Shown piece by piece: positions 1 through 64,000 of a DNA stretch of 64,000 nucleotides. Below the pieces are notes generated by a model, which saw only the letters and a list, made by a program, of their open reading frames with translations, was not told where the DNA came from and did no database searches. This stretch comes from Cupriavidus sp. 2SB. Lineage in GTDB: Bacteria > Pseudomonadota > Gammaproteobacteria > Burkholderiales > Burkholderiaceae. Where the stretch lies: positions 1 through 64,000 of the forward strand of contig NZ_SCMX01000012.1 of the NCBI RefSeq assembly GCF_005503625.1, read 5' to 3'. The stretch's first letter is position 1; each line of letters opens with the position of its first letter. A program made the position numbers and the translations under genes.

Positions 1-665
1 TGATGGAGGAGGGCATCCACCACGGTCTTGTCACCTTGGACGACATTGAACACGCCGTCGGGCAGTCCCGCTTCCTTGAGCAGGCGCGCCATGAAGAGCG
101 ATGCGGAGGGATCGCGCTCGCTCGGCTTGAGGATGAAGCAATTGCCCGTTGCGATCGCAACCGGGAACATCCAGCACGGGACCATGCACGGGAAGTTGAA
201 CGGCGTGATACCTGCAACCACGCCGAGCGGCTGGCGCAGCGTCCAGTTATCCATGCCGGTCGACACCTGATCCGTGAAGTCGCCCTTCAGTAGTTGCGGC
301 ACGCCACAGGCGAATTCGATGATGTCGATGCCACGGCTGACTTCGCCCGCTGCGTCGCTGAGGACCTTGCCGTGCTCGGCGGTGATGATCGCCGCAAGCT
401 CGTCTTTGTGCTGATTCATAAGCTCCAAAAACTTCAGCATCACCCGGGCGCGTCGAATGGGCGGCGTATCTGCCCACTTGGGAAATGCCGCGACTGCCGA
501 GGCGACTGCGGCGTCGACGTCTTCGACGGTCCCCAGGCGAACCTGCCGTGCTACCGCGCCGGTGGCGGGATTGAAGACGGCCTGCGACCGCTTGCCATTG
601 CCTGCATACGGCTCGCCGGAAATGAAATGAATGACCTCGGACGTATTGGTATAGGGCGCAGTCAT
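1..665 (-). CDS. mmsA: Methylmalonate-semialdehyde dehydrogenase (CoA-acylating), 5' part
   Basis: The first 221 codons of an aldehyde dehydrogenase superfamily gene that runs off the left edge. The translation starts [20 protein letters not shown] and continues through the N-terminal NAD-binding fold, with [20 protein letters not shown] near residue 145 and [13 protein letters not shown] near 175. This pattern is characteristic of MmsA, which converts methylmalonate semialdehyde or malonate semialdehyde to propionyl- or acetyl-CoA in valine and beta-alanine breakdown. The catalytic cysteine lies outside the window. The start at 665 has an AGGAG ribosome site 6 bases upstream. It is divergent from the LysR gene at 851, the usual arrangement for a regulator and its target. 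Family assignment is firm; substrate is inferred. Confidence 0.9.
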
Positions 666-850
666 GGGCATCTCCTGTCAGTGCGGGGCGGGAGGAATCG
701 TCCTCCGCGTTGTGGATGCCTGCAGTGTATGGACCGCCCTGAGCCCTCGGTAGTCCGGTGGCGCCGAACTTACTGTTCAGGAATTTGATCCGGTGGCATG
801 CTACGGCTACGAAATATCGACCGAATATGTGCGGTTTAGGGAGCATGGGG

Positions 851-1816
851 ATGCGCAAAGAGAACGTCGAAGAACTCTGGGAACACCTGCATTGGCTGGT
901 TGTTCTGCAGCAGCAAGGCAGTTTCAGCAAGGCCGCCGCGCGTCTCGGCGTCAGCAAGGCGTCCATGAGCCAGCACATTACCGACCTTGAAAAGGCAACC
1001 GGCATCGCGCTGGTTCAGAGGACCACGCGCAGCGCGAGCCTGACCGATGCTGGTCGGCAACTGGTGGAGTCGATGCGCGGCGCCTTCGAGCAGATCGCCA
1101 CGGGCTACGCCAATGTTCGAGACCTGGCCGGGGCGCCAAGGGGATTTCTGCGCGTGACCGCTCCCGTGGCATTTGCCAGACAACAGCTTGTGCCTCGTCT
1201 TCCGGAGTTCCTGCGGAAGTATCCCCAGATCCAGTTGGAACTGGATATGTCGGATCGCCTGCGGCCGCTGGCGCAAGAGGGCTTCGACATCGCAGTCCGA
1301 CATACGTCAGCCCCGCCGGAAACCCACGTCGCCTGGACGCTGTCATCGACGCGCGCAATTCTGGTCGCGAGCAGGGCGTACTTGCGCACCCGAGGGTCTC
1401 CCGAAACGCCGCAAGCCTTGGTTGACCACGCCTGTTTGCACTATCCGAGGCGGCAAGGGGCGACTACCTGGACGTTCGTGCCGTCGGTGGCAAGTCCGGG
1501 GTCGAAGCATGCCGATCCGGTAACCGTCCCAGTCACCGGGCCGCTGACCGTGAACAATAGTGAAGCATTGCGTGATGCAGCGATCGAAGGGGTGGGCATC
1601 GCATTGCTTCCGGACTTCAGCGCCCAATCCGCTCTGGAGACCGGCCGCCTGGTCGAAGTGTTGCCGCAGTGGCGATCGACTGGGGCATTTGGCGATTGGT
1701 TGTACGCCATTCGCCCTTACTCTGCGCACGCTTCACGCGTGTCGCAGGTGTTTGTGGATTACCTGCGAGAGATCTATTCGGATGGTTTTGCATCCACGCC
1801 ACCGGCGCTGATCTGA
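851..1816 (+). CDS. LysR-family transcriptional regulator
   Basis: A 321-residue LysR-type regulator. The N-terminal winged helix-turn-helix covers about residues 5-65 (GSFSKAAARLGVSKASMSQH, then LVQRTTRSASLTDAG), followed by a periplasmic-binding-like effector domain containing RGFLRVTAPVAFARQQLVP and the late GVGIALLPDF motif. ATG at 845 is also in frame, but AGGGAG at 838-843 is correctly spaced only for ATG 851. It is divergent from mmsA with a 185-bp gap, so it probably controls that gene; this is inferred from position. The last codons run into the GntR remnant that follows. Confidence 0.88.
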   Translation: MRKENVEELWEHLHWLVVLQQQGSFSKAAARLGVSKASMSQHITDLEKATGIALVQRTTRSASLTDAGRQLVESMRGAFEQIATGYANVRDLAGAPRGFLRVTAPVAFARQQLVPRLPEFLRKYPQIQLELDMSDRLRPLAQEGFDIAVRHTSAPPETHVAWTLSSTRAILVASRAYLRTRGSPETPQALVDHACLHYPRRQGATTWTFVPSVASPGSKHADPVTVPVTGPLTVNNSEALRDAAIEGVGIALLPDFSAQSALETGRLVEVLPQWRSTGAFGDWLYAIRPYSAHASRVSQVFVDYLREIYSDGFASTPPALI

Positions 1817-1817
1817 A

Positions 1818-2031
1818 CCATGCAGAAACAAGTAGCGGACAGCACGAGCATCGCCAGATTCTGGATGCCATTGTGCGACGCGACGCTGACCGGGCAGAGC
1901 AACTCGGTGCATCGCATACCAATCTCGCGCGCAAACGCGTCACCGAATACATCTCGCAAAGCGCCATTGGCACAATGTCCTTGCAGGACATGACAGGAAA
2001 TGCCGGTGTGGCCTTGAGCTTGCCTCTGTGA
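1818..2031 (+). pseudogene. C-terminal remnant of a GntR/FadR-type regulator
   Basis: Directly after the LysR stop, another frame reads GQHEHRQILDAIVRRDADRA followed by an alanine- and arginine-rich helix and a stop at 2031. The pattern H-x2-I-x2-AI-x2-RDA-x-RAE-x-L-x3-H is the last helices of the FCD ligand-binding domain of GntR regulators. No HTH or upstream FCD part is present, so this is a 3' fragment of about 70 codons, probably not expressed. It marks an old junction just before the AT-rich region that precedes the Tn7-like genes. Confidence 0.6.
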
Positions 2032-2598
2032 AGTAGGCGGATTCAGCGGCTTCTTCCTGTCTTCCTTGTTCAGTCAGACGACGAGAAAAGTGATGGGGTA
2101 AAATCTGATAAGAATTATCTACTTACGTAGACTTTGTCGCTGCATTCAACACATATTTTCGTCTTTTTTGGGGATGAAATATTCTATCGGTTCTACGCCG
2201 AAGATGTAATTGTGTGTCTTTTTCGGGAGCGACCGCAGCCGTTGTCATGCTGCCTATGTCTCCGCTGGCGTGTGAGCGCCGCCTACCCGCCCCTACCTCC
2301 CTTGAGCTTGCAGGCAAACGGCGAAAGCCTTGGTTCTGCGCTCTTGTCTCAGAGCTCCTAGTAATCGCCTGCAGTTCATGGAGTTCATTCCGCTCCACTC
2401 CACACATTGTCCCCGCAACCGAAAGTATTTTTTTGGGGAAAGTCCTTGGGTTTAAATGCGAATTTTGCGATTTTCTGATAATAAAAAATATTAAAATTAT
2501 GCGCACTATGCAACCAGTTTCATAGGGTTACTGATACCGTTATCTACTCACAAAATTTTCTACCATATATTCTCCAAGACTCGCCGTTGTGACTCATC
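2032..2598. other. AT-rich leader region of the Tn7-like module, possible transposon end
   Basis: There is no convincing gene in these 570 bases. Base composition becomes markedly AT-rich from about 2095. A degenerate motif recurs: GTCTTTTTTGGGG (from 2161), TGTCTTTTTCGGGAG (2215) and AGTATTTTTTTGGGG (2424), with an inverted look-alike CCCCAAAAAATGATCG at about 2690 inside tnsA. In Tn7-like elements the end next to tnsA carries several TnsB binding sites and starts with TGT; TGTCGCTGC near 2125 could be such a terminus. The repeats are seen; calling them TnsB sites is inference. Confidence 0.35.
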
Positions 2599-3213
2599 AT
2601 GTATCACGCCGCAGACCAGCACAGATTGAGCCCGGCTGAATTTGTTAGAAATCCAAATCGCGGCCACGCGTCGGTCTATTTTTTTGATTCCCCAAAAAAT
2701 GATCGTCGCTTTGGCATTTTCGGCGTGGTTGCATTTTCGCATTTATTGCTAGCCGAAGGAAATCCTGAAATACTGTCGTATCTTCCATCCAGGCCACCAA
2801 AAGAAAAATCTGAAAAAAAATACAAACAAACAGTTGATGTTTTATATCAGTCTGGCAAGACGGAGTGTTGGCACTTCAATCACTCTAGGAACGGGGAACC
2901 CACGCGACACAAGAATAGGATAACCAAGACCGAAGGCGAAATCCGAATGGCGCAATGGCTGCCCCATAATTGGATGTTGCTATGTTCCTATCGAACACGC
3001 GTTAGAGGAGCTATAGACCCGAATCCCAGGGCCCTCCCAGGATTAATTAGCGCCAGAAGTAGCTTCACGCTCCAGGAGGTTCTCGCACTAGAAGATTGTG
3101 ATCCCGCACACTTACTTGCTAGTGTGGCGCGCTACTTGGCAAACGGGAAACTTAAAACCGAACTTCGTACTAGCGCATTTCACCGACGTTCCCTTCTAGA
3201 ACGGGTTGAATAA
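2599..3213 (+). CDS. tnsA: TnsA-like transposase endonuclease subunit, atypical active site
   Basis: A 204-residue protein placed first in a tnsA-B-C-tniQ array. In Tn7 the TnsA nuclease cuts the 5' ends of the element while TnsB cuts the 3' ends. The middle part (about residues 60-95) resembles the TnsA core, with VDVLYQSGKTECWHF where the family usually has a D followed by (E/Q)-x-K. The catalytic lysine is not visible here. The C-terminal third (residues 150-204, SFTLQEVLALEDCDPAHLLA) fits the helical TnsA C-terminal domain. The stop overlaps the tnsB start (TAATG at 3211-3215). An in-frame TGA at 2590 limits the start to 2593 or later. The position is the strongest evidence; the sequence match is weak. 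Confidence 0.65.
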   Translation: MYHAADQHRLSPAEFVRNPNRGHASVYFFDSPKNDRRFGIFGVVAFSHLLLAEGNPEILSYLPSRPPKEKSEKKYKQTVDVLYQSGKTECWHFNHSRNGEPTRHKNRITKTEGEIRMAQWLPHNWMLLCSYRTRVRGAIDPNPRALPGLISARSSFTLQEVLALEDCDPAHLLASVARYLANGKLKTELRTSAFHRRSLLERVE

Positions 3214-5258
3214 TGGGCGGGGGCGCGCGGAGATCGTTGATTCAACAATATCACGGTGAGCTTGTCGACTGGCCCCATCCCGATATCACCGTTCTTGACG
3301 ATGCGACTCGTCGAACGTTTCTGAATCGAAAGCTTGCCGTTGAGTTATATGCTGCCGATATTCCCTACGGTGAGATTCAAGAACAGACAAAATTCTCGCC
3401 AAACGAAGTGAGGCGCTTGCTCCGACGATGCGTGGCATCAGCAGGGGAGGGGTGTATTGTAGGATTTTATGCGTTGCTTCCGAGTTTTCGCATTAAGCCT
3501 TACTTCAGAACGAAACCCATTATTGCGAAGCATCCATTGGCCGATCAACGCTCTAGTGGTTACGCTGGCGCGCTGGCGCAGTTATTCGAAAAGTTTCCTG
3601 ATGTCAAGAAAGATTTAATACAAAAATTCTTTCTGCAGCCGGATAAACAAAAGAAGTCAAAAAATAGCCGTTCGCCGCAGTTAGGGCCGCAGCCTTATAT
3701 TGAAATACATGGCGAGTTTCTTTCTGAATTACGGACAAAAGGGGTTGGAGAGAATGAATGGCCCTTCCTGACGGAAGACAAGGGTAGACGATCCCTTTTG
3801 CGCTTCCTTCATTCTTTGAAGAATGAAAGATCAGAGCGTGCGGTAAAAGCCAGAATGGGTGCTGAGGCGACTAACAATCTAGGACATGGTATGGGTCCTA
3901 ATGCTCTCATATCGCCACTTCTCCCGTTTGCAGTCGTAGAGCTTGATTACACAGTTATTGATATTCCCACTCATGTTAGGGTGATTGATCCCAACGGTAC
4001 AGGGCATTTGATACCTATATCTCGTTGGTATCTAGGGTTGCTGGTCGAGGTAAAAACAAGCGCAATTTTGGGCGCACATATCTCTCTGGAAGTTAACCCG
4101 AGCGCCGATTGTGCGTTGCAGACGATGTTGAGCAGTGTGCCTGTCGTGTTAGACGCACGGAATTCTGGTGACGTTCGCATTGAGGTACGTAGCACCAATA
4201 TGGATTTTGTTGCACGCGGCCCCACCTTGATATGCTCGTTGATACCGCAGTTGGCAGGGCAAGCATTCAGTTTGCTTAGGGTGGATAACGGTTGGTGCAA
4301 TATTGCAAATGATTTTGTAAATAACGTTATTGATGTATTTGGTTGTGCCATTGAGTTCGGCCCCCCACGTGCCTGGTGGGGAAGGTCGTTAGTCGAAAGG
4401 ATCATTGGGGTTTCAAAAGAACGCGGAGAGCATCGCCTGAAGGCCACATACGCGTCGGGCCCCGACGATGTTCGCCGGCCCCCCGATGTCGAACAGCTCG
4501 GTTTAAATGACGGAATCGACCTTGATTTTGTGGTCGATATGTTGAATGCCGTTGTCCGTGAACATAATACTATCTCAACCGGTGATCGACTTAATGGTGC
4601 AACTGTAATTAATGTTCTGCAAAGATTCGTAGATAAGCATGAGCTTCTATGGGTTCCACAGCCTCTACCAAGATCTATCAATTCAAATGATCGACTCCTT
4701 ATGCACCGACGAAAGGTGGAGGTTAGGGGAGAATGGGGCGTCCATACGCGTAGGCCGTACATTAATACGGCATACTGCCGATATACAAATCCTCGTATCG
4801 CTTCTGATTTTTCTATGATAGGAAGAAAAGTGTTTGTCTACATCAATCGTCTCGATGCGAGAGAGGCATGGGCAAGTGACGCGGAAACTGGCGAGAATTT
4901 GGGCAAGCTATACGGTGAGGAAAAATGGGAAAACTGGCGATGTGCATTGCGGGTCAGAGAACTGGTAGGCGCAAAAGCAAAGGGACGGCCCCGAGGCCGG
5001 AGCCCCGATATTTATGCTAGATCCGGAAAAGTAGATTATGAGTTTGTAACGAGCGAAAATAGCGGCGAAAATATCGGAAAAAAAACTGCGCTTGCGATAG
5101 CGAAAGTAGCTCGGGATAGCTTTACTGGTTCGAAATCAGCATCCCTAAAGCCGGCCGAAGAAGATAACCACAATAATAATGTTGGGAGTGATAACGATCT
5201 GCTTCCAAATATAAATCCGCGCGGAATATTCAAGCTGGATTCGGGGAATAAGAAATGA
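3213..5258 (+). CDS. tnsB: TnsB-like DDE transposase of Tn7-like element
   Basis: A 681-residue Mu/TnsB-type transposase. N-terminal DNA-binding helices (residues about 40-75, IPYGEIQEQTKFSPNEVRRL) are followed by an RNase H-like integrase core. Probable catalytic residues are the D in VVELDYTVID (about residue 247), the D in RVDNGWCNIANDF (about 363) and the E in GRSLVERIIG (about 393). A beta-barrel region and a basic tail follow (AKGRPRGRSPDIY), then an acidic, asparagine-rich C-terminus that would be the TnsC-contact tail. It carries out strand cleavage and joining at the 3' ends. It is translationally coupled to tnsA and followed immediately by tnsC. All three acidic residues are present, so the enzyme may be active. 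Confidence 0.88.
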   Translation: MGGGARRSLIQQYHGELVDWPHPDITVLDDATRRTFLNRKLAVELYAADIPYGEIQEQTKFSPNEVRRLLRRCVASAGEGCIVGFYALLPSFRIKPYFRTKPIIAKHPLADQRSSGYAGALAQLFEKFPDVKKDLIQKFFLQPDKQKKSKNSRSPQLGPQPYIEIHGEFLSELRTKGVGENEWPFLTEDKGRRSLLRFLHSLKNERSERAVKARMGAEATNNLGHGMGPNALISPLLPFAVVELDYTVIDIPTHVRVIDPNGTGHLIPISRWYLGLLVEVKTSAILGAHISLEVNPSADCALQTMLSSVPVVLDARNSGDVRIEVRSTNMDFVARGPTLICSLIPQLAGQAFSLLRVDNGWCNIANDFVNNVIDVFGCAIEFGPPRAWWGRSLVERIIGVSKERGEHRLKATYASGPDDVRRPPDVEQLGLNDGIDLDFVVDMLNAVVREHNTISTGDRLNGATVINVLQRFVDKHELLWVPQPLPRSINSNDRLLMHRRKVEVRGEWGVHTRRPYINTAYCRYTNPRIASDFSMIGRKVFVYINRLDAREAWASDAETGENLGKLYGEEKWENWRCALRVRELVGAKAKGRPRGRSPDIYARSGKVDYEFVTSENSGENIGKKTALAIAKVARDSFTGSKSASLKPAEEDNHNNNVGSDNDLLPNINPRGIFKLDSGNKK

Positions 5259-5282
5259 TTGCGTGCGATCGTGGAGAAAGAA

Positions 5283-6290
5283 ATGGATGAGGGTCATCTT
5301 CGAGCATTAATGCTGCAGCACCCGATTATATCCAAGAAGAGCAGAGCGGAATCACCATTATGGACACTCCCGATATCGAATTTTTATGACAACGCCAGAA
5401 CTTTATTGTTTCTCAGGCAAAGTTTTTTCATAGAAGAGATCGCTGGCGAGGGAAAAACCATCATGATGAATGTCCTTCGTGAGCGGTTACCAAGAGATCT
5501 CAGCGAAATTCACGTACTCTCTTATAGAGGCTTAAATAGGGAAATATTTTCTCATGGTGGATTTGTGAGGGATTTGCTTTATACGGTTAATCATGCTGCT
5601 CTTGATGGAAATTCATACGAATTAAGTCGGAGATTGATTAATGACATTGTGGCTTCTGCACTGGAGACTAATTGGAAGCTAATTGTGATGCTGGTTGACG
5701 AAGCGCAGGCCCTTCGTCCTATAGATTTCGGTTTTATCAAAGATCTGCATAATGAATTAGAAGAGGTGAGGATTGATTTCGTCGTGATTTGTTGTGGCGA
5801 GTCTCCAAAAATTCGTGAATTATTCAGAACCTTATCCAGTGAGCAGCAAATAGGCTGCCTGGATCGGTATTTTAGGCATCGGCTGAGACTCAGCGGATAT
5901 GGATTGGAAGAGCTGCAAGATCTGCTTGAGGTGATCGACGTGAAAAGATGGCCGACGGATTTTGGACCAACATGGACAGAATTTTGTTTTCCACTCGGAT
6001 ATGCCTCTGGCTTTCGCCTAGCTAATCAAGCCAGTTTATTTTGGCAGGCAATGAAGGAGGTACATCTTATAAGAGACGATAAAATATCAGAACCAAGTCA
6101 AAATGGAAAATTGCTTTCGAGGCGTATTTTCGATGCTCTTGGGTTTTTAGCGTTTAAGGGTATGGATAAAGATTGCCCAAACTTCGAGTTTCCAAAGGAA
6201 GATTGGCAGAGTGCCGCTAAGTTTGCAGCTAAATCGGCCTGGGATGAAAAACCGGATGCCACGGATAGACCAGACTGCTCTCAAGCTTAG
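5283..6290 (+). CDS. tnsC: TnsC/TniB-type AAA+ transposition regulator
   Basis: An ATPase of about 335 residues. The Walker A is IAGEGKTIMMNVL at about residues 56-68 and the Walker B is LIVMLVDEAQAL at about 138-149, with a sensor-type arginine helix in FRHRLRLSGYGLEELQ. This is the AAA+ adaptor that passes target information from TniQ/TnsD to the transposase. The frame is open back to a TTG at 5259 next to the tnsB stop, but ATG 5283 has GGAG about 10 bases upstream and is preferred. Lies between tnsB and tniQ. Confidence 0.85.
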   Translation: MDEGHLRALMLQHPIISKKSRAESPLWTLPISNFYDNARTLLFLRQSFFIEEIAGEGKTIMMNVLRERLPRDLSEIHVLSYRGLNREIFSHGGFVRDLLYTVNHAALDGNSYELSRRLINDIVASALETNWKLIVMLVDEAQALRPIDFGFIKDLHNELEEVRIDFVVICCGESPKIRELFRTLSSEQQIGCLDRYFRHRLRLSGYGLEELQDLLEVIDVKRWPTDFGPTWTEFCFPLGYASGFRLANQASLFWQAMKEVHLIRDDKISEPSQNGKLLSRRIFDALGFLAFKGMDKDCPNFEFPKEDWQSAAKFAAKSAWDEKPDATDRPDCSQA

Positions 6291-6292
6291 GC

Positions 6293-7621
6293 ATGAAAGA
6301 CGCTCACTGGTGCGGTGGTGGATTAGATTCGATACCAAATGAGTCTTCATTCGGGTATTTTCATCGGTTGTGTTGGCTGAATGCAGTTGGCATGCAAGCC
6401 GCAATGAGGTTACTCGATGCTCCGAATTTTCCCACGCGCACGCAGACTTTTTTCGGCAAGCTGAAACGAATCCGCCATGTCATAGAGCGAGTTAACTTCA
6501 ATAGTACTAGGTTTCCAGAGGAGCGTTCGCTGGTGGCTGGGGAGGTTTCAAATTTGTTGGGCGCCATTTTTACTAGTCGCCTTAGATTTTGTCCCGTTTG
6601 TTTGGAGTCCGGATATCACTCGATCTGGTTTCAGTGTAGCAAGTTAGCGCGATGCCCGATTCACAATGTTGATATACATGATCGTTGCATGAAGTGTAGT
6701 AGCCTTCTCTCCGATATAGGTATTTTGGAAAACTTCAGAGAGGCGCTTCATTGTCCGGTATGTCACTGTGCATTATCGGGGGCGCCCCTTAGTCCAGGAG
6801 TTTTTGTCGAAAGCTACCTCCACGAACATCGAACCCACGTAAAAATATATCGACAAGCATTCTCTACGTTGAATGAGTGGGTAGAGGATGTCTCCGCTCG
6901 CGGTGACAGTTGGATCGCCTACTCCAACGTCGAAATATGGGCCGCGGATGCGGAATGTGCCTTTGCGATTGCATGTGCGCTGGCAAAGCCTCCGGAGATA
7001 TTGGAACGGCCATCATGCAACGGCGTAGCCCTGTTCTGGCAACGACATTTGGCGGGAAATATGTCATTCGTGCCTTTGTTTACTATTAGACGGCGCGAAG
7101 ACGAGCTTATACGCGTTGTCTATTGCTGCACTTTGCGGCTTCTGCGTTCTTATGCTGCGGGTATTGCGAGCTCCGGGAGGGTTCCGCTGAAGCAATTTGT
7201 CGTCTTCAGGAAGGGCGACGGAATACAAGTCAGCACAGGGGATGCACGAGTACAGGCCTACCTGCTGCTACGCTATTTTGTGGAACAACCTGCCAATAGT
7301 GTTATCGCGCTTGATTCAGCAGTAGAACAGGTGTCGCCAAGTAGAGATTTGGGATGGTTTCTCTCCAGGGACGAGAACTCGAGAGCATCGACCCGAGCAG
7401 GAATTCTATTGGCGTATGCGACAATGCATCGTGCGATTCGAGAAGCAGCGACCTCCGGATTTGTGAAATGGGATCGTCTGATCGAACTGGTACAAGGTGT
7501 CGTCATGGCCCATCAATACTCGGAGACTGTCGAGCGGGGAGTCGTAGTATTCCGGATGCCCGTGGGAATGCCTTTGGCTCCGTTTCGGCCTTTGCCGAAT
7601 CTTCCCCGCATTTCTGCGTAA
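6293..7621 (+). CDS. tniQ: TniQ/TnsD-family target-selection protein
   Basis: A 442-residue TniQ-family protein. An N-terminal TniQ domain starts near residue 8 (IPNESSFGYFHRLCWLNAVG). A zinc-finger cluster at about residues 99-160 has RFCPVCLESGYHSIWFQC, then ARCPIHNVDIHDRCMKC and LHCPVCHCAL: repeated CxxC pairs with a CPIH-type finger. TniQ proteins choose the target site, directly or through a partner. The long unassigned C-terminal part may recognise DNA, as in TnsD. It starts two bases after the tnsC stop. No cas genes or CRISPR array accompany it, so an RNA-guided role is not suggested. Confidence 0.85.
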   Translation: MKDAHWCGGGLDSIPNESSFGYFHRLCWLNAVGMQAAMRLLDAPNFPTRTQTFFGKLKRIRHVIERVNFNSTRFPEERSLVAGEVSNLLGAIFTSRLRFCPVCLESGYHSIWFQCSKLARCPIHNVDIHDRCMKCSSLLSDIGILENFREALHCPVCHCALSGAPLSPGVFVESYLHEHRTHVKIYRQAFSTLNEWVEDVSARGDSWIAYSNVEIWAADAECAFAIACALAKPPEILERPSCNGVALFWQRHLAGNMSFVPLFTIRRREDELIRVVYCCTLRLLRSYAAGIASSGRVPLKQFVVFRKGDGIQVSTGDARVQAYLLLRYFVEQPANSVIALDSAVEQVSPSRDLGWFLSRDENSRASTRAGILLAYATMHRAIREAATSGFVKWDRLIELVQGVVMAHQYSETVERGVVVFRMPVGMPLAPFRPLPNLPRISA

Positions 7622-8179
7622 GAAATCTGAAATCGGGCATCGCACGGTGGTGGTCGGAGTCATGCGCCAACTCGCCAGCAGCGAAAGCACCTTGAAAGCG
7701 GGAAAGCCAGCACGCCCCTTATGATCCCGAGAGGGCGTGGTCGGACCTTCAACGGGCCGATATTTGAGGCTGTGTGGCCGAAGGAAGCACAGTTTAGACG
7801 TCCGGCCGTTTCTCATGAACTCGCCGGGCTTTGCGTCAGTGCCGCTGCAGCGTTTCGAGCTTCCTTGGCGGGTATCCGCCATCACTTTGTTTTCGTTGGA
7901 GGCAGGCTGGAACGAAAACTAGTTCCGGAGGTAGCGAATGTCACCCGATCGGCAGCGATGTCTTGCCTCGAACTGTTATGGATTCTGTGCGGGCCAGCTT
8001 CTCCAGGGCATACCGACCAGTAGGCCGAGTGCCCGATCAACTCTCGGCAACTGACCCAACGTTGGACATTGATCGGCGCTTTCAATGGCTGGAACGCCGC
8101 CGCACGCTCCAATACGAGTGATTCTAAGAAAGCTGACGGTACATGCGACGTGAGCCACTCCGCGTACGCGCTGGTTGCG
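7622..8179. other. Region without a recognisable gene after tniQ
   Basis: Short open frames exist on both strands, but none shows a known domain, a credible ribosome site or family-like composition. The best candidate, a plus-strand frame of about 60 codons from 7737, reads as low-quality basic sequence. No terminator was identified. The region separates the transposition genes from the minus-strand defence-like genes and may be decayed cargo. Confidence 0.4.
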
Positions 8180-8506
8180 CTAGCGTAATTCGTATTGTGC
8201 AGAGCCGGTCCAACCCTGTGCATGGGAGCACGTGCGATACAACTTGTTGCCTCGGATTTCATATTGAGGAACTGCGCTCCAGCTGTCTGCATGCGACACG
8301 GTACGGTACACCTTATCGCCACGGATCTCATACTGAGGCAGGCCAGTTCAACCGCTAACATGGGACACCGCCCGGTAGACCTTGTTGTCGCGAATCTCGT
8401 ATTGCGGGAGGCCAGTCCAGCCATCGACGTGGCTCACCGTTCGGTAGCTTTTTGCCATCACTTTCGCCAGATATGTCCCACACCAAAGCCACATCGGCCC
8501 AGTCAT
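8180..8506 (-). pseudogene. Tandem 22-residue beta-repeat protein with internal stop
   Basis: Read on the minus strand from ATG 8506 (MTGPMWLWCGTYLAKVMAKS), the frame enters about four copies of a 22-residue unit whose consensus is QYEIRGNKVYRTVSHADGW. An in-frame TGA at 8350-8348 falls exactly where the repeat has a conserved tryptophan (a TGG to TGA change). The same frame then continues through two more repeats to TAG at 8182-8180. The unit resembles the small beta-flower type repeats of some uncharacterised bacterial proteins; that naming is tentative. It starts 22 bases after the SAVED gene and was probably co-transcribed with it. The first part (52 codons) could still be made. Confidence 0.6.
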
Positions 8507-8528
8507 TCGGCAATGCCTGACGCGCGTG

Positions 8529-10076
8529 CTAGGTCGGGAGCGTCAGGGAGGCTTGATAGCCGCCGCCAAACGCGCCCTCGAAGTCATACTCATACAAGGT
8601 TGTTCGTCCCATACCCGGCTGACGCTGGCCCAGGAAGAACGTAAAGGCGTTGGGCGCCGCAATAAAAATATGCATTGGAGGTTTCACGTCCTTCCGCTCC
8701 ATATTGATGCGCTGAACCAAGGCTTCGGCGAGTTCGAAAGCGTGCCTGCCGCTTGCGACCGACTGCGCTCCCGATCCGCACGACGGTTTCGCGACTAATA
8801 GCTTGCTGACGCCAGGCAAGGCGGTGGCAATATAGCCGCGCACCGCGTCGGGAATATCGTGGGTGAGCGCAACAGCCACGGCCATCTCTCCTGACTCTGA
8901 CGTCAAGTCTTCCACTTCAAAGTTCCACGTCGGCCAGTCTGGATTGGTGAAAGTGTCCGTCGCGCTCCAGCTTTGCCGGTCGATCGTACGCTGCTCGATT
9001 TCCACGTGCCGTCCAGACTTGATGTTGACGACGGACCCAGCGGCAAACGCCAGCGTCAAGTGGGCGTCTAGCGCCAGGAGTAACGGTTGCGGTTCGCGCG
9101 CCGCGTCAATGAGAAAGCGCTTGAGCGCGGGGTACAGGTTGCCGGTCCAATCTTGCTGGTCGCGAATGGCCCGATCGTTGAAATACGGTATCAAGTCCAG
9201 GACGGTGCTGCATCGTTCCTCTAGTCGGTCGAACGCGTGCTCGAACGACTTGACACCCACTAGTGTCCTTGGAGAGTTCCTTTTCGCAAACAGATTCTCG
9301 CGCTGGCAGGCGTCCCGAAAGGTGTCCCGCGTGAACTCGAGGCGACCCTGGGCGAGCCATTGGAAGACGATGTCGTCATACCGGAAGCTACTCTCGTTCA
9401 GCGGTATGCGAAGCAGTCCCCGGTTCTCGAAGTGCATGTCCAACAGTTCGCGGAGGTCATCCAGCGATGTGGAGTCGGTGTCGAGCGAAAGCGTGCGGGC
9501 CAGTAGACGCAATTCGGCATCGTCGATGCCCAGATGTTCCCGCCACAGTTTCCGGATCCGGCCTGTCGCCGACGCATCGGTCTTCGTGCCAAACAACTGC
9601 TCCAGGCGAATGGCTTTGTGACGCTGATGGATAAGGGGTCGGAGCGGGTCGGTCTGCGCGATCCGCCAGTTGGTTAGCAATTTGAATCGGACCCCGATCC
9701 CGTCTTTCGCGTGGGCGTGCTGAGCATTTCGGGCCCGCTGAAGAAAGGAAAAACGATTGGCGTTGATCCACTCGGGATCTATGAGGTCGCTATGTCCGAA
9801 GTCGCTTACCGAAACGTGCCACTTGCATTGCGTGTACTCCCGCAGGATTGGTTTTCCTTCTGGGTCATTTGGTGCACGGCTGGGGTCATATTCCACCCAT
9901 ACGTCGTCGAAGCCTTTGGGACCGGATTCGAAACCCACGCGAATGACGGGGCTGTTAGGGTCAAGCAGGCAAACGGCCTTGCGCCAGAAAATCCGGGCCT
10001 GGAAGTTGTCGCCGTCCCGACGCACAGGCGCTTTAGTTATCGGCAGTCGATAGCTGACGCGCGGCGGGACATGCAT
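8529..10076 (-). CDS. SAVED-domain protein with N-terminal nuclease-like domain (Cap4-like)
   Basis: About 515 residues from ATG 10076. The N-terminal part has DGDNFQARIFWRKAVCLL, then KGFDDVWVEYDP and REYTQCKWHV. The spaced D and Q-x-K suit a PD-(D/E)xK nuclease of the DUF4297/Cap4 kind. The C-terminal 150 residues (WNFEVEDLTSESGEMAVAVA through MHIFIAAPNAFTFFLGQ to YEYDFEGAFGGGYQASL) match a SAVED domain, which binds cyclic oligonucleotides in CBASS anti-phage systems. The predicted role is a DNA-degrading effector switched on by a nucleotide second messenger. No CD-NTase gene is present nearby: upstream sequence is cut by an IS66 remnant, so the effector looks orphaned. The frame is open to 10262, but the first 60 codons overlap IS66 antisense sequence, so ATG 10076 or 10082 is preferred. 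Confidence 0.78.
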   Translation of the reverse strand: MHVPPRVSYRLPITKAPVRRDGDNFQARIFWRKAVCLLDPNSPVIRVGFESGPKGFDDVWVEYDPSRAPNDPEGKPILREYTQCKWHVSVSDFGHSDLIDPEWINANRFSFLQRARNAQHAHAKDGIGVRFKLLTNWRIAQTDPLRPLIHQRHKAIRLEQLFGTKTDASATGRIRKLWREHLGIDDAELRLLARTLSLDTDSTSLDDLRELLDMHFENRGLLRIPLNESSFRYDDIVFQWLAQGRLEFTRDTFRDACQRENLFAKRNSPRTLVGVKSFEHAFDRLEERCSTVLDLIPYFNDRAIRDQQDWTGNLYPALKRFLIDAAREPQPLLLALDAHLTLAFAAGSVVNIKSGRHVEIEQRTIDRQSWSATDTFTNPDWPTWNFEVEDLTSESGEMAVAVALTHDIPDAVRGYIATALPGVSKLLVAKPSCGSGAQSVASGRHAFELAEALVQRINMERKDVKPPMHIFIAAPNAFTFFLGQRQPGMGRTTLYEYDFEGAFGGGYQASLTLPT

Positions 10077-10173
10077 CCGCATCGATGCCGTAGCCCAGCA
10101 AATGCAGGGCCGCGGCATGGATCGACGCGTGTTCGTTCGATATAGCTCCCGCGAAGCTTCCATAATTGCGAAC
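10033..10173 (-). pseudogene. Possible 3' fragment of the gene upstream of the SAVED effector
   Basis: A second minus-strand frame reads SNEHASIHAAALHLLGYGID, then DADACPAARQ, and stops at 10035-10033. It overlaps the start of the SAVED gene by about 40 bases. Its composition is protein-like and the overlap resembles translational coupling of neighbouring operon genes. There is no start codon, and a stop at 10176-10174 closes the frame on the IS66 side. It may be the tail of the missing partner gene, conceivably the nucleotidyltransferase, but no family was recognised. It could also be chance. Confidence 0.3.
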
Positions 10174-10182
10174 TTACGATAA

Positions 10183-10214
10183 TTTCGATTATGGAAGGGC
10201 TTCCATAATCGAAA
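10183..10214. repeat. Perfect 15-bp inverted repeat
   Basis: TTTCGATTATGGAAG, a GG spacer, then CTTCCATAATCGAAA: a perfect 15-base inverted repeat at 10183-10197 and 10200-10214. A third copy of the half-site CTTCCATAAT lies at 10159-10168. It sits exactly at the junction between the defence-like genes and the IS66 remnant. It could be an operator array of the former upstream gene or a rearrangement product. No T-tract follows, so it is not a normal terminator. Confidence 0.6.
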
Positions 10215-10470
10215 GGCATGGCTCTTCGCAGACACCGTGGCCGGCGCCAAGGCAAGCGCCATGATCTATAGCCTGATGCTGACGTGCCGGGCCTGTGACG
10301 TCGAGCCATATGCCTATCTGCTCCACGTGCTCACAGAGTTGCCACAGCGAACGCCAGACGCCGACATCAGCGACCTGTTGCCGTTCAGCTTCGCCCCGCC
10401 GAAAGCCGCCCCGCCGCATCCTGCCTGAATACGCTCGTCGCACTCAAGGTGTGCCGAAACTGGCGCTTAC
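10209..10470 (+). mobile_element. IS66-family element, 3' remnant (TnpC C-terminus and right end)
   Basis: The plus-strand frame from about 10209 reads KAWLFADTVAGAKASAMIYS, then ACDVEPYAYL and LTELPQR, ending at 10428. This is the C-terminus of IS66 TnpC transposase. The element end appears to be at 10470, where the sequence finishes GCGCTTAC (reverse complement GTAAGCGC, the typical IS66 terminus). The rest of the element is gone. Immediately beyond 10470 the ISKra4 transposase reading resumes, so the IS66 inserted into that gene; GATGGGCA at 10471-10478 is the candidate 8-bp target duplication. Confidence 0.75.
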
Positions 10471-11670
10471 GATGGGCAAGCCCTTTCGATGCCGGGCGCC
10501 ATAGTTGACCAACGTAGACGCGTTGCTCCGCAGGTACCCGCAGACCTTATCTAGATTCCACCACAGCGTACTGAATTCATACCCCGCTCTGGTCAGGAGC
10601 TGCGCGTCCAATGCCTTGATGCGCTCCAACGCTTTGCGGCCCTTGCCATGCCACGCGAGCCACTTGGCGTGCGTGATTTCGGTCTCTATCGACTCTCGTT
10701 CCAGTGAATCGATAACCTTACTGCCGAACACGGAACGCTGCGCCGCTTTGAACTTCATAGCGATGTGGAACCAATCGAGAATCCTGCCGCGTGCGAGCTG
10801 ACTGCCCCGGATGGTCTTCTCAAATTCACCGGCGTCGTCGCTGATCACGGTAACGCGCTCGTCGGTCGCCACACCGTTTCGAGTGAGAAATTGATCCAGC
10901 CGCGCTACTGCCGAGGTAACTTCCCGGTGCACATAGGCATAGAACTTTGGCGGCCTGTCGGTGAACGTCGCTCGTCCAGCGATGAGGTTGACATGTCGGC
11001 CAAGGCCCCTCACCGAGTCGCAATGCCGCAACCACGCCGAGTCAACGCTCACGGTCGCGACATGGCTGGATTCGCGAACCTGGACGCCTCCGTCGAAAGG
11101 GGGCAGCTTCGCAATATCACGCTCGATGTCAGCGTCGAGTTGCTTTCCGATAGCACGAATCCGATTTCGAGTGCCGCTGAACGAAATGCCCTTGTCCAGA
11201 GGCAGTATTTCCTTCAGCATCGCCGTGGCCTGCCGATATGGCAGATGGCTTGCCCACTTCGCCTGGAGGTATTCCAGCTCTGGCGTGGCGCGATTAGTCA
11301 GCGCTTTAGACAAGGGATGGATCACGGATCGTGGCGTCGGCACAGTCCGTTGGCAAGCACACGACCACAGCCTCGGACTGTTCACCATCACCTTGCCATA
11401 CACCGTGCGCACCACCGTCGAGCGCTGGTCCTTGTGGCTCAAAGCCGCCCCGCAACTCCTGCAATGAGTCTGGCCCGAAAGCCATCCCGCGACTTGTTTC
11501 GAAACCAGCTCGGTCTGAACCTTGGCCAACAGCGAGCGGCCCTCCGCGAGGGTCAGGCCCAGATCCGCAAGACTACCGTCACGGCGCTCGATCACTGCCA
11601 AAACGCCCTCACCGGCATGGCCAATATCGCTGCCCTCGTCCGCCAACCTGGCTTCGATGATCAACCGCAT
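10444..11670 (-). pseudogene. ISKra4-family transposase, truncated by IS66
   Basis: About 400 codons of an ISKra4-family transposase. Hallmarks are a zinc-finger-like THCRSCGAALSHKD near residue 90 and the core segments TVSVDSAWLRHCDSVRGLG, ERVTVISDDAGEF and ILDWFHIAMKFKAAQRSVFG. The C-terminus normally continues some 60 residues past NYGARHRKGLPI; here it ends in a few codons read from the inserted IS66 end (SASFGTP, stop 10444). The transposase is therefore probably inactive. The start at 11670 has no obvious strong ribosome site. Confidence 0.8.
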
Positions 11671-11992
11671 GGCTTGCTCCCACCGTTGCGATACCGATCA
11701 GCCTAGTTCACATACAACCGGCGCGGTGCCTAAGCGGCACTTTCTTGGTGTCCTCCCCAACCTTTGCACGCTCTCCAACGGATAGCGAGAAGATGTTGTT
11801 CGAGCGTGAGAAACGCAAATACAATGCGATGCATAGGCCAGTCTGTTCTGGTTGTCGTGTGGCGCCTGGAAAACATCGCACGATATCAGAGCAGTACTGG
11901 CCTTCCTTATGTCCGTTGCGTCTCGCGCTGATTGCGGAGATGTTCAGAAAATCGCCCCAGCCGTTCGCGGGATAAACGGCCCTCCCCAAACC
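11671..11992. other. Intergenic remnant DNA between IS fragments
   Basis: No gene is recognised. This short stretch lies upstream of the ISKra4 transposase and probably contains that element's terminal region. Overlapping short frames have no recognisable family. Confidence 0.35.
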
Positions 11993-12140
11993 TCAGATTG
12001 CGCGGGACGTAACAACCCGCAGCCGCAGAAGCTCGATATTGGCGCGGCCATACATTTGGCGCTTGAGGAGCTTGAGCCTGTTGACATGACCCTCCGTCTG
12101 GCCATTGCTCCATTGCAGCCTGACACGCGCGGTGGAGCCT
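11993..12140 (-). pseudogene. ISL3-family transposase C-terminal fragment
   Basis: The minus-strand frame reads VRLQWSNGQTEGHVNRLKLL then KRQMYGRANIELLRLRV, ending TGA at 11995-11993. The NGQTEG-x-x-NRLKxxKRQMYGRA signature is the conserved C-terminus of ISL3 transposases. Only about 45 codons remain, abutting the end of the hydroxylase gene at 12158. Confidence 0.75.
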
Positions 12141-12157
12141 GCATGCCCCCATGCCCT

Positions 12158-13303
12158 TCATGTCGCCTGTTTGGAAGCACAATCCGTTTCTGCCGCGGGA
12201 AGAACACTCTCGGAGACGCTGCGCAGCTTGTGAAGCAAGGCAACAGAGTCGCGCTCAATTCGCTTACGCAAAACCAGCCGATCAGCCATGCGGGCCACCA
12301 CACTGGAAAACCGATACTCCAGCGTCCGCACGAAGCGCGTGCCAGTGGCTGTGCCGATGCACTCATACGTGACGAACATCTCAAGACCCCGGTTGCCACG
12401 GGCCCGGGTTCGCCAGAGCCGATCCGGAAGACTTTCCACGACTTCCCACTGCAACTTGCCTGCACGGCCGCCGACGTACGCAAAGTGGCTCCCAACCGGC
12501 AGCGACCCTCCCTGCCCGGTGATCGCTACGTGGTAAGGATGCCACTCGTGCCAACGAAGCGGAGTACTCACGTAGGCCAGTACCTGGCTTGGCGTCCGGG
12601 CGATATCAATGGAATGCTGCATCTTGACGGTGGGGACCAGGCTCTCGCTTGCTTCTTCGGGCTCCCAATGAAGGGTTCCATAGATCCAGTCCCACAGTGG
12701 AAACACTACGGCGAAGTTCTTGGTCTGCATCAGGTCACGGCGGTGATGCAACTCATGCAACCGCCGCATGTGGCGAATCCACGGCAGGCGACAGATCGGA
12801 TTCTGCGGCGGGAGGTGCTCGCAGGCATGAAAGATCTCGTAGCTGAGATAGCCGCCCAGTAGCGTGGCGGCAAACAGCGCAGCGACGTTCGCATTGACCA
12901 GGCCGATGATCGACCAAGCGAGCAGCGCGCCAATGCTGTAGACAACGATCAGCCATGCCGGGAACAGAATCACCCGCCAGTCCTTGGCGAACTCGTAGCG
13001 CATCTGGTCATCTGCGAAAAAACTATGATGGTCGCCCGTGTGGCGCTGGTAGAACGCCTTCGCGAATCGCTTCTTGTTGTGCCCGAGACCCTTATGGGTG
13101 CGGTACTCGCCACTGCTGTAGAAAATTAAGGTGGCCGGCACAGTTAGCCACTCCACCGCGCTGACGTGGTCCAACTTGTTCAGCAAGAAGAGGATCAAGG
13201 TCACGCCGAAAACAAGAACGAAGCCAGCATGCAGCCAGGGGTTGTAGTAAGGCGAAATGTTCGCCCGGTATTTCTTCCGGAAGGTTTGGGTATCAAAAGA
13301 CAT
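12158..13303 (-). CDS. Membrane fatty-acid hydroxylase fused to a SRPBCC domain
   Basis: A 381-residue protein. Residues 1-210 form a membrane di-iron hydroxylase of the fatty-acid hydroxylase/sterol desaturase superfamily. Hydrophobic segments lie near 25-45 and 115-150, and histidine boxes are HKGLGH, HTGDHH, HACEH and HELHH. Residues 220-365 read as a SRPBCC/START-like ligand-binding domain (IDIARTPSQVLAYVSTPLRW, GGRAGKLQWEVVESLP). The fusion suggests an enzyme that holds a lipid-like or aromatic substrate next to a membrane oxidase. Divergent from the LysR gene at 13469, which probably controls it. Substrate unknown. Confidence 0.8.
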   Translation of the reverse strand: MSFDTQTFRKKYRANISPYYNPWLHAGFVLVFGVTLILFLLNKLDHVSAVEWLTVPATLIFYSSGEYRTHKGLGHNKKRFAKAFYQRHTGDHHSFFADDQMRYEFAKDWRVILFPAWLIVVYSIGALLAWSIIGLVNANVAALFAATLLGGYLSYEIFHACEHLPPQNPICRLPWIRHMRRLHELHHRRDLMQTKNFAVVFPLWDWIYGTLHWEPEEASESLVPTVKMQHSIDIARTPSQVLAYVSTPLRWHEWHPYHVAITGQGGSLPVGSHFAYVGGRAGKLQWEVVESLPDRLWRTRARGNRGLEMFVTYECIGTATGTRFVRTLEYRFSSVVARMADRLVLRKRIERDSVALLHKLRSVSESVLPAAETDCASKQAT

Positions 13304-13468
13304 GATCGGCTCTCAAAGACTGTTGCGCTGTCGGGCTCGCGATACGTGGCCAGTTCCGCCAAGCCCCCGCGGACCTTTCTGACGTCTGGCGCCAGTAGGT
13401 CGCTTGGTGTTGTAGTCTATTGGTGCGATCATTTTCATTCCAATGGATATTGATGATGAGAATTATTG

Positions 13469-14383
13469 ATGAATCAGAATTTGCAGCAGATTGATCTCAA
13501 TCTCCTCTTCGTGTTCGACATGCTGATGCAGGAGCGCAACCTGTCACGCGCGGCCGAGCGACTGCACAAGAGCCAGCCGGCGGTGAGCAATGCGCTCAGT
13601 CGTCTGCGCGAGCAACTGGGGCAACCTCTTTTCCGCCGTACCGCTAAGGGACTCGAGCCCACTGCCGGGGCGATGACGCTGCACGTGCCGGTACGGCAAG
13701 CCCTGCGCTTGCTGCAGGCAGGGCTTGCCGTTCAAGAGAGTTTTCAGCCGGACACGGAGCGAACCTTCCGACTGTCGATGAATGACTATGGGCAGCTACG
13801 GCTGTTACCGAGCCTGATGACCCGGCTGATGGCGCTGGCGCCGCAGGTGAAGCTGCAGGTACTGTCGGACGAAGGTGCCCTGATCCCGCAGCGACTGGCC
13901 AGCGGAGATCTGGACTTGGCGATTGATTACCTGTACTTCGACGACGCCGATTTGCTCTACCAACCGATTCACGAAGAGCGCCTCGCAGTTATCGGCCGAC
14001 CGGGCCACCCTGCATTCAGGGAAGGCCTCGACAAGACGGCGTATCTGGCCGCACAGCACGTCTCGCTCTTGCCGCGAGCCGGCCGCGGCAGTCCGCTCGA
14101 GATCGTCCTGGGCTCGGCCAAAGTGCAGCGCCATGTGCAGTTGCAAGTTCCGCACTACCTGACCATTCCAGCCATCGTCGCCAGCACCGATTTGCTGGGT
14201 ACCGTGCCCTGGCACTTGGCCAGGCATTTCGTGCACAACTATGGCTTGCAGCTCGCGGAGCTTCCTTTCGAAACGCCTGCGGTGCAGGTCAGCTTGATAT
14301 GGCACCGTCAACAACAACACATGTCTGGTCTGCAATGGCTGAAGGAGCAAATTGCGCAAGTTGCACAGACCGAATCGAGCTGA
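13469..14383 (+). CDS. LysR-family regulator (NodD/SyrM-like)
   Basis: A 304-residue LysR protein with N-terminal HTH (IDLNLLFVFDMLMQERNLSR then HKSQPAVSNALSRLREQLG) and a substrate-binding domain (RTFRLSMNDYGQLRLLP, LASGDLDLAIDYLYF). The length and the DLNLLxVFD opening fit the NodD/LeuO-like group that often controls divergent genes. ATG 13469 is used; a TTG just before it is a less likely start. It faces the hydroxylase-SRPBCC gene across a 165-bp gap that should hold its operator. Confidence 0.87.
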   Translation: MNQNLQQIDLNLLFVFDMLMQERNLSRAAERLHKSQPAVSNALSRLREQLGQPLFRRTAKGLEPTAGAMTLHVPVRQALRLLQAGLAVQESFQPDTERTFRLSMNDYGQLRLLPSLMTRLMALAPQVKLQVLSDEGALIPQRLASGDLDLAIDYLYFDDADLLYQPIHEERLAVIGRPGHPAFREGLDKTAYLAAQHVSLLPRAGRGSPLEIVLGSAKVQRHVQLQVPHYLTIPAIVASTDLLGTVPWHLARHFVHNYGLQLAELPFETPAVQVSLIWHRQQQHMSGLQWLKEQIAQVAQTESS

Positions 14384-14969
14384 TGTGGCGGGCCTCATTG
14401 GGCTGCCTGCGCGATGGATCTTTGAATCCATAGTGGCGCTGCCTGCGCTGTGTCGGGAAATCGGGCGGCGCGTTCGAGCCCTGCAGCCGCACCAATAAAA
14501 TCAAGGGTTTACAGGGGTTTTCCTGTAAACCCTTGTGCATTTTGCGGTCTATGTAACCGCCATGTAACCCGATTGGATCGCCGCGATCCATCTGGAACCA
14601 TGTCCTGCCTGCGCCTACAGTTGCTTCGTGCCCCATTTGCTCGTGTGGCACATAGGTCTCGCGCGATAAAATCCTACCCACTGCATCAAAGGGGACCGGG
14701 GTCGTGTCACAAGCAACAACGCCACAAGAATGCGTCGCTGCCGCAAGGCAGCTTTATGCCGTTTTGAAAGGGCATCTCGATCGTCCAACTTGCACCAGCA
14801 GGATGTGCGGAATTCCCTCGTGAGGCGATGGGCCTCGATGGAAGACCGTTCAACGTCATCGACCGTCAGACCAAGGCTCGCGAAATCATGCGGCTATGGG
14901 AAGCCTTGGGACGATCAGGACAGTAATGCATGATGGCAAGGTGTTGCACTTTTGATTTGAGGCCGCCAT
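14384..14969. other. Intergenic region with hairpin and unassigned coding fragments
   Basis: About 590 bases between the LysR gene and lacI copy 1. It holds the strong hairpin at 14502-14535. It also holds a protein-like plus-strand frame at 14768-14926 (ending RQTKAREIMRLWEALGRSGQ) without start codon and with a stop just before it, probably the 3' fragment of a lost gene. No family was recognised for the fragment. Confidence 0.45.
14502..14535. repeat. Perfect 14-bp inverted repeat, att-like hairpin
   Basis: CAAGGGTTTACAGG, loop GGTTTT, CCTGTAAACCCTTG. It is preceded by GTTCGAGCCCTGCAGCCGC and ACCAATAAAATCAAGG, which resembles a tRNA 3' end followed by the sequence often found at integrase attachment sites in this order of bacteria. 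It is followed by two ATGTAACC direct repeats (14550-14568). The hairpin is certain; an attachment site is inference. It has no T-tract and is therefore a poor terminator. Confidence 0.5.
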
Positions 14970-15992
14970 TTATTGTCGAGGTGGCGCAGTACTTTCGCGA
15001 ATTACTAGGTCAGGCTCGAACTCGGTCTGGATGTTTTTGGCTCCTCCTTCGATCTGCTCAATCAAGTTGCGCGAAGTAAGCTCGCCAATCAGAACGGGAT
15101 TCGAGTGCACTGTCGTTAGCGCGGGTGTTACCAGTTCCGCCATCTGCCAGTCGCCGAAGCCTGTGACAGAGATGTCGCTCGGAACCGAAAGTCCCAATGT
15201 GCGGCACTCCGCGATCGCCGCCACAGCAATGAAGTCATTGATGCATATCAGGGCGGTCGGCTGTTCCCGATGCAACAGCAAGTCCTTGCGCTGCAGGCAG
15301 ACGCGCACCGCTTGTCGCACAGCAGATGCATCGTAAGGGGTCGGAAAAATGCGGTTATCGGGTAAGGAAATGTCGTTCTCGCTGAGGACGTCTCGGATCC
15401 CCAGAAGCCGTTGAGACGATAGAAACTGAGTTTCGAGAGGACCTGGGAGCACTGCAAACTGCCGGTGTCCTTGTTTGACTAAGTAGGTGGTTAGCCTGCG
15501 CATAGCCAAGCGGTTGTCATACCCCACCGTCGGATGCATCCCTTCGCGGTCCACGGCCCACATTAGTACATACGGGATAGCGTGCTTGTGTATCAGCGAG
15601 AAGACTTCGGGATGATGTTGTGAACCGATTATTGCGATCCCGTCCACTCTACGCTCCAATAGGGCGCGGGCGCAGCGCAATTCGGTCTCACTGTCGTCCC
15701 GATGGCAAGTCAACAGAACGGTATATCCAAGCCGGTCGAGCTGGGCCTCCAAGGTATCTACTGCTTTGGCGTAAAGTTCATTCATCAGTGTCGGCGCAAT
15801 TATGCCCACCGATCGCGTGCGCCCCTGACGTAGTTCGCGAGCCGCCGAGAAGGGAACGTAGTTGAGGCTTGCAATAGCGTTCTGCACTCGCTCCAGCGTG
15901 TCAGGTCGCAGCCTATCCGGCGATGTCAGTGCACGGGAGACTGTTGCCGAGGAAACGCCGGCGAGGAGGGCGACTTGCTTGACATTCACCAT
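14970..15992 (-). CDS. LacI-family regulator, copy 1
   Basis: A 340-residue LacI/GalR protein. The HTH is KQVALLAGVSSATVSRALTS at residues 4-23, followed by the hinge helix (IASLNYVPFSAARELRQGRT) and a PBP1-type effector domain (SVGIIAPTLMNELYAKAVD, ALICINDFIAVAAIAE, PSDISVTGFGD). It is about 90 percent identical by eye to the protein at 33812-34831, with an identical recognition helix, so both should bind the same operators. It lies downstream of a truncated Bug gene exactly as copy 2 lies downstream of an intact one, so the pair lacI-bug moved as a unit. Confidence 0.9.
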   Translation of the reverse strand: MVNVKQVALLAGVSSATVSRALTSPDRLRPDTLERVQNAIASLNYVPFSAARELRQGRTRSVGIIAPTLMNELYAKAVDTLEAQLDRLGYTVLLTCHRDDSETELRCARALLERRVDGIAIIGSQHHPEVFSLIHKHAIPYVLMWAVDREGMHPTVGYDNRLAMRRLTTYLVKQGHRQFAVLPGPLETQFLSSQRLLGIRDVLSENDISLPDNRIFPTPYDASAVRQAVRVCLQRKDLLLHREQPTALICINDFIAVAAIAECRTLGLSVPSDISVTGFGDWQMAELVTPALTTVHSNPVLIGELTSRNLIEQIEGGAKNIQTEFEPDLVIRESTAPPRQ

Positions 15993-16116
15993 ATCGGGTC
16001 AGATGTTATCTTCAGCCGGAATGACGGCCGTCTGCCATCCATTGTAACGATTGGTAGTCGAAAGCAGTTCCCGTCGTTGGAGGGTTCCCGAAGACGGATC
16101 GACATCCCTGGTGAGG

Positions 16117-16735
16117 CTAGTCGAGCCGGACCTTTGCTGAATCTGCCACTCGCTTCCACTTCGAAACTTCGGCGCGAAGCAACGCATTGAACGCCTCAGG
16201 CGTGCCGCCTGCGATCTGCGCTCCTTGAGCCATCAGCTTGTCGCGGACCTCCGGATCCTGAAGGGCTTTGTTGAACTCGCTGTTCATCTTAGCAATGATG
16301 GCCTGTGATGTCCCGCTCGGGACCATGAACCCGCCCCAGGAAACGGCTTCGTAGCCGTTTATCCCGAGTGCTTCATCTACCGTGGGCACATCGGGCAGTG
16401 ACGGTAATCGAGTCTTGCTCGTGACCGCGAGCGCCCTGAGCTTTCCACTCTTGACTTGCGGCATTCCCGCGAGCGAGGTGGGAAGGGCAACATTGATCTG
16501 CTGACCGAGCACGTCTGTGAGCGAAGGCGCGTCTCCCTTATAGGGAACGTGGTTCATCTTGACGCCAGCCATGGTACTAAGGAGTTCCCCGGCCAGATGG
16601 CTGCCCGAACCATTGCCGGCGCATCCAAAGGTGATCTGCCCTGGCCTAGCCTTTGCCATCGAGACTAGTTGGCGCAGGTCCTTTATTGGCGAATTTGCTG
16701 CTGTGACGATAATGAGCGGCACCGTTGTCACTAAG
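16117..16735 (-). pseudogene. Bug-type solute-binding protein, 5'-truncated copy
   Basis: The last 205 or so codons of a tripartite tricarboxylate transporter receptor (Bug family), closely matching the intact gene at 34961-35947 (PLIIVTAANSPIKDLRQLV, MAGVKMNHVPYKGDAPSLTD, QAIIAKMNSEFNKALQDPEV). Similarity to that copy stops abruptly at about 16735, where foreign sequence leading into the broken IS5-like element begins. Signal peptide and N-lobe are missing, so no functional binding protein can be made. Confidence 0.85.
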
Positions 16736-16870
16736 GAATTGCTGATCAATGAGGTTTGCGCTTGATGTTGCACAAGCCAAGGACTTCAGCTTTCGCAATC
16801 CGGGAGAGATGGGCCGATTCAAGCCGTCTTTCTCGCGTTTCGCACCTTTCCTGGTCGCGCTTTTGCGCGC

Positions 16871-17318
16871 TCAGGACGGATTGCTCCCCTCTAAGGACAA
16901 CAACAGCCTCCTGGCGAACACCAGATTCGCCAAACCAAACAGGCTGAACAACTGCGCCGTGTTCTTGAACAGGCCCTTGTAGCGAACCTTGCGATGACCA
17001 AACAGATTCTTGATAACGTGGAACGGATGCTCAACCCGCGACCGAATCTGTGCCTTGACCCGCTCGACGGCGATCAGCAAGTCCTTGACGGCTCCGTCAC
17101 ACATCGCCTTGATCTTGCCGCGCTTGACGGCCACCTGCCACTTCACGGTCTTGCCTTGCATCTCCTCGCGCTTGTCCACGCCCGTGTAGCCCGCGTCGCC
17201 AAACGCATGCTCCTCGTGGCCATGCAGCAAGGCATGGGCCTGCGACACGTCCGACTCTTGGCCGCTGTGCCCACCACGCTATGCACCAGCCCAGAGGCCG
17301 CATCCACGCCGACGTCGG
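16871..17318 (-). pseudogene. IS5-family transposase, C-terminal half with frameshift
   Basis: The segment GVDAASGLVHSVVGTAA is followed, in another frame, by SQAHALLHGHEEHAFGDAGY, then RVEHPFHVIKNLFGHRKVRY and LFKNTAQLFSLFGLANLVFA, ending at 16871. This is the DDE region and C-terminus of an IS5-type transposase, with a frameshift near 17265. The matching N-terminal half lies at 18031-18390 and is separated from it by a group II intron fragment. Confidence 0.8.
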
Positions 17319-18030
17319 GTAGCAGCGGCGCATTTCTGCGCCACTGCCCCCTAAGGTAGGGTCGAGAACTGGCGCGCGCACCTTCAGGTGCCGGTGGTGA
17401 TTCCACCGCTTTCGCGATGGCCCGCAATCCGGCGACCATAGTCACGTTTCCAACTCCCGCCACGTCAAACGCAGCATGCGGTTTTCCCGCACTACGCTTT
17501 CCTGTTTGCTTCATGTCAAGGTATATGGGACCTATCATGCCGGGGCCGCTTTCGTCGATGGTCGACGACGAACCCGATAGCCGTTGAACAGCTTCAGTTC
17601 GTCATAGAGCCACCGCCTACTCCACGTCTTCCAGCCGAAGCCCCGACGATTCCGGGAGCGCTCCAGATGGCGCCTGACCTTCTTTTCCACCCAGTCCTGG
17701 ATGAAGCTGAAGCACTCACTGGAGTGTCCGACCGCGAAGTAGTTCACCCAGCCACGTAGCACCGGATTTATCAGTTGCACCACCCGATCCACCGGCTGCG
17801 ACTGGTATCGCCTGAACACCTCCTTGAGTTTGCGCAGCAACGCCGTGCGTTTCTTCAACTTGGGCGTATAGTGCGCTCGCCACACCTGTCTCTTTATGCT
17901 GCGCAATCGACGGAAGTCGAATCCCAGAAAGCCAAAGCTCTCACCGCAGTCCAAATCCACCGTGCGACTCTTCTCTTCATTGACCTCGACCTGCAACTTG
18001 GCAAACTCTTCCCGAAGCCGTCGGCTTTCG
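17319..18030 (-). mobile_element. Group II intron fragment with RT/maturase C-terminus
   Basis: The coding part at 17535-18030 reads LREEFAKLQVEVNEEKSRTV, then GFLGFDFRRLRSIKRQVWRA, VVQLINPVLRGWVNYFAVGH and WLYDELKLFNGYRVRRRPS. This is the end of the reverse transcriptase and the maturase (X) domain of a group II intron protein. The catalytic YADD region is missing. The remaining bases to 17319 have no recognised gene and may be intron RNA or mixed debris. The fragment interrupts the IS5-type transposase gene. Confidence 0.75.
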
Positions 18031-18390
18031 CGTCAGTTCATGCTCGACGAGCAGGCGGCGAAACTTCAGCAGCGTGGTCGCGTCTGGCACCGCCTCGACT
18101 GCCAGGTCGATCCCGGCAAACGCCCGCATCGCCATGCTGTCGTACAGCGCGTCTTCCAGTGCCTCGTCCGACAGCCCGTACCACTGCAGGAGGAAGTAAA
18201 TGCGCAGCATCCGCTCAAGGCCGATCGGCGGCCGGCCACGTTTGCCCTTGGGGTAGTACGGCTCGACCGCCGCAATCAGGCGCGCCCACGGCACCACGCT
18301 CTCCATCTCCGACAGGAAGCGCTGGCGGCGCGTCACACGCTTCTTGCCGTGACTTTCCGCTTCCGCAAAACTGATCTGTCGCTTCATCAC
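18031..18390 (-). pseudogene. IS5-family transposase, N-terminal part
   Basis: The opening MKRQISFAEAESHGKKRVTR, then VVPWARLIAAVEPYYPKGKR, PIGLERMLRIYFLLQWYGLS and PDATTLLKFRRLLVEHELTR is the standard N-terminus of an IS5-group transposase. After ELTR the frame enters the group II intron fragment. About 120 of roughly 330 codons are here; the rest is split off at 16871-17318. Confidence 0.85.
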
Positions 18391-18602
18391 AGGACCTGAA
18401 TCATGGACACGCTCATGACAACGCGCTCACCCAATGCCTCGATGACTCGCGCACTGATTTAATCAGATGGTATGGACGCCTCCCCCCGGCAACGGGGCGC
18501 CGCTTACCTGCAAGAGTAACTGTAAGGGTCCTCGCTGCCATGGCATCCCTATGCCAAAGTGGAGGTGTCGATTGCAAACGACCCTGATCGGGACGATCCA
18601 AA

Positions 18603-19614
18603 ATGAAGCTTACCGTCATCGGCATGGATATTGCCAAGCATGTCTTCCAACTTCATGCGGTGAATGCCAACACCGGTGAAATCGAGCGCATCAAGTTGAA
18701 GCGGAGCCAGGTCACCGACTTCCTTGCTCAGCGGGAGCGTTCACTCATTGCCATCGAAGCTTGCGGCAGCGCCCACCGTTGGGCACGAGAACTGCAGAAG
18801 CTCGGCCACGAAGTGAAGCTCATCTCTGTGCGATCGGTTCGTCCCTTTGTGTTGCGTAATAAAACCGACGCTGCCGATGCCAGAGCTATCTGGACAGCAG
18901 TCCAGCAGCCCGAGGCGCGGTTTGTTGCGATCAAGAGCGAGCAGCAACAGACCATTCTGGCGCTGCACCGCATCCGGGCTCAACTGATGAAGTTCCGGAT
19001 CATGCAGACGAACGCATTGCGCGGCTTACTCTATGAGTTTGGTGAAGTCCTTCCGGAAGGATCTCGGGAATTTGCCGAAAAAATTTCTGGTGCGCTTGCC
19101 AAGATCGCGAATCGCTTGCCAGCCATACTGATCGACAGCCTACGAGAGCAATGGGCACGCGTGCAGGCAACCGACAAGGAAATCGCTGTGCTGGAACGTC
19201 GGCTCAAGGTTGCGCTTTGCGACAATCAGGAATGCCAGAAGATCGCTGAAATTCCTGGCGTGGGGCTGCTAACCGCCACGGCTGCGGTGGCTGCGATCGG
19301 CGATGCCAAAACGTTTCGCTCCGGGCGTGAGTTCGCTGCCTGGTTAGGCTTGGTACCGAAACAAACGGGCACCGGTGGTCACGTGCGCCAGCTTGGCATT
19401 AGCAAGCGAGGTGACACCTACCTGCGCACCCTACTCATACACGGCGCCAGATCGGGTGATCATCAAAGGCGCATGAACCGCCTGGCTCGACGGATTGCTT
19501 CAGCGACGTCCTTTCAATGTAGTGGTGGCTGCCGTAGCCAACAAACTCGCCCGGACCATCTGGGCGGTGCTAGCAAGGGATACGAGATACACGGCACCCG
19601 CCATGGCTGCATAG
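18603..19614 (+). pseudogene. IS110-family transposase, frameshifted near the 3' end
   Basis: The first 280 codons encode an IS110/IS1111-type transposase: DEDD-type N-terminal domain with VIGMDIAKHVFQLHAVN and IAIEACGSAHRWAREL, then a transposase_20 domain with IPGVGLLTATAAVAAIGDAK and FAAWLGLVPKQTGTGGHVRQ. After LLIHGARS the conserved end (QRRPFNVVVAAVANKLARTI) continues in another frame and is preceded by a TGA, so the 3' part is out of frame. The restored reading ends at 19614. Probably inactive. Confidence 0.82.
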
Positions 19615-19640
19615 CCAGGTGCGTGGCCCGCCTGAACTGA

Positions 19641-20196
19641 CTTCTTCTCAAGGAGCGCAAGCATTGATCGCATGATGGCTAACAGGTTGGACCGGGGCGA
19701 GGAAAACCCGATAGGGAATGTGAGCAGCAACGCTCGATGATCAGATGAGGACCTCGCCAGCGAATTCCATATGGGCCAGCAGGCTGAGCGGCCTGCACAA
19801 AAGGGCCGGACATAGGCGTGCTGCCTTCACCTGTCGACCACCATGTCAATCGGCTTGCAATCCGGGAGGCGTCCACATAAGGCGATTCCCTAGTGACGGA
19901 TCGCGCCGCAGCAACTATGACAGTTGTGCATCGCCAGAACACCGGGTTGTCGCGCCATCATCAGTACGAGCACGCTGACAACCAAGGTGGCCGCATTGAT
20001 CTGGAGTATCGGATGCGGGCTCAAAGTACTGGCTACTGAGCGGCCCCAGATCTCAATGCCTTTACGTTGACCGCCAGCCAAAGCGGCAGTGTCGCAGACA
20101 CCACGCATCAGAACAGCTTCGAAGATTGATCCTGCCCGGCAACTTTCATGTCGCAGAATCGTCTGCGTAGCTAGGTACGCCTCCGCTACTCCCAAA
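19641..20196. other. Intergenic debris downstream of IS110
   Basis: No gene or conserved family was recognised in this roughly 550-bp stretch. Short frames on both strands are unremarkable. It probably contains the right flank of the IS110 element. Confidence 0.35.
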
Positions 20197-20535
20197 TTAG
20201 GGCGTCATCTCCTGGATGCAGCTTGATGCGGGTTTCAACGTGCGTTCCTTCGGCGCGAGTATGCCTGCGGACGGTCCATTCTCGATCGTCTGTTGCGAAG
20301 ATATTGGCGCCAACATGGGCGTTGCCGTACGGGGCGTTAGTATGCGCAAGTGATCTGCTAATGCGATTTCCAGCGTCCCATTGCCAGTTGCAGCTAGTAG
20401 AACGACCACGCCTGGGTTACGGTGAAATGGGAAGCGCTGATCATCCAAGAAATCAGAATCGTGCGTCAGTATGATGCGTCGCGTTTCACAAGCCGTCGCG
20501 AAACTGGCCTCGTCGGCGTGTCCAATGAGCGCCAT
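20197..20535 (-). pseudogene. DUF5615 PIN-like protein, N-terminally truncated
   Basis: The frame starts MALIGHADEASFATACETRR and continues IILTHDSDFLDDQRFPFHRN then PGVVVLLAATGNGTLEIALA. The pattern D-E-x2-F-x-A-A-C-E-x-R-R-x-I-L-T-x-D-x-D-F is the second half of the DUF5615 PIN-like toxin family. The first 35-40 residues with the initial catalytic aspartate are missing; the frame begins right at the junction with the ferredoxin-reductase fragment. Probably a toxin remnant. Confidence 0.6.
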
Positions 20536-20544
20536 GCTAGGGTA

Positions 20545-20682
20545 AGCCGCCTACTTTTCCGATGAGAGTAAGGCGTCCGGGCCAGCCCTTGCGCCCGCAG
20601 CGCTCGTGCCGCCGTGATGCCGTGATGCCGTGATGCCGGCGGCGGGTGTCCCGACGACTACGATGTGCTCACGGGAAATCAT
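20545..20682 (-). pseudogene. Ferredoxin reductase N-terminal remnant, copy 3
   Basis: From ATG 20682 the frame reads MISREHIVVVGTPAAGITAS, clearly the FAD-binding start of the reductase encoded at 48564-49760. Three tandem copies of the 8-mer GCCGTGAT (20611-20634) then throw the frame off. The native continuation can be followed in another frame for about 20 residues before it stops. It ends abruptly against the PIN-like remnant. Non-functional. Confidence 0.75.
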
Positions 20683-20757
20683 CAGAGATCCTCGTGAACC
20701 TCGATTGCAAGCGCCGGACAGATCCCAGCGGCCAAGCGGGCAGATTCGTGTTGATCA
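20682..20757 (-). pseudogene. [3Fe-4S] ferredoxin C-terminal remnant, copy 3
   Basis: The last 24 codons read ESARLAAGICPALAIEVHED, ending L-stop at 20682, with the final cluster cysteine in ICPAL. This matches the C-terminus of the ferredoxin at 49760-49957. Upstream sequence is cut off at about 20757. Its stop overlaps the following reductase start, as in the intact copy. Confidence 0.75.
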
Positions 20758-20794
20758 GTCGACGGTTCCGCACCCGGGGCGATGAGCGAACTCC

Positions 20795-21442
20795 CTACGC
20801 TGGCCCCATCCCAACAAGCCTTGAGACCATCGCTGCGGCATTCTGAAGTGTTGGAATGATTTCATTCTCGATCCTTTCGGGTGTCGCCTCGGCTGGCGAT
20901 GTGGAAATCCCGATAGCCAGCTGGCGGTTGCCAACCCGAGCAAGCGGGACTGCAACTGAGATCTGATTGCTCTCTGGATACTCGACCATCGCCCATTCAC
21001 CGACCCCGAGGGTCAACGCCTGTGTGAGCGCGCTACTTGGAGGCAGGATGCTTCCAACCCGGAGATTCATCACCACGAGGCGACGGCGTTCCGCGAGTGC
21101 CATCGCCCTTCCAATAATGATCACCCCGTCGGGGTTCGCTTCACCCAGGTTGGATGTTCCTGCGTACGTGTCAGCCAGTTGCTGGAGCATCTGCTGAACC
21201 GAGTCTGTCACTCCCAAACTTTCCAAAGCAGCAAAGCCGATTTCGAAGACTCGGGTAGTCAAGCGCCATTGGTTGCCCTCGCGCGCGACATATCCCTCCT
21301 CCTCCAAAGTCAATAGAAAGCGCAGAACGGTCGGGTGCGGCAGGTCTACGGCACGCGACAACTCCGCCAACGTAGGTCGCCCGTTCTCTCGGAAAGCGCG
21401 CAGCACCGCTAGACAGCGTTGGATCGATCTATTATTCTTCAT
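20795..21442 (-). CDS. IclR-family transcriptional regulator
   Basis: A 215-residue IclR-type protein. The N-terminal winged HTH covers residues 5-60 ([40 protein letters not shown]), followed by a shortened effector domain ([40 protein letters not shown]). Most relatives have about 250-270 residues, so the ligand domain appears compact. Divergent from the Bug gene at 21537. Two spaced palindromes in the 94-bp gap (21445-21479) are probable binding sites. It should control the catabolic operon to the right. Confidence 0.88.
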
Positions 21443-21444
21443 TC

Positions 21445-21479
21445 GTACACCCTGTGTACCGCTAGTTCACCTAGTGAAC
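21445..21479. promoter_or_regulatory. Pair of IclR-type palindromic operators
   Basis: GTACAC-CCT-GTGTAC at 21445-21459 and GTTCAC-CTA-GTGAAC at 21465-21479. Both are perfect 6-3-6 palindromes of the form GTWCAC-N3-GTGWAC, exactly 20 bp apart, so they lie on the same helix face. They occupy the middle of the divergent iclR-bug gap. Sequence is observed; binding by the IclR protein is inferred. Confidence 0.65.
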
Positions 21480-21536
21480 ATCATAAACCAGGTGCCCTTG
21501 AGATGCAACCTGCTTCTTGAGGTCAGGAGACAACGA

Positions 21537-22520
21537 ATGAAACGATGGATATTGGGCTTTAGCGCCGCTGTGGTGGGGTGCTGGGCAGCGACCGGTCAAT
21601 CTGTTGCGAACGCCAGCGAGTCCTGGCCGAGTCGCCCGATCAAGTGGGTCGTGCCGTATCCGCCGGGCGGCACCACTGACATGCTGGCACGTATCGTCGG
21701 TGCCAAGCTCTCTGAACGACTCGGGCAGCCCGTGGTGATCGAGAACAAGCCAGGCGCTGGGGGCGATGTTGGCACGGCCTATGTTGCGAAACAGCCCGCT
21801 GATGGATACACCATCGTTATGGGCAATATTGGTCCTATTGCCATCAACCCCACGCTTACTCCCGACGCTCGCTTTTCTCCCACGCGAGATCTCGCGCCGG
21901 TGACGCTCCTGGCGGAGGTTCCCAACCTGCTGGTGGTCAACCCGCAACTGCCGGTCAAATCGGTGAAGGAACTCGTTCAGTACGCGAAGCAACAGCCCAA
22001 TCCCTTGTCGTACGCAACGCCTGGCAACGGAACATCTTTGCACTTGGCGGGTGAACTGTTCGCTTCGACAGCGGGCCTGCGCATGGTTCATGTGCCATAC
22101 CGCGGTAGCGGCCCCGGCCTGAACGACACGATGGCAGGCCATGTACCGATCATGTTTGACAACATGCCTTCGGCATTGAATCTCGTAAAAGGCGGAAAGG
22201 TTCGCGCACTCGCCATCACGAGTGCTGTCCGTTCCCCGTTGCTGCCGGACGTCCCAACGATGACTGAAGCTGGTCTGAGCAACTATCAGATCACTGGTTG
22301 GTTCGGCGTCTTGGTACCTGCCGCAACGCCGAAGCCGATCGTCACCCGTTTGGATGCCGAAATTCAAGCTGTACTCAAGATGCCTGACGTCCGCAGCAAG
22401 ATTGGCGACATCGGCGGAATCATCTCTGGCGCAGGACGAGATGAGTTCGGCCGATTCATCCAGCAGGAGTCGGCGAAATGGCAAAAGCTCATTCGTACCG
22501 CGCACATCACCGTGCAGTAG
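21537..22520 (+). CDS. Bug-family tripartite tricarboxylate transporter receptor
   Basis: A 327-residue periplasmic solute-binding protein. The signal peptide is at residues 1-27 (MKRWILGFSAAVVGCWAATG). Family motifs include PIKWVVPYPPGGTTDMLARI, VIENKPGAGGDVGT, SYATPGNGTSLHLAGELF and MVHVPYRGSGPGLNDTMAGH. Bug proteins bind carboxylates for TctAB-type carriers. No tctA or tctB gene occurs in the window, so this is an orphan receptor. First gene of the catabolic operon, 24 bases before the VOC gene. Confidence 0.92.
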   Translation: MKRWILGFSAAVVGCWAATGQSVANASESWPSRPIKWVVPYPPGGTTDMLARIVGAKLSERLGQPVVIENKPGAGGDVGTAYVAKQPADGYTIVMGNIGPIAINPTLTPDARFSPTRDLAPVTLLAEVPNLLVVNPQLPVKSVKELVQYAKQQPNPLSYATPGNGTSLHLAGELFASTAGLRMVHVPYRGSGPGLNDTMAGHVPIMFDNMPSALNLVKGGKVRALAITSAVRSPLLPDVPTMTEAGLSNYQITGWFGVLVPAATPKPIVTRLDAEIQAVLKMPDVRSKIGDIGGIISGAGRDEFGRFIQQESAKWQKLIRTAHITVQ

Positions 22521-22544
22521 GTCAGTTACTTTAAGGAAGAAGCA

Positions 22545-23414
22545 ATGTTGAACTCGGTTGACAGAATCCTCGTTGCGGTGCGCGACCTCGATCAAGCAGA
22601 GCAGAACTACAGGGAAGTACTTGGGGCGCAGTATCTTGATGAGCTTGCAAGCGACCATCTGAATGCCCGTGGCCGTAGCCTGGTAATCGGCGAAAGCACG
22701 GTCGAACTTTGGACCCCGCGGGGAGCAGGGGTCGTAAGTGATCATCTTGATAGCTTCGGGGAAGGCCTCTTCTTTGGAGGGGTCTCGACAGCTAGCCTGG
22801 CTGAATGCCAGAGGTTCCTTGCCGAGCAAGGTATCCGATTTGCTGAAGCCGACGGCCGTCTCTATTTGAACGCGGGCGGCCTCTATGGCATGCCACTCGT
22901 TGTCAGCGAAGCGGCAGCGCGGGTTCGAGCGAATGGTCCTGTGTCGTTTCTGTACGAGCTCACCATGGTTCTCAGCACCGACTGGCGAGAAGTCGCGGAT
23001 TGCTACGCGCGAAAACTGGGCCTGCAGCGCGACAAGGCAGTAGACATCACGTTCGCGCGATTTGGCTATGAAGGCACGCTGCTGATGTTCGCGCCGGATC
23101 GTCTCGATCGCATCGAATTGGCTGAAGCGCATGATCCCGCCTTTGCCATGGGCAGGTTTTCGGGCAAGCGAGGTGACGCACTTTACATGTGCTACATCGA
23201 AACGCATGATTTGGCGGACGTAATCAGGCGACTCGAATCGCGCAACGCAAAGTGGACCCGAAGGACCGACACGGGCAAGCCCGAGCAGGACGGCCTCTGG
23301 ATCCATCCGAGCGCGCTGAATGGCGTCCTACTTGGTGTATCCCGAACCTCGTTGGCGTGGGGATGGTCCGGTAGCCCCGAGAAAGTCGAAGAGATTTCAG
23401 AGGTGCAGTCGTGA
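22545..23414 (+). CDS. VOC-superfamily (glyoxalase/dioxygenase-fold) protein
   Basis: A 289-residue protein with two vicinal-oxygen-chelate-like halves: SVDRILVAVRDLDQAEQNYR at residues 4-23 and a second module from about residue 135 (FLYELTMVLSTDWREVADCY, with a later YIETHDLADVIRRLE). The paired betaalpha-betabetabeta pattern fits the glyoxalase/extradiol dioxygenase fold. Metal-binding residues cannot be fixed from sequence alone. Its stop overlaps the aldehyde dehydrogenase start by one base, so the two are translationally coupled. The reaction is unknown; epimerase or lyase-type chemistry on a CoA or acid intermediate is possible. Confidence 0.75.
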   Translation: MLNSVDRILVAVRDLDQAEQNYREVLGAQYLDELASDHLNARGRSLVIGESTVELWTPRGAGVVSDHLDSFGEGLFFGGVSTASLAECQRFLAEQGIRFAEADGRLYLNAGGLYGMPLVVSEAAARVRANGPVSFLYELTMVLSTDWREVADCYARKLGLQRDKAVDITFARFGYEGTLLMFAPDRLDRIELAEAHDPAFAMGRFSGKRGDALYMCYIETHDLADVIRRLESRNAKWTRRTDTGKPEQDGLWIHPSALNGVLLGVSRTSLAWGWSGSPEKVEEISEVQS

Positions 23415-24829
23415 TGCCGGAGATCTTCGATCAGCAATACATCGGGGGATCGTGGCGCCGTGCTTCTGGCACACAGCTCATCGACGTAGAGGACCCGAAT
23501 ACTGGCCTGGTATCGGCCCAAATTCTTCCAGGTACCGAGGAGGACGTCGGTCTCGCCTTGGGTGCCGCGCAGAACGCATTGGCCAGCTGGTCCGCAACAT
23601 CCGTGTCGGACAAATGCGCAATTCTTAATCGCCTAAAAGACCAACTCACAAATCGGCAGGAGTCGTTGGCCGATGCTATCGCGGCTGAGGTTGGCACGCC
23701 CTTGAAGATCTCACGCATCGTTCAAGTCGACTCGCCCATTCGGAACATTGGGAACTTCGTAAAGCTGGCGGAAGGATTTCCATGGCAATCGCGAACGGGC
23801 CCATCTGTCATCGTCCGGGAGCCATTCGGCGTCGTGGCATGTATCACGCCATGGAATTTCCCGCTTCATCAGATCATTCTGAAGGTGGTGCCCGCGCTTC
23901 TGGCCGGGAACACAGTCGTGCTCAAACCAAGTGAATTGACGCCCCGAACAACGCGCCTTATCTGCGATGCCATCAATGACGCAGGCTTTCCTTCGGGCGT
24001 GGTGAACGTTGTGAACGGCTTGGGTGCGGTAGTGGGCGCAGCGTTGGCGCGAGCTGACGGCGTGGACATGGTTAGCTTCACAGGATCCACGGAAGCGGGT
24101 CGTGCAGTGTCTTGCTTGGCCGCGTCGACCATTAAGAAGGTGACGCTGGAATTGGGCGGCAAGTCGCCTTCCTTGGTATTGCCGGGTGCGGACCTGACTG
24201 TGGCCGTCAAGGGAACGCTCGCTTCCTGCTTCCTCAACAACGGTCAGACTTGCAGCGCGCTGACCAGGTTGATTGTTCACTCGCGTGATGTGTCGGCCGT
24301 CGAAGCCCTGGTGAAGCAAGAACTCGCCAAGTTCTCTGTCGGATCCAGCCTCGTCGAAGGCCATCGGATCGGCCCGCTCATTTCTGGCAAGCAGCGTGAC
24401 CGCGTGCAGGAACTAGCGGAAAAAGGGGTAGCGGAGGGCGCCACGCTCATCGCGTCAGGCCAGGATGTTCCGCCTGCAGGATTCTTCGTCAGCCCGAAGG
24501 TGTTTCTCACAGATCAACATAACTATCTGGCCAAGGAAGAGGTGTTTGGCCCCGTGCTCTGCGTGATTCCCTACGACGAAATCGACGACGGCATCCGCAT
24601 CGCCAACGCAACGGTGTATGGCCTGGCGGCGGCCGTTTGGGGCGATCCTGACCTCGCACTCGACGCCGCTAAGAAGATTCGTGCAGGACAGGTCGATATT
24701 AACGGCGCCCGATTCAACCCCGTAGCGCCCTTCGGCGGCTTCAAACAAAGCGGTGTTGGCCGGGAGGCGGGTCACGTCGGTTTGGATGAGTTCCTCGAGT
24801 ACAAATCTATCCAAATGAACGAGGGATGA
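23414..24829 (+). CDS. NAD(P)-dependent aldehyde dehydrogenase
   Basis: A 471-residue ALDH superfamily enzyme. Cofactor motif is VACITPWNFPLHQIILKVVP, the glycine motif is FTGSTEAG, the general base lies in VTLELGGKSPSLV, and the catalytic cysteine in NNGQTCSALTRL (about residue 278). The C-terminal motif is PFGGFKQSGVGREAGHVG. It oxidises an aldehyde intermediate to an acid in the operon pathway, just before CoA transfer. The start is the ATG overlapping the VOC stop (GTGATG at 23411-23416). Only four bases separate it from the CoA-transferase gene. Substrate is inferred from context. Confidence 0.9.
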   Translation: MPEIFDQQYIGGSWRRASGTQLIDVEDPNTGLVSAQILPGTEEDVGLALGAAQNALASWSATSVSDKCAILNRLKDQLTNRQESLADAIAAEVGTPLKISRIVQVDSPIRNIGNFVKLAEGFPWQSRTGPSVIVREPFGVVACITPWNFPLHQIILKVVPALLAGNTVVLKPSELTPRTTRLICDAINDAGFPSGVVNVVNGLGAVVGAALARADGVDMVSFTGSTEAGRAVSCLAASTIKKVTLELGGKSPSLVLPGADLTVAVKGTLASCFLNNGQTCSALTRLIVHSRDVSAVEALVKQELAKFSVGSSLVEGHRIGPLISGKQRDRVQELAEKGVAEGATLIASGQDVPPAGFFVSPKVFLTDQHNYLAKEEVFGPVLCVIPYDEIDDGIRIANATVYGLAAAVWGDPDLALDAAKKIRAGQVDINGARFNPVAPFGGFKQSGVGREAGHVGLDEFLEYKSIQMNEG

Positions 24830-24833
24830 CGGG

Positions 24834-26111
24834 ATGTCTCTTATGCAGAAACAAGCTCTAGGGAACATTCGCGTATTGGATATGACGCGAGTGCTCGCAG
24901 GGCCATGGTGTACCCAGATGCTGGGCGACATGGGAGCCGATGTCATCAAGATTGAGCACCCATCGCGAGGGGATGATACGCGGCAGTGGGGGCCGCCGTA
25001 TGCGATGACGAGTGAAGCGGAAGTGCTTGAGGATTCCACCTACTTCGCTTCCGCAAATCGGAACAAACGATCGGTTGGCGTGGACATCGCCAACCCAGAC
25101 GGTGCGGATCTGATCCGTAAGCTCGTTCTTGAGTGCGACATCTTTGTAGAGAACTTTAAGGTTGGTGATCTGGCTCGTCGAGGGCTTGACTACGACAGTC
25201 TGAAAAAGATCAATCCGCGCCTGATCTATTGCTCTATCACCGGGTACGGCCAATCCGGGCCGTACGCTGACCGCCCCGGCTACGACTTCGTTTTCCAGGG
25301 GGAAAGCGGGCTGATGAGCATAACGGGCGAGCGTGATGACGAGCCTGGTGGTGGGCCACAGAAGGTCGGGATCGCCATTGCTGATCTGACGACGGGACTG
25401 TATGCGACGGTCGCGATCCTCGCCGCGTTGAACCACAGGAATGTCACGGGAGAAGGTCAGCACATCGATTTGGCACTGCTCGATTGTCTGGTTGGCTTGT
25501 CGTCGAATCAGGGATTGTCGTGCCTGATCAATGGCGCCGAACCGCACCGGTGGGGGAACGCGCATCCGTCTCTCGTACCGTATCAAGTCTTTGATACGGC
25601 AGACGGTAAGGTGGTAGTTGCTGTGGGGAACGATTCCCAGTGGCAACGCTTTTGCCAAGCGATCGACGCCAAAGAACTGGCCCGGGATTCGACGTTCTAT
25701 TCCGCATCCGGACGCATTCGGAATCGAGAGGCGCTAATTGCGCAGGTGTCGTCGGTTCTTGCGGCGCGCCAAACCGAGCATTGGCTTGCCGCGTTCTCCG
25801 CAGCGGATATCCCGCACGGTCGTATCAATACCTACAAGGAAGCCTTTGCTCACCCACAGGTCATCCACCGTCAGATGGCGATCGACGTGCCGGTTGACAA
25901 AGGTATCGGCTCGGTACGGGGCATCGCCAATCCCATCAAATTCAGTAAAACGCCGGTGCACTACGTTCGGGCGCCCGCGAAACTCGGTCAGCACACAGAA
26001 GACGTGCTTTCCGACTTGCTAGAACTTTCCGCGGACCACATCGCCGGTCTCGAAGAACGTGGGGTGATTAGTTGCCAAACGTCAAAAAAGACACTTCAGG
26101 AGCAATCATGA
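24834..26111 (+). CDS. Class III (CaiB/BaiF-family) CoA-transferase
   Basis: A 425-residue family III CoA-transferase. It opens with IRVLDMTRVLAGPWCTQMLG and continues ADVIKIEHPSRGDDTRQWGP, NRNKRSVGVDI, YCSITGYGQSGPYADRPGYD and QKVGIAIADLTTGLYAT; the last carries the conserved aspartate that forms the acyl-enzyme. The C-terminal signature is KLGQHTEDVL. It moves CoA from a donor thioester onto the acid made by the upstream dehydrogenase. Overlaps the next gene by ATGA (26108-26111). Confidence 0.92.
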   Translation: MSLMQKQALGNIRVLDMTRVLAGPWCTQMLGDMGADVIKIEHPSRGDDTRQWGPPYAMTSEAEVLEDSTYFASANRNKRSVGVDIANPDGADLIRKLVLECDIFVENFKVGDLARRGLDYDSLKKINPRLIYCSITGYGQSGPYADRPGYDFVFQGESGLMSITGERDDEPGGGPQKVGIAIADLTTGLYATVAILAALNHRNVTGEGQHIDLALLDCLVGLSSNQGLSCLINGAEPHRWGNAHPSLVPYQVFDTADGKVVVAVGNDSQWQRFCQAIDAKELARDSTFYSASGRIRNREALIAQVSSVLAARQTEHWLAAFSAADIPHGRINTYKEAFAHPQVIHRQMAIDVPVDKGIGSVRGIANPIKFSKTPVHYVRAPAKLGQHTEDVLSDLLELSADHIAGLEERGVISCQTSKKTLQEQS

Positions 26112-26848
26112 GCATCCAAGCTAATAATGTCGGAAACGTCCTGGAGATTTGCATTGCGCGTCCAGAAAAGCGCAATGCGATCAGCGCCGCGATGTACCAG
26201 GAACTGACCCGTCTTCTGGATGAGGCCAACGCGGACAAGGAATGTGCCGCAGTCATCGTGCATGGTGCGGGCGGACACTTCACTGTCGGTGCCGATATCA
26301 ATGATTTCCAGACCCGGCGGGGTAATGAAGATTCCCCTGCTGTCACGCTTCTCCGGAAGATGGCCGCGATCGATGTGCCGCTAATCGCAGCAGTCGAGGG
26401 ACTGGCGATTGGAATCGGCGCCACGATGCTGCAACACGTCGATTTTGCCTACGCATCCCAAGATGCGCGCTTCCGCATGCCGTTCGTATCGCTGGGTCTG
26501 TGCCCCGAGGGCGCATCCAGCTACCTGCTCGAATCGCTGGTAGGTGTCCGGAAGGCACGTGAGTGGTTGATGCTTGGAAAGTTCTTTGATGCAGAAGAAG
26601 CTTTCGATGCCGGGCTTCTGACGTCGCTGACGCAGGACGGGGAAGCCCTTGCACGGGCGCGCGAAACGGCTGCCGAACTGGCAAAGCTTCCCAAGGCTTC
26701 GGTACGCGCGACAAAGCGGATGTTGAACCACGAGAATCGTGCCGCTGTGGGTTCTGCGCTCGACCTGGAAGTGAAGATGTTCGCCGAACTCTTGAATACC
26801 GAAGCCACTCAGGAAATCTTCAAATCCTTCCTGAACAAGAAGCGTTAA
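26108..26848 (+). CDS. Enoyl-CoA hydratase/isomerase family protein 1
   Basis: A 246-residue crotonase-fold enzyme. The first oxyanion loop is VIVHGAGGHFTVGADINDF and the second is IAAVEGLAIGIGATMLQHVD. The glutamate-bearing segment LGLCPEGASSYLLESLVG resembles isomerase/PaaG-type members. A translational overlap with the CoA-transferase and AGGAG before ATG 26108 fix the start. It acts on the enoyl-CoA made by the acyl-CoA dehydrogenases. Hydration versus double-bond shift cannot be decided from sequence. Confidence 0.87.
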   Translation: MSIQANNVGNVLEICIARPEKRNAISAAMYQELTRLLDEANADKECAAVIVHGAGGHFTVGADINDFQTRRGNEDSPAVTLLRKMAAIDVPLIAAVEGLAIGIGATMLQHVDFAYASQDARFRMPFVSLGLCPEGASSYLLESLVGVRKAREWLMLGKFFDAEEAFDAGLLTSLTQDGEALARARETAAELAKLPKASVRATKRMLNHENRAAVGSALDLEVKMFAELLNTEATQEIFKSFLNKKR

Positions 26849-26855
26849 GAACGCC

Positions 26856-27593
26856 ATGGCCGAGTTGATAAAAATCGAATCAGAAAATTTCGTCCGGGTC
26901 ATTACGATGAATCGGCCGGATAAGAGAAACGCGCTGAACTCGGAAATGTGCGACGCGTTGCACGACGCGTGGCAAGACTTCGCGGGCTCAGAGGATCGCG
27001 TTGCCCTGCTACGTGCAGAGGGGTCGGTGTTTACGGCAGGCCTCGACACGAACGATCCACCGGATTCCTTTTGGCATGCCATTCCCAATGTCGCATTTGA
27101 CATTGGAAAGCCGGTTATTGCAGCGGTTAATGGCCCCGTGATAGCGGCGGGCGTATCGATGCTTGCATTCTGCGATCTTTGTGTAGCGACTTCGGCAACG
27201 ACCTTCGTTTATCCCGAAGGTCGCCTAGGCATGGCAGCCGGCTTGATTAGCTCGCTGGTCGGTCGGATTCCCCACAAGATCGCGATGGAGCTCATGTTGA
27301 CCGGGCGCCCGGTATCCGCCCAACGGGCCTATGAAGTCGGATTCGTAAACGAACTCTGTGAACCAGGAAGCGAAACAGAGGCAGCTCTAGTGACAGCGCG
27401 TCAGATTGCGAGCGCAGCGCCGCTGGTACTGCGTTTCCTCAAACAGGCGGCGAGACACTCGATTCCGGTAGGACTGGTTGAGGCAGGCTATAGCGCCCAG
27501 TACCAAGCTCAGATGCTGGCCAGGAGTGAAGACGCCCGGGAAGGGGCGTTGGCGGCCAAGGAGCGTCGCGCTCCCGTTTTCGTGGGCCGCTAG
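26856..27593 (+). CDS. Enoyl-CoA hydratase/isomerase family protein 2
   Basis: A 245-residue crotonase-fold protein (VRVITMNRPDKRNALNSEMC at residues 13-32, EGSVFTAGLDTNDP for the first oxyanion loop, IAAVNGPVIAAGVSMLAFCD for the second, FVYPEGRLGMAAGLISSLVG later). It starts 7 bases after hydratase 1. The two share only family-level similarity, so they probably catalyse successive or different steps rather than being duplicates. Confidence 0.87.
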   Translation: MAELIKIESENFVRVITMNRPDKRNALNSEMCDALHDAWQDFAGSEDRVALLRAEGSVFTAGLDTNDPPDSFWHAIPNVAFDIGKPVIAAVNGPVIAAGVSMLAFCDLCVATSATTFVYPEGRLGMAAGLISSLVGRIPHKIAMELMLTGRPVSAQRAYEVGFVNELCEPGSETEAALVTARQIASAAPLVLRFLKQAARHSIPVGLVEAGYSAQYQAQMLARSEDAREGALAAKERRAPVFVGR

Positions 27594-27622
27594 GACTAAC
27601 TAACACAGTAGGGGACTGAGAA

Positions 27623-28804
27623 ATGGATCTGAATTTCACAGAAGAAGAGCAGGAATTTAGAAAAGAGGTACATGCGTGGATCGACGCCCATTTGCCGAAG
27701 GAGATCTCGCACAAGGTGCACAACGGACTGCAGCTATCCCGCACCGATATGCAGCGTTGGCACCAAATTCTGGGGAAAAAGGGTTGGCTGACGTATAAGT
27801 GGCCAGTCGAGTTCGGCGGCACGGGCTGGACACCAGTGCAGCGGCACATATTCGAGGAAGAGTGCGCGTTGGCAGGAGCACCGCGACTCGTGCCCTATGG
27901 GCCTGTCATGGTGGCACCAGTCATCATGGCATTTGGTAACGCTGAGCAACAGGCGCGCTTCTTGCCCGGCATTGTGACGGGCGATGTTTGGTGGAGCCAG
28001 GGTTACAGCGAGCCGGGATCGGGTTCCGACCTGGCTTCGCTCAAGACACGAGCGGAGCGAAAGGGAGACAAGTACATAGTCAATGGTCAAAAGATCTGGA
28101 CCACGTTGGCTCAGTACGGGGAGTGGATTTTCTGTCTCGTCCGGACCAATACAGAAGGGAAGCCGCAGGCAGGGATCAGTTTCCTGCTCATTGACATGCG
28201 TTCGCCTGGCGTCACGGTTCGGCCCATTAAGCTGCTGGACGGCGAGTGCGAGGTCAATGAGGTCTGGTTCGACAATGTTGAGGTCCCCGTTGAGAACCTG
28301 ATTGGCGAAGAAAATAAGGGCTGGACCTATGCCAAACACCTTCTCAGTCACGAACGCTCGAACATTGCAGAAGTCGGGCGTGCCAAGCGTGAGCTCCGAC
28401 GCCTGAAGCGAATCGCGGCTGCAGAAGGCATGATGGACGACCCTCGTTTCAAAGACGAGGTTTCGAAGCTCGAGGTAGATATTATCGCGCTCGAAATGCT
28501 GGTTCTTCGCGTTATCTCGGCAGAAAAATCCGGGAAGAATCCATTGGATATCGCAGGCCTACTGAAAATCCGAGGCAGTGAGATTCAACAGCGCTACAGT
28601 GAATTGATGATGCTGGCTGCAGGTCCCTATAGCCTCCCATTTATTCAAGACGCTATGTTGACGGAGTGGGATGGCGAGTTCCCAGGTGGAGAGCGACGGA
28701 ACGCTCCGCTTGCCGCGACATATTTTAATCTGCGGAAAACCACTATCTACGGTGGCTCCAATGAAGTGCAGCGTAACATTGTTTCGCAAGTGGTCCTCGG
28801 ATAA
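27623..28804 (+). CDS. Acyl-CoA dehydrogenase, large subunit type
   Basis: A 393-residue acyl-CoA dehydrogenase (DLNFTEEEQEFRKEVHAWID at the start, FAD/substrate segment WWSQGYSEPGSGSDLASLKT, C-terminal YGGSNEVQRNIVSQVVLG). In medium-chain enzymes the C-terminal loop carries the catalytic glutamate (YEGT); here it reads YGGS, as in PimC-type and steroid-type enzymes. It is followed 11 bases later by a shorter acyl-CoA dehydrogenase, a pairing typical of heteromeric alpha2beta2 enzymes. It introduces the alpha-beta double bond in the acyl-CoA intermediate. Confidence 0.9.
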   Translation: MDLNFTEEEQEFRKEVHAWIDAHLPKEISHKVHNGLQLSRTDMQRWHQILGKKGWLTYKWPVEFGGTGWTPVQRHIFEEECALAGAPRLVPYGPVMVAPVIMAFGNAEQQARFLPGIVTGDVWWSQGYSEPGSGSDLASLKTRAERKGDKYIVNGQKIWTTLAQYGEWIFCLVRTNTEGKPQAGISFLLIDMRSPGVTVRPIKLLDGECEVNEVWFDNVEVPVENLIGEENKGWTYAKHLLSHERSNIAEVGRAKRELRRLKRIAAAEGMMDDPRFKDEVSKLEVDIIALEMLVLRVISAEKSGKNPLDIAGLLKIRGSEIQQRYSELMMLAAGPYSLPFIQDAMLTEWDGEFPGGERRNAPLAATYFNLRKTTIYGGSNEVQRNIVSQVVLG

Positions 28805-28815
28805 AGGAGTAGAGC

Positions 28816-29931
28816 ATGGATTTCGAATTCACTGACGACCAGGACCAACTGCGAGATGCAGTAAGAAAGTGGGTAAAGCGTAGCTATACGTTTGAGCACC
28901 GTCGCAGTTCCGAGAGCAGCGGCGGATTTTCCCCGGACGCGTATTCGGAGCTTGCGGAGCTTGGGCTGACTGGACTTTACGTCCCAGAAGAGTATGGCGG
29001 CGTCGGTATGGGGCCGGTCGACGTTATGGTGGTTATGGAGGAACTGGGGCGGGGCATCGTACTCGAACCGCTGGCGCAAGTTCTACTTGCGGGTGCAGTG
29101 CTGTCGAACTACGCCGAAGCAAGCGTACGTGCGGCGTGGCTGCCTACGATCGCTTCTGGAGAAAGTCTGGTCGTACTGGCCCAGCAGGAGCGCGCGAATC
29201 GTTATCGCATCGATACGTGCGAGACGCGAGCAGTCGAGACGGCGGAAGGTTGGGAGCTTACTGGGAGTAAGAGCCTCGTGCCGGTTGGCGATCATGCTGC
29301 TGCGTACATTGTACCCGCCATGATTGCTGACACTCTCGGAGCGTTCCTTGTGGAGCGCTCCGCCCCAGGTGTATTGGTACACCCTTATCAAACTGTCGAC
29401 GGCTCGCGCGCCGCGGAGCTGACGTTGTCGAAGGCGCCGGGCACGCTAGTCACCCGCGAAGGCCAGGATTGCCTGTCGTATGCCGTGGATCTTGGCATTG
29501 CAATGACGTGTGCAGAGGCCGTGGGCGTGATGGACGTAACCCTGGAGGCTCTGGTGGATTACATGAAGACGCGCAAGCAGTTCGGCGTCGCTATCGCGAG
29601 CTTCCAAGCGTTGCGTCACCGCGTCGCAGATATGAAGATGAGTCTAGAGCTCGCGAGGTCTATGAGCTACTACGCCTCGCTCAACGTCAACGCGCCGGCG
29701 AACCAGAGACGTCGCGCCATGGCACAAGCGAAATATCAGTTGGGCGGGTCGATGCGATTCGTCGGCCAGCAGGCCGTGCAATTGCACGGTGGGATTGGAA
29801 TGACGGATGAGTATATCGTCAGCCACTATTTTAGACGCCTTACCCAAATGGAATCGGTGTTCGGAGATACGCTGCATCATCTGGCGCAGATGTCGGACTC
29901 CATGCATCCCGAGCTTGACAAGGCTGCCTAA
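28816..29931 (+). CDS. Acyl-CoA dehydrogenase, small subunit type
   Basis: A 371-residue acyl-CoA dehydrogenase family protein (MDFEFTDDQDQLRDAVRKWV, LGLTGLYVPEEYGGVGMGPV, MKTRKQFGVAIASFQALRHR, VQLHGGIGMTDEYIVSHYFR). It lacks the usual C-terminal GTSEIQR loop and resembles the PimD-like partner subunit. The adjacent large-subunit gene and tight spacing suggest the two form one enzyme. Last gene of the operon that starts at 21537. Confidence 0.88.
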   Translation: MDFEFTDDQDQLRDAVRKWVKRSYTFEHRRSSESSGGFSPDAYSELAELGLTGLYVPEEYGGVGMGPVDVMVVMEELGRGIVLEPLAQVLLAGAVLSNYAEASVRAAWLPTIASGESLVVLAQQERANRYRIDTCETRAVETAEGWELTGSKSLVPVGDHAAAYIVPAMIADTLGAFLVERSAPGVLVHPYQTVDGSRAAELTLSKAPGTLVTREGQDCLSYAVDLGIAMTCAEAVGVMDVTLEALVDYMKTRKQFGVAIASFQALRHRVADMKMSLELARSMSYYASLNVNAPANQRRRAMAQAKYQLGGSMRFVGQQAVQLHGGIGMTDEYIVSHYFRRLTQMESVFGDTLHHLAQMSDSMHPELDKAA

Positions 29932-30052
29932 GGCGCCGCGAAGAGTAAGTGCTCGATGAATTGCGATGGCGGGTGACCCTCATCGTTTCCGGCAGCGCGG
30001 TGGTACATCCTCGCGCTGCTCATAGTATCGGACCGGGATAGTAGCGTAATTG

Positions 30053-30655
30053 ATGCAGACGCAACTTCAGTCACGAAGCCAAGTCGGGATCCATGATATT
30101 TTTCTTCCAATTCCAATGAAAGTGACTTCGTTGAGTGGCGAGCAGATAATCATCCGACAAGGCTATTCACGCGTAATTAAAGAGGGGAAGTTCGTGAAGC
30201 TCCCCGCTTTTTCTCCTGCGAGTCTGTTCTTGGGCGGCTCTATTTTTAAGAGCTCGCATTGCAGCTTCGATCTGGATGTAACTAGTTATTCTGTGGTGCG
30301 TGATCAACCAATGCACGATCTGTGGGATTCCAGGCCGCTTTGGGAGGCAATTTCATTGTCGGTGTTTATGAATCCAAAGGAAGCTTGGAATATTGCAGAT
30401 ATAGCGGATAGTTTGCAGACAACATCCTCGAGAGTCAGGCGGACCCTCTTCAGCCAGGGCAATTGCTTCACGGAAATATGTAACACGCAGCGGCTTATGC
30501 GTTCGCTGTTCGAATTGGCAGGACTGGAAAGATCTATACCGGATATTTCGAACAGAATTGGGTGGAGCCAATCCTATGACTTTGAGTCATCTTTCTATAA
30601 TAGATTTAAAGTTTCGGCAGATGTTATTTGCGGAATGAAATTTTATGCCCGCTAG
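30053..30655 (+). CDS. AraC-type HTH regulator
   Basis: A 200-residue protein whose C-terminal 90 residues show two AraC HTH helices pairs (AWNIADIADSLQTTSSRVRR and SIPDISNRIGWSQSYDFESS followed by FYNRF). The N-terminal half has no recognised ligand-binding motif. The gene is clearly more AT-rich than the catabolic operon 120 bp upstream, suggesting a separate origin. ATG 30053 is used. Target unknown. Confidence 0.68.
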   Translation: MQTQLQSRSQVGIHDIFLPIPMKVTSLSGEQIIIRQGYSRVIKEGKFVKLPAFSPASLFLGGSIFKSSHCSFDLDVTSYSVVRDQPMHDLWDSRPLWEAISLSVFMNPKEAWNIADIADSLQTTSSRVRRTLFSQGNCFTEICNTQRLMRSLFELAGLERSIPDISNRIGWSQSYDFESSFYNRFKVSADVICGMKFYAR

Positions 30656-30679
30656 GCGATCTATTTAGAGGAGCTCTAC

Positions 30680-30854
30680 TGAACGTTTGCCAGCCATCAA
30701 CCGCTTCGAAAGAGATGGGCGGCCGTTGGGCAGGCCGCCCTCTTTTGCGATGGAAGTACCATCCGCCCCAGCCTCGCGCGCGCAGGCTGCTCGTGCCGCC
30801 GTGATGCCGGCGGCCGTTGCCCCGATGACTACGATTTGCTTAGGGGAATCATCA
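30680..30854 (-). pseudogene. Ferredoxin reductase N-terminal remnant, copy 1
   Basis: Minus-strand reading DSPKQIVVIGATAAGITAAR, then KEGGLPNGRPSLSKRLMAGK: the first 60 or so residues of a reductase like that at 48564-49760. The only ATG (30851) is out of frame by one base, internal residues are missing between ARA and the KEGG motif, and the sequence ends before the NAD domain. It belonged to the P450 copy 1 operon. Non-functional. Confidence 0.78.
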
Positions 30855-31050
30855 GAGAGCCTCGTGAATCTCGATTGCCAACGCCGGACAGATCCCAGCA
30901 GCCAAGCGTGCAGATTTTGTATTGATCGGCCGACGGATCGGCATTCAAAAGAATGACGATTCCGTCATCCTTTTGGTCGAACAGATCCGGCGCATTGACG
31001 ACGCATTGGCCGGAACCGCAGCATTTTTCGGGATAGATTGTGATTTTCAT
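30852..31050 (-). pseudogene. [3Fe-4S] ferredoxin copy 1, frameshifted
   Basis: It begins MKITIYPEKCCGSGQCVVNA and follows the intact copy at 49760-49957 to NADPSADQY. There an extra A in a four-A run shifts the frame, so the native tail (KSARLAAGICPALAIEIHEA) is read in another frame. As written, translation continues to 30829 with an unrelated tail and loses the final CP-motif cysteine needed for the cluster. A sequencing error in the homopolymer would restore it. Confidence 0.75.
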
Positions 31051-31070
31051 CGTGATTCGCCGTAGTGGAT

Positions 31071-32387
31071 TTACCAGCTAACGGGCAGTGCCCTAACACC
31101 ATACATGAGCGAATCGCTCTTGAACGCGAGGCTCTCGATGGGCACGGCCAGCCGAAGATTCGGCAGGCGCTTCAGTAGGGCGGTGAACATGATCTGCATT
31201 TCGACTCTGGCGAGAACTTGTCCCATGCACTGATGCGGGCCGTATCCGAATGCGATCTGTGTCCGGGCATCACGGCGGAGGTCAAAGACGTGGGGATCTT
31301 TGAACTGCTCCTGGTCGCGATTTGCGGAAATACTAAGCACGACAACGGGATCACCGGCTCGGATCAATTGCCCATTCACGACAACGTCCTCCAGTGCGAC
31401 ACGTCGCGTCCCGGACTGTATGACATCCAGGAAGCGTAGCATCTCCTCCACCGCGTTTGGAACGAGGCTTGGATTCTGGCGAAGCTCTTCCCAGATGTCC
31501 GGCCTCTGAAGTAGGAAGAGCACCCCCATCGACGTCGTATTTGCCGTCGTCTCGTGCCCGGCAATCAGCAGAAGCCTTCCAAGCGAGACCACGTCTGTTT
31601 CAGTGATATCGCCCTTCCGTACATGATTAACGATAAGGCGACTGAGGATGTCCTCCCCGGGGCTTTCGGATCTCTTCGCCACCAGTTCACGCAGGTATTC
31701 GCACAACGCTTGATTCGCGGCGCTAGCCTCTTCCCTCGTCGCGGTGCTCGACGTCATGATCATCGCCTGTTCTTGGAAGAAGTCGTGATCGTCGTATGGA
31801 ACACCAAGCAACTCTGAGATAGCCAATGCTGGTGTCGCCAATGTAAAGGCGCTAACCAGGTCAGAAGGCTGCGGCCCCATCGCAAAATCTTCCAAGAGCT
31901 TGTCCACGATGGCCTGAAGTCGCGGCCGCAGATTCTCGATCTTTCGGATCGTGAATTCGCTGGTCAGCATCCGCCGTTGCTCTGAATGCTTGGGTTCATC
32001 CATGGTAATGAAGGTCCGGTTACTACTCCGAACAACCTTTACTGCGGCGCTGGAAGAGGGAAATCCCGGATGTGAGACGTCGGAGCTAAAGCGAGAGTCC
32101 GACAAGACAGCGCGAACATCGTCATAACGCGTGACAAGCCAAGCGATCTTTCCGTCCCAAAGCTTACCTTGTGCCAATTCGCCCTTCTGTTGCATCTGGA
32201 AGAACACCGGCGGCGGCGCCAAGGGATCTACGCGCTTAGGGGGGAAATCTGGGATTCCGCCGCTGTCGCCCTCAGCGTGAAAAGGACACGCTGATTTCGG
32301 CTCGTTCGCAGCCGCATCAAAAGGACAGCGCCCTTCTACCGCGGAAGATGGGTTGGAGGAAGGGGTGGGAGCAGGCGACTCCGTCAT
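31071..32387 (-). CDS. Cytochrome P450, copy 1
   Basis: A 438-residue soluble bacterial P450 with CYP105-like layout. The I-helix is LLIAGHETTANTTSMG, the K-helix ExxR lies in VEEMLRFLD, and the heme loop is FGYGPHQCMGQ with the cysteine ligand. It has a proline-rich N-terminal extension with two CPF motifs. Roughly 80 percent of residues match the P450 at 49981-51270. It inserts one oxygen atom into its substrate using electrons from a ferredoxin. Its own ferredoxin and reductase genes, immediately downstream, are broken, so it must borrow redox partners. Preceded by the 15-bp palindrome at 32422-32436. Confidence 0.93.
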   Translation of the reverse strand: MTESPAPTPSSNPSSAVEGRCPFDAAANEPKSACPFHAEGDSGGIPDFPPKRVDPLAPPPVFFQMQQKGELAQGKLWDGKIAWLVTRYDDVRAVLSDSRFSSDVSHPGFPSSSAAVKVVRSSNRTFITMDEPKHSEQRRMLTSEFTIRKIENLRPRLQAIVDKLLEDFAMGPQPSDLVSAFTLATPALAISELLGVPYDDHDFFQEQAMIMTSSTATREEASAANQALCEYLRELVAKRSESPGEDILSRLIVNHVRKGDITETDVVSLGRLLLIAGHETTANTTSMGVLFLLQRPDIWEELRQNPSLVPNAVEEMLRFLDVIQSGTRRVALEDVVVNGQLIRAGDPVVVLSISANRDQEQFKDPHVFDLRRDARTQIAFGYGPHQCMGQVLARVEMQIMFTALLKRLPNLRLAVPIESLAFKSDSLMYGVRALPVSW

Positions 32388-32421
32388 GGAAATATCTCCG
32401 AGGGCGATTGGTGGCTAATGT

Positions 32422-32436
32422 TAGGTAGCCTACCTA
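32422..32436. promoter_or_regulatory. TAGGTAG-C-CTACCTA operator, site 1
   Basis: Perfect 7-1-7 palindrome 35 bases upstream of P450 copy 1. Read toward the P450, GAGGGTAAAC lies about 20 bases before it. The same arrangement occurs at 51306 and 52219. Probable operator of a shared regulator; the MarR protein at 45370 is one candidate by position only. Confidence 0.7.
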
Positions 32437-32493
32437 TGTGGCGCAAAGGGGGGTTTACCCTCAACAACAGAATCGAAGGTCGACCCGTAGACA

Positions 32494-32859
32494 TCAGAAG
32501 AAAGCGGAGAACCCATATGTGGCGATATGCCCGCCGACGTTGGAGTGCTTGCCCGCCCGCAACACCATCGCCATGGCATTCCAGCGCGCCATGGCGGCCA
32601 GTCGGCGCTCGATCGAGGTGTCGCCTGGGTACGGCTGCTCGCCCGATTCGGCAATCGTATTGACGTAGGGCGTCGTGATTGCGCCATGGAAATCCCCGTG
32701 TCGGGCCGCGTCCGATTCATGCAGGCGGCCGATCAGGTAGTGGGCGCGTTCGCGGCCTTCCACTTCGGTCACGGCGGCCAGGGCCTCAATCCATTCCTGG
32801 GTTTCCTGCGGGTCCACATCCAGCGGCAATACGTGTAGCGGCAACACCGGGGCATTCAT
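32494..32859 (-). pseudogene. Pyruvate dehydrogenase E1 (AceE-type) N-terminal fragment
   Basis: From ATG 32859 (GGAG 6 bases upstream) the frame reads DPQETQEWIEALAAVTEVEG, RERAHYLIGRLHESD, ITTPYVNTI and RWNAMAMVLRAGKHSNVGGH, then ends within a few codons. These are the first 115 or so residues of homodimeric E1, out of nearly 900. The rest is lost at the junction with the P450 region. The divergent MarR gene and paired operator sites remain, so an aceE-like ketoacid dehydrogenase cluster once stood here. Confidence 0.85.
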
Positions 32860-32938
32860 CTCTGTCTCCATGGGATTGACGGGGCTTCGGTTCGCATCAG
32901 GCCCGGTCGGATAGGCGTGGCCATTGCGCTTCAAATAA

Positions 32939-32997
32939 ATTGCAGTTGCAATCGTCTGGGCATTGTGAGCGCTCTGCGGCATAATTGCAACTGCAAC
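32939..32997. promoter_or_regulatory. Two MarR-type palindromic sites
   Basis: ATTGCAGTTGCAAT at 32939-32952 and ATTGCAACTGCAAC at 32984-32997. Each is a near-perfect ATTGCA-N2-TGCAAT palindrome, and the second is the inverted copy of the first with one change. Centre-to-centre distance is 45 bp. The second lies 14 bases before the MarR start. Probable autoregulatory and divergent operators. Confidence 0.65.
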
Positions 32998-33010
32998 TAT
33001 TGGAGATACC

Positions 33011-33454
33011 ATGTCGACTGAGAAGCCGGATTTGTGGTTTTCGTTTGTACGGTCGCACCGGGCCTTGATACGTGAGGTGGATCGGCGTCTTGCCGAGGCT
33101 GGACTGCCTGTCTACGCGTGGTACGACGTGCTGTGGGGGATTGAAAGCGGGCCGGAGGAAAGCCGCCGGATGCATGAGCTGGCCGATGTGCTTGCCATCG
33201 AGCGGTACAACCTGACTCGCCTGATTGACCGGCTGGAGCGTGAAGAGCTGGTGACCCGTATCCGGTCAGAGGAAGACGGCCGCGCCGCGTTCGTGTCCGT
33301 CACACGGCAAGGTAAGGCCTTGCGCAAGAAGATGTGGGGCATCTACGAGGCGGCGGTCAAAGAACTGTTTCTGGCCGAGTTCCGGCCGGAAGACATCGGG
33401 CGATTTTCTCGTGCGCTGGATGCGGCGGCAGCCAAAGCGGGGTGGCCGAAATAG
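33011..33454 (+). CDS. MarR-family regulator
   Basis: A 147-residue MarR protein with winged helix RMHELADVLAIERYNLTRLI and the wing LVTRIRSEEDGRAAFVSVTR. GGAG lies 6 bases before ATG 33011. It is divergent from the aceE fragment and probably regulated it; it may persist without its target. Sites at 32939 and 32984 fit MarR operators. Confidence 0.88.
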   Translation: MSTEKPDLWFSFVRSHRALIREVDRRLAEAGLPVYAWYDVLWGIESGPEESRRMHELADVLAIERYNLTRLIDRLEREELVTRIRSEEDGRAAFVSVTRQGKALRKKMWGIYEAAVKELFLAEFRPEDIGRFSRALDAAAAKAGWPK

Positions 33455-33811
33455 GTTCGAACTCCCTTTTCGTGCGGTGACGCTTCTGGCTCGCGCCGGA
33501 GGGGACGAATGTGTCCGCTTTTTGGGACACGTTCGACTTAGTTGGCAACGGCGGTACCCTGACGCCTCAATCAAAGGTCAGTGGCATGACCGGCGCTTAC
33601 CGGCCCACCCTAAGCGGACATCAGGATGGAGCAGAGACTGATATCCATTAGGCGCCCCGCATGACTGAAGAATTCCCTCAGAACGTTGTCTGCAACGCTT
33701 CATTTAATAGCTGGACAACGTATGCTTCGACCGCTTTGTGCCCGGTGAGGGCCTAGCTAGAGCGACGGCTGAGTTCCGTCCGTAGCGACAAAACGTAGTT
33801 TGGCTCACCAA
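33455..33811. other. Intergenic region with a near-perfect inverted repeat
   Basis: No gene is seen. It contains GAATGTGTCC, spacer GCTTTTTG, GGACACGTTC at 33507-33534: 10-base arms with one mismatch. It could be a terminator-like hairpin after the MarR gene, although no T-run follows the arm, or a regulator site. Confidence 0.4.
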
Positions 33812-34831
33812 CTATTGGGGCGGCGCCGTACTTTCGCGAACTACAAGGTCAGGCTCGAACTCGGTCTGAATGCGTTTGGACCCGCCTTCAATCTGATCAA
33901 CCAGGTTACGAGAAGTAAGTTCGCCAATCAGAACGGGATTCGAGTGTACGGTCGTGAGTGCGGGCGTCATCAGTTCCGCCATCTGCCAGTCGCCGAAGCC
34001 TGTAACTGAGATGTCGCTCGGAACCGATAGTCCCAATGTGCGGCACTCCGCGATCGCTGCCACAGCAACGAAGTCATTGATGCATATCAGGGCAGTCGGC
34101 TGTTCCTGATGCGGCAGCGAGTCATTACGCTCGAGACAGGTCCGAACCGCTTGCCGGACGGCAGATGCTTCGTACGGTGTCGGGAGAATGCGGTCGTCGG
34201 GTATCGAAATGCCGTTCTCACTGAGGACGTCTTGGATGCCCAGAAGTCGTTGAGAGGAGAGAAATTGAGTCTCTAGTGGCCCTGGGAGGACGGCAAACTT
34301 TCGATGTCCCTGTTTGACCAAATAGCTCGTCAACCTGCGCATCGCCAAGCGATTGTCATATCCCACCGTGGGATGCATACCCTCACGATCGACGGCCCAC
34401 ATTAGGACATACGGAATGGCATGCTTGTGGATTAGCGAGAAGACGTCAGGGTGATGCTGTGACCCGATAATGGCGATTCCGTCGACTCTGCGCTCCAAAA
34501 GCGCGCGCGCGCAGCGTAGTTCTGTCTCACTGTCGTCCCGGTGGCACGTCAATAAAACGGTGTATCCGAGCCGATCGAGCTGCGCCTCTAAGGTATCGAC
34601 CGCTTTCGCGTAAAGCTCGTTCATCAGTGTCGGCGCAATGATGCCGACCGATCGCGTGCGCCCTTGACGCAGGTCCCGAGCCGAGGAAGACGGGACGTAG
34701 TTGAGGCTTGCGATGGCGTTCTGCACGCGCTCCAGCGTGTCAGGTCGCAGCCGATCCGGCGATGTCAGTGCACGGGAGACTGTTGCCGAGGAAACGCCGG
34801 CGAGGAGGGCGACTTGCTTGACATTCACCAT
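33812..34831 (-). CDS. LacI-family regulator, copy 2
   Basis: A 339-residue LacI/GalR protein, near twin of that at 14970-15992. HTH KQVALLAGVSSATVSRALTS is identical; differences cluster around the hinge (SSSARDL) and the effector domain (RILPTPYEASAVRQAVRTCL). It is the last gene of a minus-strand operon: FAD oxidase, CoA-transferase, Bug, LacI. Palindromes upstream of that operon (38890-38993) and before the transporter gene (52090) fit LacI-type operators, implying feedback control. Ligand unknown, probably an intermediate acid. Confidence 0.9.
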   Translation of the reverse strand: MVNVKQVALLAGVSSATVSRALTSPDRLRPDTLERVQNAIASLNYVPSSSARDLRQGRTRSVGIIAPTLMNELYAKAVDTLEAQLDRLGYTVLLTCHRDDSETELRCARALLERRVDGIAIIGSQHHPDVFSLIHKHAIPYVLMWAVDREGMHPTVGYDNRLAMRRLTSYLVKQGHRKFAVLPGPLETQFLSSQRLLGIQDVLSENGISIPDDRILPTPYEASAVRQAVRTCLERNDSLPHQEQPTALICINDFVAVAAIAECRTLGLSVPSDISVTGFGDWQMAELMTPALTTVHSNPVLIGELTSRNLVDQIEGGSKRIQTEFEPDLVVRESTAPPQ

Positions 34832-34960
34832 ATCGGATCAGCGGTTATCTTCAGCCTGGGATATCGGCCGACTGCCGTCATTGTAACGACCTTGGTAGTC
34901 CACAGGCAGTTTCCGTCGTCGGGGGGTATCCCGACGACGGACCGGCATTCCCGGTGAGGG

Positions 34961-35947
34961 CTAGTCGAGCCGGACCTTTGCTGAATCAGCCACGCGCTTC
35001 CATTTCGTAACTTCGGTGCGCAGAAACGCATCGAATGCTTCCGGGGTGCCGCCTGCGATCTGCGCGCCTTGAGCCATCAGCTTGTCGCGGACCTCCGGAT
35101 CCTGAAGGGCTTTGTTGAACTGGCTGTTCATCTTAGCAACGATGGCTGGTGAGGTCCCGGTCGGCACCATAAATCCACCCCAAGAAACGGCTTCGTATCC
35201 GCTTATCCCGAGCGCTTCATCTACCGTCGGCACATCGGGCAGTGCCGGCAATCGAGTCTTGCTCGTGACCGCAAGAGCCCTGAGTTTTCCACTCTTGACA
35301 TGTGGCATTCCAGCAAGCGCGGTGGGAAGGGCAACATTGATCTGCTGACCGAGCACGTCTGTGAGCGAAGGCGCGTCTCCCTTATAGGGAACGTGGTTCA
35401 TCTTGACGCCAGCCATGGTACTAAGGAGTTCCCCGGCCAGATGGCTGCCCGAACCGTTGCCTGCAGATCCAAAGGTAATCTGTCCTGGCTTGGCCTTTGC
35501 TAATGAGACCAGTTGGCGCAGGTCCTTCACCGGCGAATTTGCTGCCGTGACGATAATGAGCGGCACCTTTGTCACCAAGACAACTGGCGTAAAGTCTTTC
35601 AGCGTGTCATAAGGAAGTCTCCCGTATACGGCCGGGTTGATGGCATTCGGCCCAAGGTTGGCCATCAGCACGGTGTAGCCGTCAGGCTGCGCCTTCGCAA
35701 CGGCTTCATTAGCGATGATGCCGTTTGCGCCAGGCCGGTTCTCCACAACAACAGACTCTCCCCATGCCTGGCTAAGCTTAGCGCTTAGGAGCCTGGCGGT
35801 CACGTCTGAGGCGCCGCCAGGGGGATATGGAAGAACGACCCGAATCGGCTGGACCGGCCATTCCTTAGCGTGGGCGGCGGCCAGACCGATGGTCAGTGTC
35901 ACTCCGCAAACGGCTAATGCCCCCGCAATTCGTAGCAATCGATGCAT
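34961..35947 (-). CDS. Bug-family transporter receptor (intact partner of copy 1)
   Basis: A 328-residue periplasmic binding protein with signal peptide MHRLLRIAGALAVCGVTLTI through AHA, then [60 protein letters not shown] and DVPTVDEALGISGYEAVSWG. It presents a carboxylate-type ligand to a TctAB carrier that is not in this window. Lies between the CoA-transferase and lacI copy 2 in one transcription unit. Confidence 0.92.
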   Translation of the reverse strand: MHRLLRIAGALAVCGVTLTIGLAAAHAKEWPVQPIRVVLPYPPGGASDVTARLLSAKLSQAWGESVVVENRPGANGIIANEAVAKAQPDGYTVLMANLGPNAINPAVYGRLPYDTLKDFTPVVLVTKVPLIIVTAANSPVKDLRQLVSLAKAKPGQITFGSAGNGSGSHLAGELLSTMAGVKMNHVPYKGDAPSLTDVLGQQINVALPTALAGMPHVKSGKLRALAVTSKTRLPALPDVPTVDEALGISGYEAVSWGGFMVPTGTSPAIVAKMNSQFNKALQDPEVRDKLMAQGAQIAGGTPEAFDAFLRTEVTKWKRVADSAKVRLD

Positions 35948-36005
35948 GTCTGTCTCCTTTGAACGTGATCTTTATGGTGATCACTGTGGTCGGGCGGATT
36001 ACACG

Positions 36006-37229
36006 TCAGATCGTCCCATCGCGGCGCATTGCCTCAATTTGCTCCACAGACTTCCCGAGCTCATTTTTCAGGATGGTTTCAGTGTGTTCGCCCAGCGCTG
36101 GGGGCGCGCGAAGGTAGTCGATACTGCTGCGAGAGAACTTGATAGGGTTCGCAACCTGGGGCGCGCTTGCACCGCTGCTGTGGGGCAAAGAGAAAACCAT
36201 TTCACGCGCCCGGATATGGGGATCCTCCAGTGCTTCTGGAATGCTCTGGATCGGGCCACAAGGTACGCCGACCGATTCCAGCAGTTTGAGCCACGTGTCT
36301 CTCTCTTCTTCTTCAAAGCGAGCCGAGAGCACCTCCACAAGACTTTCACGGTTCTTTAGACGATCCGCATTGCGTCGATAGCGGTCATCATCCGGAAGAT
36401 TGATTAAACCCAGCGCTTCGCACATGGCTCGGAACTGCCGGTCATTACCGACTGCTACGATCAGAGAGCCATCGCTTGCAGGGAATGACTGATAAGGTGC
36501 GAGATTGGGGTGCGCGTTGCCCCAACGACGCGGGTGGCTCCCGCCCACCAAATAGTTCGAGGCCTGGTTTGCCAGCCACGCCACCTGCGTATCCAGCAGG
36601 CTCATATCGATGTACTGCCCGCGGCCACTGCCGACTCGCTCAAATAGCGCGCTGACAATTGCAACGCTTGCATACATGCCAGTCATCAAGTCCGATATGG
36701 GCACCCCGCATTTTTGCGGGCCGCCACCGGGGACGCCGTCGCGCTCGCCTGTGATGCTCATCAGCCCGCCCATGGCTTGCACCACGAAATCGTATCCAGC
36801 CCGCTTGCGGTATGGGCCCGTCTGCCCGAAGCCGGTGATGGAGCAGTAGACGAGCCGAGGATTGATCTCACTCAGGGTCTTGAAGTCCAACCCGTAACGT
36901 TGCATATCGCCGAACTTGTAGTTCTCAACGAAGACGTCGCAATCTTTGACTAGCTCGTGCAGCAAATCCTGACCGACCTTGCTGCTGACATCCAGAGTGA
37001 TCGAACGCTTCCCGCGATTGGCGCAAAGGAAGTACGCCGACTCTTCCGTCGTCGTGCCATCCTCACGAGTAAGGAACGGCGGGCCCCAAGCTCGCGTGTC
37101 ATCGCCGGTGCCGGGACGCTCAACCTTCATCACGTCAGCGCCCAGGTCGGACAATAGTTGCGTGCTCCAGGGTCCAGCAAGGATCCGGCTCAAGTCTAGG
37201 ACCTTGATACCTGCAAGGGGGCCTGCCAT
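36006..37229 (-). CDS. Class III (CaiB/BaiF-family) CoA-transferase 2
   Basis: A 407-residue family III CoA-transferase (IKVLDLSRILAGPWSTQLLS, ADVMKVERPGTGDDTRAWGP, YCSITGFGQTGPYRKRAGYD, QKCGVPISDLMTGMYAS with the catalytic aspartate, ALGEHTETIL). It is homologous to the enzyme at 24834-26111 and likely activates a related acid. Second gene of the FAD-oxidase operon, with 34- and 58-base gaps to its neighbours. Confidence 0.92.
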   Translation of the reverse strand: MAGPLAGIKVLDLSRILAGPWSTQLLSDLGADVMKVERPGTGDDTRAWGPPFLTREDGTTTEESAYFLCANRGKRSITLDVSSKVGQDLLHELVKDCDVFVENYKFGDMQRYGLDFKTLSEINPRLVYCSITGFGQTGPYRKRAGYDFVVQAMGGLMSITGERDGVPGGGPQKCGVPISDLMTGMYASVAIVSALFERVGSGRGQYIDMSLLDTQVAWLANQASNYLVGGSHPRRWGNAHPNLAPYQSFPASDGSLIVAVGNDRQFRAMCEALGLINLPDDDRYRRNADRLKNRESLVEVLSARFEEEERDTWLKLLESVGVPCGPIQSIPEALEDPHIRAREMVFSLPHSSGASAPQVANPIKFSRSSIDYLRAPPALGEHTETILKNELGKSVEQIEAMRRDGTI

Positions 37230-37263
37230 ATCTCCTACTCCTCTTTTTTGAGTTTCTAACTAA

Positions 37264-38868
37264 TTAGCTCGGGTCGAACAGCACGCCAGGGTTCAAGACC
37301 TGGTGCGGATCAAAGGCCTGCTTGGCGGCCTTTAGCGCGGTGCAGAACAGCTCCGGCCGTTCCTTGTCGTACCAAGGGCGATGGTCCCGACCAAGCGCAT
37401 GGTGGTGGGTCACCGTACCGCCTGCGTCCACCATGGCTTGCTCTCCAATGCGTTTGATCGCTTGGAACTGCTCGGGCAATCGAGCCTTATCGCCATAGGC
37501 AAACCACGTGAAATATGGCGCAGGGCCATCAGGGTAGAGGTGGGTAAAGCGGCAAGTCACCGAACCCGGGCGGCCGGTAACTTCGCGAATGGCCCGATGC
37601 GTTTCTGCCTTGACGTGCGCGTGAAGAGCGGCGAACTTGTCCCACGTGCACGCGGTTTCCATGGTCTCGCGCATGACGCCGCGAGCAATGGCGTACTCGC
37701 GCAGGTATGGGCCGCGCAGGAACTTGTTTCGCCAGCTCGATGTCGCAGCGTCCGCACCACCTTGGTTTCCGCTGACCGGATCATCGTCCCATTCGCCGCC
37801 GCACTCCGCGCAAATTTCCAGTGCTCGCTTCAGGCGTGCCTCGACCGGGTGGTCGGCGGACTCGAATCCCAGCACGAGAATGTCATAGCTGCCGTCGCTC
37901 GAACCCGTGTACAAGGCTTCTTCGCGTTCCACAAGGCGGGCATTGGCAGGGTTCAGTCCAGATTGAGACAGTACCCGTGTGGCCTCGACAGCGCGCGCAT
38001 AGTCACGGAAACGTACGGTCACCTGCTTGCGGAAGACCGGCCGGCGGTGAAGCTTGACCCACGCCTCGGTAATGATGCCCAGTGCGCCTTCGGAGCCGAG
38101 GAAAAGTCGATCCGGATTGGGCCCCGAGCCGGACACCGGGAAACGGCGGGATTCGATGGCACCTTGGGGTGTTACGACCCGCATGCTCTCGATATGGTCG
38201 TCGATTTGAGTGAACGCCGTTGCAAAGTGGCCTGCTGCCCGTGTTGCGATCCAACCCCCCAGCGACGAAAACTCCCACGCTTGCAGGAAGAATCGCATGG
38301 TCAGGCCGGTGGGCTTGAGCTGTCGCTCCAGATCCGGGCCAAGGACGCCCGCTTGAATGCGGGCGGCCTGCGATGCCTGATCTACTTCCAGCACCTTGTC
38401 GAAGTGCTTCATGTCGATGGAAACTACGCCGCGGTAACGATCGTGCTCCGGCGGATTGACTCCGGCCACGACACTGGTGCCGCCGCCGTACGGAACTGCA
38501 GCAACGTTCTGGCGCCCGCACCAGTCGAACAGGTCCACGATGTCCTGCTCAGTGCGCGGGTAGGCGATGACGTCCGGCGGGTTGGAAAATTCCCGGCGCA
38601 TTGCGCGCGCAACATCCATGGTGCCCGCGCCGTAGGTGTGATACAGGCGGTCGTAATGATCGCTTGTGCAGATTTCGCGAAGCGACGCGGGCAGCTGTAC
38701 GCGAGGTTTGCGCAGCGAAATTTCTTCGGGCGTCGGAAAAGGTGTCGCTTCGAAGTGCTCGACACCCAGCAAGCGTGTCCACGCTGCCTCGAACTCCCGG
38801 ATTTCGTCCGGCGTGACGGTGTCACCCTCATAGCCCCACCCGTAAAACTTACGACGACGTTCCTGCAT
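37264..38868 (-). CDS. FAD-linked oxidase (AGPS/glycolate-oxidase-like)
   Basis: A 534-residue FAD-binding type 4 oxidase. The FAD PP-loop region is AVPYGGGTSVVAGVNPPEHD (about residue 145), continuing GVLGPDLERQLKPTGLTMRF and GSEGALGIITEAWVKLHRRP. The C-terminal FAD-oxidase domain ends QAFDPHQVLNPGVLFDP. It resembles alkyldihydroxyacetone-phosphate synthase and D-2-hydroxyacid dehydrogenase relatives. It likely oxidises a hydroxy acid or aryl alcohol. Start ATG 38868 follows a strong AGGAGG. Two LacI-like operators precede it. Confidence 0.87.
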   Translation of the reverse strand: MQERRRKFYGWGYEGDTVTPDEIREFEAAWTRLLGVEHFEATPFPTPEEISLRKPRVQLPASLREICTSDHYDRLYHTYGAGTMDVARAMRREFSNPPDVIAYPRTEQDIVDLFDWCGRQNVAAVPYGGGTSVVAGVNPPEHDRYRGVVSIDMKHFDKVLEVDQASQAARIQAGVLGPDLERQLKPTGLTMRFFLQAWEFSSLGGWIATRAAGHFATAFTQIDDHIESMRVVTPQGAIESRRFPVSGSGPNPDRLFLGSEGALGIITEAWVKLHRRPVFRKQVTVRFRDYARAVEATRVLSQSGLNPANARLVEREEALYTGSSDGSYDILVLGFESADHPVEARLKRALEICAECGGEWDDDPVSGNQGGADAATSSWRNKFLRGPYLREYAIARGVMRETMETACTWDKFAALHAHVKAETHRAIREVTGRPGSVTCRFTHLYPDGPAPYFTWFAYGDKARLPEQFQAIKRIGEQAMVDAGGTVTHHHALGRDHRPWYDKERPELFCTALKAAKQAFDPHQVLNPGVLFDPS

Positions 38869-38889
38869 TGTTGCCTCCTGTGTGATGTG

Positions 38890-38993
38890 GTAATCGATTA
38901 CATACGTTACGGTAACCTGCATCAGAGACTGTAAATAACCAATGCCAGTACGGTGATGAGGCGAAAACAGCACTGCGTGCAATCGATTACATA
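38890..38993. promoter_or_regulatory. Two LacI-type operators upstream of the FAD-oxidase operon
   Basis: GTAATCGATTAC at 38890-38901 (perfect 12-base palindrome) and TGCAATCGATTACATA at 38978-38993. Their centres are 89 bp apart. Both carry the central CG step flanked by AT that is typical of LacI/GalR sites. The 16-mer recurs exactly at 52090. Two separated sites could allow looping. LacI copy 2 is encoded at the end of this operon. Confidence 0.72.
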
Positions 38994-39021
38994 AGTTTAG
39001 ATTGGTGCGGCATAATGTCAA

Positions 39022-39340
39022 GCAGTTAACGCAGTCGCGGCCATGGGTTGGAGCAGGAGTCGACGAAGAGATCGGATCGCTAAGAGACCTTCCCGCGGCG
39101 AGGTCACTGTGGGTTGGAGAGCGACTTACTTGGTGGTCTTCCCTTGCAGGGCGTCACGTACGTCCTTGCCTGAGGACCCAGTGAGTCGATCCTGAGCAAG
39201 CAATCTGGGGGCGCTTGCTCGTTGCAGCGTTGGCATGGTGCTCGAGCGACAGAGCAGCAAGAAGTGTGGCCGCTCCCTAGGCCTCAAGCGATGACATGCG
39301 GCATATCCGCCCTGGGTAGCCCACCAAACGGAGAGAAGAT
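39022..39340. other. Intergenic region between FAD oxidase operators and LysR gene
   Basis: About 320 bases without a supported gene. GGAGAGAAG at 39330-39338 is the ribosome site of the LysR gene. Confidence 0.4.
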
Positions 39341-40222
39341 ATGGCCCTGCAACACATCCCGCCCATTCAATGTCTTGTCACCTTCGAGACGGTTGCAAGG
39401 CTTCGGAGCGCCACACGTGCCGCCGACGAGTTGTGTGTAACAACCAGCGCCGTGAGTCATCGAATCCGCCAGCTTGAATCTCACCTCGGTGTTGAACTCT
39501 TCGGGCGGAGTGACTTCACGCTTTCTGCACATGGTGCAGCGTACCTGGCGAATGTCCGAAGCGGCCTCGCTGCGCTACAGCAGATGCCGGTCAAAAATGG
39601 AAAAGCCTCTTCCACGCGACTGCGGGTCGCGGTGACCCCAACTTTCTCCAGGCAGTTCCTGATGCCCAAACTGGAACTGTTCCGCAACAAGTATCCGGAC
39701 ATCGACCTTATCTTGCAGGTCTCCATCCCATTCCTGGACGTCACAGCCGAGCCATCCGATTTGGAAATCCGGTACGGCGCCGGCGGATATGCGGACGTCG
39801 ATCATCGCGTCGTTCTCTCGGAGGAGGTGGCGCCGGCTTGCAGCCCTACCTATCTCAACGAGTTCGGCCCCTTCGAAGGCTTCGAAATGGCGGGTGAAAT
39901 CGACCAGGCGCGTCTGATACGTAGCCCGCTTGAGCCTTGGACGACATGGTTCTCCTCATGTGGATTGACGAGAACGGAGCCGCATGTGGGCGCTCAATTC
40001 AACGATCTAGGGCTTCTCTATGACGCAGCCGCGTGCGGGTTCGGCGTGGCACTAGTGAGGACCCGTATGGCGCAGTCATGGCTAGAGGGGGGGCGACTCA
40101 TCCGCATATCGGATCGATCCGTGCCTTCACCGATGGCGCACTACTTATGCTGGGAACCTGGGGCCCTGGAGAGATGGGAGTGCGCCGCCTTTATGGAGTG
40201 GCTCACCGACTCGCTAAGTTGA
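39341..40222 (+). CDS. LysR-family regulator (GcvA-like)
   Basis: A 293-residue LysR protein. The HTH SATRAADELCVTTSAVSHRI is followed by LGVELFGRSDFTLSAHGAAY; the order and the PPIQCLVTFETVARLRSATR opening fit the GcvA group. The effector domain has LRVAVTPTFSRQFLMPKLEL and CGFGVALVRTRMAQSWLEGG. Upstream of glcDEF in the same direction with a 330-bp gap, so a regulatory role for those genes is plausible. Confidence 0.87.
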   Translation: MALQHIPPIQCLVTFETVARLRSATRAADELCVTTSAVSHRIRQLESHLGVELFGRSDFTLSAHGAAYLANVRSGLAALQQMPVKNGKASSTRLRVAVTPTFSRQFLMPKLELFRNKYPDIDLILQVSIPFLDVTAEPSDLEIRYGAGGYADVDHRVVLSEEVAPACSPTYLNEFGPFEGFEMAGEIDQARLIRSPLEPWTTWFSSCGLTRTEPHVGAQFNDLGLLYDAAACGFGVALVRTRMAQSWLEGGRLIRISDRSVPSPMAHYLCWEPGALERWECAAFMEWLTDSLS

Positions 40223-40554
40223 GCGGCCCAAACACGGCAATCAAGTTTTCTGCAACTCAACCGCAAATAACTCTCAACCTGCTATATCGCGTGATTGTCT
40301 ACAGTCAAGTCATGGCGTCTCGTCGACGCCTTTGACAGAAGTGTATTAGAACCTCCCCACACAATGCATCGCATTCATCGCTCAACGTTTGAGCCTCAGC
40401 GCCCGGAAGCAACGCTCCGCCTTGGAGCTGCAGCATCCGTCCAGGCTGATTGCGCGGTTCGCCGGCTCGCTACGGTCGCGCCGTCGCTCCGCACTGATTA
40501 TCCAATAGACCGGCACAGCACGACGCAGCTTCATCGCACCAGGAGGGCAAAGTC
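40223..40554. other. Intergenic region before glcD
   Basis: No gene supported. It should hold the glcDEF promoter; GGAGGG at 40543-40548 is the ribosome site for ATG 40555. Confidence 0.4.
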
Positions 40555-42066
40555 ATGAATGCGACGCGTGACGGCTGGTTGGCACATCCTACTGACGCTG
40601 AGCGGAGGGAAGCCCGGCGTGCGGAAGTGGTTTCCGCGCTAGAAGGCGTGCTGCCTAGGGACCTTATCCTGTCGCAGCGCGAGGACACCCAGCCATTTGA
40701 ATGCGATGGCCTTACGGCCTATCGGGCGCAGCCGCTCGTCGTGGTGCTTCCCGAAACAGAAGAGCAGGTTGTTGCCATTCTGCGAACGTGCAAGACGCTC
40801 GGTGCGCCCGTCGTGGCTCGGGGCGCAGGCACGGGATTGTCAGGCGGTGCGCTCCCACATGAGATGGGCGTGCTCCTTTCGCTCGCTCGTTTTAACCGGA
40901 TCGTCAGGGTAGATCCTGTGAGTTGTACCGCAGTGGTCCAATGCGGTGTACGCAACGCCGCAATCAGTGAGGCAGCCGCTACGTATGGGCTGTACTACGC
41001 CCCCGATCCGTCCAGCCAGATTGCCTGCACGATCGGTGGAAACGTGGCCGAGAATTCCGGAGGCGTCCATTGCCTCAAGTACGGACTCACGTTGCAGAAC
41101 GTAATGAAAGTACGGGGATACACCATTCAGGGCGAGGCGATAGAGTTTGGATCGGAAGCCCTTGATGTCCCTGGGCTCGATTTGCTCGGCGTCGTTGTAG
41201 GCAGTGAAGGGATGCTCGCAGTGACATTGGAAGTCACCGTCAAGTTAATTCCTAAGCCAGAACTTGCGCGATGCATCGTTGCAAGCTTCGACACCGTCGA
41301 AGCCGCTGGTGACGCCGTAGCCAACGTCATCGCGGCCGGCATCATCCCAGCCGGCCTGGAACTGATGGACAAGCCGATGACCGCCGCCGTAGAGGACTTC
41401 GTGCATGCTGGCTATGACCTGGACGCGGCCGCAATCCTATTGTGCGAGAGTGATGGGACGGCGTTGGAGGTCGAGGACGAGATTGTGAAGATGAATGCCG
41501 TCCTCACCGCCAGCGGGGCCACTCGTCTTGAAGCAAGTCAGGACGAGGCGCAGCGTCTTCGTTTCTGGAGCGGGCGAAAGAATGCATTTCCCGCGACGGG
41601 GCGCATGAGCCCGGATTACCTGTGCATGGATTCCACGATTCCTCGCAAGAGTCTCGCTGCGATCCTTCGAGCAATCAGCGAGATGGAGGTGCGCTATGGG
41701 CTTCGCTGCGTGAACGTGTTCCACGCCGGCGACGGGAATCTACATCCGCTGATCCTTTTCGACGCCAACAATCCCGAAGAACTGCACCAGGCGGAGCAAT
41801 TCGGCGCTGAGATTCTGGAAACAAGCGTCACGCTTGGCGGGACGGTGACCGGAGAGCACGGTGTGGGCGTGGAGAAGCTGAACTCAATGTGCGTTCAGTT
41901 CTCAGGCGCAGAGCGAGAACAAATGTTTGCGCTGAAACGTGCATTCGATCCGCAATCGCTCTTGAATCCTGGGAAGGTAATTCCGACGCTGCATCGATGT
42001 GCCGAATATGGTCGCATGACTGTTCGGCGTGGGATGCTGCCGCATCCAGAAATCCCGAGGTTCTAG
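40555..42066 (+). CDS. glcD: Glycolate oxidase subunit GlcD-like FAD oxidase
   Basis: A 503-residue FAD-linked oxidase. FAD-binding type 4 motifs are PVVARGAGTGLSGGALPHEM, YAPDPSSQIACTIGGNVAEN and VGSEGMLAVTLEVTVKLIPK. The C-terminal oxidase domain contains NVFHAGDGNLHPLILFDANN and TGEHGVGVEKLNSM. In GlcDEF this subunit oxidises glycolate or another short 2-hydroxy acid. One base separates its stop from the glcE start region. Substrate could be a pathway-specific hydroxy acid instead. Confidence 0.9.
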   Translation: MNATRDGWLAHPTDAERREARRAEVVSALEGVLPRDLILSQREDTQPFECDGLTAYRAQPLVVVLPETEEQVVAILRTCKTLGAPVVARGAGTGLSGGALPHEMGVLLSLARFNRIVRVDPVSCTAVVQCGVRNAAISEAAATYGLYYAPDPSSQIACTIGGNVAENSGGVHCLKYGLTLQNVMKVRGYTIQGEAIEFGSEALDVPGLDLLGVVVGSEGMLAVTLEVTVKLIPKPELARCIVASFDTVEAAGDAVANVIAAGIIPAGLELMDKPMTAAVEDFVHAGYDLDAAAILLCESDGTALEVEDEIVKMNAVLTASGATRLEASQDEAQRLRFWSGRKNAFPATGRMSPDYLCMDSTIPRKSLAAILRAISEMEVRYGLRCVNVFHAGDGNLHPLILFDANNPEELHQAEQFGAEILETSVTLGGTVTGEHGVGVEKLNSMCVQFSGAEREQMFALKRAFDPQSLLNPGKVIPTLHRCAEYGRMTVRRGMLPHPEIPRF

Positions 42067-42067
42067 A

Positions 42068-43141
42068 ATGACGACGATCCCCACGGAAGTGTCTCATCTG
42101 ATTGAGACAGTCCTGCATGCAAGAAAAACGAAGACCTCTCTCAACATCGTTGGCGGCGGTACGAAATGCTTCTACGGTGAAGAGCCGTCGGGTGAACCGT
42201 GTGATGTCCGGCGCCTCAGCGGAATTTGCAGCTATGAACCGTCTGAGCTGGTTGTCACCGCTCGTGCAGGCACACCGCTAGAAGAACTTGAGGCCGTGCT
42301 GGCCGAGCACAATCAGTACCTTGCCTTTGAGCCGCCACGCTTTGCTAAAGGAAGTACTGTCGGAGGAGCGGTCGCGGCAGGTCTGAGCGGGCCAGCACGC
42401 GTCGGGGTAGGGTCCATTCGGGACTTCGTTCTCGGCGCGACCATGATTAACGGCAAAGGCGAGCTTCTGACATTCGGCGGGCAAGTGATGAAGAACGTTG
42501 CCGGTTATGACGTTTCGCGTCTCCTGGCGGGCTCAATGGGAACACTCGGTGTTATCTGTGAGGTCTCGCTGAAGGTTCTGCCCATTCATTCATCGAGGAT
42601 CACCCTGTTCATTGAACGCGACGAAGCAGGGGCGTTGTCTCTCTTAAACGGGCTGACTCGGCAAGCATTGCCAGTCAATGCGAGTGCCTGGCACGACGGA
42701 AAGCTGTTCCTCCGACTGAGTGGTGCAGCCTCTGCTGTCACGGAAGCCAGAAAGCGTTTGGGCGGGACTGAGCTGGAACCAGACGAAGCGTTGTCCTGGT
42801 GGGATGCCGTCCGCGACCACCGCCACGACTTCTTTTCACAGAGCGACGCGCCTCTCTGGCGTGTTTCCGTTCCGGCAGTCTCCCAACCCTTCTTGGCCGC
42901 GAATCAGCTTATTGAATGGGGTGGTGCATTGAGATGGCTATACACCGACGATCCCATCGAGGACGTTCGGGAAATGGCGTCATCGCTTGGTGGTCACGCC
43001 ACGCTGTTCAGGGATCCGCATCATAGGAGCGGCGTGTTCACGCCACCGAGCGATGCGCTCTTCGAGATTCATCGCAATCTCAAGCAAGCGTTTGATCCCG
43101 ATGGCATCTTCAATGTTGGTCGACTCTACCCCGGCCTGTAA
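42068..43141 (+). CDS. glcE: Glycolate oxidase subunit GlcE-like
   Basis: A 357-residue second FAD-binding subunit with the short PP-loop (LNIVGGGTKCFYGEEPSGEP), ELVVTARAGTPLEELEAVLA, AGLSGPARVGVGSIRDFVLG and the GQVMKNVAGYDVSRLLAGSM motif characteristic of GlcE. It ends with FDPDGIFNVGRLYPGL. Acts as the electron-passing partner of GlcD. Ten bases separate it from glcF. Confidence 0.9.
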   Translation: MTTIPTEVSHLIETVLHARKTKTSLNIVGGGTKCFYGEEPSGEPCDVRRLSGICSYEPSELVVTARAGTPLEELEAVLAEHNQYLAFEPPRFAKGSTVGGAVAAGLSGPARVGVGSIRDFVLGATMINGKGELLTFGGQVMKNVAGYDVSRLLAGSMGTLGVICEVSLKVLPIHSSRITLFIERDEAGALSLLNGLTRQALPVNASAWHDGKLFLRLSGAASAVTEARKRLGGTELEPDEALSWWDAVRDHRHDFFSQSDAPLWRVSVPAVSQPFLAANQLIEWGGALRWLYTDDPIEDVREMASSLGGHATLFRDPHHRSGVFTPPSDALFEIHRNLKQAFDPDGIFNVGRLYPGL

Positions 43142-43151
43142 GGGGCTCCAT

Positions 43152-44411
43152 ATGCAGACAAAACTAAGTCATGAGTTTGCCAACACTCCAGAAGGGGCGG
43201 AGGCCGAAGAGATTCTGCGCAAGTGCGTGCATTGCGGCTTTTGTACGGCAACGTGTCCGACTTACCTGCTTCTGGGCGATGAACGTAACGGACCCCGGGG
43301 ACGCATCTACTTGATGAAGCAGTTGCTTGAGGGGGAAGAGGTCACAGCAAGCACCCAACAGAATCTAGACCGCTGCTTGACGTGCCGGAACTGTGAAAGC
43401 ACCTGTCCCAGCGGTGTCGAGTACGGCAAGCTAGTTCACATTGGGCGGAAGCTAGTCGATGAGCGAATTCCTCGTCCGCCAAAAGACCGCGCGGTGCGTT
43501 GGCTGCTGCGTGAGGGGCTAACTTCGCCATTGTTCTTGCCGGCCATGAAGATTGGCCGAATGGTTCGGCCGCTACTTCCTTCCAAGCTCGCCAACAAGCT
43601 TACGCCGAGCAGACCTGCGGGTCAGCGCCCAACGCGCCGCCACGCCAGGAAAGTGCTCATGCTCGAAGGTTGTGTGCAGCCGGCGATGATGCCGAACATC
43701 AATTCTGCGACCGCGCGGGTACTCGATGCAGCCGACTTTCAGGTTGTAAGTGTTCCTCGAGCCGGTTGCTGTGGCGCGATCCGGCTGCACACCGGAGATC
43801 ACAAGGGCGGCCTCGATGATATGCGCAGAAACATCGACGCCTGGTGGCCGGCGATTTCCAGCGGTGAAGTCGAGGCAATTGTCATGAACGCGTCCGGCTG
43901 CGGCGCGACCGTGAAGGACTACGCCGACTTGCTAAAGCATGACGCGGAGTACGCCGAGAAGGCAGCTCGGGTTAGCGAGTTGACCCGCGACCTGAGCGAA
44001 TTGCTTCCTGAACTTCTGCCAAGACTGCGCGGCAAAGTCAAAGCGTGCGACAAGCCGGCCTTGGCGTTCCATCCGCCGTGCACGCTGCAACACGGCCAGA
44101 AGCTGCGGGGAGTGGTGGAGGAGCATCTGGGACAGTTGGGCTTTTCCGTTCATCGTGCCAGCGTGGAGAGTCACCTTTGTTGCGGCTCAGCCGGCACCTA
44201 CTCCGTTCTGCAGCCCGAAATTTCACTCCAGCTCAGAGACCGCAAGATCGAGCATCTGAGCGAGAAGCAACCTGACTGCATCGTGTCCGCGAACATCGGT
44301 TGCATCCAGCATTTGCAAAGTGGAACGCCCACGCCAGTAAAGCACTGGATCGAGGTACTGGATGATGCAATCGAGCCGGCAGTCCAACCAGAGGAACAAG
44401 TATTTATCTAG
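43152..44411 (+). CDS. glcF: Glycolate oxidase iron-sulfur subunit GlcF-like
   Basis: A 419-residue protein with two 4Fe-4S sites, CVHCGFCTATCPTY (about residues 25-38) and CLTCRNCESTCPSGVEYG (about 75-92). Two cysteine-rich CCG domains follow (MNASGCGATVKDYADLL and SHLCCGSAGTYSVLQPEISL). It takes electrons from GlcD/E to the respiratory chain at the inner membrane. The frame is open further upstream, but ATG 43152 directly after glcE is the natural start. Confidence 0.9.
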   Translation: MQTKLSHEFANTPEGAEAEEILRKCVHCGFCTATCPTYLLLGDERNGPRGRIYLMKQLLEGEEVTASTQQNLDRCLTCRNCESTCPSGVEYGKLVHIGRKLVDERIPRPPKDRAVRWLLREGLTSPLFLPAMKIGRMVRPLLPSKLANKLTPSRPAGQRPTRRHARKVLMLEGCVQPAMMPNINSATARVLDAADFQVVSVPRAGCCGAIRLHTGDHKGGLDDMRRNIDAWWPAISSGEVEAIVMNASGCGATVKDYADLLKHDAEYAEKAARVSELTRDLSELLPELLPRLRGKVKACDKPALAFHPPCTLQHGQKLRGVVEEHLGQLGFSVHRASVESHLCCGSAGTYSVLQPEISLQLRDRKIEHLSEKQPDCIVSANIGCIQHLQSGTPTPVKHWIEVLDDAIEPAVQPEEQVFI

Positions 44412-44538
44412 CGGCAGGGCAAGAAACGGCGTCGAAGTCGGCACGGGCTGCGAGAGCGGCCCATGCAGTAGTGTTTCGCCTCCTGCAAGTAACGCGGTCG
44501 GCGAAAAGTTAGTCACATCAAGATAAGAGGAGCATTTT

Positions 44539-45063
44539 GTGGCGATCTATCGAATTGGAGAGAAAGAACCGACAATTCATCCGAGCTCGTATGTATCCGA
44601 GCATGCGGTAATCATCGGCGACGTGGAAATCGCCGAAGACGTGTCCATCTGGCCCGGCGCTGTGATCCGCGGCGACAATGAAAAGATCACGATTAGGCGA
44701 GGCGTGAACGTCCAGGAGGGGGCTGTGTTGCACACCGATCCTGGCTTTCCCGTCGAGGTAGGCGAGATGGTCTCCATTGGACACCAGGCGATGCTTCACG
44801 GTTGCAAGGTCGGAGCACGTAGTCTGGTCGGCATTCAGGCTGTGATCCTGAATGGATCCGAACTCGGACAACAATGCCTCGTGGGGGCCGGATCCTTGAT
44901 CGGCGAGCGCAAGAACTTCCCGGCAGGAGGCTTGGTCATGGGCACACCTGCAAAGCAGGTACGTGAACTAACGGAGGAAGTCAAAGCTGCGATCGAGAAG
45001 AACGCTGACGACTACATTAACAAGGCGAAGACGTACAAGAAGGACCTGGTCAAGCTGAGTTAG
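44539..45063 (+). CDS. Gamma-type carbonic anhydrase family protein
   Basis: A 174-residue left-handed beta-helix protein with hexapeptide repeats (AVIIGDVEIAEDVSIWPGAV, IRGDNEKITI). Probable zinc histidines lie in VLHTDPGF and GHQAMLHGCKVG. It is close to the YrdA/PaaY group, which includes bicarbonate-forming enzymes and thioesterases of CoA catabolism. GTG start with GGAG 6 bases upstream. Follows glcF by 127 bases; a PaaY-like thioesterase role in protecting CoA pools would fit the surroundings but is inferred. Confidence 0.85.
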   Translation: MAIYRIGEKEPTIHPSSYVSEHAVIIGDVEIAEDVSIWPGAVIRGDNEKITIRRGVNVQEGAVLHTDPGFPVEVGEMVSIGHQAMLHGCKVGARSLVGIQAVILNGSELGQQCLVGAGSLIGERKNFPAGGLVMGTPAKQVRELTEEVKAAIEKNADDYINKAKTYKKDLVKLS

Positions 45064-45369
45064 CAAGCTCCGCGCGTCGGCGGATCAAGCGTCGACGCCT
45101 TGAGACGAGAGCGCCAGCCAGCGCCTCGTCTCGTCATCCCTCTCCATCAAGATTGGTGCTCCGGCCATCGCGAACGAACGCGACAAGGCCCGGCCTTGAG
45201 TTGCTACCCGGCCACAGGCACAGAACCCCTTCACGCGCCGCCGCTGTCTGCGTGGTCGCTACCCTCACCAGTCGGACCATATCGACTCGGTGCCTCCAGG
45301 TACTTCGCGCGATCATTCTTCACTGAATCGTTATATCATCTGCTCAGTGATTGCCCCCTTTTTGTAGAC
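45064..45369. other. Intergenic region before MarR gene
   Basis: No gene is supported in these 300 bases. The sequence before 45370 is AT-rich (TTATATCATC near 45334) and probably contains the MarR promoter. Confidence 0.4.
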
Positions 45370-45816
45370 ATGACAGAACCTACGGTTGAAATGCTTGCGG
45401 ACGAACTTAGACCCCGCTTGATGCGGATCGTTGTAGCGCTGCGGCGGGAAATGAGAGCGGCGCACGTGCCCCCCGCGCAGAGCGCTGTTCTTAGTGCATT
45501 GCTCGTAAGAGGGCCGATGCGAGTTAGCGATCTGGCCAGGAATGAAGGCGTCAGATTGCCTACGATGACGCAGATTGTCGGGCGGATGGTCGACGCCGAG
45601 TTAATCGCGCGCTCCGCACCCGTCGGCTCGTACAACAACATGATTCAGATTACTGATGAAGGCCGGGCTGTGGCCGGCAAATTGGCCGCACAGCGGACGG
45701 CGGCACTGGGCAAGCGCATGGAGGGATTGACGCCCGAGGAGTTGCAGACGGTGATCGCGATGTTCCCCATCATCGATAAGATGTTCAAAAGAGAACCGTG
45801 GCTGGACCACGAGTAA
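45370..45816 (+). CDS. MarR-family regulator
   Basis: A 148-residue MarR-type protein: DNA-binding core VLSALLVRGPMRVSDLARNE then GVRLPTMTQIVGRMVDAELI, wing ARSAPVGSYNNMIQITDEGR. Within a longer open frame, ATG 45370 gives the standard family length. Situated between glcDEF and the P450 operon, facing the latter's terminator. It is a positional candidate for the regulator that binds the TAGGTAG palindromes. Confidence 0.87.
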   Translation: MTEPTVEMLADELRPRLMRIVVALRREMRAAHVPPAQSAVLSALLVRGPMRVSDLARNEGVRLPTMTQIVGRMVDAELIARSAPVGSYNNMIQITDEGRAVAGKLAAQRTAALGKRMEGLTPEELQTVIAMFPIIDKMFKREPWLDHE

Positions 45817-45974
45817 TACCAACGAAATCTTCCTGGAAGACGACACGATTCGAGAAGGCTTATCGCTAGCCGGCCGCGCTTGCGCTGCAACTGCGGAGCC
45901 ATGCAGGGAGTTGTCAGAGTCGCCGAGAGCAACCGCATCGCCCAATATGGGGCGCACTGCCGCGACCTATACGC

Positions 45975-46009
45975 TAATAAAAAAGGCGCCTAACACTCAC
46001 TTAGGCGCC
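45975..46009 (-). terminator. Rho-independent terminator of the P450 copy 2 operon
   Basis: GGCGCCTAA, loop, TTAGGCGCC: a perfect 9-base stem at 45985-45993 and 46001-46009. On the minus strand the stem is followed by TTTTTT, so it terminates the leftward aldehyde dehydrogenase transcript 65 bases after its stop codon. Confidence 0.88.
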
Positions 46010-46073
46010 AAAACCTGACTGGGAACGTAGCTTCGGGGGAAAGGGCGACGTATCGCCCTTTGCGGCCCCCGAT

Positions 46074-47501
46074 CTACACTTGAGTTACAAATTTCGTGAC
46101 GAGATAGCCGTCGAACGTCTCGGTCCCACCCTCACTCCCGATACCGCTATCTTTAATGCCTCCAAACGGTGTTTCGGCGAGAGCGCTTCCAAAGTGGTTG
46201 ATGTTGACCATGCCGGCCTCAAGGCGGGTAGAGACAGCATGCGCTGTCTTCGCTGACTCGGTAAACACGTAAGACGACAGGCCGTAAGTCAGTTTGTTCG
46301 CCCGTGCCAGCACCTCATCCAGATCGTCGAACGCTACAACCGGGGCGACAGGGCCGAATGGCTCGCAAGTCATGAGCATGGAGTCGTCTGAAATGTCTAT
46401 AACGACGCTGGGCGCGAAGAAATGTCCTGTGTCGCTGCACCTGGTCCCTCCCACGACAACCTTTCCGCCGCGCGCTTTGGAGTCGGCAATCAACCCTTCC
46501 ATTGCAGCAACACGGCGTTGGTTTGCGAGCGGTCCCATCTGTGTCGAGCTGTCTATACCGTTGCCGACCCGCACTGCGCCAATGACGTCCGTAAAACGCC
46601 TGAGGAACCTATCGTAAGCCCCGCGCTGGACGAAGAAGCGGGAGGGCGAGACGCATACCTGACCAGCGTTTCGCAGCTTGTAGTTTGCAAGCATCTCGGC
46701 GGCGGTATGGACATCCGCATCGTCGAAGACGATTGCAGGGGAGTGACCACCAAGCTCCATAGTGATTCGCTTCATATGGGATCCTGCTAGAGCTGCTAGT
46801 TGTTTGCCAACAGCAGTGGACCCCGTAAAGGAGATCTTCTGGACCAGCGGAGATGCAATGAGGTGTGCTGACACCTCCGCCGGGACGCCAAATACAATGT
46901 TTAAGCAACCAGGAGGAAGGCCCGCATCATGGAACAGTTGAGCGATCGCCAGCACGGCACTCGGTGTCTCTTCTGGTCCCTTCAGAATGATCGTACAGCC
47001 TGCGCCAAGCGCGGCAGAGATTTTCCGGATCGCCTGATTGAAGGGAAAATTCCAAGGGGTGAAGGCTGCGCAGACTCCGACCGGCTGACGTAGCACGAGC
47101 TGGCGGACGTTAGGGTTGCGGCTGGGGATCACGCGGCCGTAGATCCGCCGAGCCTCTTCTGCATGCCAGTCCGCATGCTCTGCACAAACCGTTACTTCGC
47201 CCACGGCTTCGTGCAGAGGCTTCCCCTGGTCAATGGTCATGTTGCGGCCGATTTCCGGCGCCCTTTGACGGGCGAGCTCCGCAACTTTACGCAAGATTGC
47301 ACTGCGTTCCAAAGGCGATGAGTCGCGCCACGTCAGGAAAGCTCGATGAGCCGCCTCGACGGCGGTGTCGAGGTCCTCGCGGGTGGCGAGCGGCAGTCGC
47401 CCAACGACCTCCTCCGTCGCAGGATTGACTACGTCCTGGTGTCGCCGGCCTTCAATGCCGAGAAATTCGCCATTGATGTAAAGGGATAATTCTGGATACA
47501 C
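46074..47501 (-). CDS. NAD(P)-dependent aldehyde (succinate-semialdehyde type) dehydrogenase
   Basis: A 475-residue ALDH. Motifs are [54 protein letters not shown], the catalytic cysteine in [14 protein letters not shown] and the closing [20 protein letters not shown]. Closest in style to the GabD/SSADH group. Last gene of the P450 - ferredoxin - reductase - Bug operon, so it probably oxidises an aldehyde derived from the P450 product. Terminator at 45975-46009. Confidence 0.9.
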
Positions 47502-47563
47502 AGCGTGTACTCCAATGACTAAGAGGTTAGCTACGAAATTCTGTGCTTGTGACGGAGGTCGAT

Positions 47564-48532
47564 CTATTCGAGCTTAAAATCACCGACCTTAATTACTGCA
47601 TCAATGCTCTTCTTGCGCTGCTTAAGGTAGCCCTCGAAATCCTCCGGGGACTGCGTAATGACTTCCATTCCAGTGCCTTGCATCCGCGTGCGAAGCTCGC
47701 CGTTCTTCAAAATCGTAGCGACATCGCTCTGCATTTTTTTGATTGCGTTCTGGGGCATCTTGGCAGGCGCATACAGGGCGATGGTTCCCGTAAGCTGGAC
47801 GTCAATCCCCGCTTCCTTGAATGTAGGGACGTTTGGCAGCATAGGCGAGCGTTCTGGCGTCGACACGGCAAAGGCCTTCACTTTTCCAGCCTTAACGAGT
47901 TGCGCGATCGGTGCCATATCGATCATGAGCATATCGATCTCGCCTGAAACGATAGCGGGGACACTTTGCCCAGCACTCTTGTAGCCGACTGGGGTCATCT
48001 TTACCCCGGTCTTTTGCGCGAACTCCTCCATACCGACACGCATGCCCAAGTTGGCCCATCCGTACGTGAACTTCCCGTTGGCCGCACGAGCTGCCTTAAT
48101 GAGGTCAGCGAGGTTGTTGTATGGCGCGGAAGCCGGGGTCACCACAACGAGTGGGGTTGCGGCTAGCCCGCTCACAAGGGTGAGTTCCTTGGTGGGATCG
48201 ACAGCAACAGTGGGGCGCAAGTTTGCGTCGATGATCAACGTGGACGGGGGCATGACCAGAAGGATCGAACCGTCCGGTTCAGCTCGCGCGACAGCCTTGC
48301 TGGCGATCGCCCCGTTTGCGCCTGGCCGATTTTCGACGATTACGGGCCGATTCCAGATTTTTGCCAGCTCTTCGCCAACTGCGCGTGCAACTACGTCGGT
48401 GCCACCGCCCGGTCCGTAGCCAACAAAGAGCCGGACCGGCAACGGGCCAGATTGCTGGGCGTACAGGATGGAGGGCAGGGCCAGGGAGCAGAGTAGGACT
48501 GCTCTGCGGATAGCCGAAGCGGGTTTTGTCAT
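47564..48532 (-). CDS. Bug-family transporter receptor
   Basis: A 322-residue periplasmic binding protein: signal peptide ending LPSILYAQQ, then [59 protein letters not shown] and [20 protein letters not shown]. It is more distant from the other Bug proteins of the window, with YGPGGG replacing PYPPGG, suggesting a different ligand. It sits inside the P450 operon, 31 bases after the reductase gene. Confidence 0.9.
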
Positions 48533-48563
48533 GTTGTCTCCTCTTTTATTATGAAATACAGCC

Positions 48564-49760
48564 TTAACCTGCTACCGCAGCTGGAGCGTGGCTCTTCGTC
48601 CACTCCTCCTTCAACAGCTTGATGTGCTCACGCGCTTTTCTACTGGCGTTCCAACTAAGAACGCCCATCAAAACGTCTCCCTGGTAGTAGCGAAAGATGC
48701 AGGAGTCGTCTTTCAGTTGATCCCCTTCGACAACTTCAACGGTGTATTGAGGGCCGATGCGTCCGTAGCTGTGGATTTGGACCTGGTACTGATCCGACCA
48801 GAAGAACGGCAGCGGAGCGTATTCAACGCGAGAGCCGAGCATGTTCTTTGCCGCGGCCATCGCCTGTTCGCTTGCATTCGTCCGGTGTTCAATACGCATG
48901 TGCTCGCCGTAGCCTTTGTGAAACCACTCTGCAGCATCGCCGGCGGCATATACGTTCGGGGCTGCTTCACAGTATTCATTGCAGACTACGCCGCTGCGGA
49001 TGTTTAATCCGCTGCACCACTGCACGCTGGGAACTGCGCCGATAGCCACAACAATTACGTCGCAAGCAATCACAACCCCAGTGTCCAAGCGGACTTCGGT
49101 AATGGTGCGGTCACGCCATTTCACCTCCCTGAGTTCGCAGTCGTTGTGGAAAACCACGCCGTTGGCTTCATGGAGTTTTTCGATCCGCTTCCCAACGATA
49201 TCCCCGACTCGCGCCCCGAGAGGAACTTTCGACTTGTCGATGACGGTCACCTCACAGCCGCTGGTCTTTGCAATCGCCGCTAACTCTGTGCCGATGAAGC
49301 CCGCGCCGACTACTAGTGCCCGCTTTCCGGCAGTCAGATGTTCCCGAATCGCCAGCGCGTCGTTTAAGTTGCGCAGGCTGTAGCAGTTCGCCGCCTGGCT
49401 GAGGTTGGGAATCACTCGAGCGTCCGCGCCCGTGGCGATCAGCAAGCGATCATATTGAAGTGTGGAGCCGTTGCTGAGTTGCAGTGAACTGGCGTCCGTA
49501 TCGAGGCCGGTGGCCGATGTCCCGTCCAGGTAGTGCAGGTTCAGCGCCTTCATGCCGTCTTCGGACACAAGGTTGAGCGCCTCTACCGGACATTCTCCTG
49601 CCATCAGCCGCTTTGAAAGAGGAGGGCGGTCATAGGGCATGCCGCCTTCCTTTCCAATCAGCGTGAGCCGCCCTCCCCAGCCCTGTGCGCGCAGCGCTCG
49701 TGCTGCCGTGATGCCGGCGGCCGAGGCGCCGACAACGACGATGTGCTCGGGGGAGTTCAT
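48564..49760 (-). CDS. Ferredoxin reductase (NAD(P)H, FAD) of the P450 system
   Basis: A 398-residue reductase of the putidaredoxin-reductase/RHO-reductase type. The FAD dinucleotide fold is HIVVVGASAAGITAARALRA, the NAD(P) fold RALVVGAGFIGTELAAIAKT, and the FAD-closing motif NVYAAGDAAEW. The C-terminal domain follows (SDQYQVQIHSYGRIGP). It carries electrons from NAD(P)H to the adjacent ferredoxin. Its start codon overlaps the ferredoxin stop (TGATG). This is the only complete copy; two N-terminal remnants lie at 20545 and 30680. Confidence 0.92.
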   Translation of the reverse strand: MNSPEHIVVVGASAAGITAARALRAQGWGGRLTLIGKEGGMPYDRPPLSKRLMAGECPVEALNLVSEDGMKALNLHYLDGTSATGLDTDASSLQLSNGSTLQYDRLLIATGADARVIPNLSQAANCYSLRNLNDALAIREHLTAGKRALVVGAGFIGTELAAIAKTSGCEVTVIDKSKVPLGARVGDIVGKRIEKLHEANGVVFHNDCELREVKWRDRTITEVRLDTGVVIACDVIVVAIGAVPSVQWCSGLNIRSGVVCNEYCEAAPNVYAAGDAAEWFHKGYGEHMRIEHRTNASEQAMAAAKNMLGSRVEYAPLPFFWSDQYQVQIHSYGRIGPQYTVEVVEGDQLKDDSCIFRYYQGDVLMGVLSWNASRKAREHIKLLKEEWTKSHAPAAVAG

Positions 49761-49957
49761 CACTGATCCTCGTGAATCTCGATGGCGAGCGCTGGGCAGA
49801 TGCCAGCCGCCAGGCGTGCTGATTCGAATTGGTCAGCCGACGGCTCTGCGTTCAAGAGAATGACGATGCCATTGTCCTTTTGGTCGAACAGATCCGGCGC
49901 GTTGACGACACATTGACCAGAACCGCAGCACTTTTCGGGGTAGATTGTGATTTTCAT
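49760..49957 (-). CDS. [3Fe-4S] ferredoxin of the P450 system
   Basis: A 65-residue ferredoxin: MKITIYPEKCCGSGQCVVNA, APDLFDQKDNG, and AGICPALAIEI with the last cysteine. The CCGSGQC spacing, with glycine at the usual fourth-cysteine position, indicates a 3Fe-4S cluster like those partnering CYP105 enzymes. Twenty-three bases after the P450 stop. The only intact copy in the window; probably serves both P450s. Confidence 0.93.
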   Translation of the reverse strand: MKITIYPEKCCGSGQCVVNAPDLFDQKDNGIVILLNAEPSADQFESARLAAGICPALAIEIHEDQ

Positions 49958-49980
49958 GATGCTTCTCATTTAAGTCGGGA

Positions 49981-51270
49981 TTACCAGCGAACAGGGAGTT
50001 CCTTGACGCCATACATGAGTGAATCGCCCTTGAACTCAAGGCTTTCCACGGGAACAGCAAGCTCGAGGTTCGGAAACCGCTCCAGCAAGGCGGTGAACAT
50101 GATCTGCATTTCGAGCCGTGCGAGGGGTTGACCGATGCACTGATGCGGGCCGTATCCGAACGAGACCTGCGTCCTTGAATCTCGGCGAAGGTCGAACACA
50201 TTCGGATCTTCAAATTTCGAGCTGTCGCGATTGGCCGAGACACTCAGCACTACAACGGGGTCGCCCGCCTGGATCATTTGTCCGTTCACGACAATGTCCT
50301 CGGTCGCGACACGACGCTTTCCTGAATGTGTGACATCCAGATAGCGCAGAATTTCTTCCACCGCATTTGGAACGAGGCTTGTGTCTTGTCGAAGCTCATT
50401 CCAGATATCCGGTCGTTGCAGGAGGAAAAGCACTCCCATTGCGGTCGTATTCGCCGTGGTCTCGTGGCCGGCAATCAGCAAGAGCCTTGCAAGGGAAACA
50501 ACGTCCGTTTCGGTGATATCGCCCTTTCGTACGTGATTGACGATGAGGCGGCTGAGGATATCTTCCCCGGGGTTCTCCGATCTCTTCGCCACCAGGCCCT
50601 TCAGGTACACCTCGCACAACTCATGATTTGCGGCGATGGCCTCCTCAAGCGTCGCACTACTCGACGTCAGGACCATCGCCAGTTCCTGAAAGAAGTCATG
50701 GTCTTCGTACGGAACGCCAAGCAACTCTGAGATCGCCAATGCCGGCGTAGCCAACGTAAAGGCGCTAACCAGGTCGGAGGGTTGAGGCTTTGTTGCGAAG
50801 TCGTCCAGCAGCTTGTCTACGATCGCCTGAATCCGCGGGCGAAGGGCCTCGATTTTGCGGATCGAGAATTCACCTGTCAGCATGCGCCGATGCTCTGCAT
50901 GCTTGGGTGCATCCATGGTGATGAAGGTCCGGTTACTACCCCGGGCAACTTTCATTGCAGCACTGACAGTGGGATAGCCGGGATTCGTAATGTCAGAACT
51001 AAAGCGAGGGTCAGACAGGACCGAGCGGACGTCGTCATAGCGCGTAATCAGCCAGGCGATCTTTCCGTCCCAGAGCCTAGCTTGCCCCAAGCCGCTTCCT
51101 TGCTGCATCTGGAAGTACACCGGCGGCGGCGACAAAGGATCGACCCGTTCGGGCGGAAAGTCGGGGATGCCGCTGTCCCCGCCAGCGTGCATCGGACACG
51201 TGGACTGCGCAGGTGAGGCCGCGTGAAACGGGCAGCCAGTCGACTGCGTGGGGGTTTGGGGGGCGGTCAT
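49981..51270 (-). CDS. Cytochrome P450, copy 2
   Basis: A 429-residue P450 with LLLIAGHETTANTTAMG (I-helix), EEILRYLD (ExxR) and FGYGPHQCIGQPLARLEMQI (heme loop). The FSSDITNPGYP segment and general layout are CYP105-like. First gene of a five-gene operon with its own ferredoxin, reductase, Bug protein and aldehyde dehydrogenase. ATG 51270 has GGAG 10 bases upstream. Near-duplicate of the P450 at 31071 but with intact redox genes. Substrate unknown. Confidence 0.94.
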   Translation of the reverse strand: MTAPQTPTQSTGCPFHAASPAQSTCPMHAGGDSGIPDFPPERVDPLSPPPVYFQMQQGSGLGQARLWDGKIAWLITRYDDVRSVLSDPRFSSDITNPGYPTVSAAMKVARGSNRTFITMDAPKHAEHRRMLTGEFSIRKIEALRPRIQAIVDKLLDDFATKPQPSDLVSAFTLATPALAISELLGVPYEDHDFFQELAMVLTSSSATLEEAIAANHELCEVYLKGLVAKRSENPGEDILSRLIVNHVRKGDITETDVVSLARLLLIAGHETTANTTAMGVLFLLQRPDIWNELRQDTSLVPNAVEEILRYLDVTHSGKRRVATEDIVVNGQMIQAGDPVVVLSVSANRDSSKFEDPNVFDLRRDSRTQVSFGYGPHQCIGQPLARLEMQIMFTALLERFPNLELAVPVESLEFKGDSLMYGVKELPVRW

Positions 51271-51305
51271 GAATATGTCTCCGATGGGAAATTGTGAGTA
51301 CATAT

Positions 51306-51320
51306 TAGGTAGCCTACCTA
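51306..51320. promoter_or_regulatory. TAGGTAG-C-CTACCTA operator, site 2
   Basis: Perfect palindrome 35 bases before P450 copy 2. Read toward the gene, AGGGTAAACCCC is followed about 20 bases later by the palindrome. The same two elements in the same order precede P450 copy 1 (32422) and the transporter gene (52219). Confidence 0.72.
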
Positions 51321-52089
51321 CTATATGCAAAAGGGGTTTACCCTAATCGGTGCAGAGGATTGACCTCGCGTCACAAATCTCGAGCGGGACCAGGGGTGGG
51401 AGAGGAGGGCGTGGCTAGACTGGGGGAGCCCAGTTGGCCTGAAGGCGGGCGACCGCCGATTTCAGTGGTCAAGATATGCCGCCGGTGACCCACTGGGTAT
51501 GCGCGAGGACTGTTTGCCTTCTGGTTGTTATAGCTCGTCCCAGGGTAGATATGCGGTCCGGCCGGGCTGGCTGACGACAGAGGTCGGTACCGAGTGAGGC
51601 GCGGCCGGAGGCCCGCTTGGGACCTGCTGGAGGCCACCTTTGACGCCGGGACCTTCCGTAAGGTCGGGATCGCAGGGCTTCGGTTCTTACCTATGCATAG
51701 GCGTGAAAAAACACCCGCATGGACGTGGGGTTAGAAGTGCGCGATCGCCACCACTCGCTGACCAAGGGGGCAGCCTCACGACGCGTTGTTAAAGAGGCGC
51801 GGGGGGACAGTGAAGCCGGTGCAAGAAGGCAAGCGAGAAAGCCGAAGCGACCTCGCTTTGGCAGCCTACAAATCAAATAAATAGGCTCCAGCTCTCCCCT
51901 AACTCGGCACTGAGGTACTCGAACATCGACATGAATCGAAAGCGCTCCCATTGATTGAACGCCTCGCGTACCGCTGCCATCAGTGACATAGCTACCTCCG
52001 GGGTGATCGACTTTAGTTAGGGGGGCCACCGCAAGAAAAAAGCAGGTCTTTCAACACTCGTTCGCATCGGCGCATAGCCCATTCCACGA
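51321..52089. other. Intergenic region between P450 copy 2 and the MHS transporter
   Basis: Apart from the small minus-strand frame at 51873-51989, no gene was recognised in this stretch. Sequence is mixed GC-rich. Regulatory sites for both flanking units lie at its ends. Confidence 0.4.
51873..51989 (-). CDS. Small open reading frame with strong ribosome site (38 codons)
   Basis: From ATG 51989 the frame reads MSLMAAVREAFNQWERFRFM then SMFEYLSAELGESWSLFI and stops at 51875-51873. GGAGGTAGCT places a consensus Shine-Dalgarno 6 bases upstream. Composition is protein-like (aromatic and acidic residues in helical spacing). No family was recognised; it may be a small protein or the start of a truncated gene. 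Confidence 0.4.
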   Translation of the reverse strand: MSLMAAVREAFNQWERFRFMSMFEYLSAELGESWSLFI

Positions 52090-52105
52090 TGCAATCGATT
52101 ACATA
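52090..52105. promoter_or_regulatory. LacI-type operator upstream of transporter/GMC genes
   Basis: TGCAATCGATTACATA, identical over 16 bases to the site at 38978-38993. It lies about 215 bases before the transporter start and upstream of the TAGGTAG palindrome at 52219. Suggests the LacI proteins of this window also control the transporter and GMC genes. Confidence 0.68.
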
Positions 52106-52218
52106 GAGCGTAGGTCGCCACGATGGTCTGTCAAGATAAAGCGTAAAAGTGTCATTTGCGGCTCAAAATCAGCCACCTGACTTCGTTGATGGGAGGGTAA
52201 ACGCCTATTTGATTGTAA

Positions 52219-52233
52219 TAGGTAGGCTACCTA
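52219..52233. promoter_or_regulatory. TAGGTAG-G-CTACCTA operator, site 3
   Basis: Perfect 7-1-7 palindrome with AGGGTAAACGCC about 20 bases before it (from 52196), the same two-part layout as in front of both P450 genes, here on the plus strand toward the MHS transporter. Confidence 0.72.
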
Positions 52234-52305
52234 ATATTTACCACAAATAAGAGTAAGCGCGCTTCGGTTTTTCAAACATTGCTTATAGAAGTGGAGACAA
52301 AATCA

Positions 52306-53682
52306 ATGCAACATCATCCCCGAAGAGGTTCGACCCCCACCCCCCAGCGGGTCCGGGATGTTCTCAAGCCGATCTCCGGTGCCGCCGTGGGAAACATGCT
52401 GGAGTGGTTTGACTACTCGTTGTATGGCTATCTTTCCGCCACCCTGGCGAAGGTGTTCTTCCCAAGCAGCGACCCGATCGTTAGCCTGATAGCGGCTTTC
52501 GCGGCATTCTCCGTCGCATTCGTTACCCGACCACTCGGCGCTCTGTTTTTTGGATCGCTGGGAGACCGGCTTGGACGGCGCGATACGCTCGCGATTGTCG
52601 TTGGTTTGATCAGCGTTTCGACGGGGTTGGTCGGTGTCCTACCGGGATACGAGGCGATTGGCATCGCCGCTCCTTTGCTGCTGGTAGCCCTACGCATGAT
52701 TCAGGGATTTTCCGCGGGAGGCGAAGCAGGTGGAGCACTCGCATTCCTTGCCGAGTACGCCCCGACACGCCGGCGTGGCGTTGTGATCGGGTTCTTCGGT
52801 ATGTCGGCTGGAATTGGTGCGTTGAGCGGATCCGGTCTTGTTCTGGCGATCACCAGCATTTTTGGTCAGACGGCAGTTGAGGCATGGGCCTGGCGATTGC
52901 CCTTCCTGATCGCTGGTCCGATTGGGTTGGGTGCGTTCTGGCTGCGGCTGCGCATCGAGGAAACACCGGCATTCCGGTTGCACTTGGAACGCGAGGGCGC
53001 GGCACAAGCACCATTGCGCGAAGCCCTTCGTGACGACTGGCGAAGCATTGTCAAATGTCTTGGCGTAGCGATCTCACACGGCATCCCTTACTACTTGATC
53101 CTGGCGTATCTCCCGTCTTATCTCGTGTCAACTGGACGGTTGAGTAGCGGGCAAGCTCTAGCGGCGTCCGGCCTGGCCTTTCTGGGTTCAGTGATTGTGA
53201 TCCCATTCGCTGCAGCGCTATCCGACCGCGTGGGTCGACGACCCGTCGCCTTTACGGCGGCATTGGCATACCTCGTCGTTGCGCTTCCTTTGTTCCGGAT
53301 CGTCGTGGGCTCGACACCAGAGGTGGTAATTGCCACGATGGCTAGCGTCGGGGTATTGATGGGGATGTATGGCAGCGCGCCGTTCTGCATGATGACGGAG
53401 TTGTTTCCGACACGCACACGCTACAGCGCCATGTCGGTAGGCTACAACGTGGCCATGGTGCTATTTGGCGGCACCGCTCCTTTAATCAGCGCTTCTCTGA
53501 CGAAGCTGACCGGAAACCCTTCATCACCCGCCTATTTCATGATGGGGGGCGCAGTGTTGTCTATTTTTGCCATCTTGGCGTCTCCTGAAACGTCACGAGT
53601 ACCGATTGATGAGCTCGGACAGTCGGACGAGCACATTCGCCGCGTGCGCATGGCGCTCAAGGCATCGGCTCGCGTTGAGTGA
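52306..53682 (+). CDS. MHS-type major facilitator transporter
   Basis: A 458-residue MFS carrier of the metabolite:H+ symporter (ProP/ShiA/KgtP-like) family. The start is characteristic: GAAVGNMLEWFDYSLYGYLS, then FVTRPLGALFFGSLGDRLGR and MIQGFSAGGEAGGALAFLAE. About 12 hydrophobic segments are visible. ATG 52306 has GGAG 9 bases upstream. It likely imports the carboxylate substrate or an intermediate. Ten bases before the GMC gene and controlled from sites at 52090 and 52219. Confidence 0.9.
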   Translation: MQHHPRRGSTPTPQRVRDVLKPISGAAVGNMLEWFDYSLYGYLSATLAKVFFPSSDPIVSLIAAFAAFSVAFVTRPLGALFFGSLGDRLGRRDTLAIVVGLISVSTGLVGVLPGYEAIGIAAPLLLVALRMIQGFSAGGEAGGALAFLAEYAPTRRRGVVIGFFGMSAGIGALSGSGLVLAITSIFGQTAVEAWAWRLPFLIAGPIGLGAFWLRLRIEETPAFRLHLEREGAAQAPLREALRDDWRSIVKCLGVAISHGIPYYLILAYLPSYLVSTGRLSSGQALAASGLAFLGSVIVIPFAAALSDRVGRRPVAFTAALAYLVVALPLFRIVVGSTPEVVIATMASVGVLMGMYGSAPFCMMTELFPTRTRYSAMSVGYNVAMVLFGGTAPLISASLTKLTGNPSSPAYFMMGGAVLSIFAILASPETSRVPIDELGQSDEHIRRVRMALKASARVE

Positions 53683-53692
53683 TCTCCTGATT

Positions 53693-55300
53693 ATGAAAAC
53701 CGCTACATACGACTACATTGTTATCGGCGCCGGCTCGGCAGGGTGTGTTCTCGCTTCTCGGCTGAGTGAAGATCCCAGCGTCAAGGTACTGCTGATAGAG
53801 GCGGGCGCTCCCGCGTCATCCATCTTTGTTCAGATGCCGGCAGGGATCCGGGTTCTCTATAAGAGCCAAAAATTCAACTGGCGCTATTGGACGGAGCCCC
53901 AGACACAACTGGACAATCGGAATATTTATATACCCCGGGGCAAGGTGGTGGGCGGTTCATCCTCGATCAATTCCATGATTGCTATCCGGGGGAACCGATC
54001 CGATTACGACAACTGGGCATCTCAGGGCCTGTCGGGCTGGGACTATGAATCCCTTCGTCCGTACTTTCGAAAGATTGAGGATGCATCACTGGTAACGAAG
54101 GCGAGGAATGACGATCGCGGGTACGCGGGTCCGATTCGCCTGTCATACGGCACGCAGCAAAACGCCATATCGACTGCGTTCATAGAGAGCGCAGTATCGG
54201 CCGGTATGCCGGAGAACAACGGATTCAATGGGGCGTCGCAGGTAGGCGCAGGATTCTACGAGCTTACGATTGCCGAGGGAAAGCGATCCGGTGCTTATCG
54301 TTACCTGGATCGAGCAGGTAACCGATCCAATCTGACATTGATGGCGAACTGTAAAGTCCGCAGGATTCTCCTTGCCGGAAAGCGAGCGCAAGGCGTAGTG
54401 ATTGAGGATGGATGGGAGGAGGTGGAGCTTCGCGCGGACCGCGAAGTGATTCTGACAGCAGGGGCCATTGCCTCACCGCAACTCCTGATGCTTTCGGGGA
54501 TCGGACCGGCCAAACATCTGCAGTCGATTGGTATCGCTCCCGTGGTCGATCTGCAAGGCGTCGGTGAGAACCTTCAGGACCATCTTGATTGCGCGATTCG
54601 CTTAGAAGCGTCGCAGCCCAATACGCTCACGCCCTATATCGGCCTGGTAAGAGGCGGAATGGCAGGAGCTCGCTATCTTCTTTCAGGAGGCGGGCCGGCT
54701 TCCTCTCAAGGCGTTGAGGCAGGAGCATTTTACAACTCCGACAGAAATCCGGATCTGCCTGAGTGGCAGGCCCATCTGATCATTGCGCTGCGCAATCCAC
54801 CGCCTAACGAAAAAGTTCCCCACGGATTTGCAGTCCGCGTATGCCAGCTGCGTCCAAAAAGTAGAGGCGTGCTGCGACTGCGTTCTTCAGATCCGTCCGA
54901 TTCTCCCCGAATCGACCCTCGCTTCCTCTCAGACGAGTCTGACCTGGAGAGTTTGGTGCGCGGCGTGGAACGCACGTGCGAGATTGTCGACCAGCCGGCG
55001 CTCCGGAAGTACATCAAACGAAGGCTCGACATCGATGCTTTCTCCACCGGTGCAGCCCGTAAGGCATGGATACGCTCGCATGCGGAAACCATCTATCACC
55101 CGGTTGGCACGTGTCGCATGGGAGTCGACGACAACGCTGTTGTTGACGAGGAGTTGAAAGTGCGCGGGGTTGAGAACTTGAGAGTAATTGATGGATCTGT
55201 GATGCCAACGATCATCAGTGGGAACACGAACCTTCCCATTATGGCCATGGCAGAGAAGGCCGCAGACTTGATACGAAATTCACGCACATCCGCTCGTTGA
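53693..55300 (+). CDS. GMC-family flavin oxidoreductase (alcohol dehydrogenase type)
   Basis: A 535-residue GMC enzyme: FAD fold YDYIVIGAGSAGCVLASRLS, GMC signature 1 PRGKVVGGSSSINSMIAIRG, signature 2 GAIASPQLLMLSGIGP, and the catalytic histidine region YHPVGTCRMG. Relatives are choline, polyethylene-glycol and aliphatic alcohol dehydrogenases. It would oxidise the alcohol made by the P450s to the aldehyde used by the aldehyde dehydrogenases. Directly follows the transporter gene. Confidence 0.92.
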   Translation: MKTATYDYIVIGAGSAGCVLASRLSEDPSVKVLLIEAGAPASSIFVQMPAGIRVLYKSQKFNWRYWTEPQTQLDNRNIYIPRGKVVGGSSSINSMIAIRGNRSDYDNWASQGLSGWDYESLRPYFRKIEDASLVTKARNDDRGYAGPIRLSYGTQQNAISTAFIESAVSAGMPENNGFNGASQVGAGFYELTIAEGKRSGAYRYLDRAGNRSNLTLMANCKVRRILLAGKRAQGVVIEDGWEEVELRADREVILTAGAIASPQLLMLSGIGPAKHLQSIGIAPVVDLQGVGENLQDHLDCAIRLEASQPNTLTPYIGLVRGGMAGARYLLSGGGPASSQGVEAGAFYNSDRNPDLPEWQAHLIIALRNPPPNEKVPHGFAVRVCQLRPKSRGVLRLRSSDPSDSPRIDPRFLSDESDLESLVRGVERTCEIVDQPALRKYIKRRLDIDAFSTGAARKAWIRSHAETIYHPVGTCRMGVDDNAVVDEELKVRGVENLRVIDGSVMPTIISGNTNLPIMAMAEKAADLIRNSRTSAR

Positions 55301-55523
55301 AGTTTTCGGAGAACTCTGTTCACTGGCGTTTCGAGCTTGCTCCGTCGCCTTCTTCCCGGTTGTCCCCTTACACGGGGACGAAAGGTTGCAGCATAGATTT
55401 CCCAGCATCGAATGGGAACGTCTACGGGCTTGCGTCGTTTGATGGAAGCGTTGGGCCACACCCTTTCTCTCAAGCGCCGAAACCGCCGGAATGCCAAAGC
55501 GCGGGTTCCAGCAAAGAGGACCA
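55301..55523. other. Spacer after GMC gene
   Basis: No recognised gene; precedes a short-chain dehydrogenase remnant. Confidence 0.35.
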
Positions 55524-55600
55524 CGTGAACAAGGGACTCGCCAGTCAACACATACCCATCACGGGCGCGTCACAGGGCATCGGCCGCTGGACATTCCCTG
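55524..55600 (+). pseudogene. Short-chain dehydrogenase N-terminal remnant
   Basis: The frame from GTG 55524 reads VNKGLASQHIPITGASQGIG followed by RW. The TGASQGIGR motif is the NAD(P)-binding loop of short-chain dehydrogenases. Similarity stops immediately after it, so only about 22 codons of a roughly 250-codon gene survive. It suggests that an SDR alcohol dehydrogenase once followed the GMC gene. Confidence 0.6.
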
Positions 55601-55627
55601 TACTTCAATAACCTTAAGGAGATAAGA

Positions 55628-55966
55628 ATGGTCAAGTTCACCTATCTGGTACTCACGAACGCGGTTCCGGGGCGTGAAGAAGAGTTCAATCGCTGGTATA
55701 CCGAGCAGCACCTTCCAGACGTGTTGCGCGTACCGGGCGTGGTGAGCGCACAGCGCTTCAGTCGCACGGAGCAGCAGCGAAAAGCGGGGCCTCATCCGTG
55801 GCAGTACCTGGCACTCTATAACTGCGAGGCCGCTGACCCGCAGGTCGTCACAGATGGGATCCAGGCTCGCGTCAACACAGCGGAGATGCAAATGAGTGAC
55901 ACGGTGGGCGATGTCAAATATGGTTGCTATTTCGAGCCAATCACCGAGGTGATTCGCAGTAAGTAG
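55628..55966 (+). CDS. Small dimeric alpha/beta-barrel (EthD/DUF4286-like) protein
   Basis: A 112-residue protein: FTYLVLTNAVPGREEEFNRW then YTEQHLPDVLRVPGVVSAQR. This opening strand plus NxW-Y-xx-HLPDVLxVPGVVxAxRF is typical of ferredoxin-like dimeric ABB proteins annotated as EthD- or DUF4286-like. Members are often accessory to oxidation pathways. AAGGAG precedes ATG 55628 by 8 bases. It ends a group of genes that begins with the MHS transporter. Reaction unknown. Confidence 0.75.
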   Translation: MVKFTYLVLTNAVPGREEEFNRWYTEQHLPDVLRVPGVVSAQRFSRTEQQRKAGPHPWQYLALYNCEAADPQVVTDGIQARVNTAEMQMSDTVGDVKYGCYFEPITEVIRSK

Positions 55967-56196
55967 ACGGCATGGAAGTACCTGCTTTCCCGTCGTCTCA
56001 AAGATGAGTCGGGTAGAAGCTCAACAGCTTCTCCGCCACGTGAGGCGACGGGCCAGGGCGGGTCGCTTACTCCGCCGTAGCGGCGATGGAAGGCCATGCA
56101 ACCCGGTGCGAGAGCTTGGGACTTGGGCCGAGGAGGCCAGCCTAAAACCTTCAGCGCTGCAATCACATGGGCGACTGCGCTGTTGCCCGTAGCGGA

Positions 56197-57195
56197 TCAC
56201 GCATCCATTTCGCGGCGCCAGGCTTGCGGGCTCTGCGATGTCCATCTCCGGAATGCGCGAGTAAATGCACTGTGCTCCGAGTACCCAAGTATCCAGGCCA
56301 CCTCAGCGAGCGAAAGCCGTGGATCTTTTAGGTAATTCTCTGCAATCCGGCGTCTCGTGTCGTCACGTAGCTCGCGAAATTTCAGACCCAGTTTGTCGAG
56401 TCGCCGCTGCAACGTGCGGGGGGTCATGTGCATGGAGGAAGCCACTGTTTCAAGGCTCACTTCGCCTTGACGCGCGAGCCCGGCTACCGCTTGCCTGATG
56501 GCATGTTCCATGTCATCCATCTTCGGCATGGCACCCAGCAGAGCCTGTACCTGAAGCTCCATGATTCGCAGTAGCGCTTCATCAGGTTGACGCAGAGGCG
56601 CCTGCAAAAGGTCGACGGGGAAGCGCAGACTCGTCTCCGGTTGGTCGAACTTCACCGGGCAGCCGAAGTATGCAAGATAAGGGGTGGTGTCTTGAGGTGT
56701 TGCGTTAACAAAGCACACCTCCTCCAGCCTCACATCACCATCTGTCATGGCTCGCGTGAAACGGGTCATCGCAGCCAAGGCCGTTTCGTCAACGAGCGGC
56801 CCCGTTGGTTCCGTCGAACGGGGCCACGTCATCACGACGGACTTACCTTCGGTTCTTAGCTCCGCCGGCGTAACGTTTGCAACCACACGGTCGTACTGTT
56901 GCCAGCGTTGCAAGACAGCCCCGACGTCAGGGCAAGCCCCAAGTGCGTATCCAAGCACGCCGAGATGCGCAGGCGCAATGCGCTGGCCAACGTGCAATCC
57001 GAGGAGCGGATCATTGCAAACCTCGGCGGCACGCTCAAGCAAACGCCGCCAGTGATCGAGCGCGTAGAGTCGCACTTCCTGGCAATTAGGGCTGGATTCC
57101 CCCAGCACATGCACGGCATCCAGCCCTTGGTCCTGCAAGTAGTCGAAAAGCAGGTTCACGTAGGTGCTGGCGTAGTAAGCGGTGGGCGCGGACAT
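56197..57195 (-). CDS. AraC-family regulator (OruR/ArgR-like)
   Basis: A 332-residue AraC protein. The N-terminal arabinose-binding-like domain of the OruR type is seen in HVGQRIAPAHLGVLGYALGA. The C-terminal HTH pair is SLETVASSMHMTPRTLQRRL and LSLAEVAWILGYSEHSAFTR followed by AFRRW. ATG 57195 chosen for domain fit. Divergent from the desaturase-type gene at 57320; four phased TGTC half-sites in the gap are probable binding sites. Confidence 0.88.
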   Translation of the reverse strand: MSAPTAYYASTYVNLLFDYLQDQGLDAVHVLGESSPNCQEVRLYALDHWRRLLERAAEVCNDPLLGLHVGQRIAPAHLGVLGYALGACPDVGAVLQRWQQYDRVVANVTPAELRTEGKSVVMTWPRSTEPTGPLVDETALAAMTRFTRAMTDGDVRLEEVCFVNATPQDTTPYLAYFGCPVKFDQPETSLRFPVDLLQAPLRQPDEALLRIMELQVQALLGAMPKMDDMEHAIRQAVAGLARQGEVSLETVASSMHMTPRTLQRRLDKLGLKFRELRDDTRRRIAENYLKDPRLSLAEVAWILGYSEHSAFTRAFRRWTSQSPQAWRREMDA

Positions 57196-57210
57196 GGGAT
57201 GACAATGAAC

Positions 57211-57250
57211 AATGTCGCGAAGTGTCAAGAAAGTGTCGAGGACTGTCAAT
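57211..57250. promoter_or_regulatory. Four helically phased TGTC half-sites (AraC-type operator)
   Basis: TGTC occurs at 57213, 57223, 57234 and 57244, spaced 10, 11 and 10 bases, forming two direct 21-bp repeats (AATGTCGCGAAGTGTCAAG and AAGTGTCGAGGACTGTCAA). Direct repeats with helical spacing are the normal layout for AraC dimers. Situated between the divergent araC and desaturase genes. Confidence 0.65.
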
Positions 57251-57319
57251 GCGGAGGGTCACCAGTTTGATCAAACTGTCGGCAAGCCAAGCGAACAGGA
57301 GTCTAAATTGCCGTCCGAT

Positions 57320-58276
57320 ATGATGAACTGGCTGCATTCCATATTTGGGAAGTCCGTGGATTGGAAGCAGGCGTTCATGCTCAGCATGGTTCCTCTCTTC
57401 ATCATTGCATTCAGTCTCGAGACCCTGATCAATCGAAGGCGTAGAGCCGAATCGACACTGAACTGGAAAGAGGTGTGGGCGAACATCGCATTGGGCACCA
57501 CTTACCAGATCATGGAGCCCCTGGGAGTGGCTCTTGTGACAGGATCCATCTATGCGTGGGTATATTCAAAACGTTTGTTTGATATCCCGGTGGACGGTTG
57601 GACCATTCTCCCAATCATTCTGTCGGTCGAGTTCTGCTACTACTGGTTTCATCGCGCCAGCCATCGAATCCGCTGGTTTTGGGCGGCGCACGTCGTTCAT
57701 CATACCGGCGAGAACATGAACTTCACTACGGCGGCACGACAATCGATGCTCAATGTGGTCGCTGGGAGTTTCATCTTTTTCCTTCCTCCCGTGCTCCTCG
57801 GTGTGCCGCCGGCCGCAGTCGCACTCATCCTGGCCGTGAATCTGTCCTATCAGTATTTCATTCATACCGAACTGATCCGCCGCCTTCCTGGCTGGATTGA
57901 GTACATCTTCAATACACCGTCCCATCACCGTGCCCATCATGGCCGAAACGACCAATATATCGACAAGAACTACGGTGGCATGTTGATCATTTTCGATCGC
58001 ATGTTTGGCACTTTCGAAGAAGAACGGGAGACGGTGCAATACGGCATCACCCAACAGATTAAGTCCTACAATATCCTGGTGCTGAATCTCCACGAGTTTG
58101 TCGACATGTGGCGTGACGTGATGTCACCGGGGCCCGTGTGGCAGCGACTGCAACACCTGTGGCGGCCGCCGGAATGGGTGCGCCGTGGTCATGAACCCAT
58201 CCACACATGGACGGTGGACAGGAACGAGCCGACCGGCAGTGAGTCGACACCCACTCCGTCAACGTCCGCTACCTGA
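57320..58276 (+). CDS. Sterol desaturase/fatty-acid hydroxylase family protein
   Basis: A 318-residue integral membrane di-iron protein. Four or so membrane segments (FMLSMVPLFIIAFSLETLIN, WTILPIILSVEFCYYWF, VVAGSFIFFLPPVLLGVPPA) and histidine boxes HRASH, HVVHH, HTELI and HRAHH. It is only distantly related to the hydroxylase at 12158 and has no SRPBCC domain. Controlled presumably by the divergent AraC protein. Followed by a DUF4345 gene in the same direction. Substrate unknown, likely a lipid or aliphatic compound. Confidence 0.88.
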   Translation: MMNWLHSIFGKSVDWKQAFMLSMVPLFIIAFSLETLINRRRRAESTLNWKEVWANIALGTTYQIMEPLGVALVTGSIYAWVYSKRLFDIPVDGWTILPIILSVEFCYYWFHRASHRIRWFWAAHVVHHTGENMNFTTAARQSMLNVVAGSFIFFLPPVLLGVPPAAVALILAVNLSYQYFIHTELIRRLPGWIEYIFNTPSHHRAHHGRNDQYIDKNYGGMLIIFDRMFGTFEEERETVQYGITQQIKSYNILVLNLHEFVDMWRDVMSPGPVWQRLQHLWRPPEWVRRGHEPIHTWTVDRNEPTGSESTPTPSTSAT

Positions 58277-58286
58277 GAGCCAACTC

Positions 58287-58694
58287 ATGCATCGCCTCTC
58301 TCAAATATACCTGGCCGTTTCGGCACTGGCTTTCCTGCTAATTGGCTTGCATACGTTTCACGACCCCGCTACGGCAATGGCGGGCCTCGATATGCAACCC
58401 CATTCGGTGAATGCCTTCAATGAGATCCGTGCCAACTACGGTGGCATGCATCTCGGTATCAGTCTGTTGCTGGCCCTGGGTCTACTCTCGAAGGCGTGGC
58501 GAAAGCCCTCGATGTGGATCAACGTCGTGTTCACCAGCGGCCTGGTGCTCGGGCGGCTGGTCAGCATTTCCGCTGACGGGTGGCCAAATGATCTCGTTCG
58601 AATGTTGCTTGGAATCGAAGCAGCAGCGGCATTCACCGGCCTAGCGCTGTTGTGCTTCCTCAACAAACATGATGCGCGCTCTTCCATGAGATGA
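58287..58694 (+). CDS. DUF4345 small membrane protein
   Basis: A 135-residue protein with four hydrophobic segments (IYLAVSALAFLLIGLHTF, GGMHLGISLLLALGLLSKAW, INVVFTSGLVLGRLVSI, EAAAAFTGLALLCFL) and the NEIRANYGGMHLG motif of DUF4345. The gene starts 10 bases after the desaturase stop, so it is probably an accessory of that membrane enzyme. Function unknown. Confidence 0.82.
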   Translation: MHRLSQIYLAVSALAFLLIGLHTFHDPATAMAGLDMQPHSVNAFNEIRANYGGMHLGISLLLALGLLSKAWRKPSMWINVVFTSGLVLGRLVSISADGWPNDLVRMLLGIEAAAAFTGLALLCFLNKHDARSSMR

Positions 58695-59081
58695 GCGCTC
58701 ACTTTGAGCGCCCGCGACGCGTGGACATGAGGTCATCGTTCACCCAGTCCTATCAAGTTAAACTCGCACCGATCAACCTCCACCTGTCCTGATACCGGTC
58801 TTGCGGACAACGCGCGAGATATCCGCGTTGACGGGCTTCACCGCTTTCTAAGCATCCTTTCATCGCGACGGGTCCGACGCAGCGAAGAGAACGCTAGCTC
58901 TCCCGAGAGCAGTCAAGGTGTTGGGGCCTGGCCCCAGTAGAGACTACGGAGGTTGCGTCCAGGACCGTAGTGTTCGGTCTCTTCTGGGGTCTTTCGATGC
59001 CGTGTCTGCAATTGCCACCCTCTGCGAAGTGCTTATTAGCAGGCGCAGATCTTTGCCGGCATCCGGCCGCCATTGTGAGAG
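58695..59081. other. Intergenic region with a short hairpin
   Basis: No gene. TGGGGCC-T-GGCCCCA at about 58922-58936 forms a tight 7-base hairpin that could slow transcription, but no T-run follows. Confidence 0.35.
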
Positions 59082-59102
59082 TATAATTTCACGATAGTGA
59101 AA
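59082..59102 (+). promoter_or_regulatory. Promoter -10 box overlapping a TTTCAC-GATA-GTGAAA operator
   Basis: TATAAT at 59082-59087 runs into the palindrome TTTCAC-GATA-GTGAAA at 59087-59102, about 55 bases before the HipB-like gene. An operator over the start region is the usual plan for an autoregulated Xre/HipB gene. No convincing -35 box at ideal spacing. Confidence 0.55.
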
Positions 59103-59155
59103 CAACACAGAAAACCGCTCTCCACGCTGGTGTTCCTTTTGCAAGAACGACCTCC

Positions 59156-59491
59156 ATGCCACGACCACTACCTGATCCGAAGCCACCGTCGCGTGCGACG
59201 ATTCGCACCATTCACCAACTGGGCGACCGCATTCGAGCAACGCGGGCAGGGAAAAGGATGCCCATTGACCAGGCGGCAAGACATTGCGGGGTCTCGGTCG
59301 GCATGCTGTCCAAGCTCGAGAACGGCAAGGGCGTCAATCTCGAGCACGCCCTGCGTGCGTTGGACGGACTGGGTTTGGCGATGCTGGTCGTTCCCAGGGC
59401 GCATGCGCCTTGGCTTGAACAGGCAGCGGCCCATACGGCCAAGATCGGCGAGGACGCGGCCAGGCGACAGCACGCCTGGCTGGAAGAGTAG
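59156..59491 (+). CDS. HipB-like Xre-family HTH protein
   Basis: A 111-residue protein with a central Xre HTH (LGDRIRATRAGKRMPIDQAA then RHCGVSVGMLSKLENGKGVN) followed by HALRALDGLGLAMLVVP, as in HipB antitoxin-like regulators. No hipA gene follows: the next gene is the convergent tyrosine recombinase, so it is a solitary regulator. Palindrome in its promoter suggests autoregulation. Confidence 0.83.
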   Translation: MPRPLPDPKPPSRATIRTIHQLGDRIRATRAGKRMPIDQAARHCGVSVGMLSKLENGKGVNLEHALRALDGLGLAMLVVPRAHAPWLEQAAAHTAKIGEDAARRQHAWLEE

Positions 59492-59579
59492 TAGAGGCCT
59501 GCGATCAGGCTGGGCATCAATCTCTGATGCGATCCCAGATCGGTGCGGAAATGCACTTCGCTTGGTGTGCTGACGCGCC

Positions 59580-60806
59580 TTATGCTTTCCTGATCCATCC
59601 GATGCGGTGCCGCTCCTGCGTGGCCTCGTGCCGCGCATCCTCTTCGCTGTGCAGATAGCCGCTCGTCGTCGACAGCGAGCTGTGCCCAAAGTTGTCGCGC
59701 ACATAACGCAGGTCGACCTGCTGGTCGGTCATATGCGAGCCGGCGGTGTGGCGCAGCCAGTGGGCCGAGGCGCTGGCCAGCACCGCGGCCTGCGCCCCCC
59801 ACTCGGGCCCGCGCGCCCGCAGGCGCTCCGCGGCCATGCCAAACACCTCTTTCAGGATCAGGTGCAGCGCGCCGCGTGACAGGGGTTTCTCGCCACCCTC
59901 TCTGCCAATCACCGGCAGCACCAGTGGCCGCGTCTCCCCGAACTGCGGGGTAGGCGGCAGGTCGTGGGCGCGACGGTAGCGCGCGAGTTCGGCAATCAGT
60001 TCGTCGGTCGCCGGCACCAGCCGGGTCTTGTTGCCTTTGCCGGTCACCTCGAGCCACCAGCGCTCGATGCCCTGGCCATCGCGCCGGCAGAAGAACGCGC
60101 CCATGGGGGTCGCCGTCAGCTCGGAGGCGCGCAGGCCGCCCAGATAGAGCACGGTCAGCACCCACCGGCAGCGCGCGGCGTGCCGGCGTTCCCGCGCGGT
60201 CTCGGTCGGCATGGCCGCGACGGTGTCTTTGACCGTTTCCCACAGGTCGTGGCTCAGATAGCGGGTGATGCGCGCTCGGGTGGGGGCGCGCCGGCGGCGG
60301 GCGAGGGCAAGCGGGTTGCCGGCCAGGTAGCCCGCCTCGGTCAGCCAGGCGAACAGCGCGTTCAGGATCACCATCGCGTGGCGCACGCTGGACGGCGACA
60401 GCGGCCCGGCAAACGGGCGCCAGTCGGGGTGGCCGCGTGCAAGCTTCTTGCTGCCGGCCAGCACCCAGCGCGCGGCGGGTTGCGGATCGGCGAGGAAGCG
60501 CTCGTAGGCGAGCAGGTCTTCGTGCGTCAGCGAGGACAAGGGCTTGCCCACCTGGAGCACGGTCCACAGGATCAGCCGCTCCACCTCGCGGCGATAAGTG
60601 GTGAGCGTCGCGGTGCTGTCGGCATAGCGCGCGAGCCAGGCGGTGACGGCGGCCAGGTCGTCGGCCGCGGCGATCCGCGTGGCGCTGGCGGGCGCGCGGT
60701 TGCTGCCGGCCGCGCCGGACAGCGCCGGGGTCAGGCGCAGGCGCTCCAGCGGGGTGGGAAGCGGGGCGGCCAGGCCATCCAAAGGTTTAATCGGGAGCAG
60801 TTCCAT
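59580..60806 (-). CDS. Plasmid-type tyrosine recombinase/integrase
   Basis: A 408-residue tyrosine recombinase. The N-terminal SAM-like domain is at about residues 45-165 (TATLTTYRREVERLILWTVL). The catalytic domain has R in LYLGGLRASELTATP, then K in VTGKGNKTRLVPAT, HWLRHTAGSH and the nucleophile region FGHSSLSTTSGYLHSEEDAR. It is divergent from kfrA, a pairing seen on large Burkholderiales replicons, where it may resolve multimers. ATG 60806 chosen from the domain start; the frame is open to 60914. Confidence 0.9.
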   Translation of the reverse strand: MELLPIKPLDGLAAPLPTPLERLRLTPALSGAAGSNRAPASATRIAAADDLAAVTAWLARYADSTATLTTYRREVERLILWTVLQVGKPLSSLTHEDLLAYERFLADPQPAARWVLAGSKKLARGHPDWRPFAGPLSPSSVRHAMVILNALFAWLTEAGYLAGNPLALARRRRAPTRARITRYLSHDLWETVKDTVAAMPTETARERRHAARCRWVLTVLYLGGLRASELTATPMGAFFCRRDGQGIERWWLEVTGKGNKTRLVPATDELIAELARYRRAHDLPPTPQFGETRPLVLPVIGREGGEKPLSRGALHLILKEVFGMAAERLRARGPEWGAQAAVLASASAHWLRHTAGSHMTDQQVDLRYVRDNFGHSSLSTTSGYLHSEEDARHEATQERHRIGWIRKA

Positions 60807-61229
60807 GGTGTATCGGCCTAAGCGTCGGTTTGCACAAATTTGTTCCCGCTGGTCGCACGCCAGCAAGCCGATTGCAGGGCGATGGTAACAATATTGCGTC
60901 GAGAAACGCTGCAAGAAATTGTTCCCCCAGCCGACACTTGAAGCAATTTTGTACCTTCCCCCAACGCATCGGTCCGTCGTCAGCCTTCACCCCGCCGACG
61001 GCGCGGGGCGATCCGATGGACGGGATTCAGCTGCGCAAAGCGATGACGTTCGCCGTCAGGCGTGCCACGCAAGCTAGCCGAGTCACGCCGCGCCTGCCGC
61101 CGGTGCGTGCGCTCCAGCGCGCCAGCCAGGCGTGCCCATGGGGGTCGGGAACAAAATTCTGCAAAAAGAGGGCACAAATTTATGCATACCGACAGGGGCA
61201 GCGTGGGGAGGCGATTCGAGCCAATATTA
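60807..61229. other. Intergenic region between recombinase and KfrA operators
   Basis: No gene recognised. Several repeated-looking segments containing ACAAATTT or ACAAAATT (60835, 61150, 61173) lie here; they might be binding sites of the recombinase or of a replication protein. Confidence 0.35.
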
Positions 61230-61295
61230 TAGACATAAGCGTACTTATGTCTAAACTTTTACACGAATCTTGTTATCCACTACGTATTACGTAGT
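61230..61295. promoter_or_regulatory. Two palindromes upstream of kfrA
   Basis: TAGACATAAG-CGTA-CTTATGTCTA at 61230-61253 and ACTACGTA-T-TACGTAGT at 61279-61295, both perfect in their arms. KfrA proteins are known to bind palindromes at their own promoter; these two are the obvious candidates. The first may alternatively be a recombinase or partition site. Confidence 0.6.
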
Positions 61296-61332
61296 AATAT
61301 TTAACTCTGAATGTCCAAAAAGGTGCTCGACC

Positions 61333-62364
61333 ATGACGCCAGACGCTGTAGATCCCCTTCGCCTCGAAGCCGAGGTCGAGCAGTTGCGGCACCTTCACGC
61401 CGACACGCGCACGCTCTACCGCGAGGTGTGCGGGCTGCTGTTCTTTCGCTACGGCATCACGCCCACCACCAACAAGCTCTATCAACTGGTGCGCAAGGGC
61501 AGCATGGGCACGCCGGCCCAGGCGCTGCAGCAGTTCTGGCAAGACCTGCGCGCCCGTTCGCGGGTCACGATTGACCATCCCGATCTCCCCGACAGCCTGA
61601 AGCAGGTGGCTGCCGACGCCGTCCAGACCATCTGGCGCGCCGCCGGCGAAGCCGTCTTGGCCGAACTCGCCGCGACGCGCCAAGACATAGAGGCGCAGGA
61701 GCAAGTCGTCGCGGCCGAGCGGGATGCCGCGCAGATGGCTTTCGCCGACGCTCAAGCCGCGCTCACCGCGCTCGAGCGCGAGCGCGAGGCGTTGCGGGCT
61801 GAATGCCGCCAGTTGCAGGAGCAGGTGGCGCAGGCGCGCGGCGCCGAAGCAGCCGCATCGACGCACCGGGAGGCCTTGCAGAGCGAACTGCTGGCGGCGC
61901 GCGAGCAGGCGGGCGCCGCGCGCAGTGATTTCCTGGCGGAGCTGGAGCGCATGCGCGAGCAACTCGAAGCGATGGAGGCGCGCGGGGACGCTGCCGTGCG
62001 GCGTGCCCAACTGGAATTGGACCAGGAACGCACGGCGCGGCGCCAGAGTGACCGGGGACTCGATGCGGCGCGGGTGGAGGTGGATCGCTTGCGCGACATG
62101 CAGCGGCAGGAAGCGGTGGCCGCGGCCGAAGCGCTGGGTAGTTGGCAAGCCCAGGCGCAGGCGGCGCAGGTACGTTGCGCGGCGCTGCAGGACGCGCAGG
62201 AGAGCGGACAGCAACAACTGGGTGCCGCCCAGGAGGCCTTGGCAGAAATGACCCGGCGGGCCGAGCGTGCCGAGACTGAACGGGACCTGTCGCGCGAGTT
62301 GCTGGGCAATTGGCGCGACGGCGCCAAGGTGCGATCCGGGGCACGGCGCAAGGCCGCCGCCTAA
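61333..62364 (+). CDS. kfrA: KfrA-like plasmid DNA-binding coiled-coil protein
   Basis: A 343-residue protein. The N-terminal DNA-binding region (residues 20-70, REVCGLLFFRYGITPTTNKL and YQLVRKGSMGTPAQAL) matches the KfrA_N domain. From about residue 110 to 330 it is an unbroken alanine-, glutamate- and arginine-rich coiled coil. KfrA proteins autoregulate and contribute to stable plasmid maintenance. Strong sign that the DNA is a plasmid or chromid. Start ATG 61333, with AAGGTG upstream. Confidence 0.88.
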   Translation: MTPDAVDPLRLEAEVEQLRHLHADTRTLYREVCGLLFFRYGITPTTNKLYQLVRKGSMGTPAQALQQFWQDLRARSRVTIDHPDLPDSLKQVAADAVQTIWRAAGEAVLAELAATRQDIEAQEQVVAAERDAAQMAFADAQAALTALEREREALRAECRQLQEQVAQARGAEAAASTHREALQSELLAAREQAGAARSDFLAELERMREQLEAMEARGDAAVRRAQLELDQERTARRQSDRGLDAARVEVDRLRDMQRQEAVAAAEALGSWQAQAQAAQVRCAALQDAQESGQQQLGAAQEALAEMTRRAERAETERDLSRELLGNWRDGAKVRSGARRKAAA

Positions 62365-62383
62365 CCGCTTCGAGCCACCGCCC

Positions 62384-62625
62384 ATGCACGCGCCCCATGA
62401 GATTGCCCGCGCCGACGCCATTCGCTGGGTGCGTATCAAGATGGCGCAATCGGGCCTGACACTGGCCGATTTATTGGCGGCCGGCTGTTTCGCGCCCACA
62501 GCGGCACGGCCACGCTACCGCAAAATGCCGAGGGGCAAACCTGGGATGGGCGAGGGGAGCGTCCCGACTGGTTTCAGCGGGCCATCAACGCCGGACAGCA
62601 GCCGGAATTCTTTCAGATCGACTGA
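62384..62625 (+). pseudogene. H-NS-family fragment with a one-base frameshift
   Basis: From ATG 62384 the frame reads IRWVRIKMAQSGLTLADLLA and reaches RPRYRK. The H-NS DNA-binding motif then continues in another frame: NAEGQTWDGRGERPDWFQRA, ending FFQID and TGA at 62623-62625. Adding one A to the AAAA run at 62521 would fuse the two. The coiled-coil oligomerisation region of H-NS is largely missing. Either a short H-NS-like antagonist with a homopolymer error or a decayed gene. Confidence 0.7.
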
Positions 62626-62650
62626 GGAATCTGCGCCAAACGCCCCTGGC

Positions 62651-62914
62651 TCAATGACGCGGGGCGCGCTTGCGCGGGGGCGTCACGTCTGGCACGCGAA
62701 ACAGTTCCGCGACCGGGACTTCCAGGGCGAGCGCCAGCCGTTCAATGACGTCGATCGACAAATTGCGGGCCGCCCTTTCGACGTGTGCCAGAAACGAACG
62801 GTCCATGTCCGCTTGCCAGGCCAGATCTTCCTGCGTCCATGCATAGGCCGCGCGCAGTCGCCGAATATTCAGGGCGAGCAATTCACGAGCGGAGGGCTGA
62901 TGGACACGGGACAT
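62651..62914 (-). CDS. Xre-family HTH regulator
   Basis: An 87-residue helix-turn-helix protein: RELLALNIRRLRAAYAWTQE, DLAWQADMDRSFLAHVERAA, RNLSIDVIERLALALEVPVA. Typical stand-alone Xre/Cro repressor, common on plasmids and mobile elements. Convergent with the H-NS fragment. Target unknown. Confidence 0.85.
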   Translation of the reverse strand: MSRVHQPSARELLALNIRRLRAAYAWTQEDLAWQADMDRSFLAHVERAARNLSIDVIERLALALEVPVAELFRVPDVTPPRKRAPRH

Positions 62915-62951
62915 GCGTCCATATTGCGGACCGTTCCCTTATCTGTCAGTG

Positions 62952-63068
62952 GTCGTTGAGTCACAATATTTTCCTGCTATATAAGCTCGCCGTTTCCATG
63001 AAAGACAAGGCTTTCCGAACATATTCTTGCGTCAAGGTCTTCTCATTCTGTAGTCGTTGAGACACAAT
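62952..63068 (+). promoter_or_regulatory. Duplicated promoter-like element GTCGTTGAG(T/A)CACAAT
   Basis: The 16-mer occurs at 62952-62967 and again at 63053-63068 with one difference, 101 bases apart. The first includes TTGAGT, spaced 16 bases from TATATA at 62978-62983, a credible sigma-70 promoter reading rightward. The repeat may be an operator over duplicated -35 regions. Confidence 0.5.
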
Positions 63069-63244
63069 GCCGCCTTTGCAGCGGCCCTTAACCAAGGGCT
63101 TCGCGCGGCGTCACACTGCTGCGCACACCGATCGCCGCCCCGCGCGCATAGCACCGAGAGGGCCTGCCGCCGAACGGCGGATCTGGGGCGGCAGGCACGA
63201 GCGGCTACGCATTGCCCTGCGTCAGCGCAACGACACGATGCACG

Positions 63245-63775
63245 ATGATTTTGTTTCTGGACTACGACGGTGTTCTGCACCCCGATGCGGCCTATCTGGT
63301 CAATGGCCGGCCTCAATTGCGTGCGGCAGGCTCGCTGTTCATGTGGGCGCCGATTCTCGTGGAAGCTCTCGCCCCCTATCCCCAGGTCCAGATTGTTCTC
63401 TCCACGTCGTGGGTGCGCGTGCTCAAGAGCTTCAGCCGAACCCAAGCCTATCTGCCCGCTGCGTTGCAGGCGCGCGTGATCGGCGCTACTTGGCATTCGG
63501 CCATGGCGCGACACCATGAGGGTGCGCACCGCATCGACGCGAGCTGGTTCAGCGAACTCACGCGGTATGCCCAGATCGCGCGATACGTTGCGCGATCTGG
63601 GCTGCGGGCCGAACATTGGCTGGCCATCGACGACGACAGCGAGGGCTGGCCCGTCGCGCTGCGCGACCACTTGGTCGAGACGGATGGGGCGCTGGGGCTT
63701 GCGAGCGCGTCGACACGGTGCGACCTGACCCAGCGACTGCAGGGGATGGCCGCAAGCACGCTCAGCGGGAAGTGA
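63245..63775 (+). CDS. HAD-superfamily protein (Swiss-army-knife type)
   Basis: A 176-residue HAD-fold protein. The nucleophile motif is MILFLDYDGVLHPDA (DxDGVL), the second motif VLSTSWVRVLKS, and a late acidic pair WLAIDDDSEGWP. This pattern fits the HAD domain found with RNA-repair Swiss-army-knife proteins on plasmids. Phosphatase or phosphotransferase activity is likely; target unknown. Followed five bases later by another small gene. Confidence 0.82.
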   Translation: MILFLDYDGVLHPDAAYLVNGRPQLRAAGSLFMWAPILVEALAPYPQVQIVLSTSWVRVLKSFSRTQAYLPAALQARVIGATWHSAMARHHEGAHRIDASWFSELTRYAQIARYVARSGLRAEHWLAIDDDSEGWPVALRDHLVETDGALGLASASTRCDLTQRLQGMAASTLSGK

Positions 63776-63780
63776 ACACC

Positions 63781-64000
63781 ATGCTACGCGTGACCGTGGA
63801 ACTCATTCCAGACGGACAGGAAGACTGCCGCCGAACACTTGGGCAGCTTGAGATCGAGAACATCGCGGGCGATTCGCTGGTGACCGGTGCCTACCGAATC
63901 GTCATGGACGAGTTCGATGCGCGGGGCCCGGGGCCGCGCACAACGTTCCGGACCATCGCATCGCTAGACAATGTGGAACGGGACCTCGTTCGCCCAATGC
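63781..64000 (+). CDS. Hypothetical protein, 5' part
   Basis: Open from ATG 63781 to the window edge: MLRVTVELIPDGQEDCRRTL, GQLEIENIAGDSLVTGAYRI and on. The beta-rich amphipathic pattern is typical of small plasmid-encoded hypothetical proteins. No domain recognised. It probably forms an operon with the HAD gene. Confidence 0.65.
   Translation, partial: MLRVTVELIPDGQEDCRRTLGQLEIENIAGDSLVTGAYRIVMDEFDARGPGPRTTFRTIASLDNVERDLVRPM

Follow-up and report, generated by a model that had tools for sequence, protein, structure and literature searches.

A Tn7-like transposon of Cupriavidus found beside dif-like sites and carrying a TnsA homologue without its nuclease site

Tn7 and the Tn7-like elements that encode both TnsA and TnsB share the gene order tnsA-tnsB-tnsC-tniQ, a DDE transposase in TnsB, 5-bp target duplications and insertion in one orientation at a chromosomal site, and their ends are given as TGT..ACA in the passages of PMC10132070 that describe them. 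A single engineered change in the active site of TnsA (D90A), made in the Tn7-like CRISPR transposon VchCAST, is reported to give over 95% cointegrate reads (PMC8188705), and the type V-K CAST likewise combines an active TnsB with the lack of 5' cleavage and the formation of cointegrates; in these CRISPR-guided systems TnsA is absent or was inactivated in the laboratory. Even with its TnsA, Tn6022 produced 39% cointegrates in an assay (PMC10293859, in whose text the words dif and XerC are absent). Tn7-like branches that lack TnsA and have tyrosine resolvases are predicted to transpose replicatively (Benler et al. 2021, PMC8649781). Transposition of Tn5053/Tn402, with their resolvase module, is probably replicative too, and Tn5053, as a res hunter, targets a site-specific recombination site (PMC11406308). 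The dif hunters of the IS1202 family, such as ISAjo2, are described as 1.5-kb insertion sequences without TnsA, TnsC or TniQ, with a TnsB-like transposase, a 5-bp duplication, ends TGT..ACA and a fixed orientation by dif or pdif, 5 bp from the XerC site (PMC10132070).

Here we describe a Tn7-like transposon of about 75 kb (~75.2 kb) from Cupriavidus, the left part of which lies in the window, i.e. the whole stretch of 64,000 nucleotides that was analysed. It has the tnsB-tnsC-tniQ operon, the DDE TnsB and the 5-bp duplications of a Tn7-like element, yet its TnsA lacks the nuclease site, its ends read AGTC..GACT rather than 5'-TGT..ACA-3', and its target is the dif region. Like Tn5053 it appears to have no functional TnsA and is probably replicative, and an intact recombinase/KfrA pair with a putative core site inside the element may be a resolution module of its own; unlike Tn5053/Tn402 and the TnsA-less branches it has kept a TnsA homologue, and its target is dif-like, not a res site of the Tn1721 type. 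It differs from the IS1202 family in being 75 kb long, in lying 34–49 bp away from the site and in turning its right end toward the TTAACATAA arm, and from the CAST systems in that its TnsA is retained and seems to be naturally inactive. Tn7-like transposons themselves are known; what we judge to be new is a dif-homing member of this group with a retained TnsA pseudo-nuclease, and in the open-licence PMC literature we found no account of either feature among the matches listed. The TnsA-dead Tn7-like transposons found in print are laboratory mutants, for which the clade of this element provides a natural case. In addition, the element adds a large, multi-protein member to the dif-hunting insertion sequences and presents a TniQ system that targets a landmark both short and widespread among bacteria.

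The transposon and its copies

The left-end operon consists of four genes on the forward strand in almost gapless succession: tnsA (2599..3213; starting with ATG, 204 aa), with tnsB (3213..5258; DDE transposase) immediately behind it, then tnsC (5259..6290; AAA ATPase, TTG start, PF13401 AAA_22 6.7e-7) and tniQ (6293..7621). The last is the likely target selector by its colinear operon position, though its match to PF06527 TniQ (E 2.2e-4, 22.3 bits) stays under the curated cut-off of 27. The GC3 of the four genes is 0.41–0.50, as against mostly 0.57–0.77 in the other ORFs listed. TnsB has lost none of its three acidic residues, as the earlier note had read from the sequence, and the D-D-E triad is intact in every one of the 37 rows of the TnsB alignment. 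Neither Pfam nor NCBIfam gave a match for the first two proteins, so that ordinary annotation may miss both TnsA and TnsB; for TnsA the searches covered Pfam (E up to 10), NCBIfam (E up to 1) and PHROGs (E up to 0.1).

Copies of the element that are 99.8–100% identical to the window wherever the two align are present in five genomes (G001; G002, C. respiraculi LMG 21510; G014; G035, Cupriavidus sp. D384; G053) and on NZ_CP043441.1, a replicon of C. campinensis MJ1. These Cupriavidus hosts are soil bacteria. The left end was placed at 2072..2098 (5'-AGTCAGACGACGAGAAAAG...), where the window and the six other copies turn identical and all flanks differ; the window itself represents a seventh distinct left flank and its own right end lies beyond base 64,000. 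Following the MJ1 copy rightwards gave an element of 75,231 bp, whose ends, AGTC...GACT, are fixed by the six target duplications. Near these ends a search for repeated TnsB-binding sites yielded weak short repeats only. Perfect 5-bp duplications of host sequence flank all six complete copies (AGTGT in G001, GCATC in G002, AGCAG in G014, GGCAT in G035, CAGAG in G053 and GTTGA in MJ1), the left and right ends of the G035 copy being on separate contigs. Some copies contain extra DNA, and that in G001 spans 114.6 kb; a right end initially placed at the point where G001 and G014 diverge was rejected, since the G001 copy holds extra DNA and its right end lies elsewhere.

All six complete copies are simple insertions. 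The earlier note, which could not see the true extent of the element or its dif target, had proposed a search for cointegrate-type structures or other full copies in related genomes. Full copies were indeed found there, and no second full copy, tandem copy or cointegrate was detected in the five genomes and the one MJ1 replicon. Searches with TnsA returned one match of ~100% each in G001, G002, G014 and G035 (the second match in G014 is a 46% relative), G053 contains a single frameshifted tnsA that appears as two overlapping matches, and the MJ1 replicon has a single locus. In G053 both tnsA and tnsB contain several small frameshifts (L032–L035); these are perhaps sequencing errors, which is a guess. 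Separately, on a whole 6.3-kb contig from another family of the same order (L130, G333:C7), tniQ, tnsC and a 3' portion of tnsB are 99.6–100% identical at the protein level, which would reflect either recent wide transfer or contamination.

TnsA without its nuclease site

Seven Cupriavidus homologues of 31–46% identity align with the window TnsA along its whole length. When a profile of eight degenerate core sequences was compared by hhalign with 28 intact TnsA rows, a separate set taken from Burkholderiales genomes by means of PF08722 (30 were extracted and two dropped by a length filter), the match reached 96.3% (E 1.9e-9) over 193 columns and both domains, against 0–0.4% for the controls (tyrosine recombinases, TnsB and five column-shuffled profiles). 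A narrow profile of four Cupriavidus sequences gave just 57% over 87 columns and the second degenerate group 13% against the intact TnsA; the core group is linked to the intermediates at 96–99% and to the second degenerate group at 98%. No TnsA was found in PDB sequence searches and no TnsA relative in the viral contigs searched. Judged by these comparisons, the ORF at 2599–3213 encodes a TnsA homologue that has kept homology over both domains and lost the nuclease site. The alternative that the protein is an unrelated accessory subunit encoded ahead of tnsB draws on the silence of Pfam, NCBIfam and PHROGs and on the 57% of the narrow profile; we consider it very unlikely, given that the wider family profile spans both TnsA domains while its controls stay near zero, and that intermediates such as L083 and L086 bridge the degenerate and the intact TnsA.

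The alignment was anchored on L086, an intact homologue from Klebsiella (PF08722 E 4.3e-12). Relative to it the window protein has A at the position of the catalytic Glu and H-x-N at the E-x-K positions; the automatic alignment puts the Asp of its VDV two columns away from the catalytic Asp, and this residue counts as conserved only with a gap moved. The set of an active TnsA nuclease, E, D and E/Q-x-K, is not present. The earlier note had pointed to the stretch VDVLYQSGKTECWHF of this ORF and to the lack of a lysine after its glutamate; both observations hold, and the deficit is larger than it supposed because the catalytic Glu is gone as well. Among the 28 control rows E is found in 27, D in 28, E/Q in 25 and K in 28, with all four residues in 24. 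The corresponding counts for the 19 family rows are 1, 11 (in automatic columns; more with gaps moved), 2 and 5 (one of them, L077, scored as a K row via a poorly aligned stretch only), and L086 is the one row with all four. Separate reading by eye of L082 and L094 showed that E-x-K is absent there too, and the intermediate L083 has D and E-V-K and is missing the Glu. Three of the loci (L079, L080 and L082) encode TnsA-TnsB fusions, the TnsA part of which is likewise without an active site.

The loss is not a sequencing slip, as tnsA is identical at 614–615 of 615 bases in five of the six other copies, the sixth (G053) being shifted by small indels. A single-sequence AlphaFold model of the protein was uninformative (pLDDT 34.5), and the missing site was consequently judged from the alignment; of the two checks that the earlier note had suggested for this protein, alignment to TnsA gave the homology and the missing site, and structure prediction allowed neither an intact nor a shifted site to be read.

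A TnsB tree of 37 rows, from which two fragmentary loci (L087 and L128) were left out, places the window within a clade of 12, all with a disarmed TnsA, at a support of 100/100. Across the tree as labelled the disarmed state needs six changes, with L094 labelled as TnsA-less despite its disarmed remnant and with four long terminal branches of unsure placement; TnsA-less elements fall mostly in one neighbouring group. The dN/dS of tnsA among the six closest relatives is 0.11–0.24 (15 pairs), which indicates that selection maintains the disarmed protein; the former nuclease half and the C-terminal half alike show a dN well below dS. Together, the clade-wide loss of the site and the purifying selection suggest that the protein is kept for something besides this cut. 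Such a natural clade makes the non-cutting roles of TnsA testable, i.e. activating TnsB and bridging to TnsC, and surveys that recognise TnsA through Pfam models could count the branch as TnsA-less.

The dif-like target and the recombinase module

In all six complete copies the right end lies, in one orientation, 34–49 bp from a 28-bp dif-like (Xer) sequence, ATTTAACATAA-6-TTATGCG and variants thereof, of which the TTAACATAA arm always faces the element. This fixed orientation and spacing is that of a dif hunter, at a site that is dif-like by sequence and that we so name on a presumed correspondence to E. coli dif. Derived from four of the copies, the pattern pointed in the other two, G001 and G035, to right ends that proved to be there. 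Its 19-bp core, allowing at most one mismatch, has a single occurrence in each of the five genomes and in the MJ1 replicon, with no occurrence of the reversed pattern; a looser motif is present in 38 of 59 genomes of the genus, compared with 0 of 59 for the reversed control. In the three replicons sampled, mean GC skew falls across the element, from +0.027 to −0.010 in G014, from +0.014 to −0.023 in G053 and from +0.022 to −0.004 in G002; single 20-kb values are noisy, and two of the seven on the right side of G014 and one of the four at high coordinates of G053 are of the wrong sign. Such a drop is expected near a replication terminus, and the dif-like site looks like the terminus site of the chromosome.

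An unoccupied orthologue of the dif region of G014 was found in two genomes (L239 and L240). A candidate empty site for MJ1 in G036 (L241) was rejected, as ~3.5 kb of other sequence separates the flank from dif, and the left flank of the window has no match among the dif-region loci tested. In the G006 relative the operon lies 13–18 kb from a dif-like site; a relaxed scan of 38 locus entries (1.1 Mb counting both strands) gave, besides this relative, only two hits with two mismatches, a weak negative for the relatives because most of the stretches probably stop short of the right end. The right flanks of G014 and MJ1, as well as L239, show an IS-like terminal sequence (TGTAGCGGC...) just past the far side of the dif-like site, and in G014 and MJ1 AATGTCC repeats follow it. 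Other elements may be crowding dif too.

Toward its right side the window encodes an intact TnpS-like tyrosine recombinase of 408 aa (59580..60806, minus strand; PF00589 2.3e-13) and, divergent from it, a TnpT-like KfrA_N coiled-coil DNA-binding protein (61333..62364, plus strand; PF11740 5.1e-15). Between the two genes is an inverted-repeat core (61223..61260) with 17-nt arms, 82% complementary, and a 4-nt spacer, ATTATAGACATAAG-CGTA-CTTATGTCTAA, which is a candidate recombination site. An H-NS-like gene follows (62408..62616, plus strand; 57–66% identity by tblastn) and is present in other modules too. The recombinase is 86–89% identical to one in a Tn3-family transposon and to those that flank the tnsBC-tniQ operons of pHG1 and pRK1-1, neither of which has an annotated tnsA at that place; the KfrA_N protein shares 69–72% identity in its N-terminal part with the same gene in three modules. 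The recombinase/KfrA/H-NS module of the Tn3-family transposon (L251:5220-11915) has VapBC alongside, and a nearly identical core occupies the same place in it. One resolution cassette would thus seem to be common to unrelated classes of transposon.

TnpS/TnpT of Tn4651 are the model for such a recombinase/KfrA-type pair. Two papers among the matches listed contain these names along with 'cointegrate resolution'. The resemblance to known cointegrate-resolution modules makes a role in resolution plausible, and the module, internal and ~16 kb from the right end, could also be cargo. A second recombinase, which tblastn recognised and Pfam did not, begins at a distance of 50 bp from the right end and breaks off after HxxR. 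Of 32 loci that lack an intact TnsA, 10 have a tyrosine recombinase nearby, as against none of 21 control loci (Fisher p 0.004; the weak hit L117, E 5e-4, is left out of the count). With TnsA-less and unclassified loci excluded, the count is six of 23 loci with degenerate or partial TnsA (p 0.02), a minority. The controls are 20 PF08722 loci and L086, with a TnsB match in 13 of the 20 and 14 of all 21; against these 14 the values become p 0.02 (10/32) and p 0.06, not significant (6/23). The association lends weak support, because the flanks are unequal (3.5–10 kb), several loci of Cupriavidus are close to being copies of one another, some recombinases (L094) adjoin Tn3-family genes and the controls come from a distant TnsB clade.

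Possible mode of transposition and cargo

The earlier note had proposed that with an inactive TnsA the element would move by replicative cointegrate formation rather than cut-and-paste. The nuclease site is indeed lost, throughout the clade, the D90A precedent stands and a plausible resolution module is at hand; what did not turn up in the five genomes and the MJ1 replicon is a cointegrate or second full copy. Replicative transposition followed by resolution, with TniQ/TnsC targeting to the dif region, is what we regard as most likely, with reasonable though by no means full confidence, on account of the D90A result, the TnsA-less branches and the cointegrates of Tn6022. Within the TnsABC complex, TnsA would then have a structural or regulatory role without cutting, and TnsB would make 3'-strand joins only, from which replication would yield a cointegrate. 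The element's own recombinase module, or RecA acting on the 75-kb repeats, would resolve this to the simple insertions observed, and TniQ-TnsC would bring the complex to dif, perhaps via XerC/XerD bound there. More tentatively, and with rather less than an even chance of holding in all its parts, we suggest a long-lived Tn7-like branch in which TnsA is now a conserved non-cutting subunit, copy-in is combined with the element's own or host-driven resolution, and TniQ/TnsC homes to the dif region, on chromosomes and chromids alike; large cointegrates would then arise at the very place where host Xer/FtsK resolves dimers.

Cut-and-paste and resolved cointegrates account equally well for simple insertions flanked by 5-bp duplications. 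Cut-and-paste could persist through a rearranged TnsA active site or through another nuclease, of the element or the host, that cuts the 5' strands, and the six simple insertions, the single full copy in each of the five genomes and the purifying selection on tnsA would suit it. We nevertheless think it unlikely, as no conserved replacement set of acids and lysine was seen (the single Glu row and the five K rows of the 19 all fall outside the window's clade of 12) and no substitute nuclease was recognised among the genes examined. That the element is dying, with tnsA a decaying pseudogene and the identical copies passive leftovers, is an explanation to which the truncated recombinase at the right end and the frameshifts of G053 would lend themselves; it is the least probable of those considered, for six almost identical copies, each at a dif-like site of its own and with a perfect duplication, show recent mobility, and dN/dS in the relatives is well below 1.

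A SAVED-domain protein (8529-10262, minus strand; PF18145 1.7e-32), a defence sensor of the CBASS type, is encoded a short way past the tns operon. From ~12.1 to 60 kb of the window much of the cargo is 98–99.5% identical to stretches of the plasmid pRK1-1 and of plasmids of Cupriavidus sp. P-10, which indicates that the same catabolic block travels on plasmids too. Past the window and near the right end, the MJ1 copy encodes a protein of 1356 aa (L073:24385-28455) with PIN-TPR-GreABC and weak Mrr-like matches.
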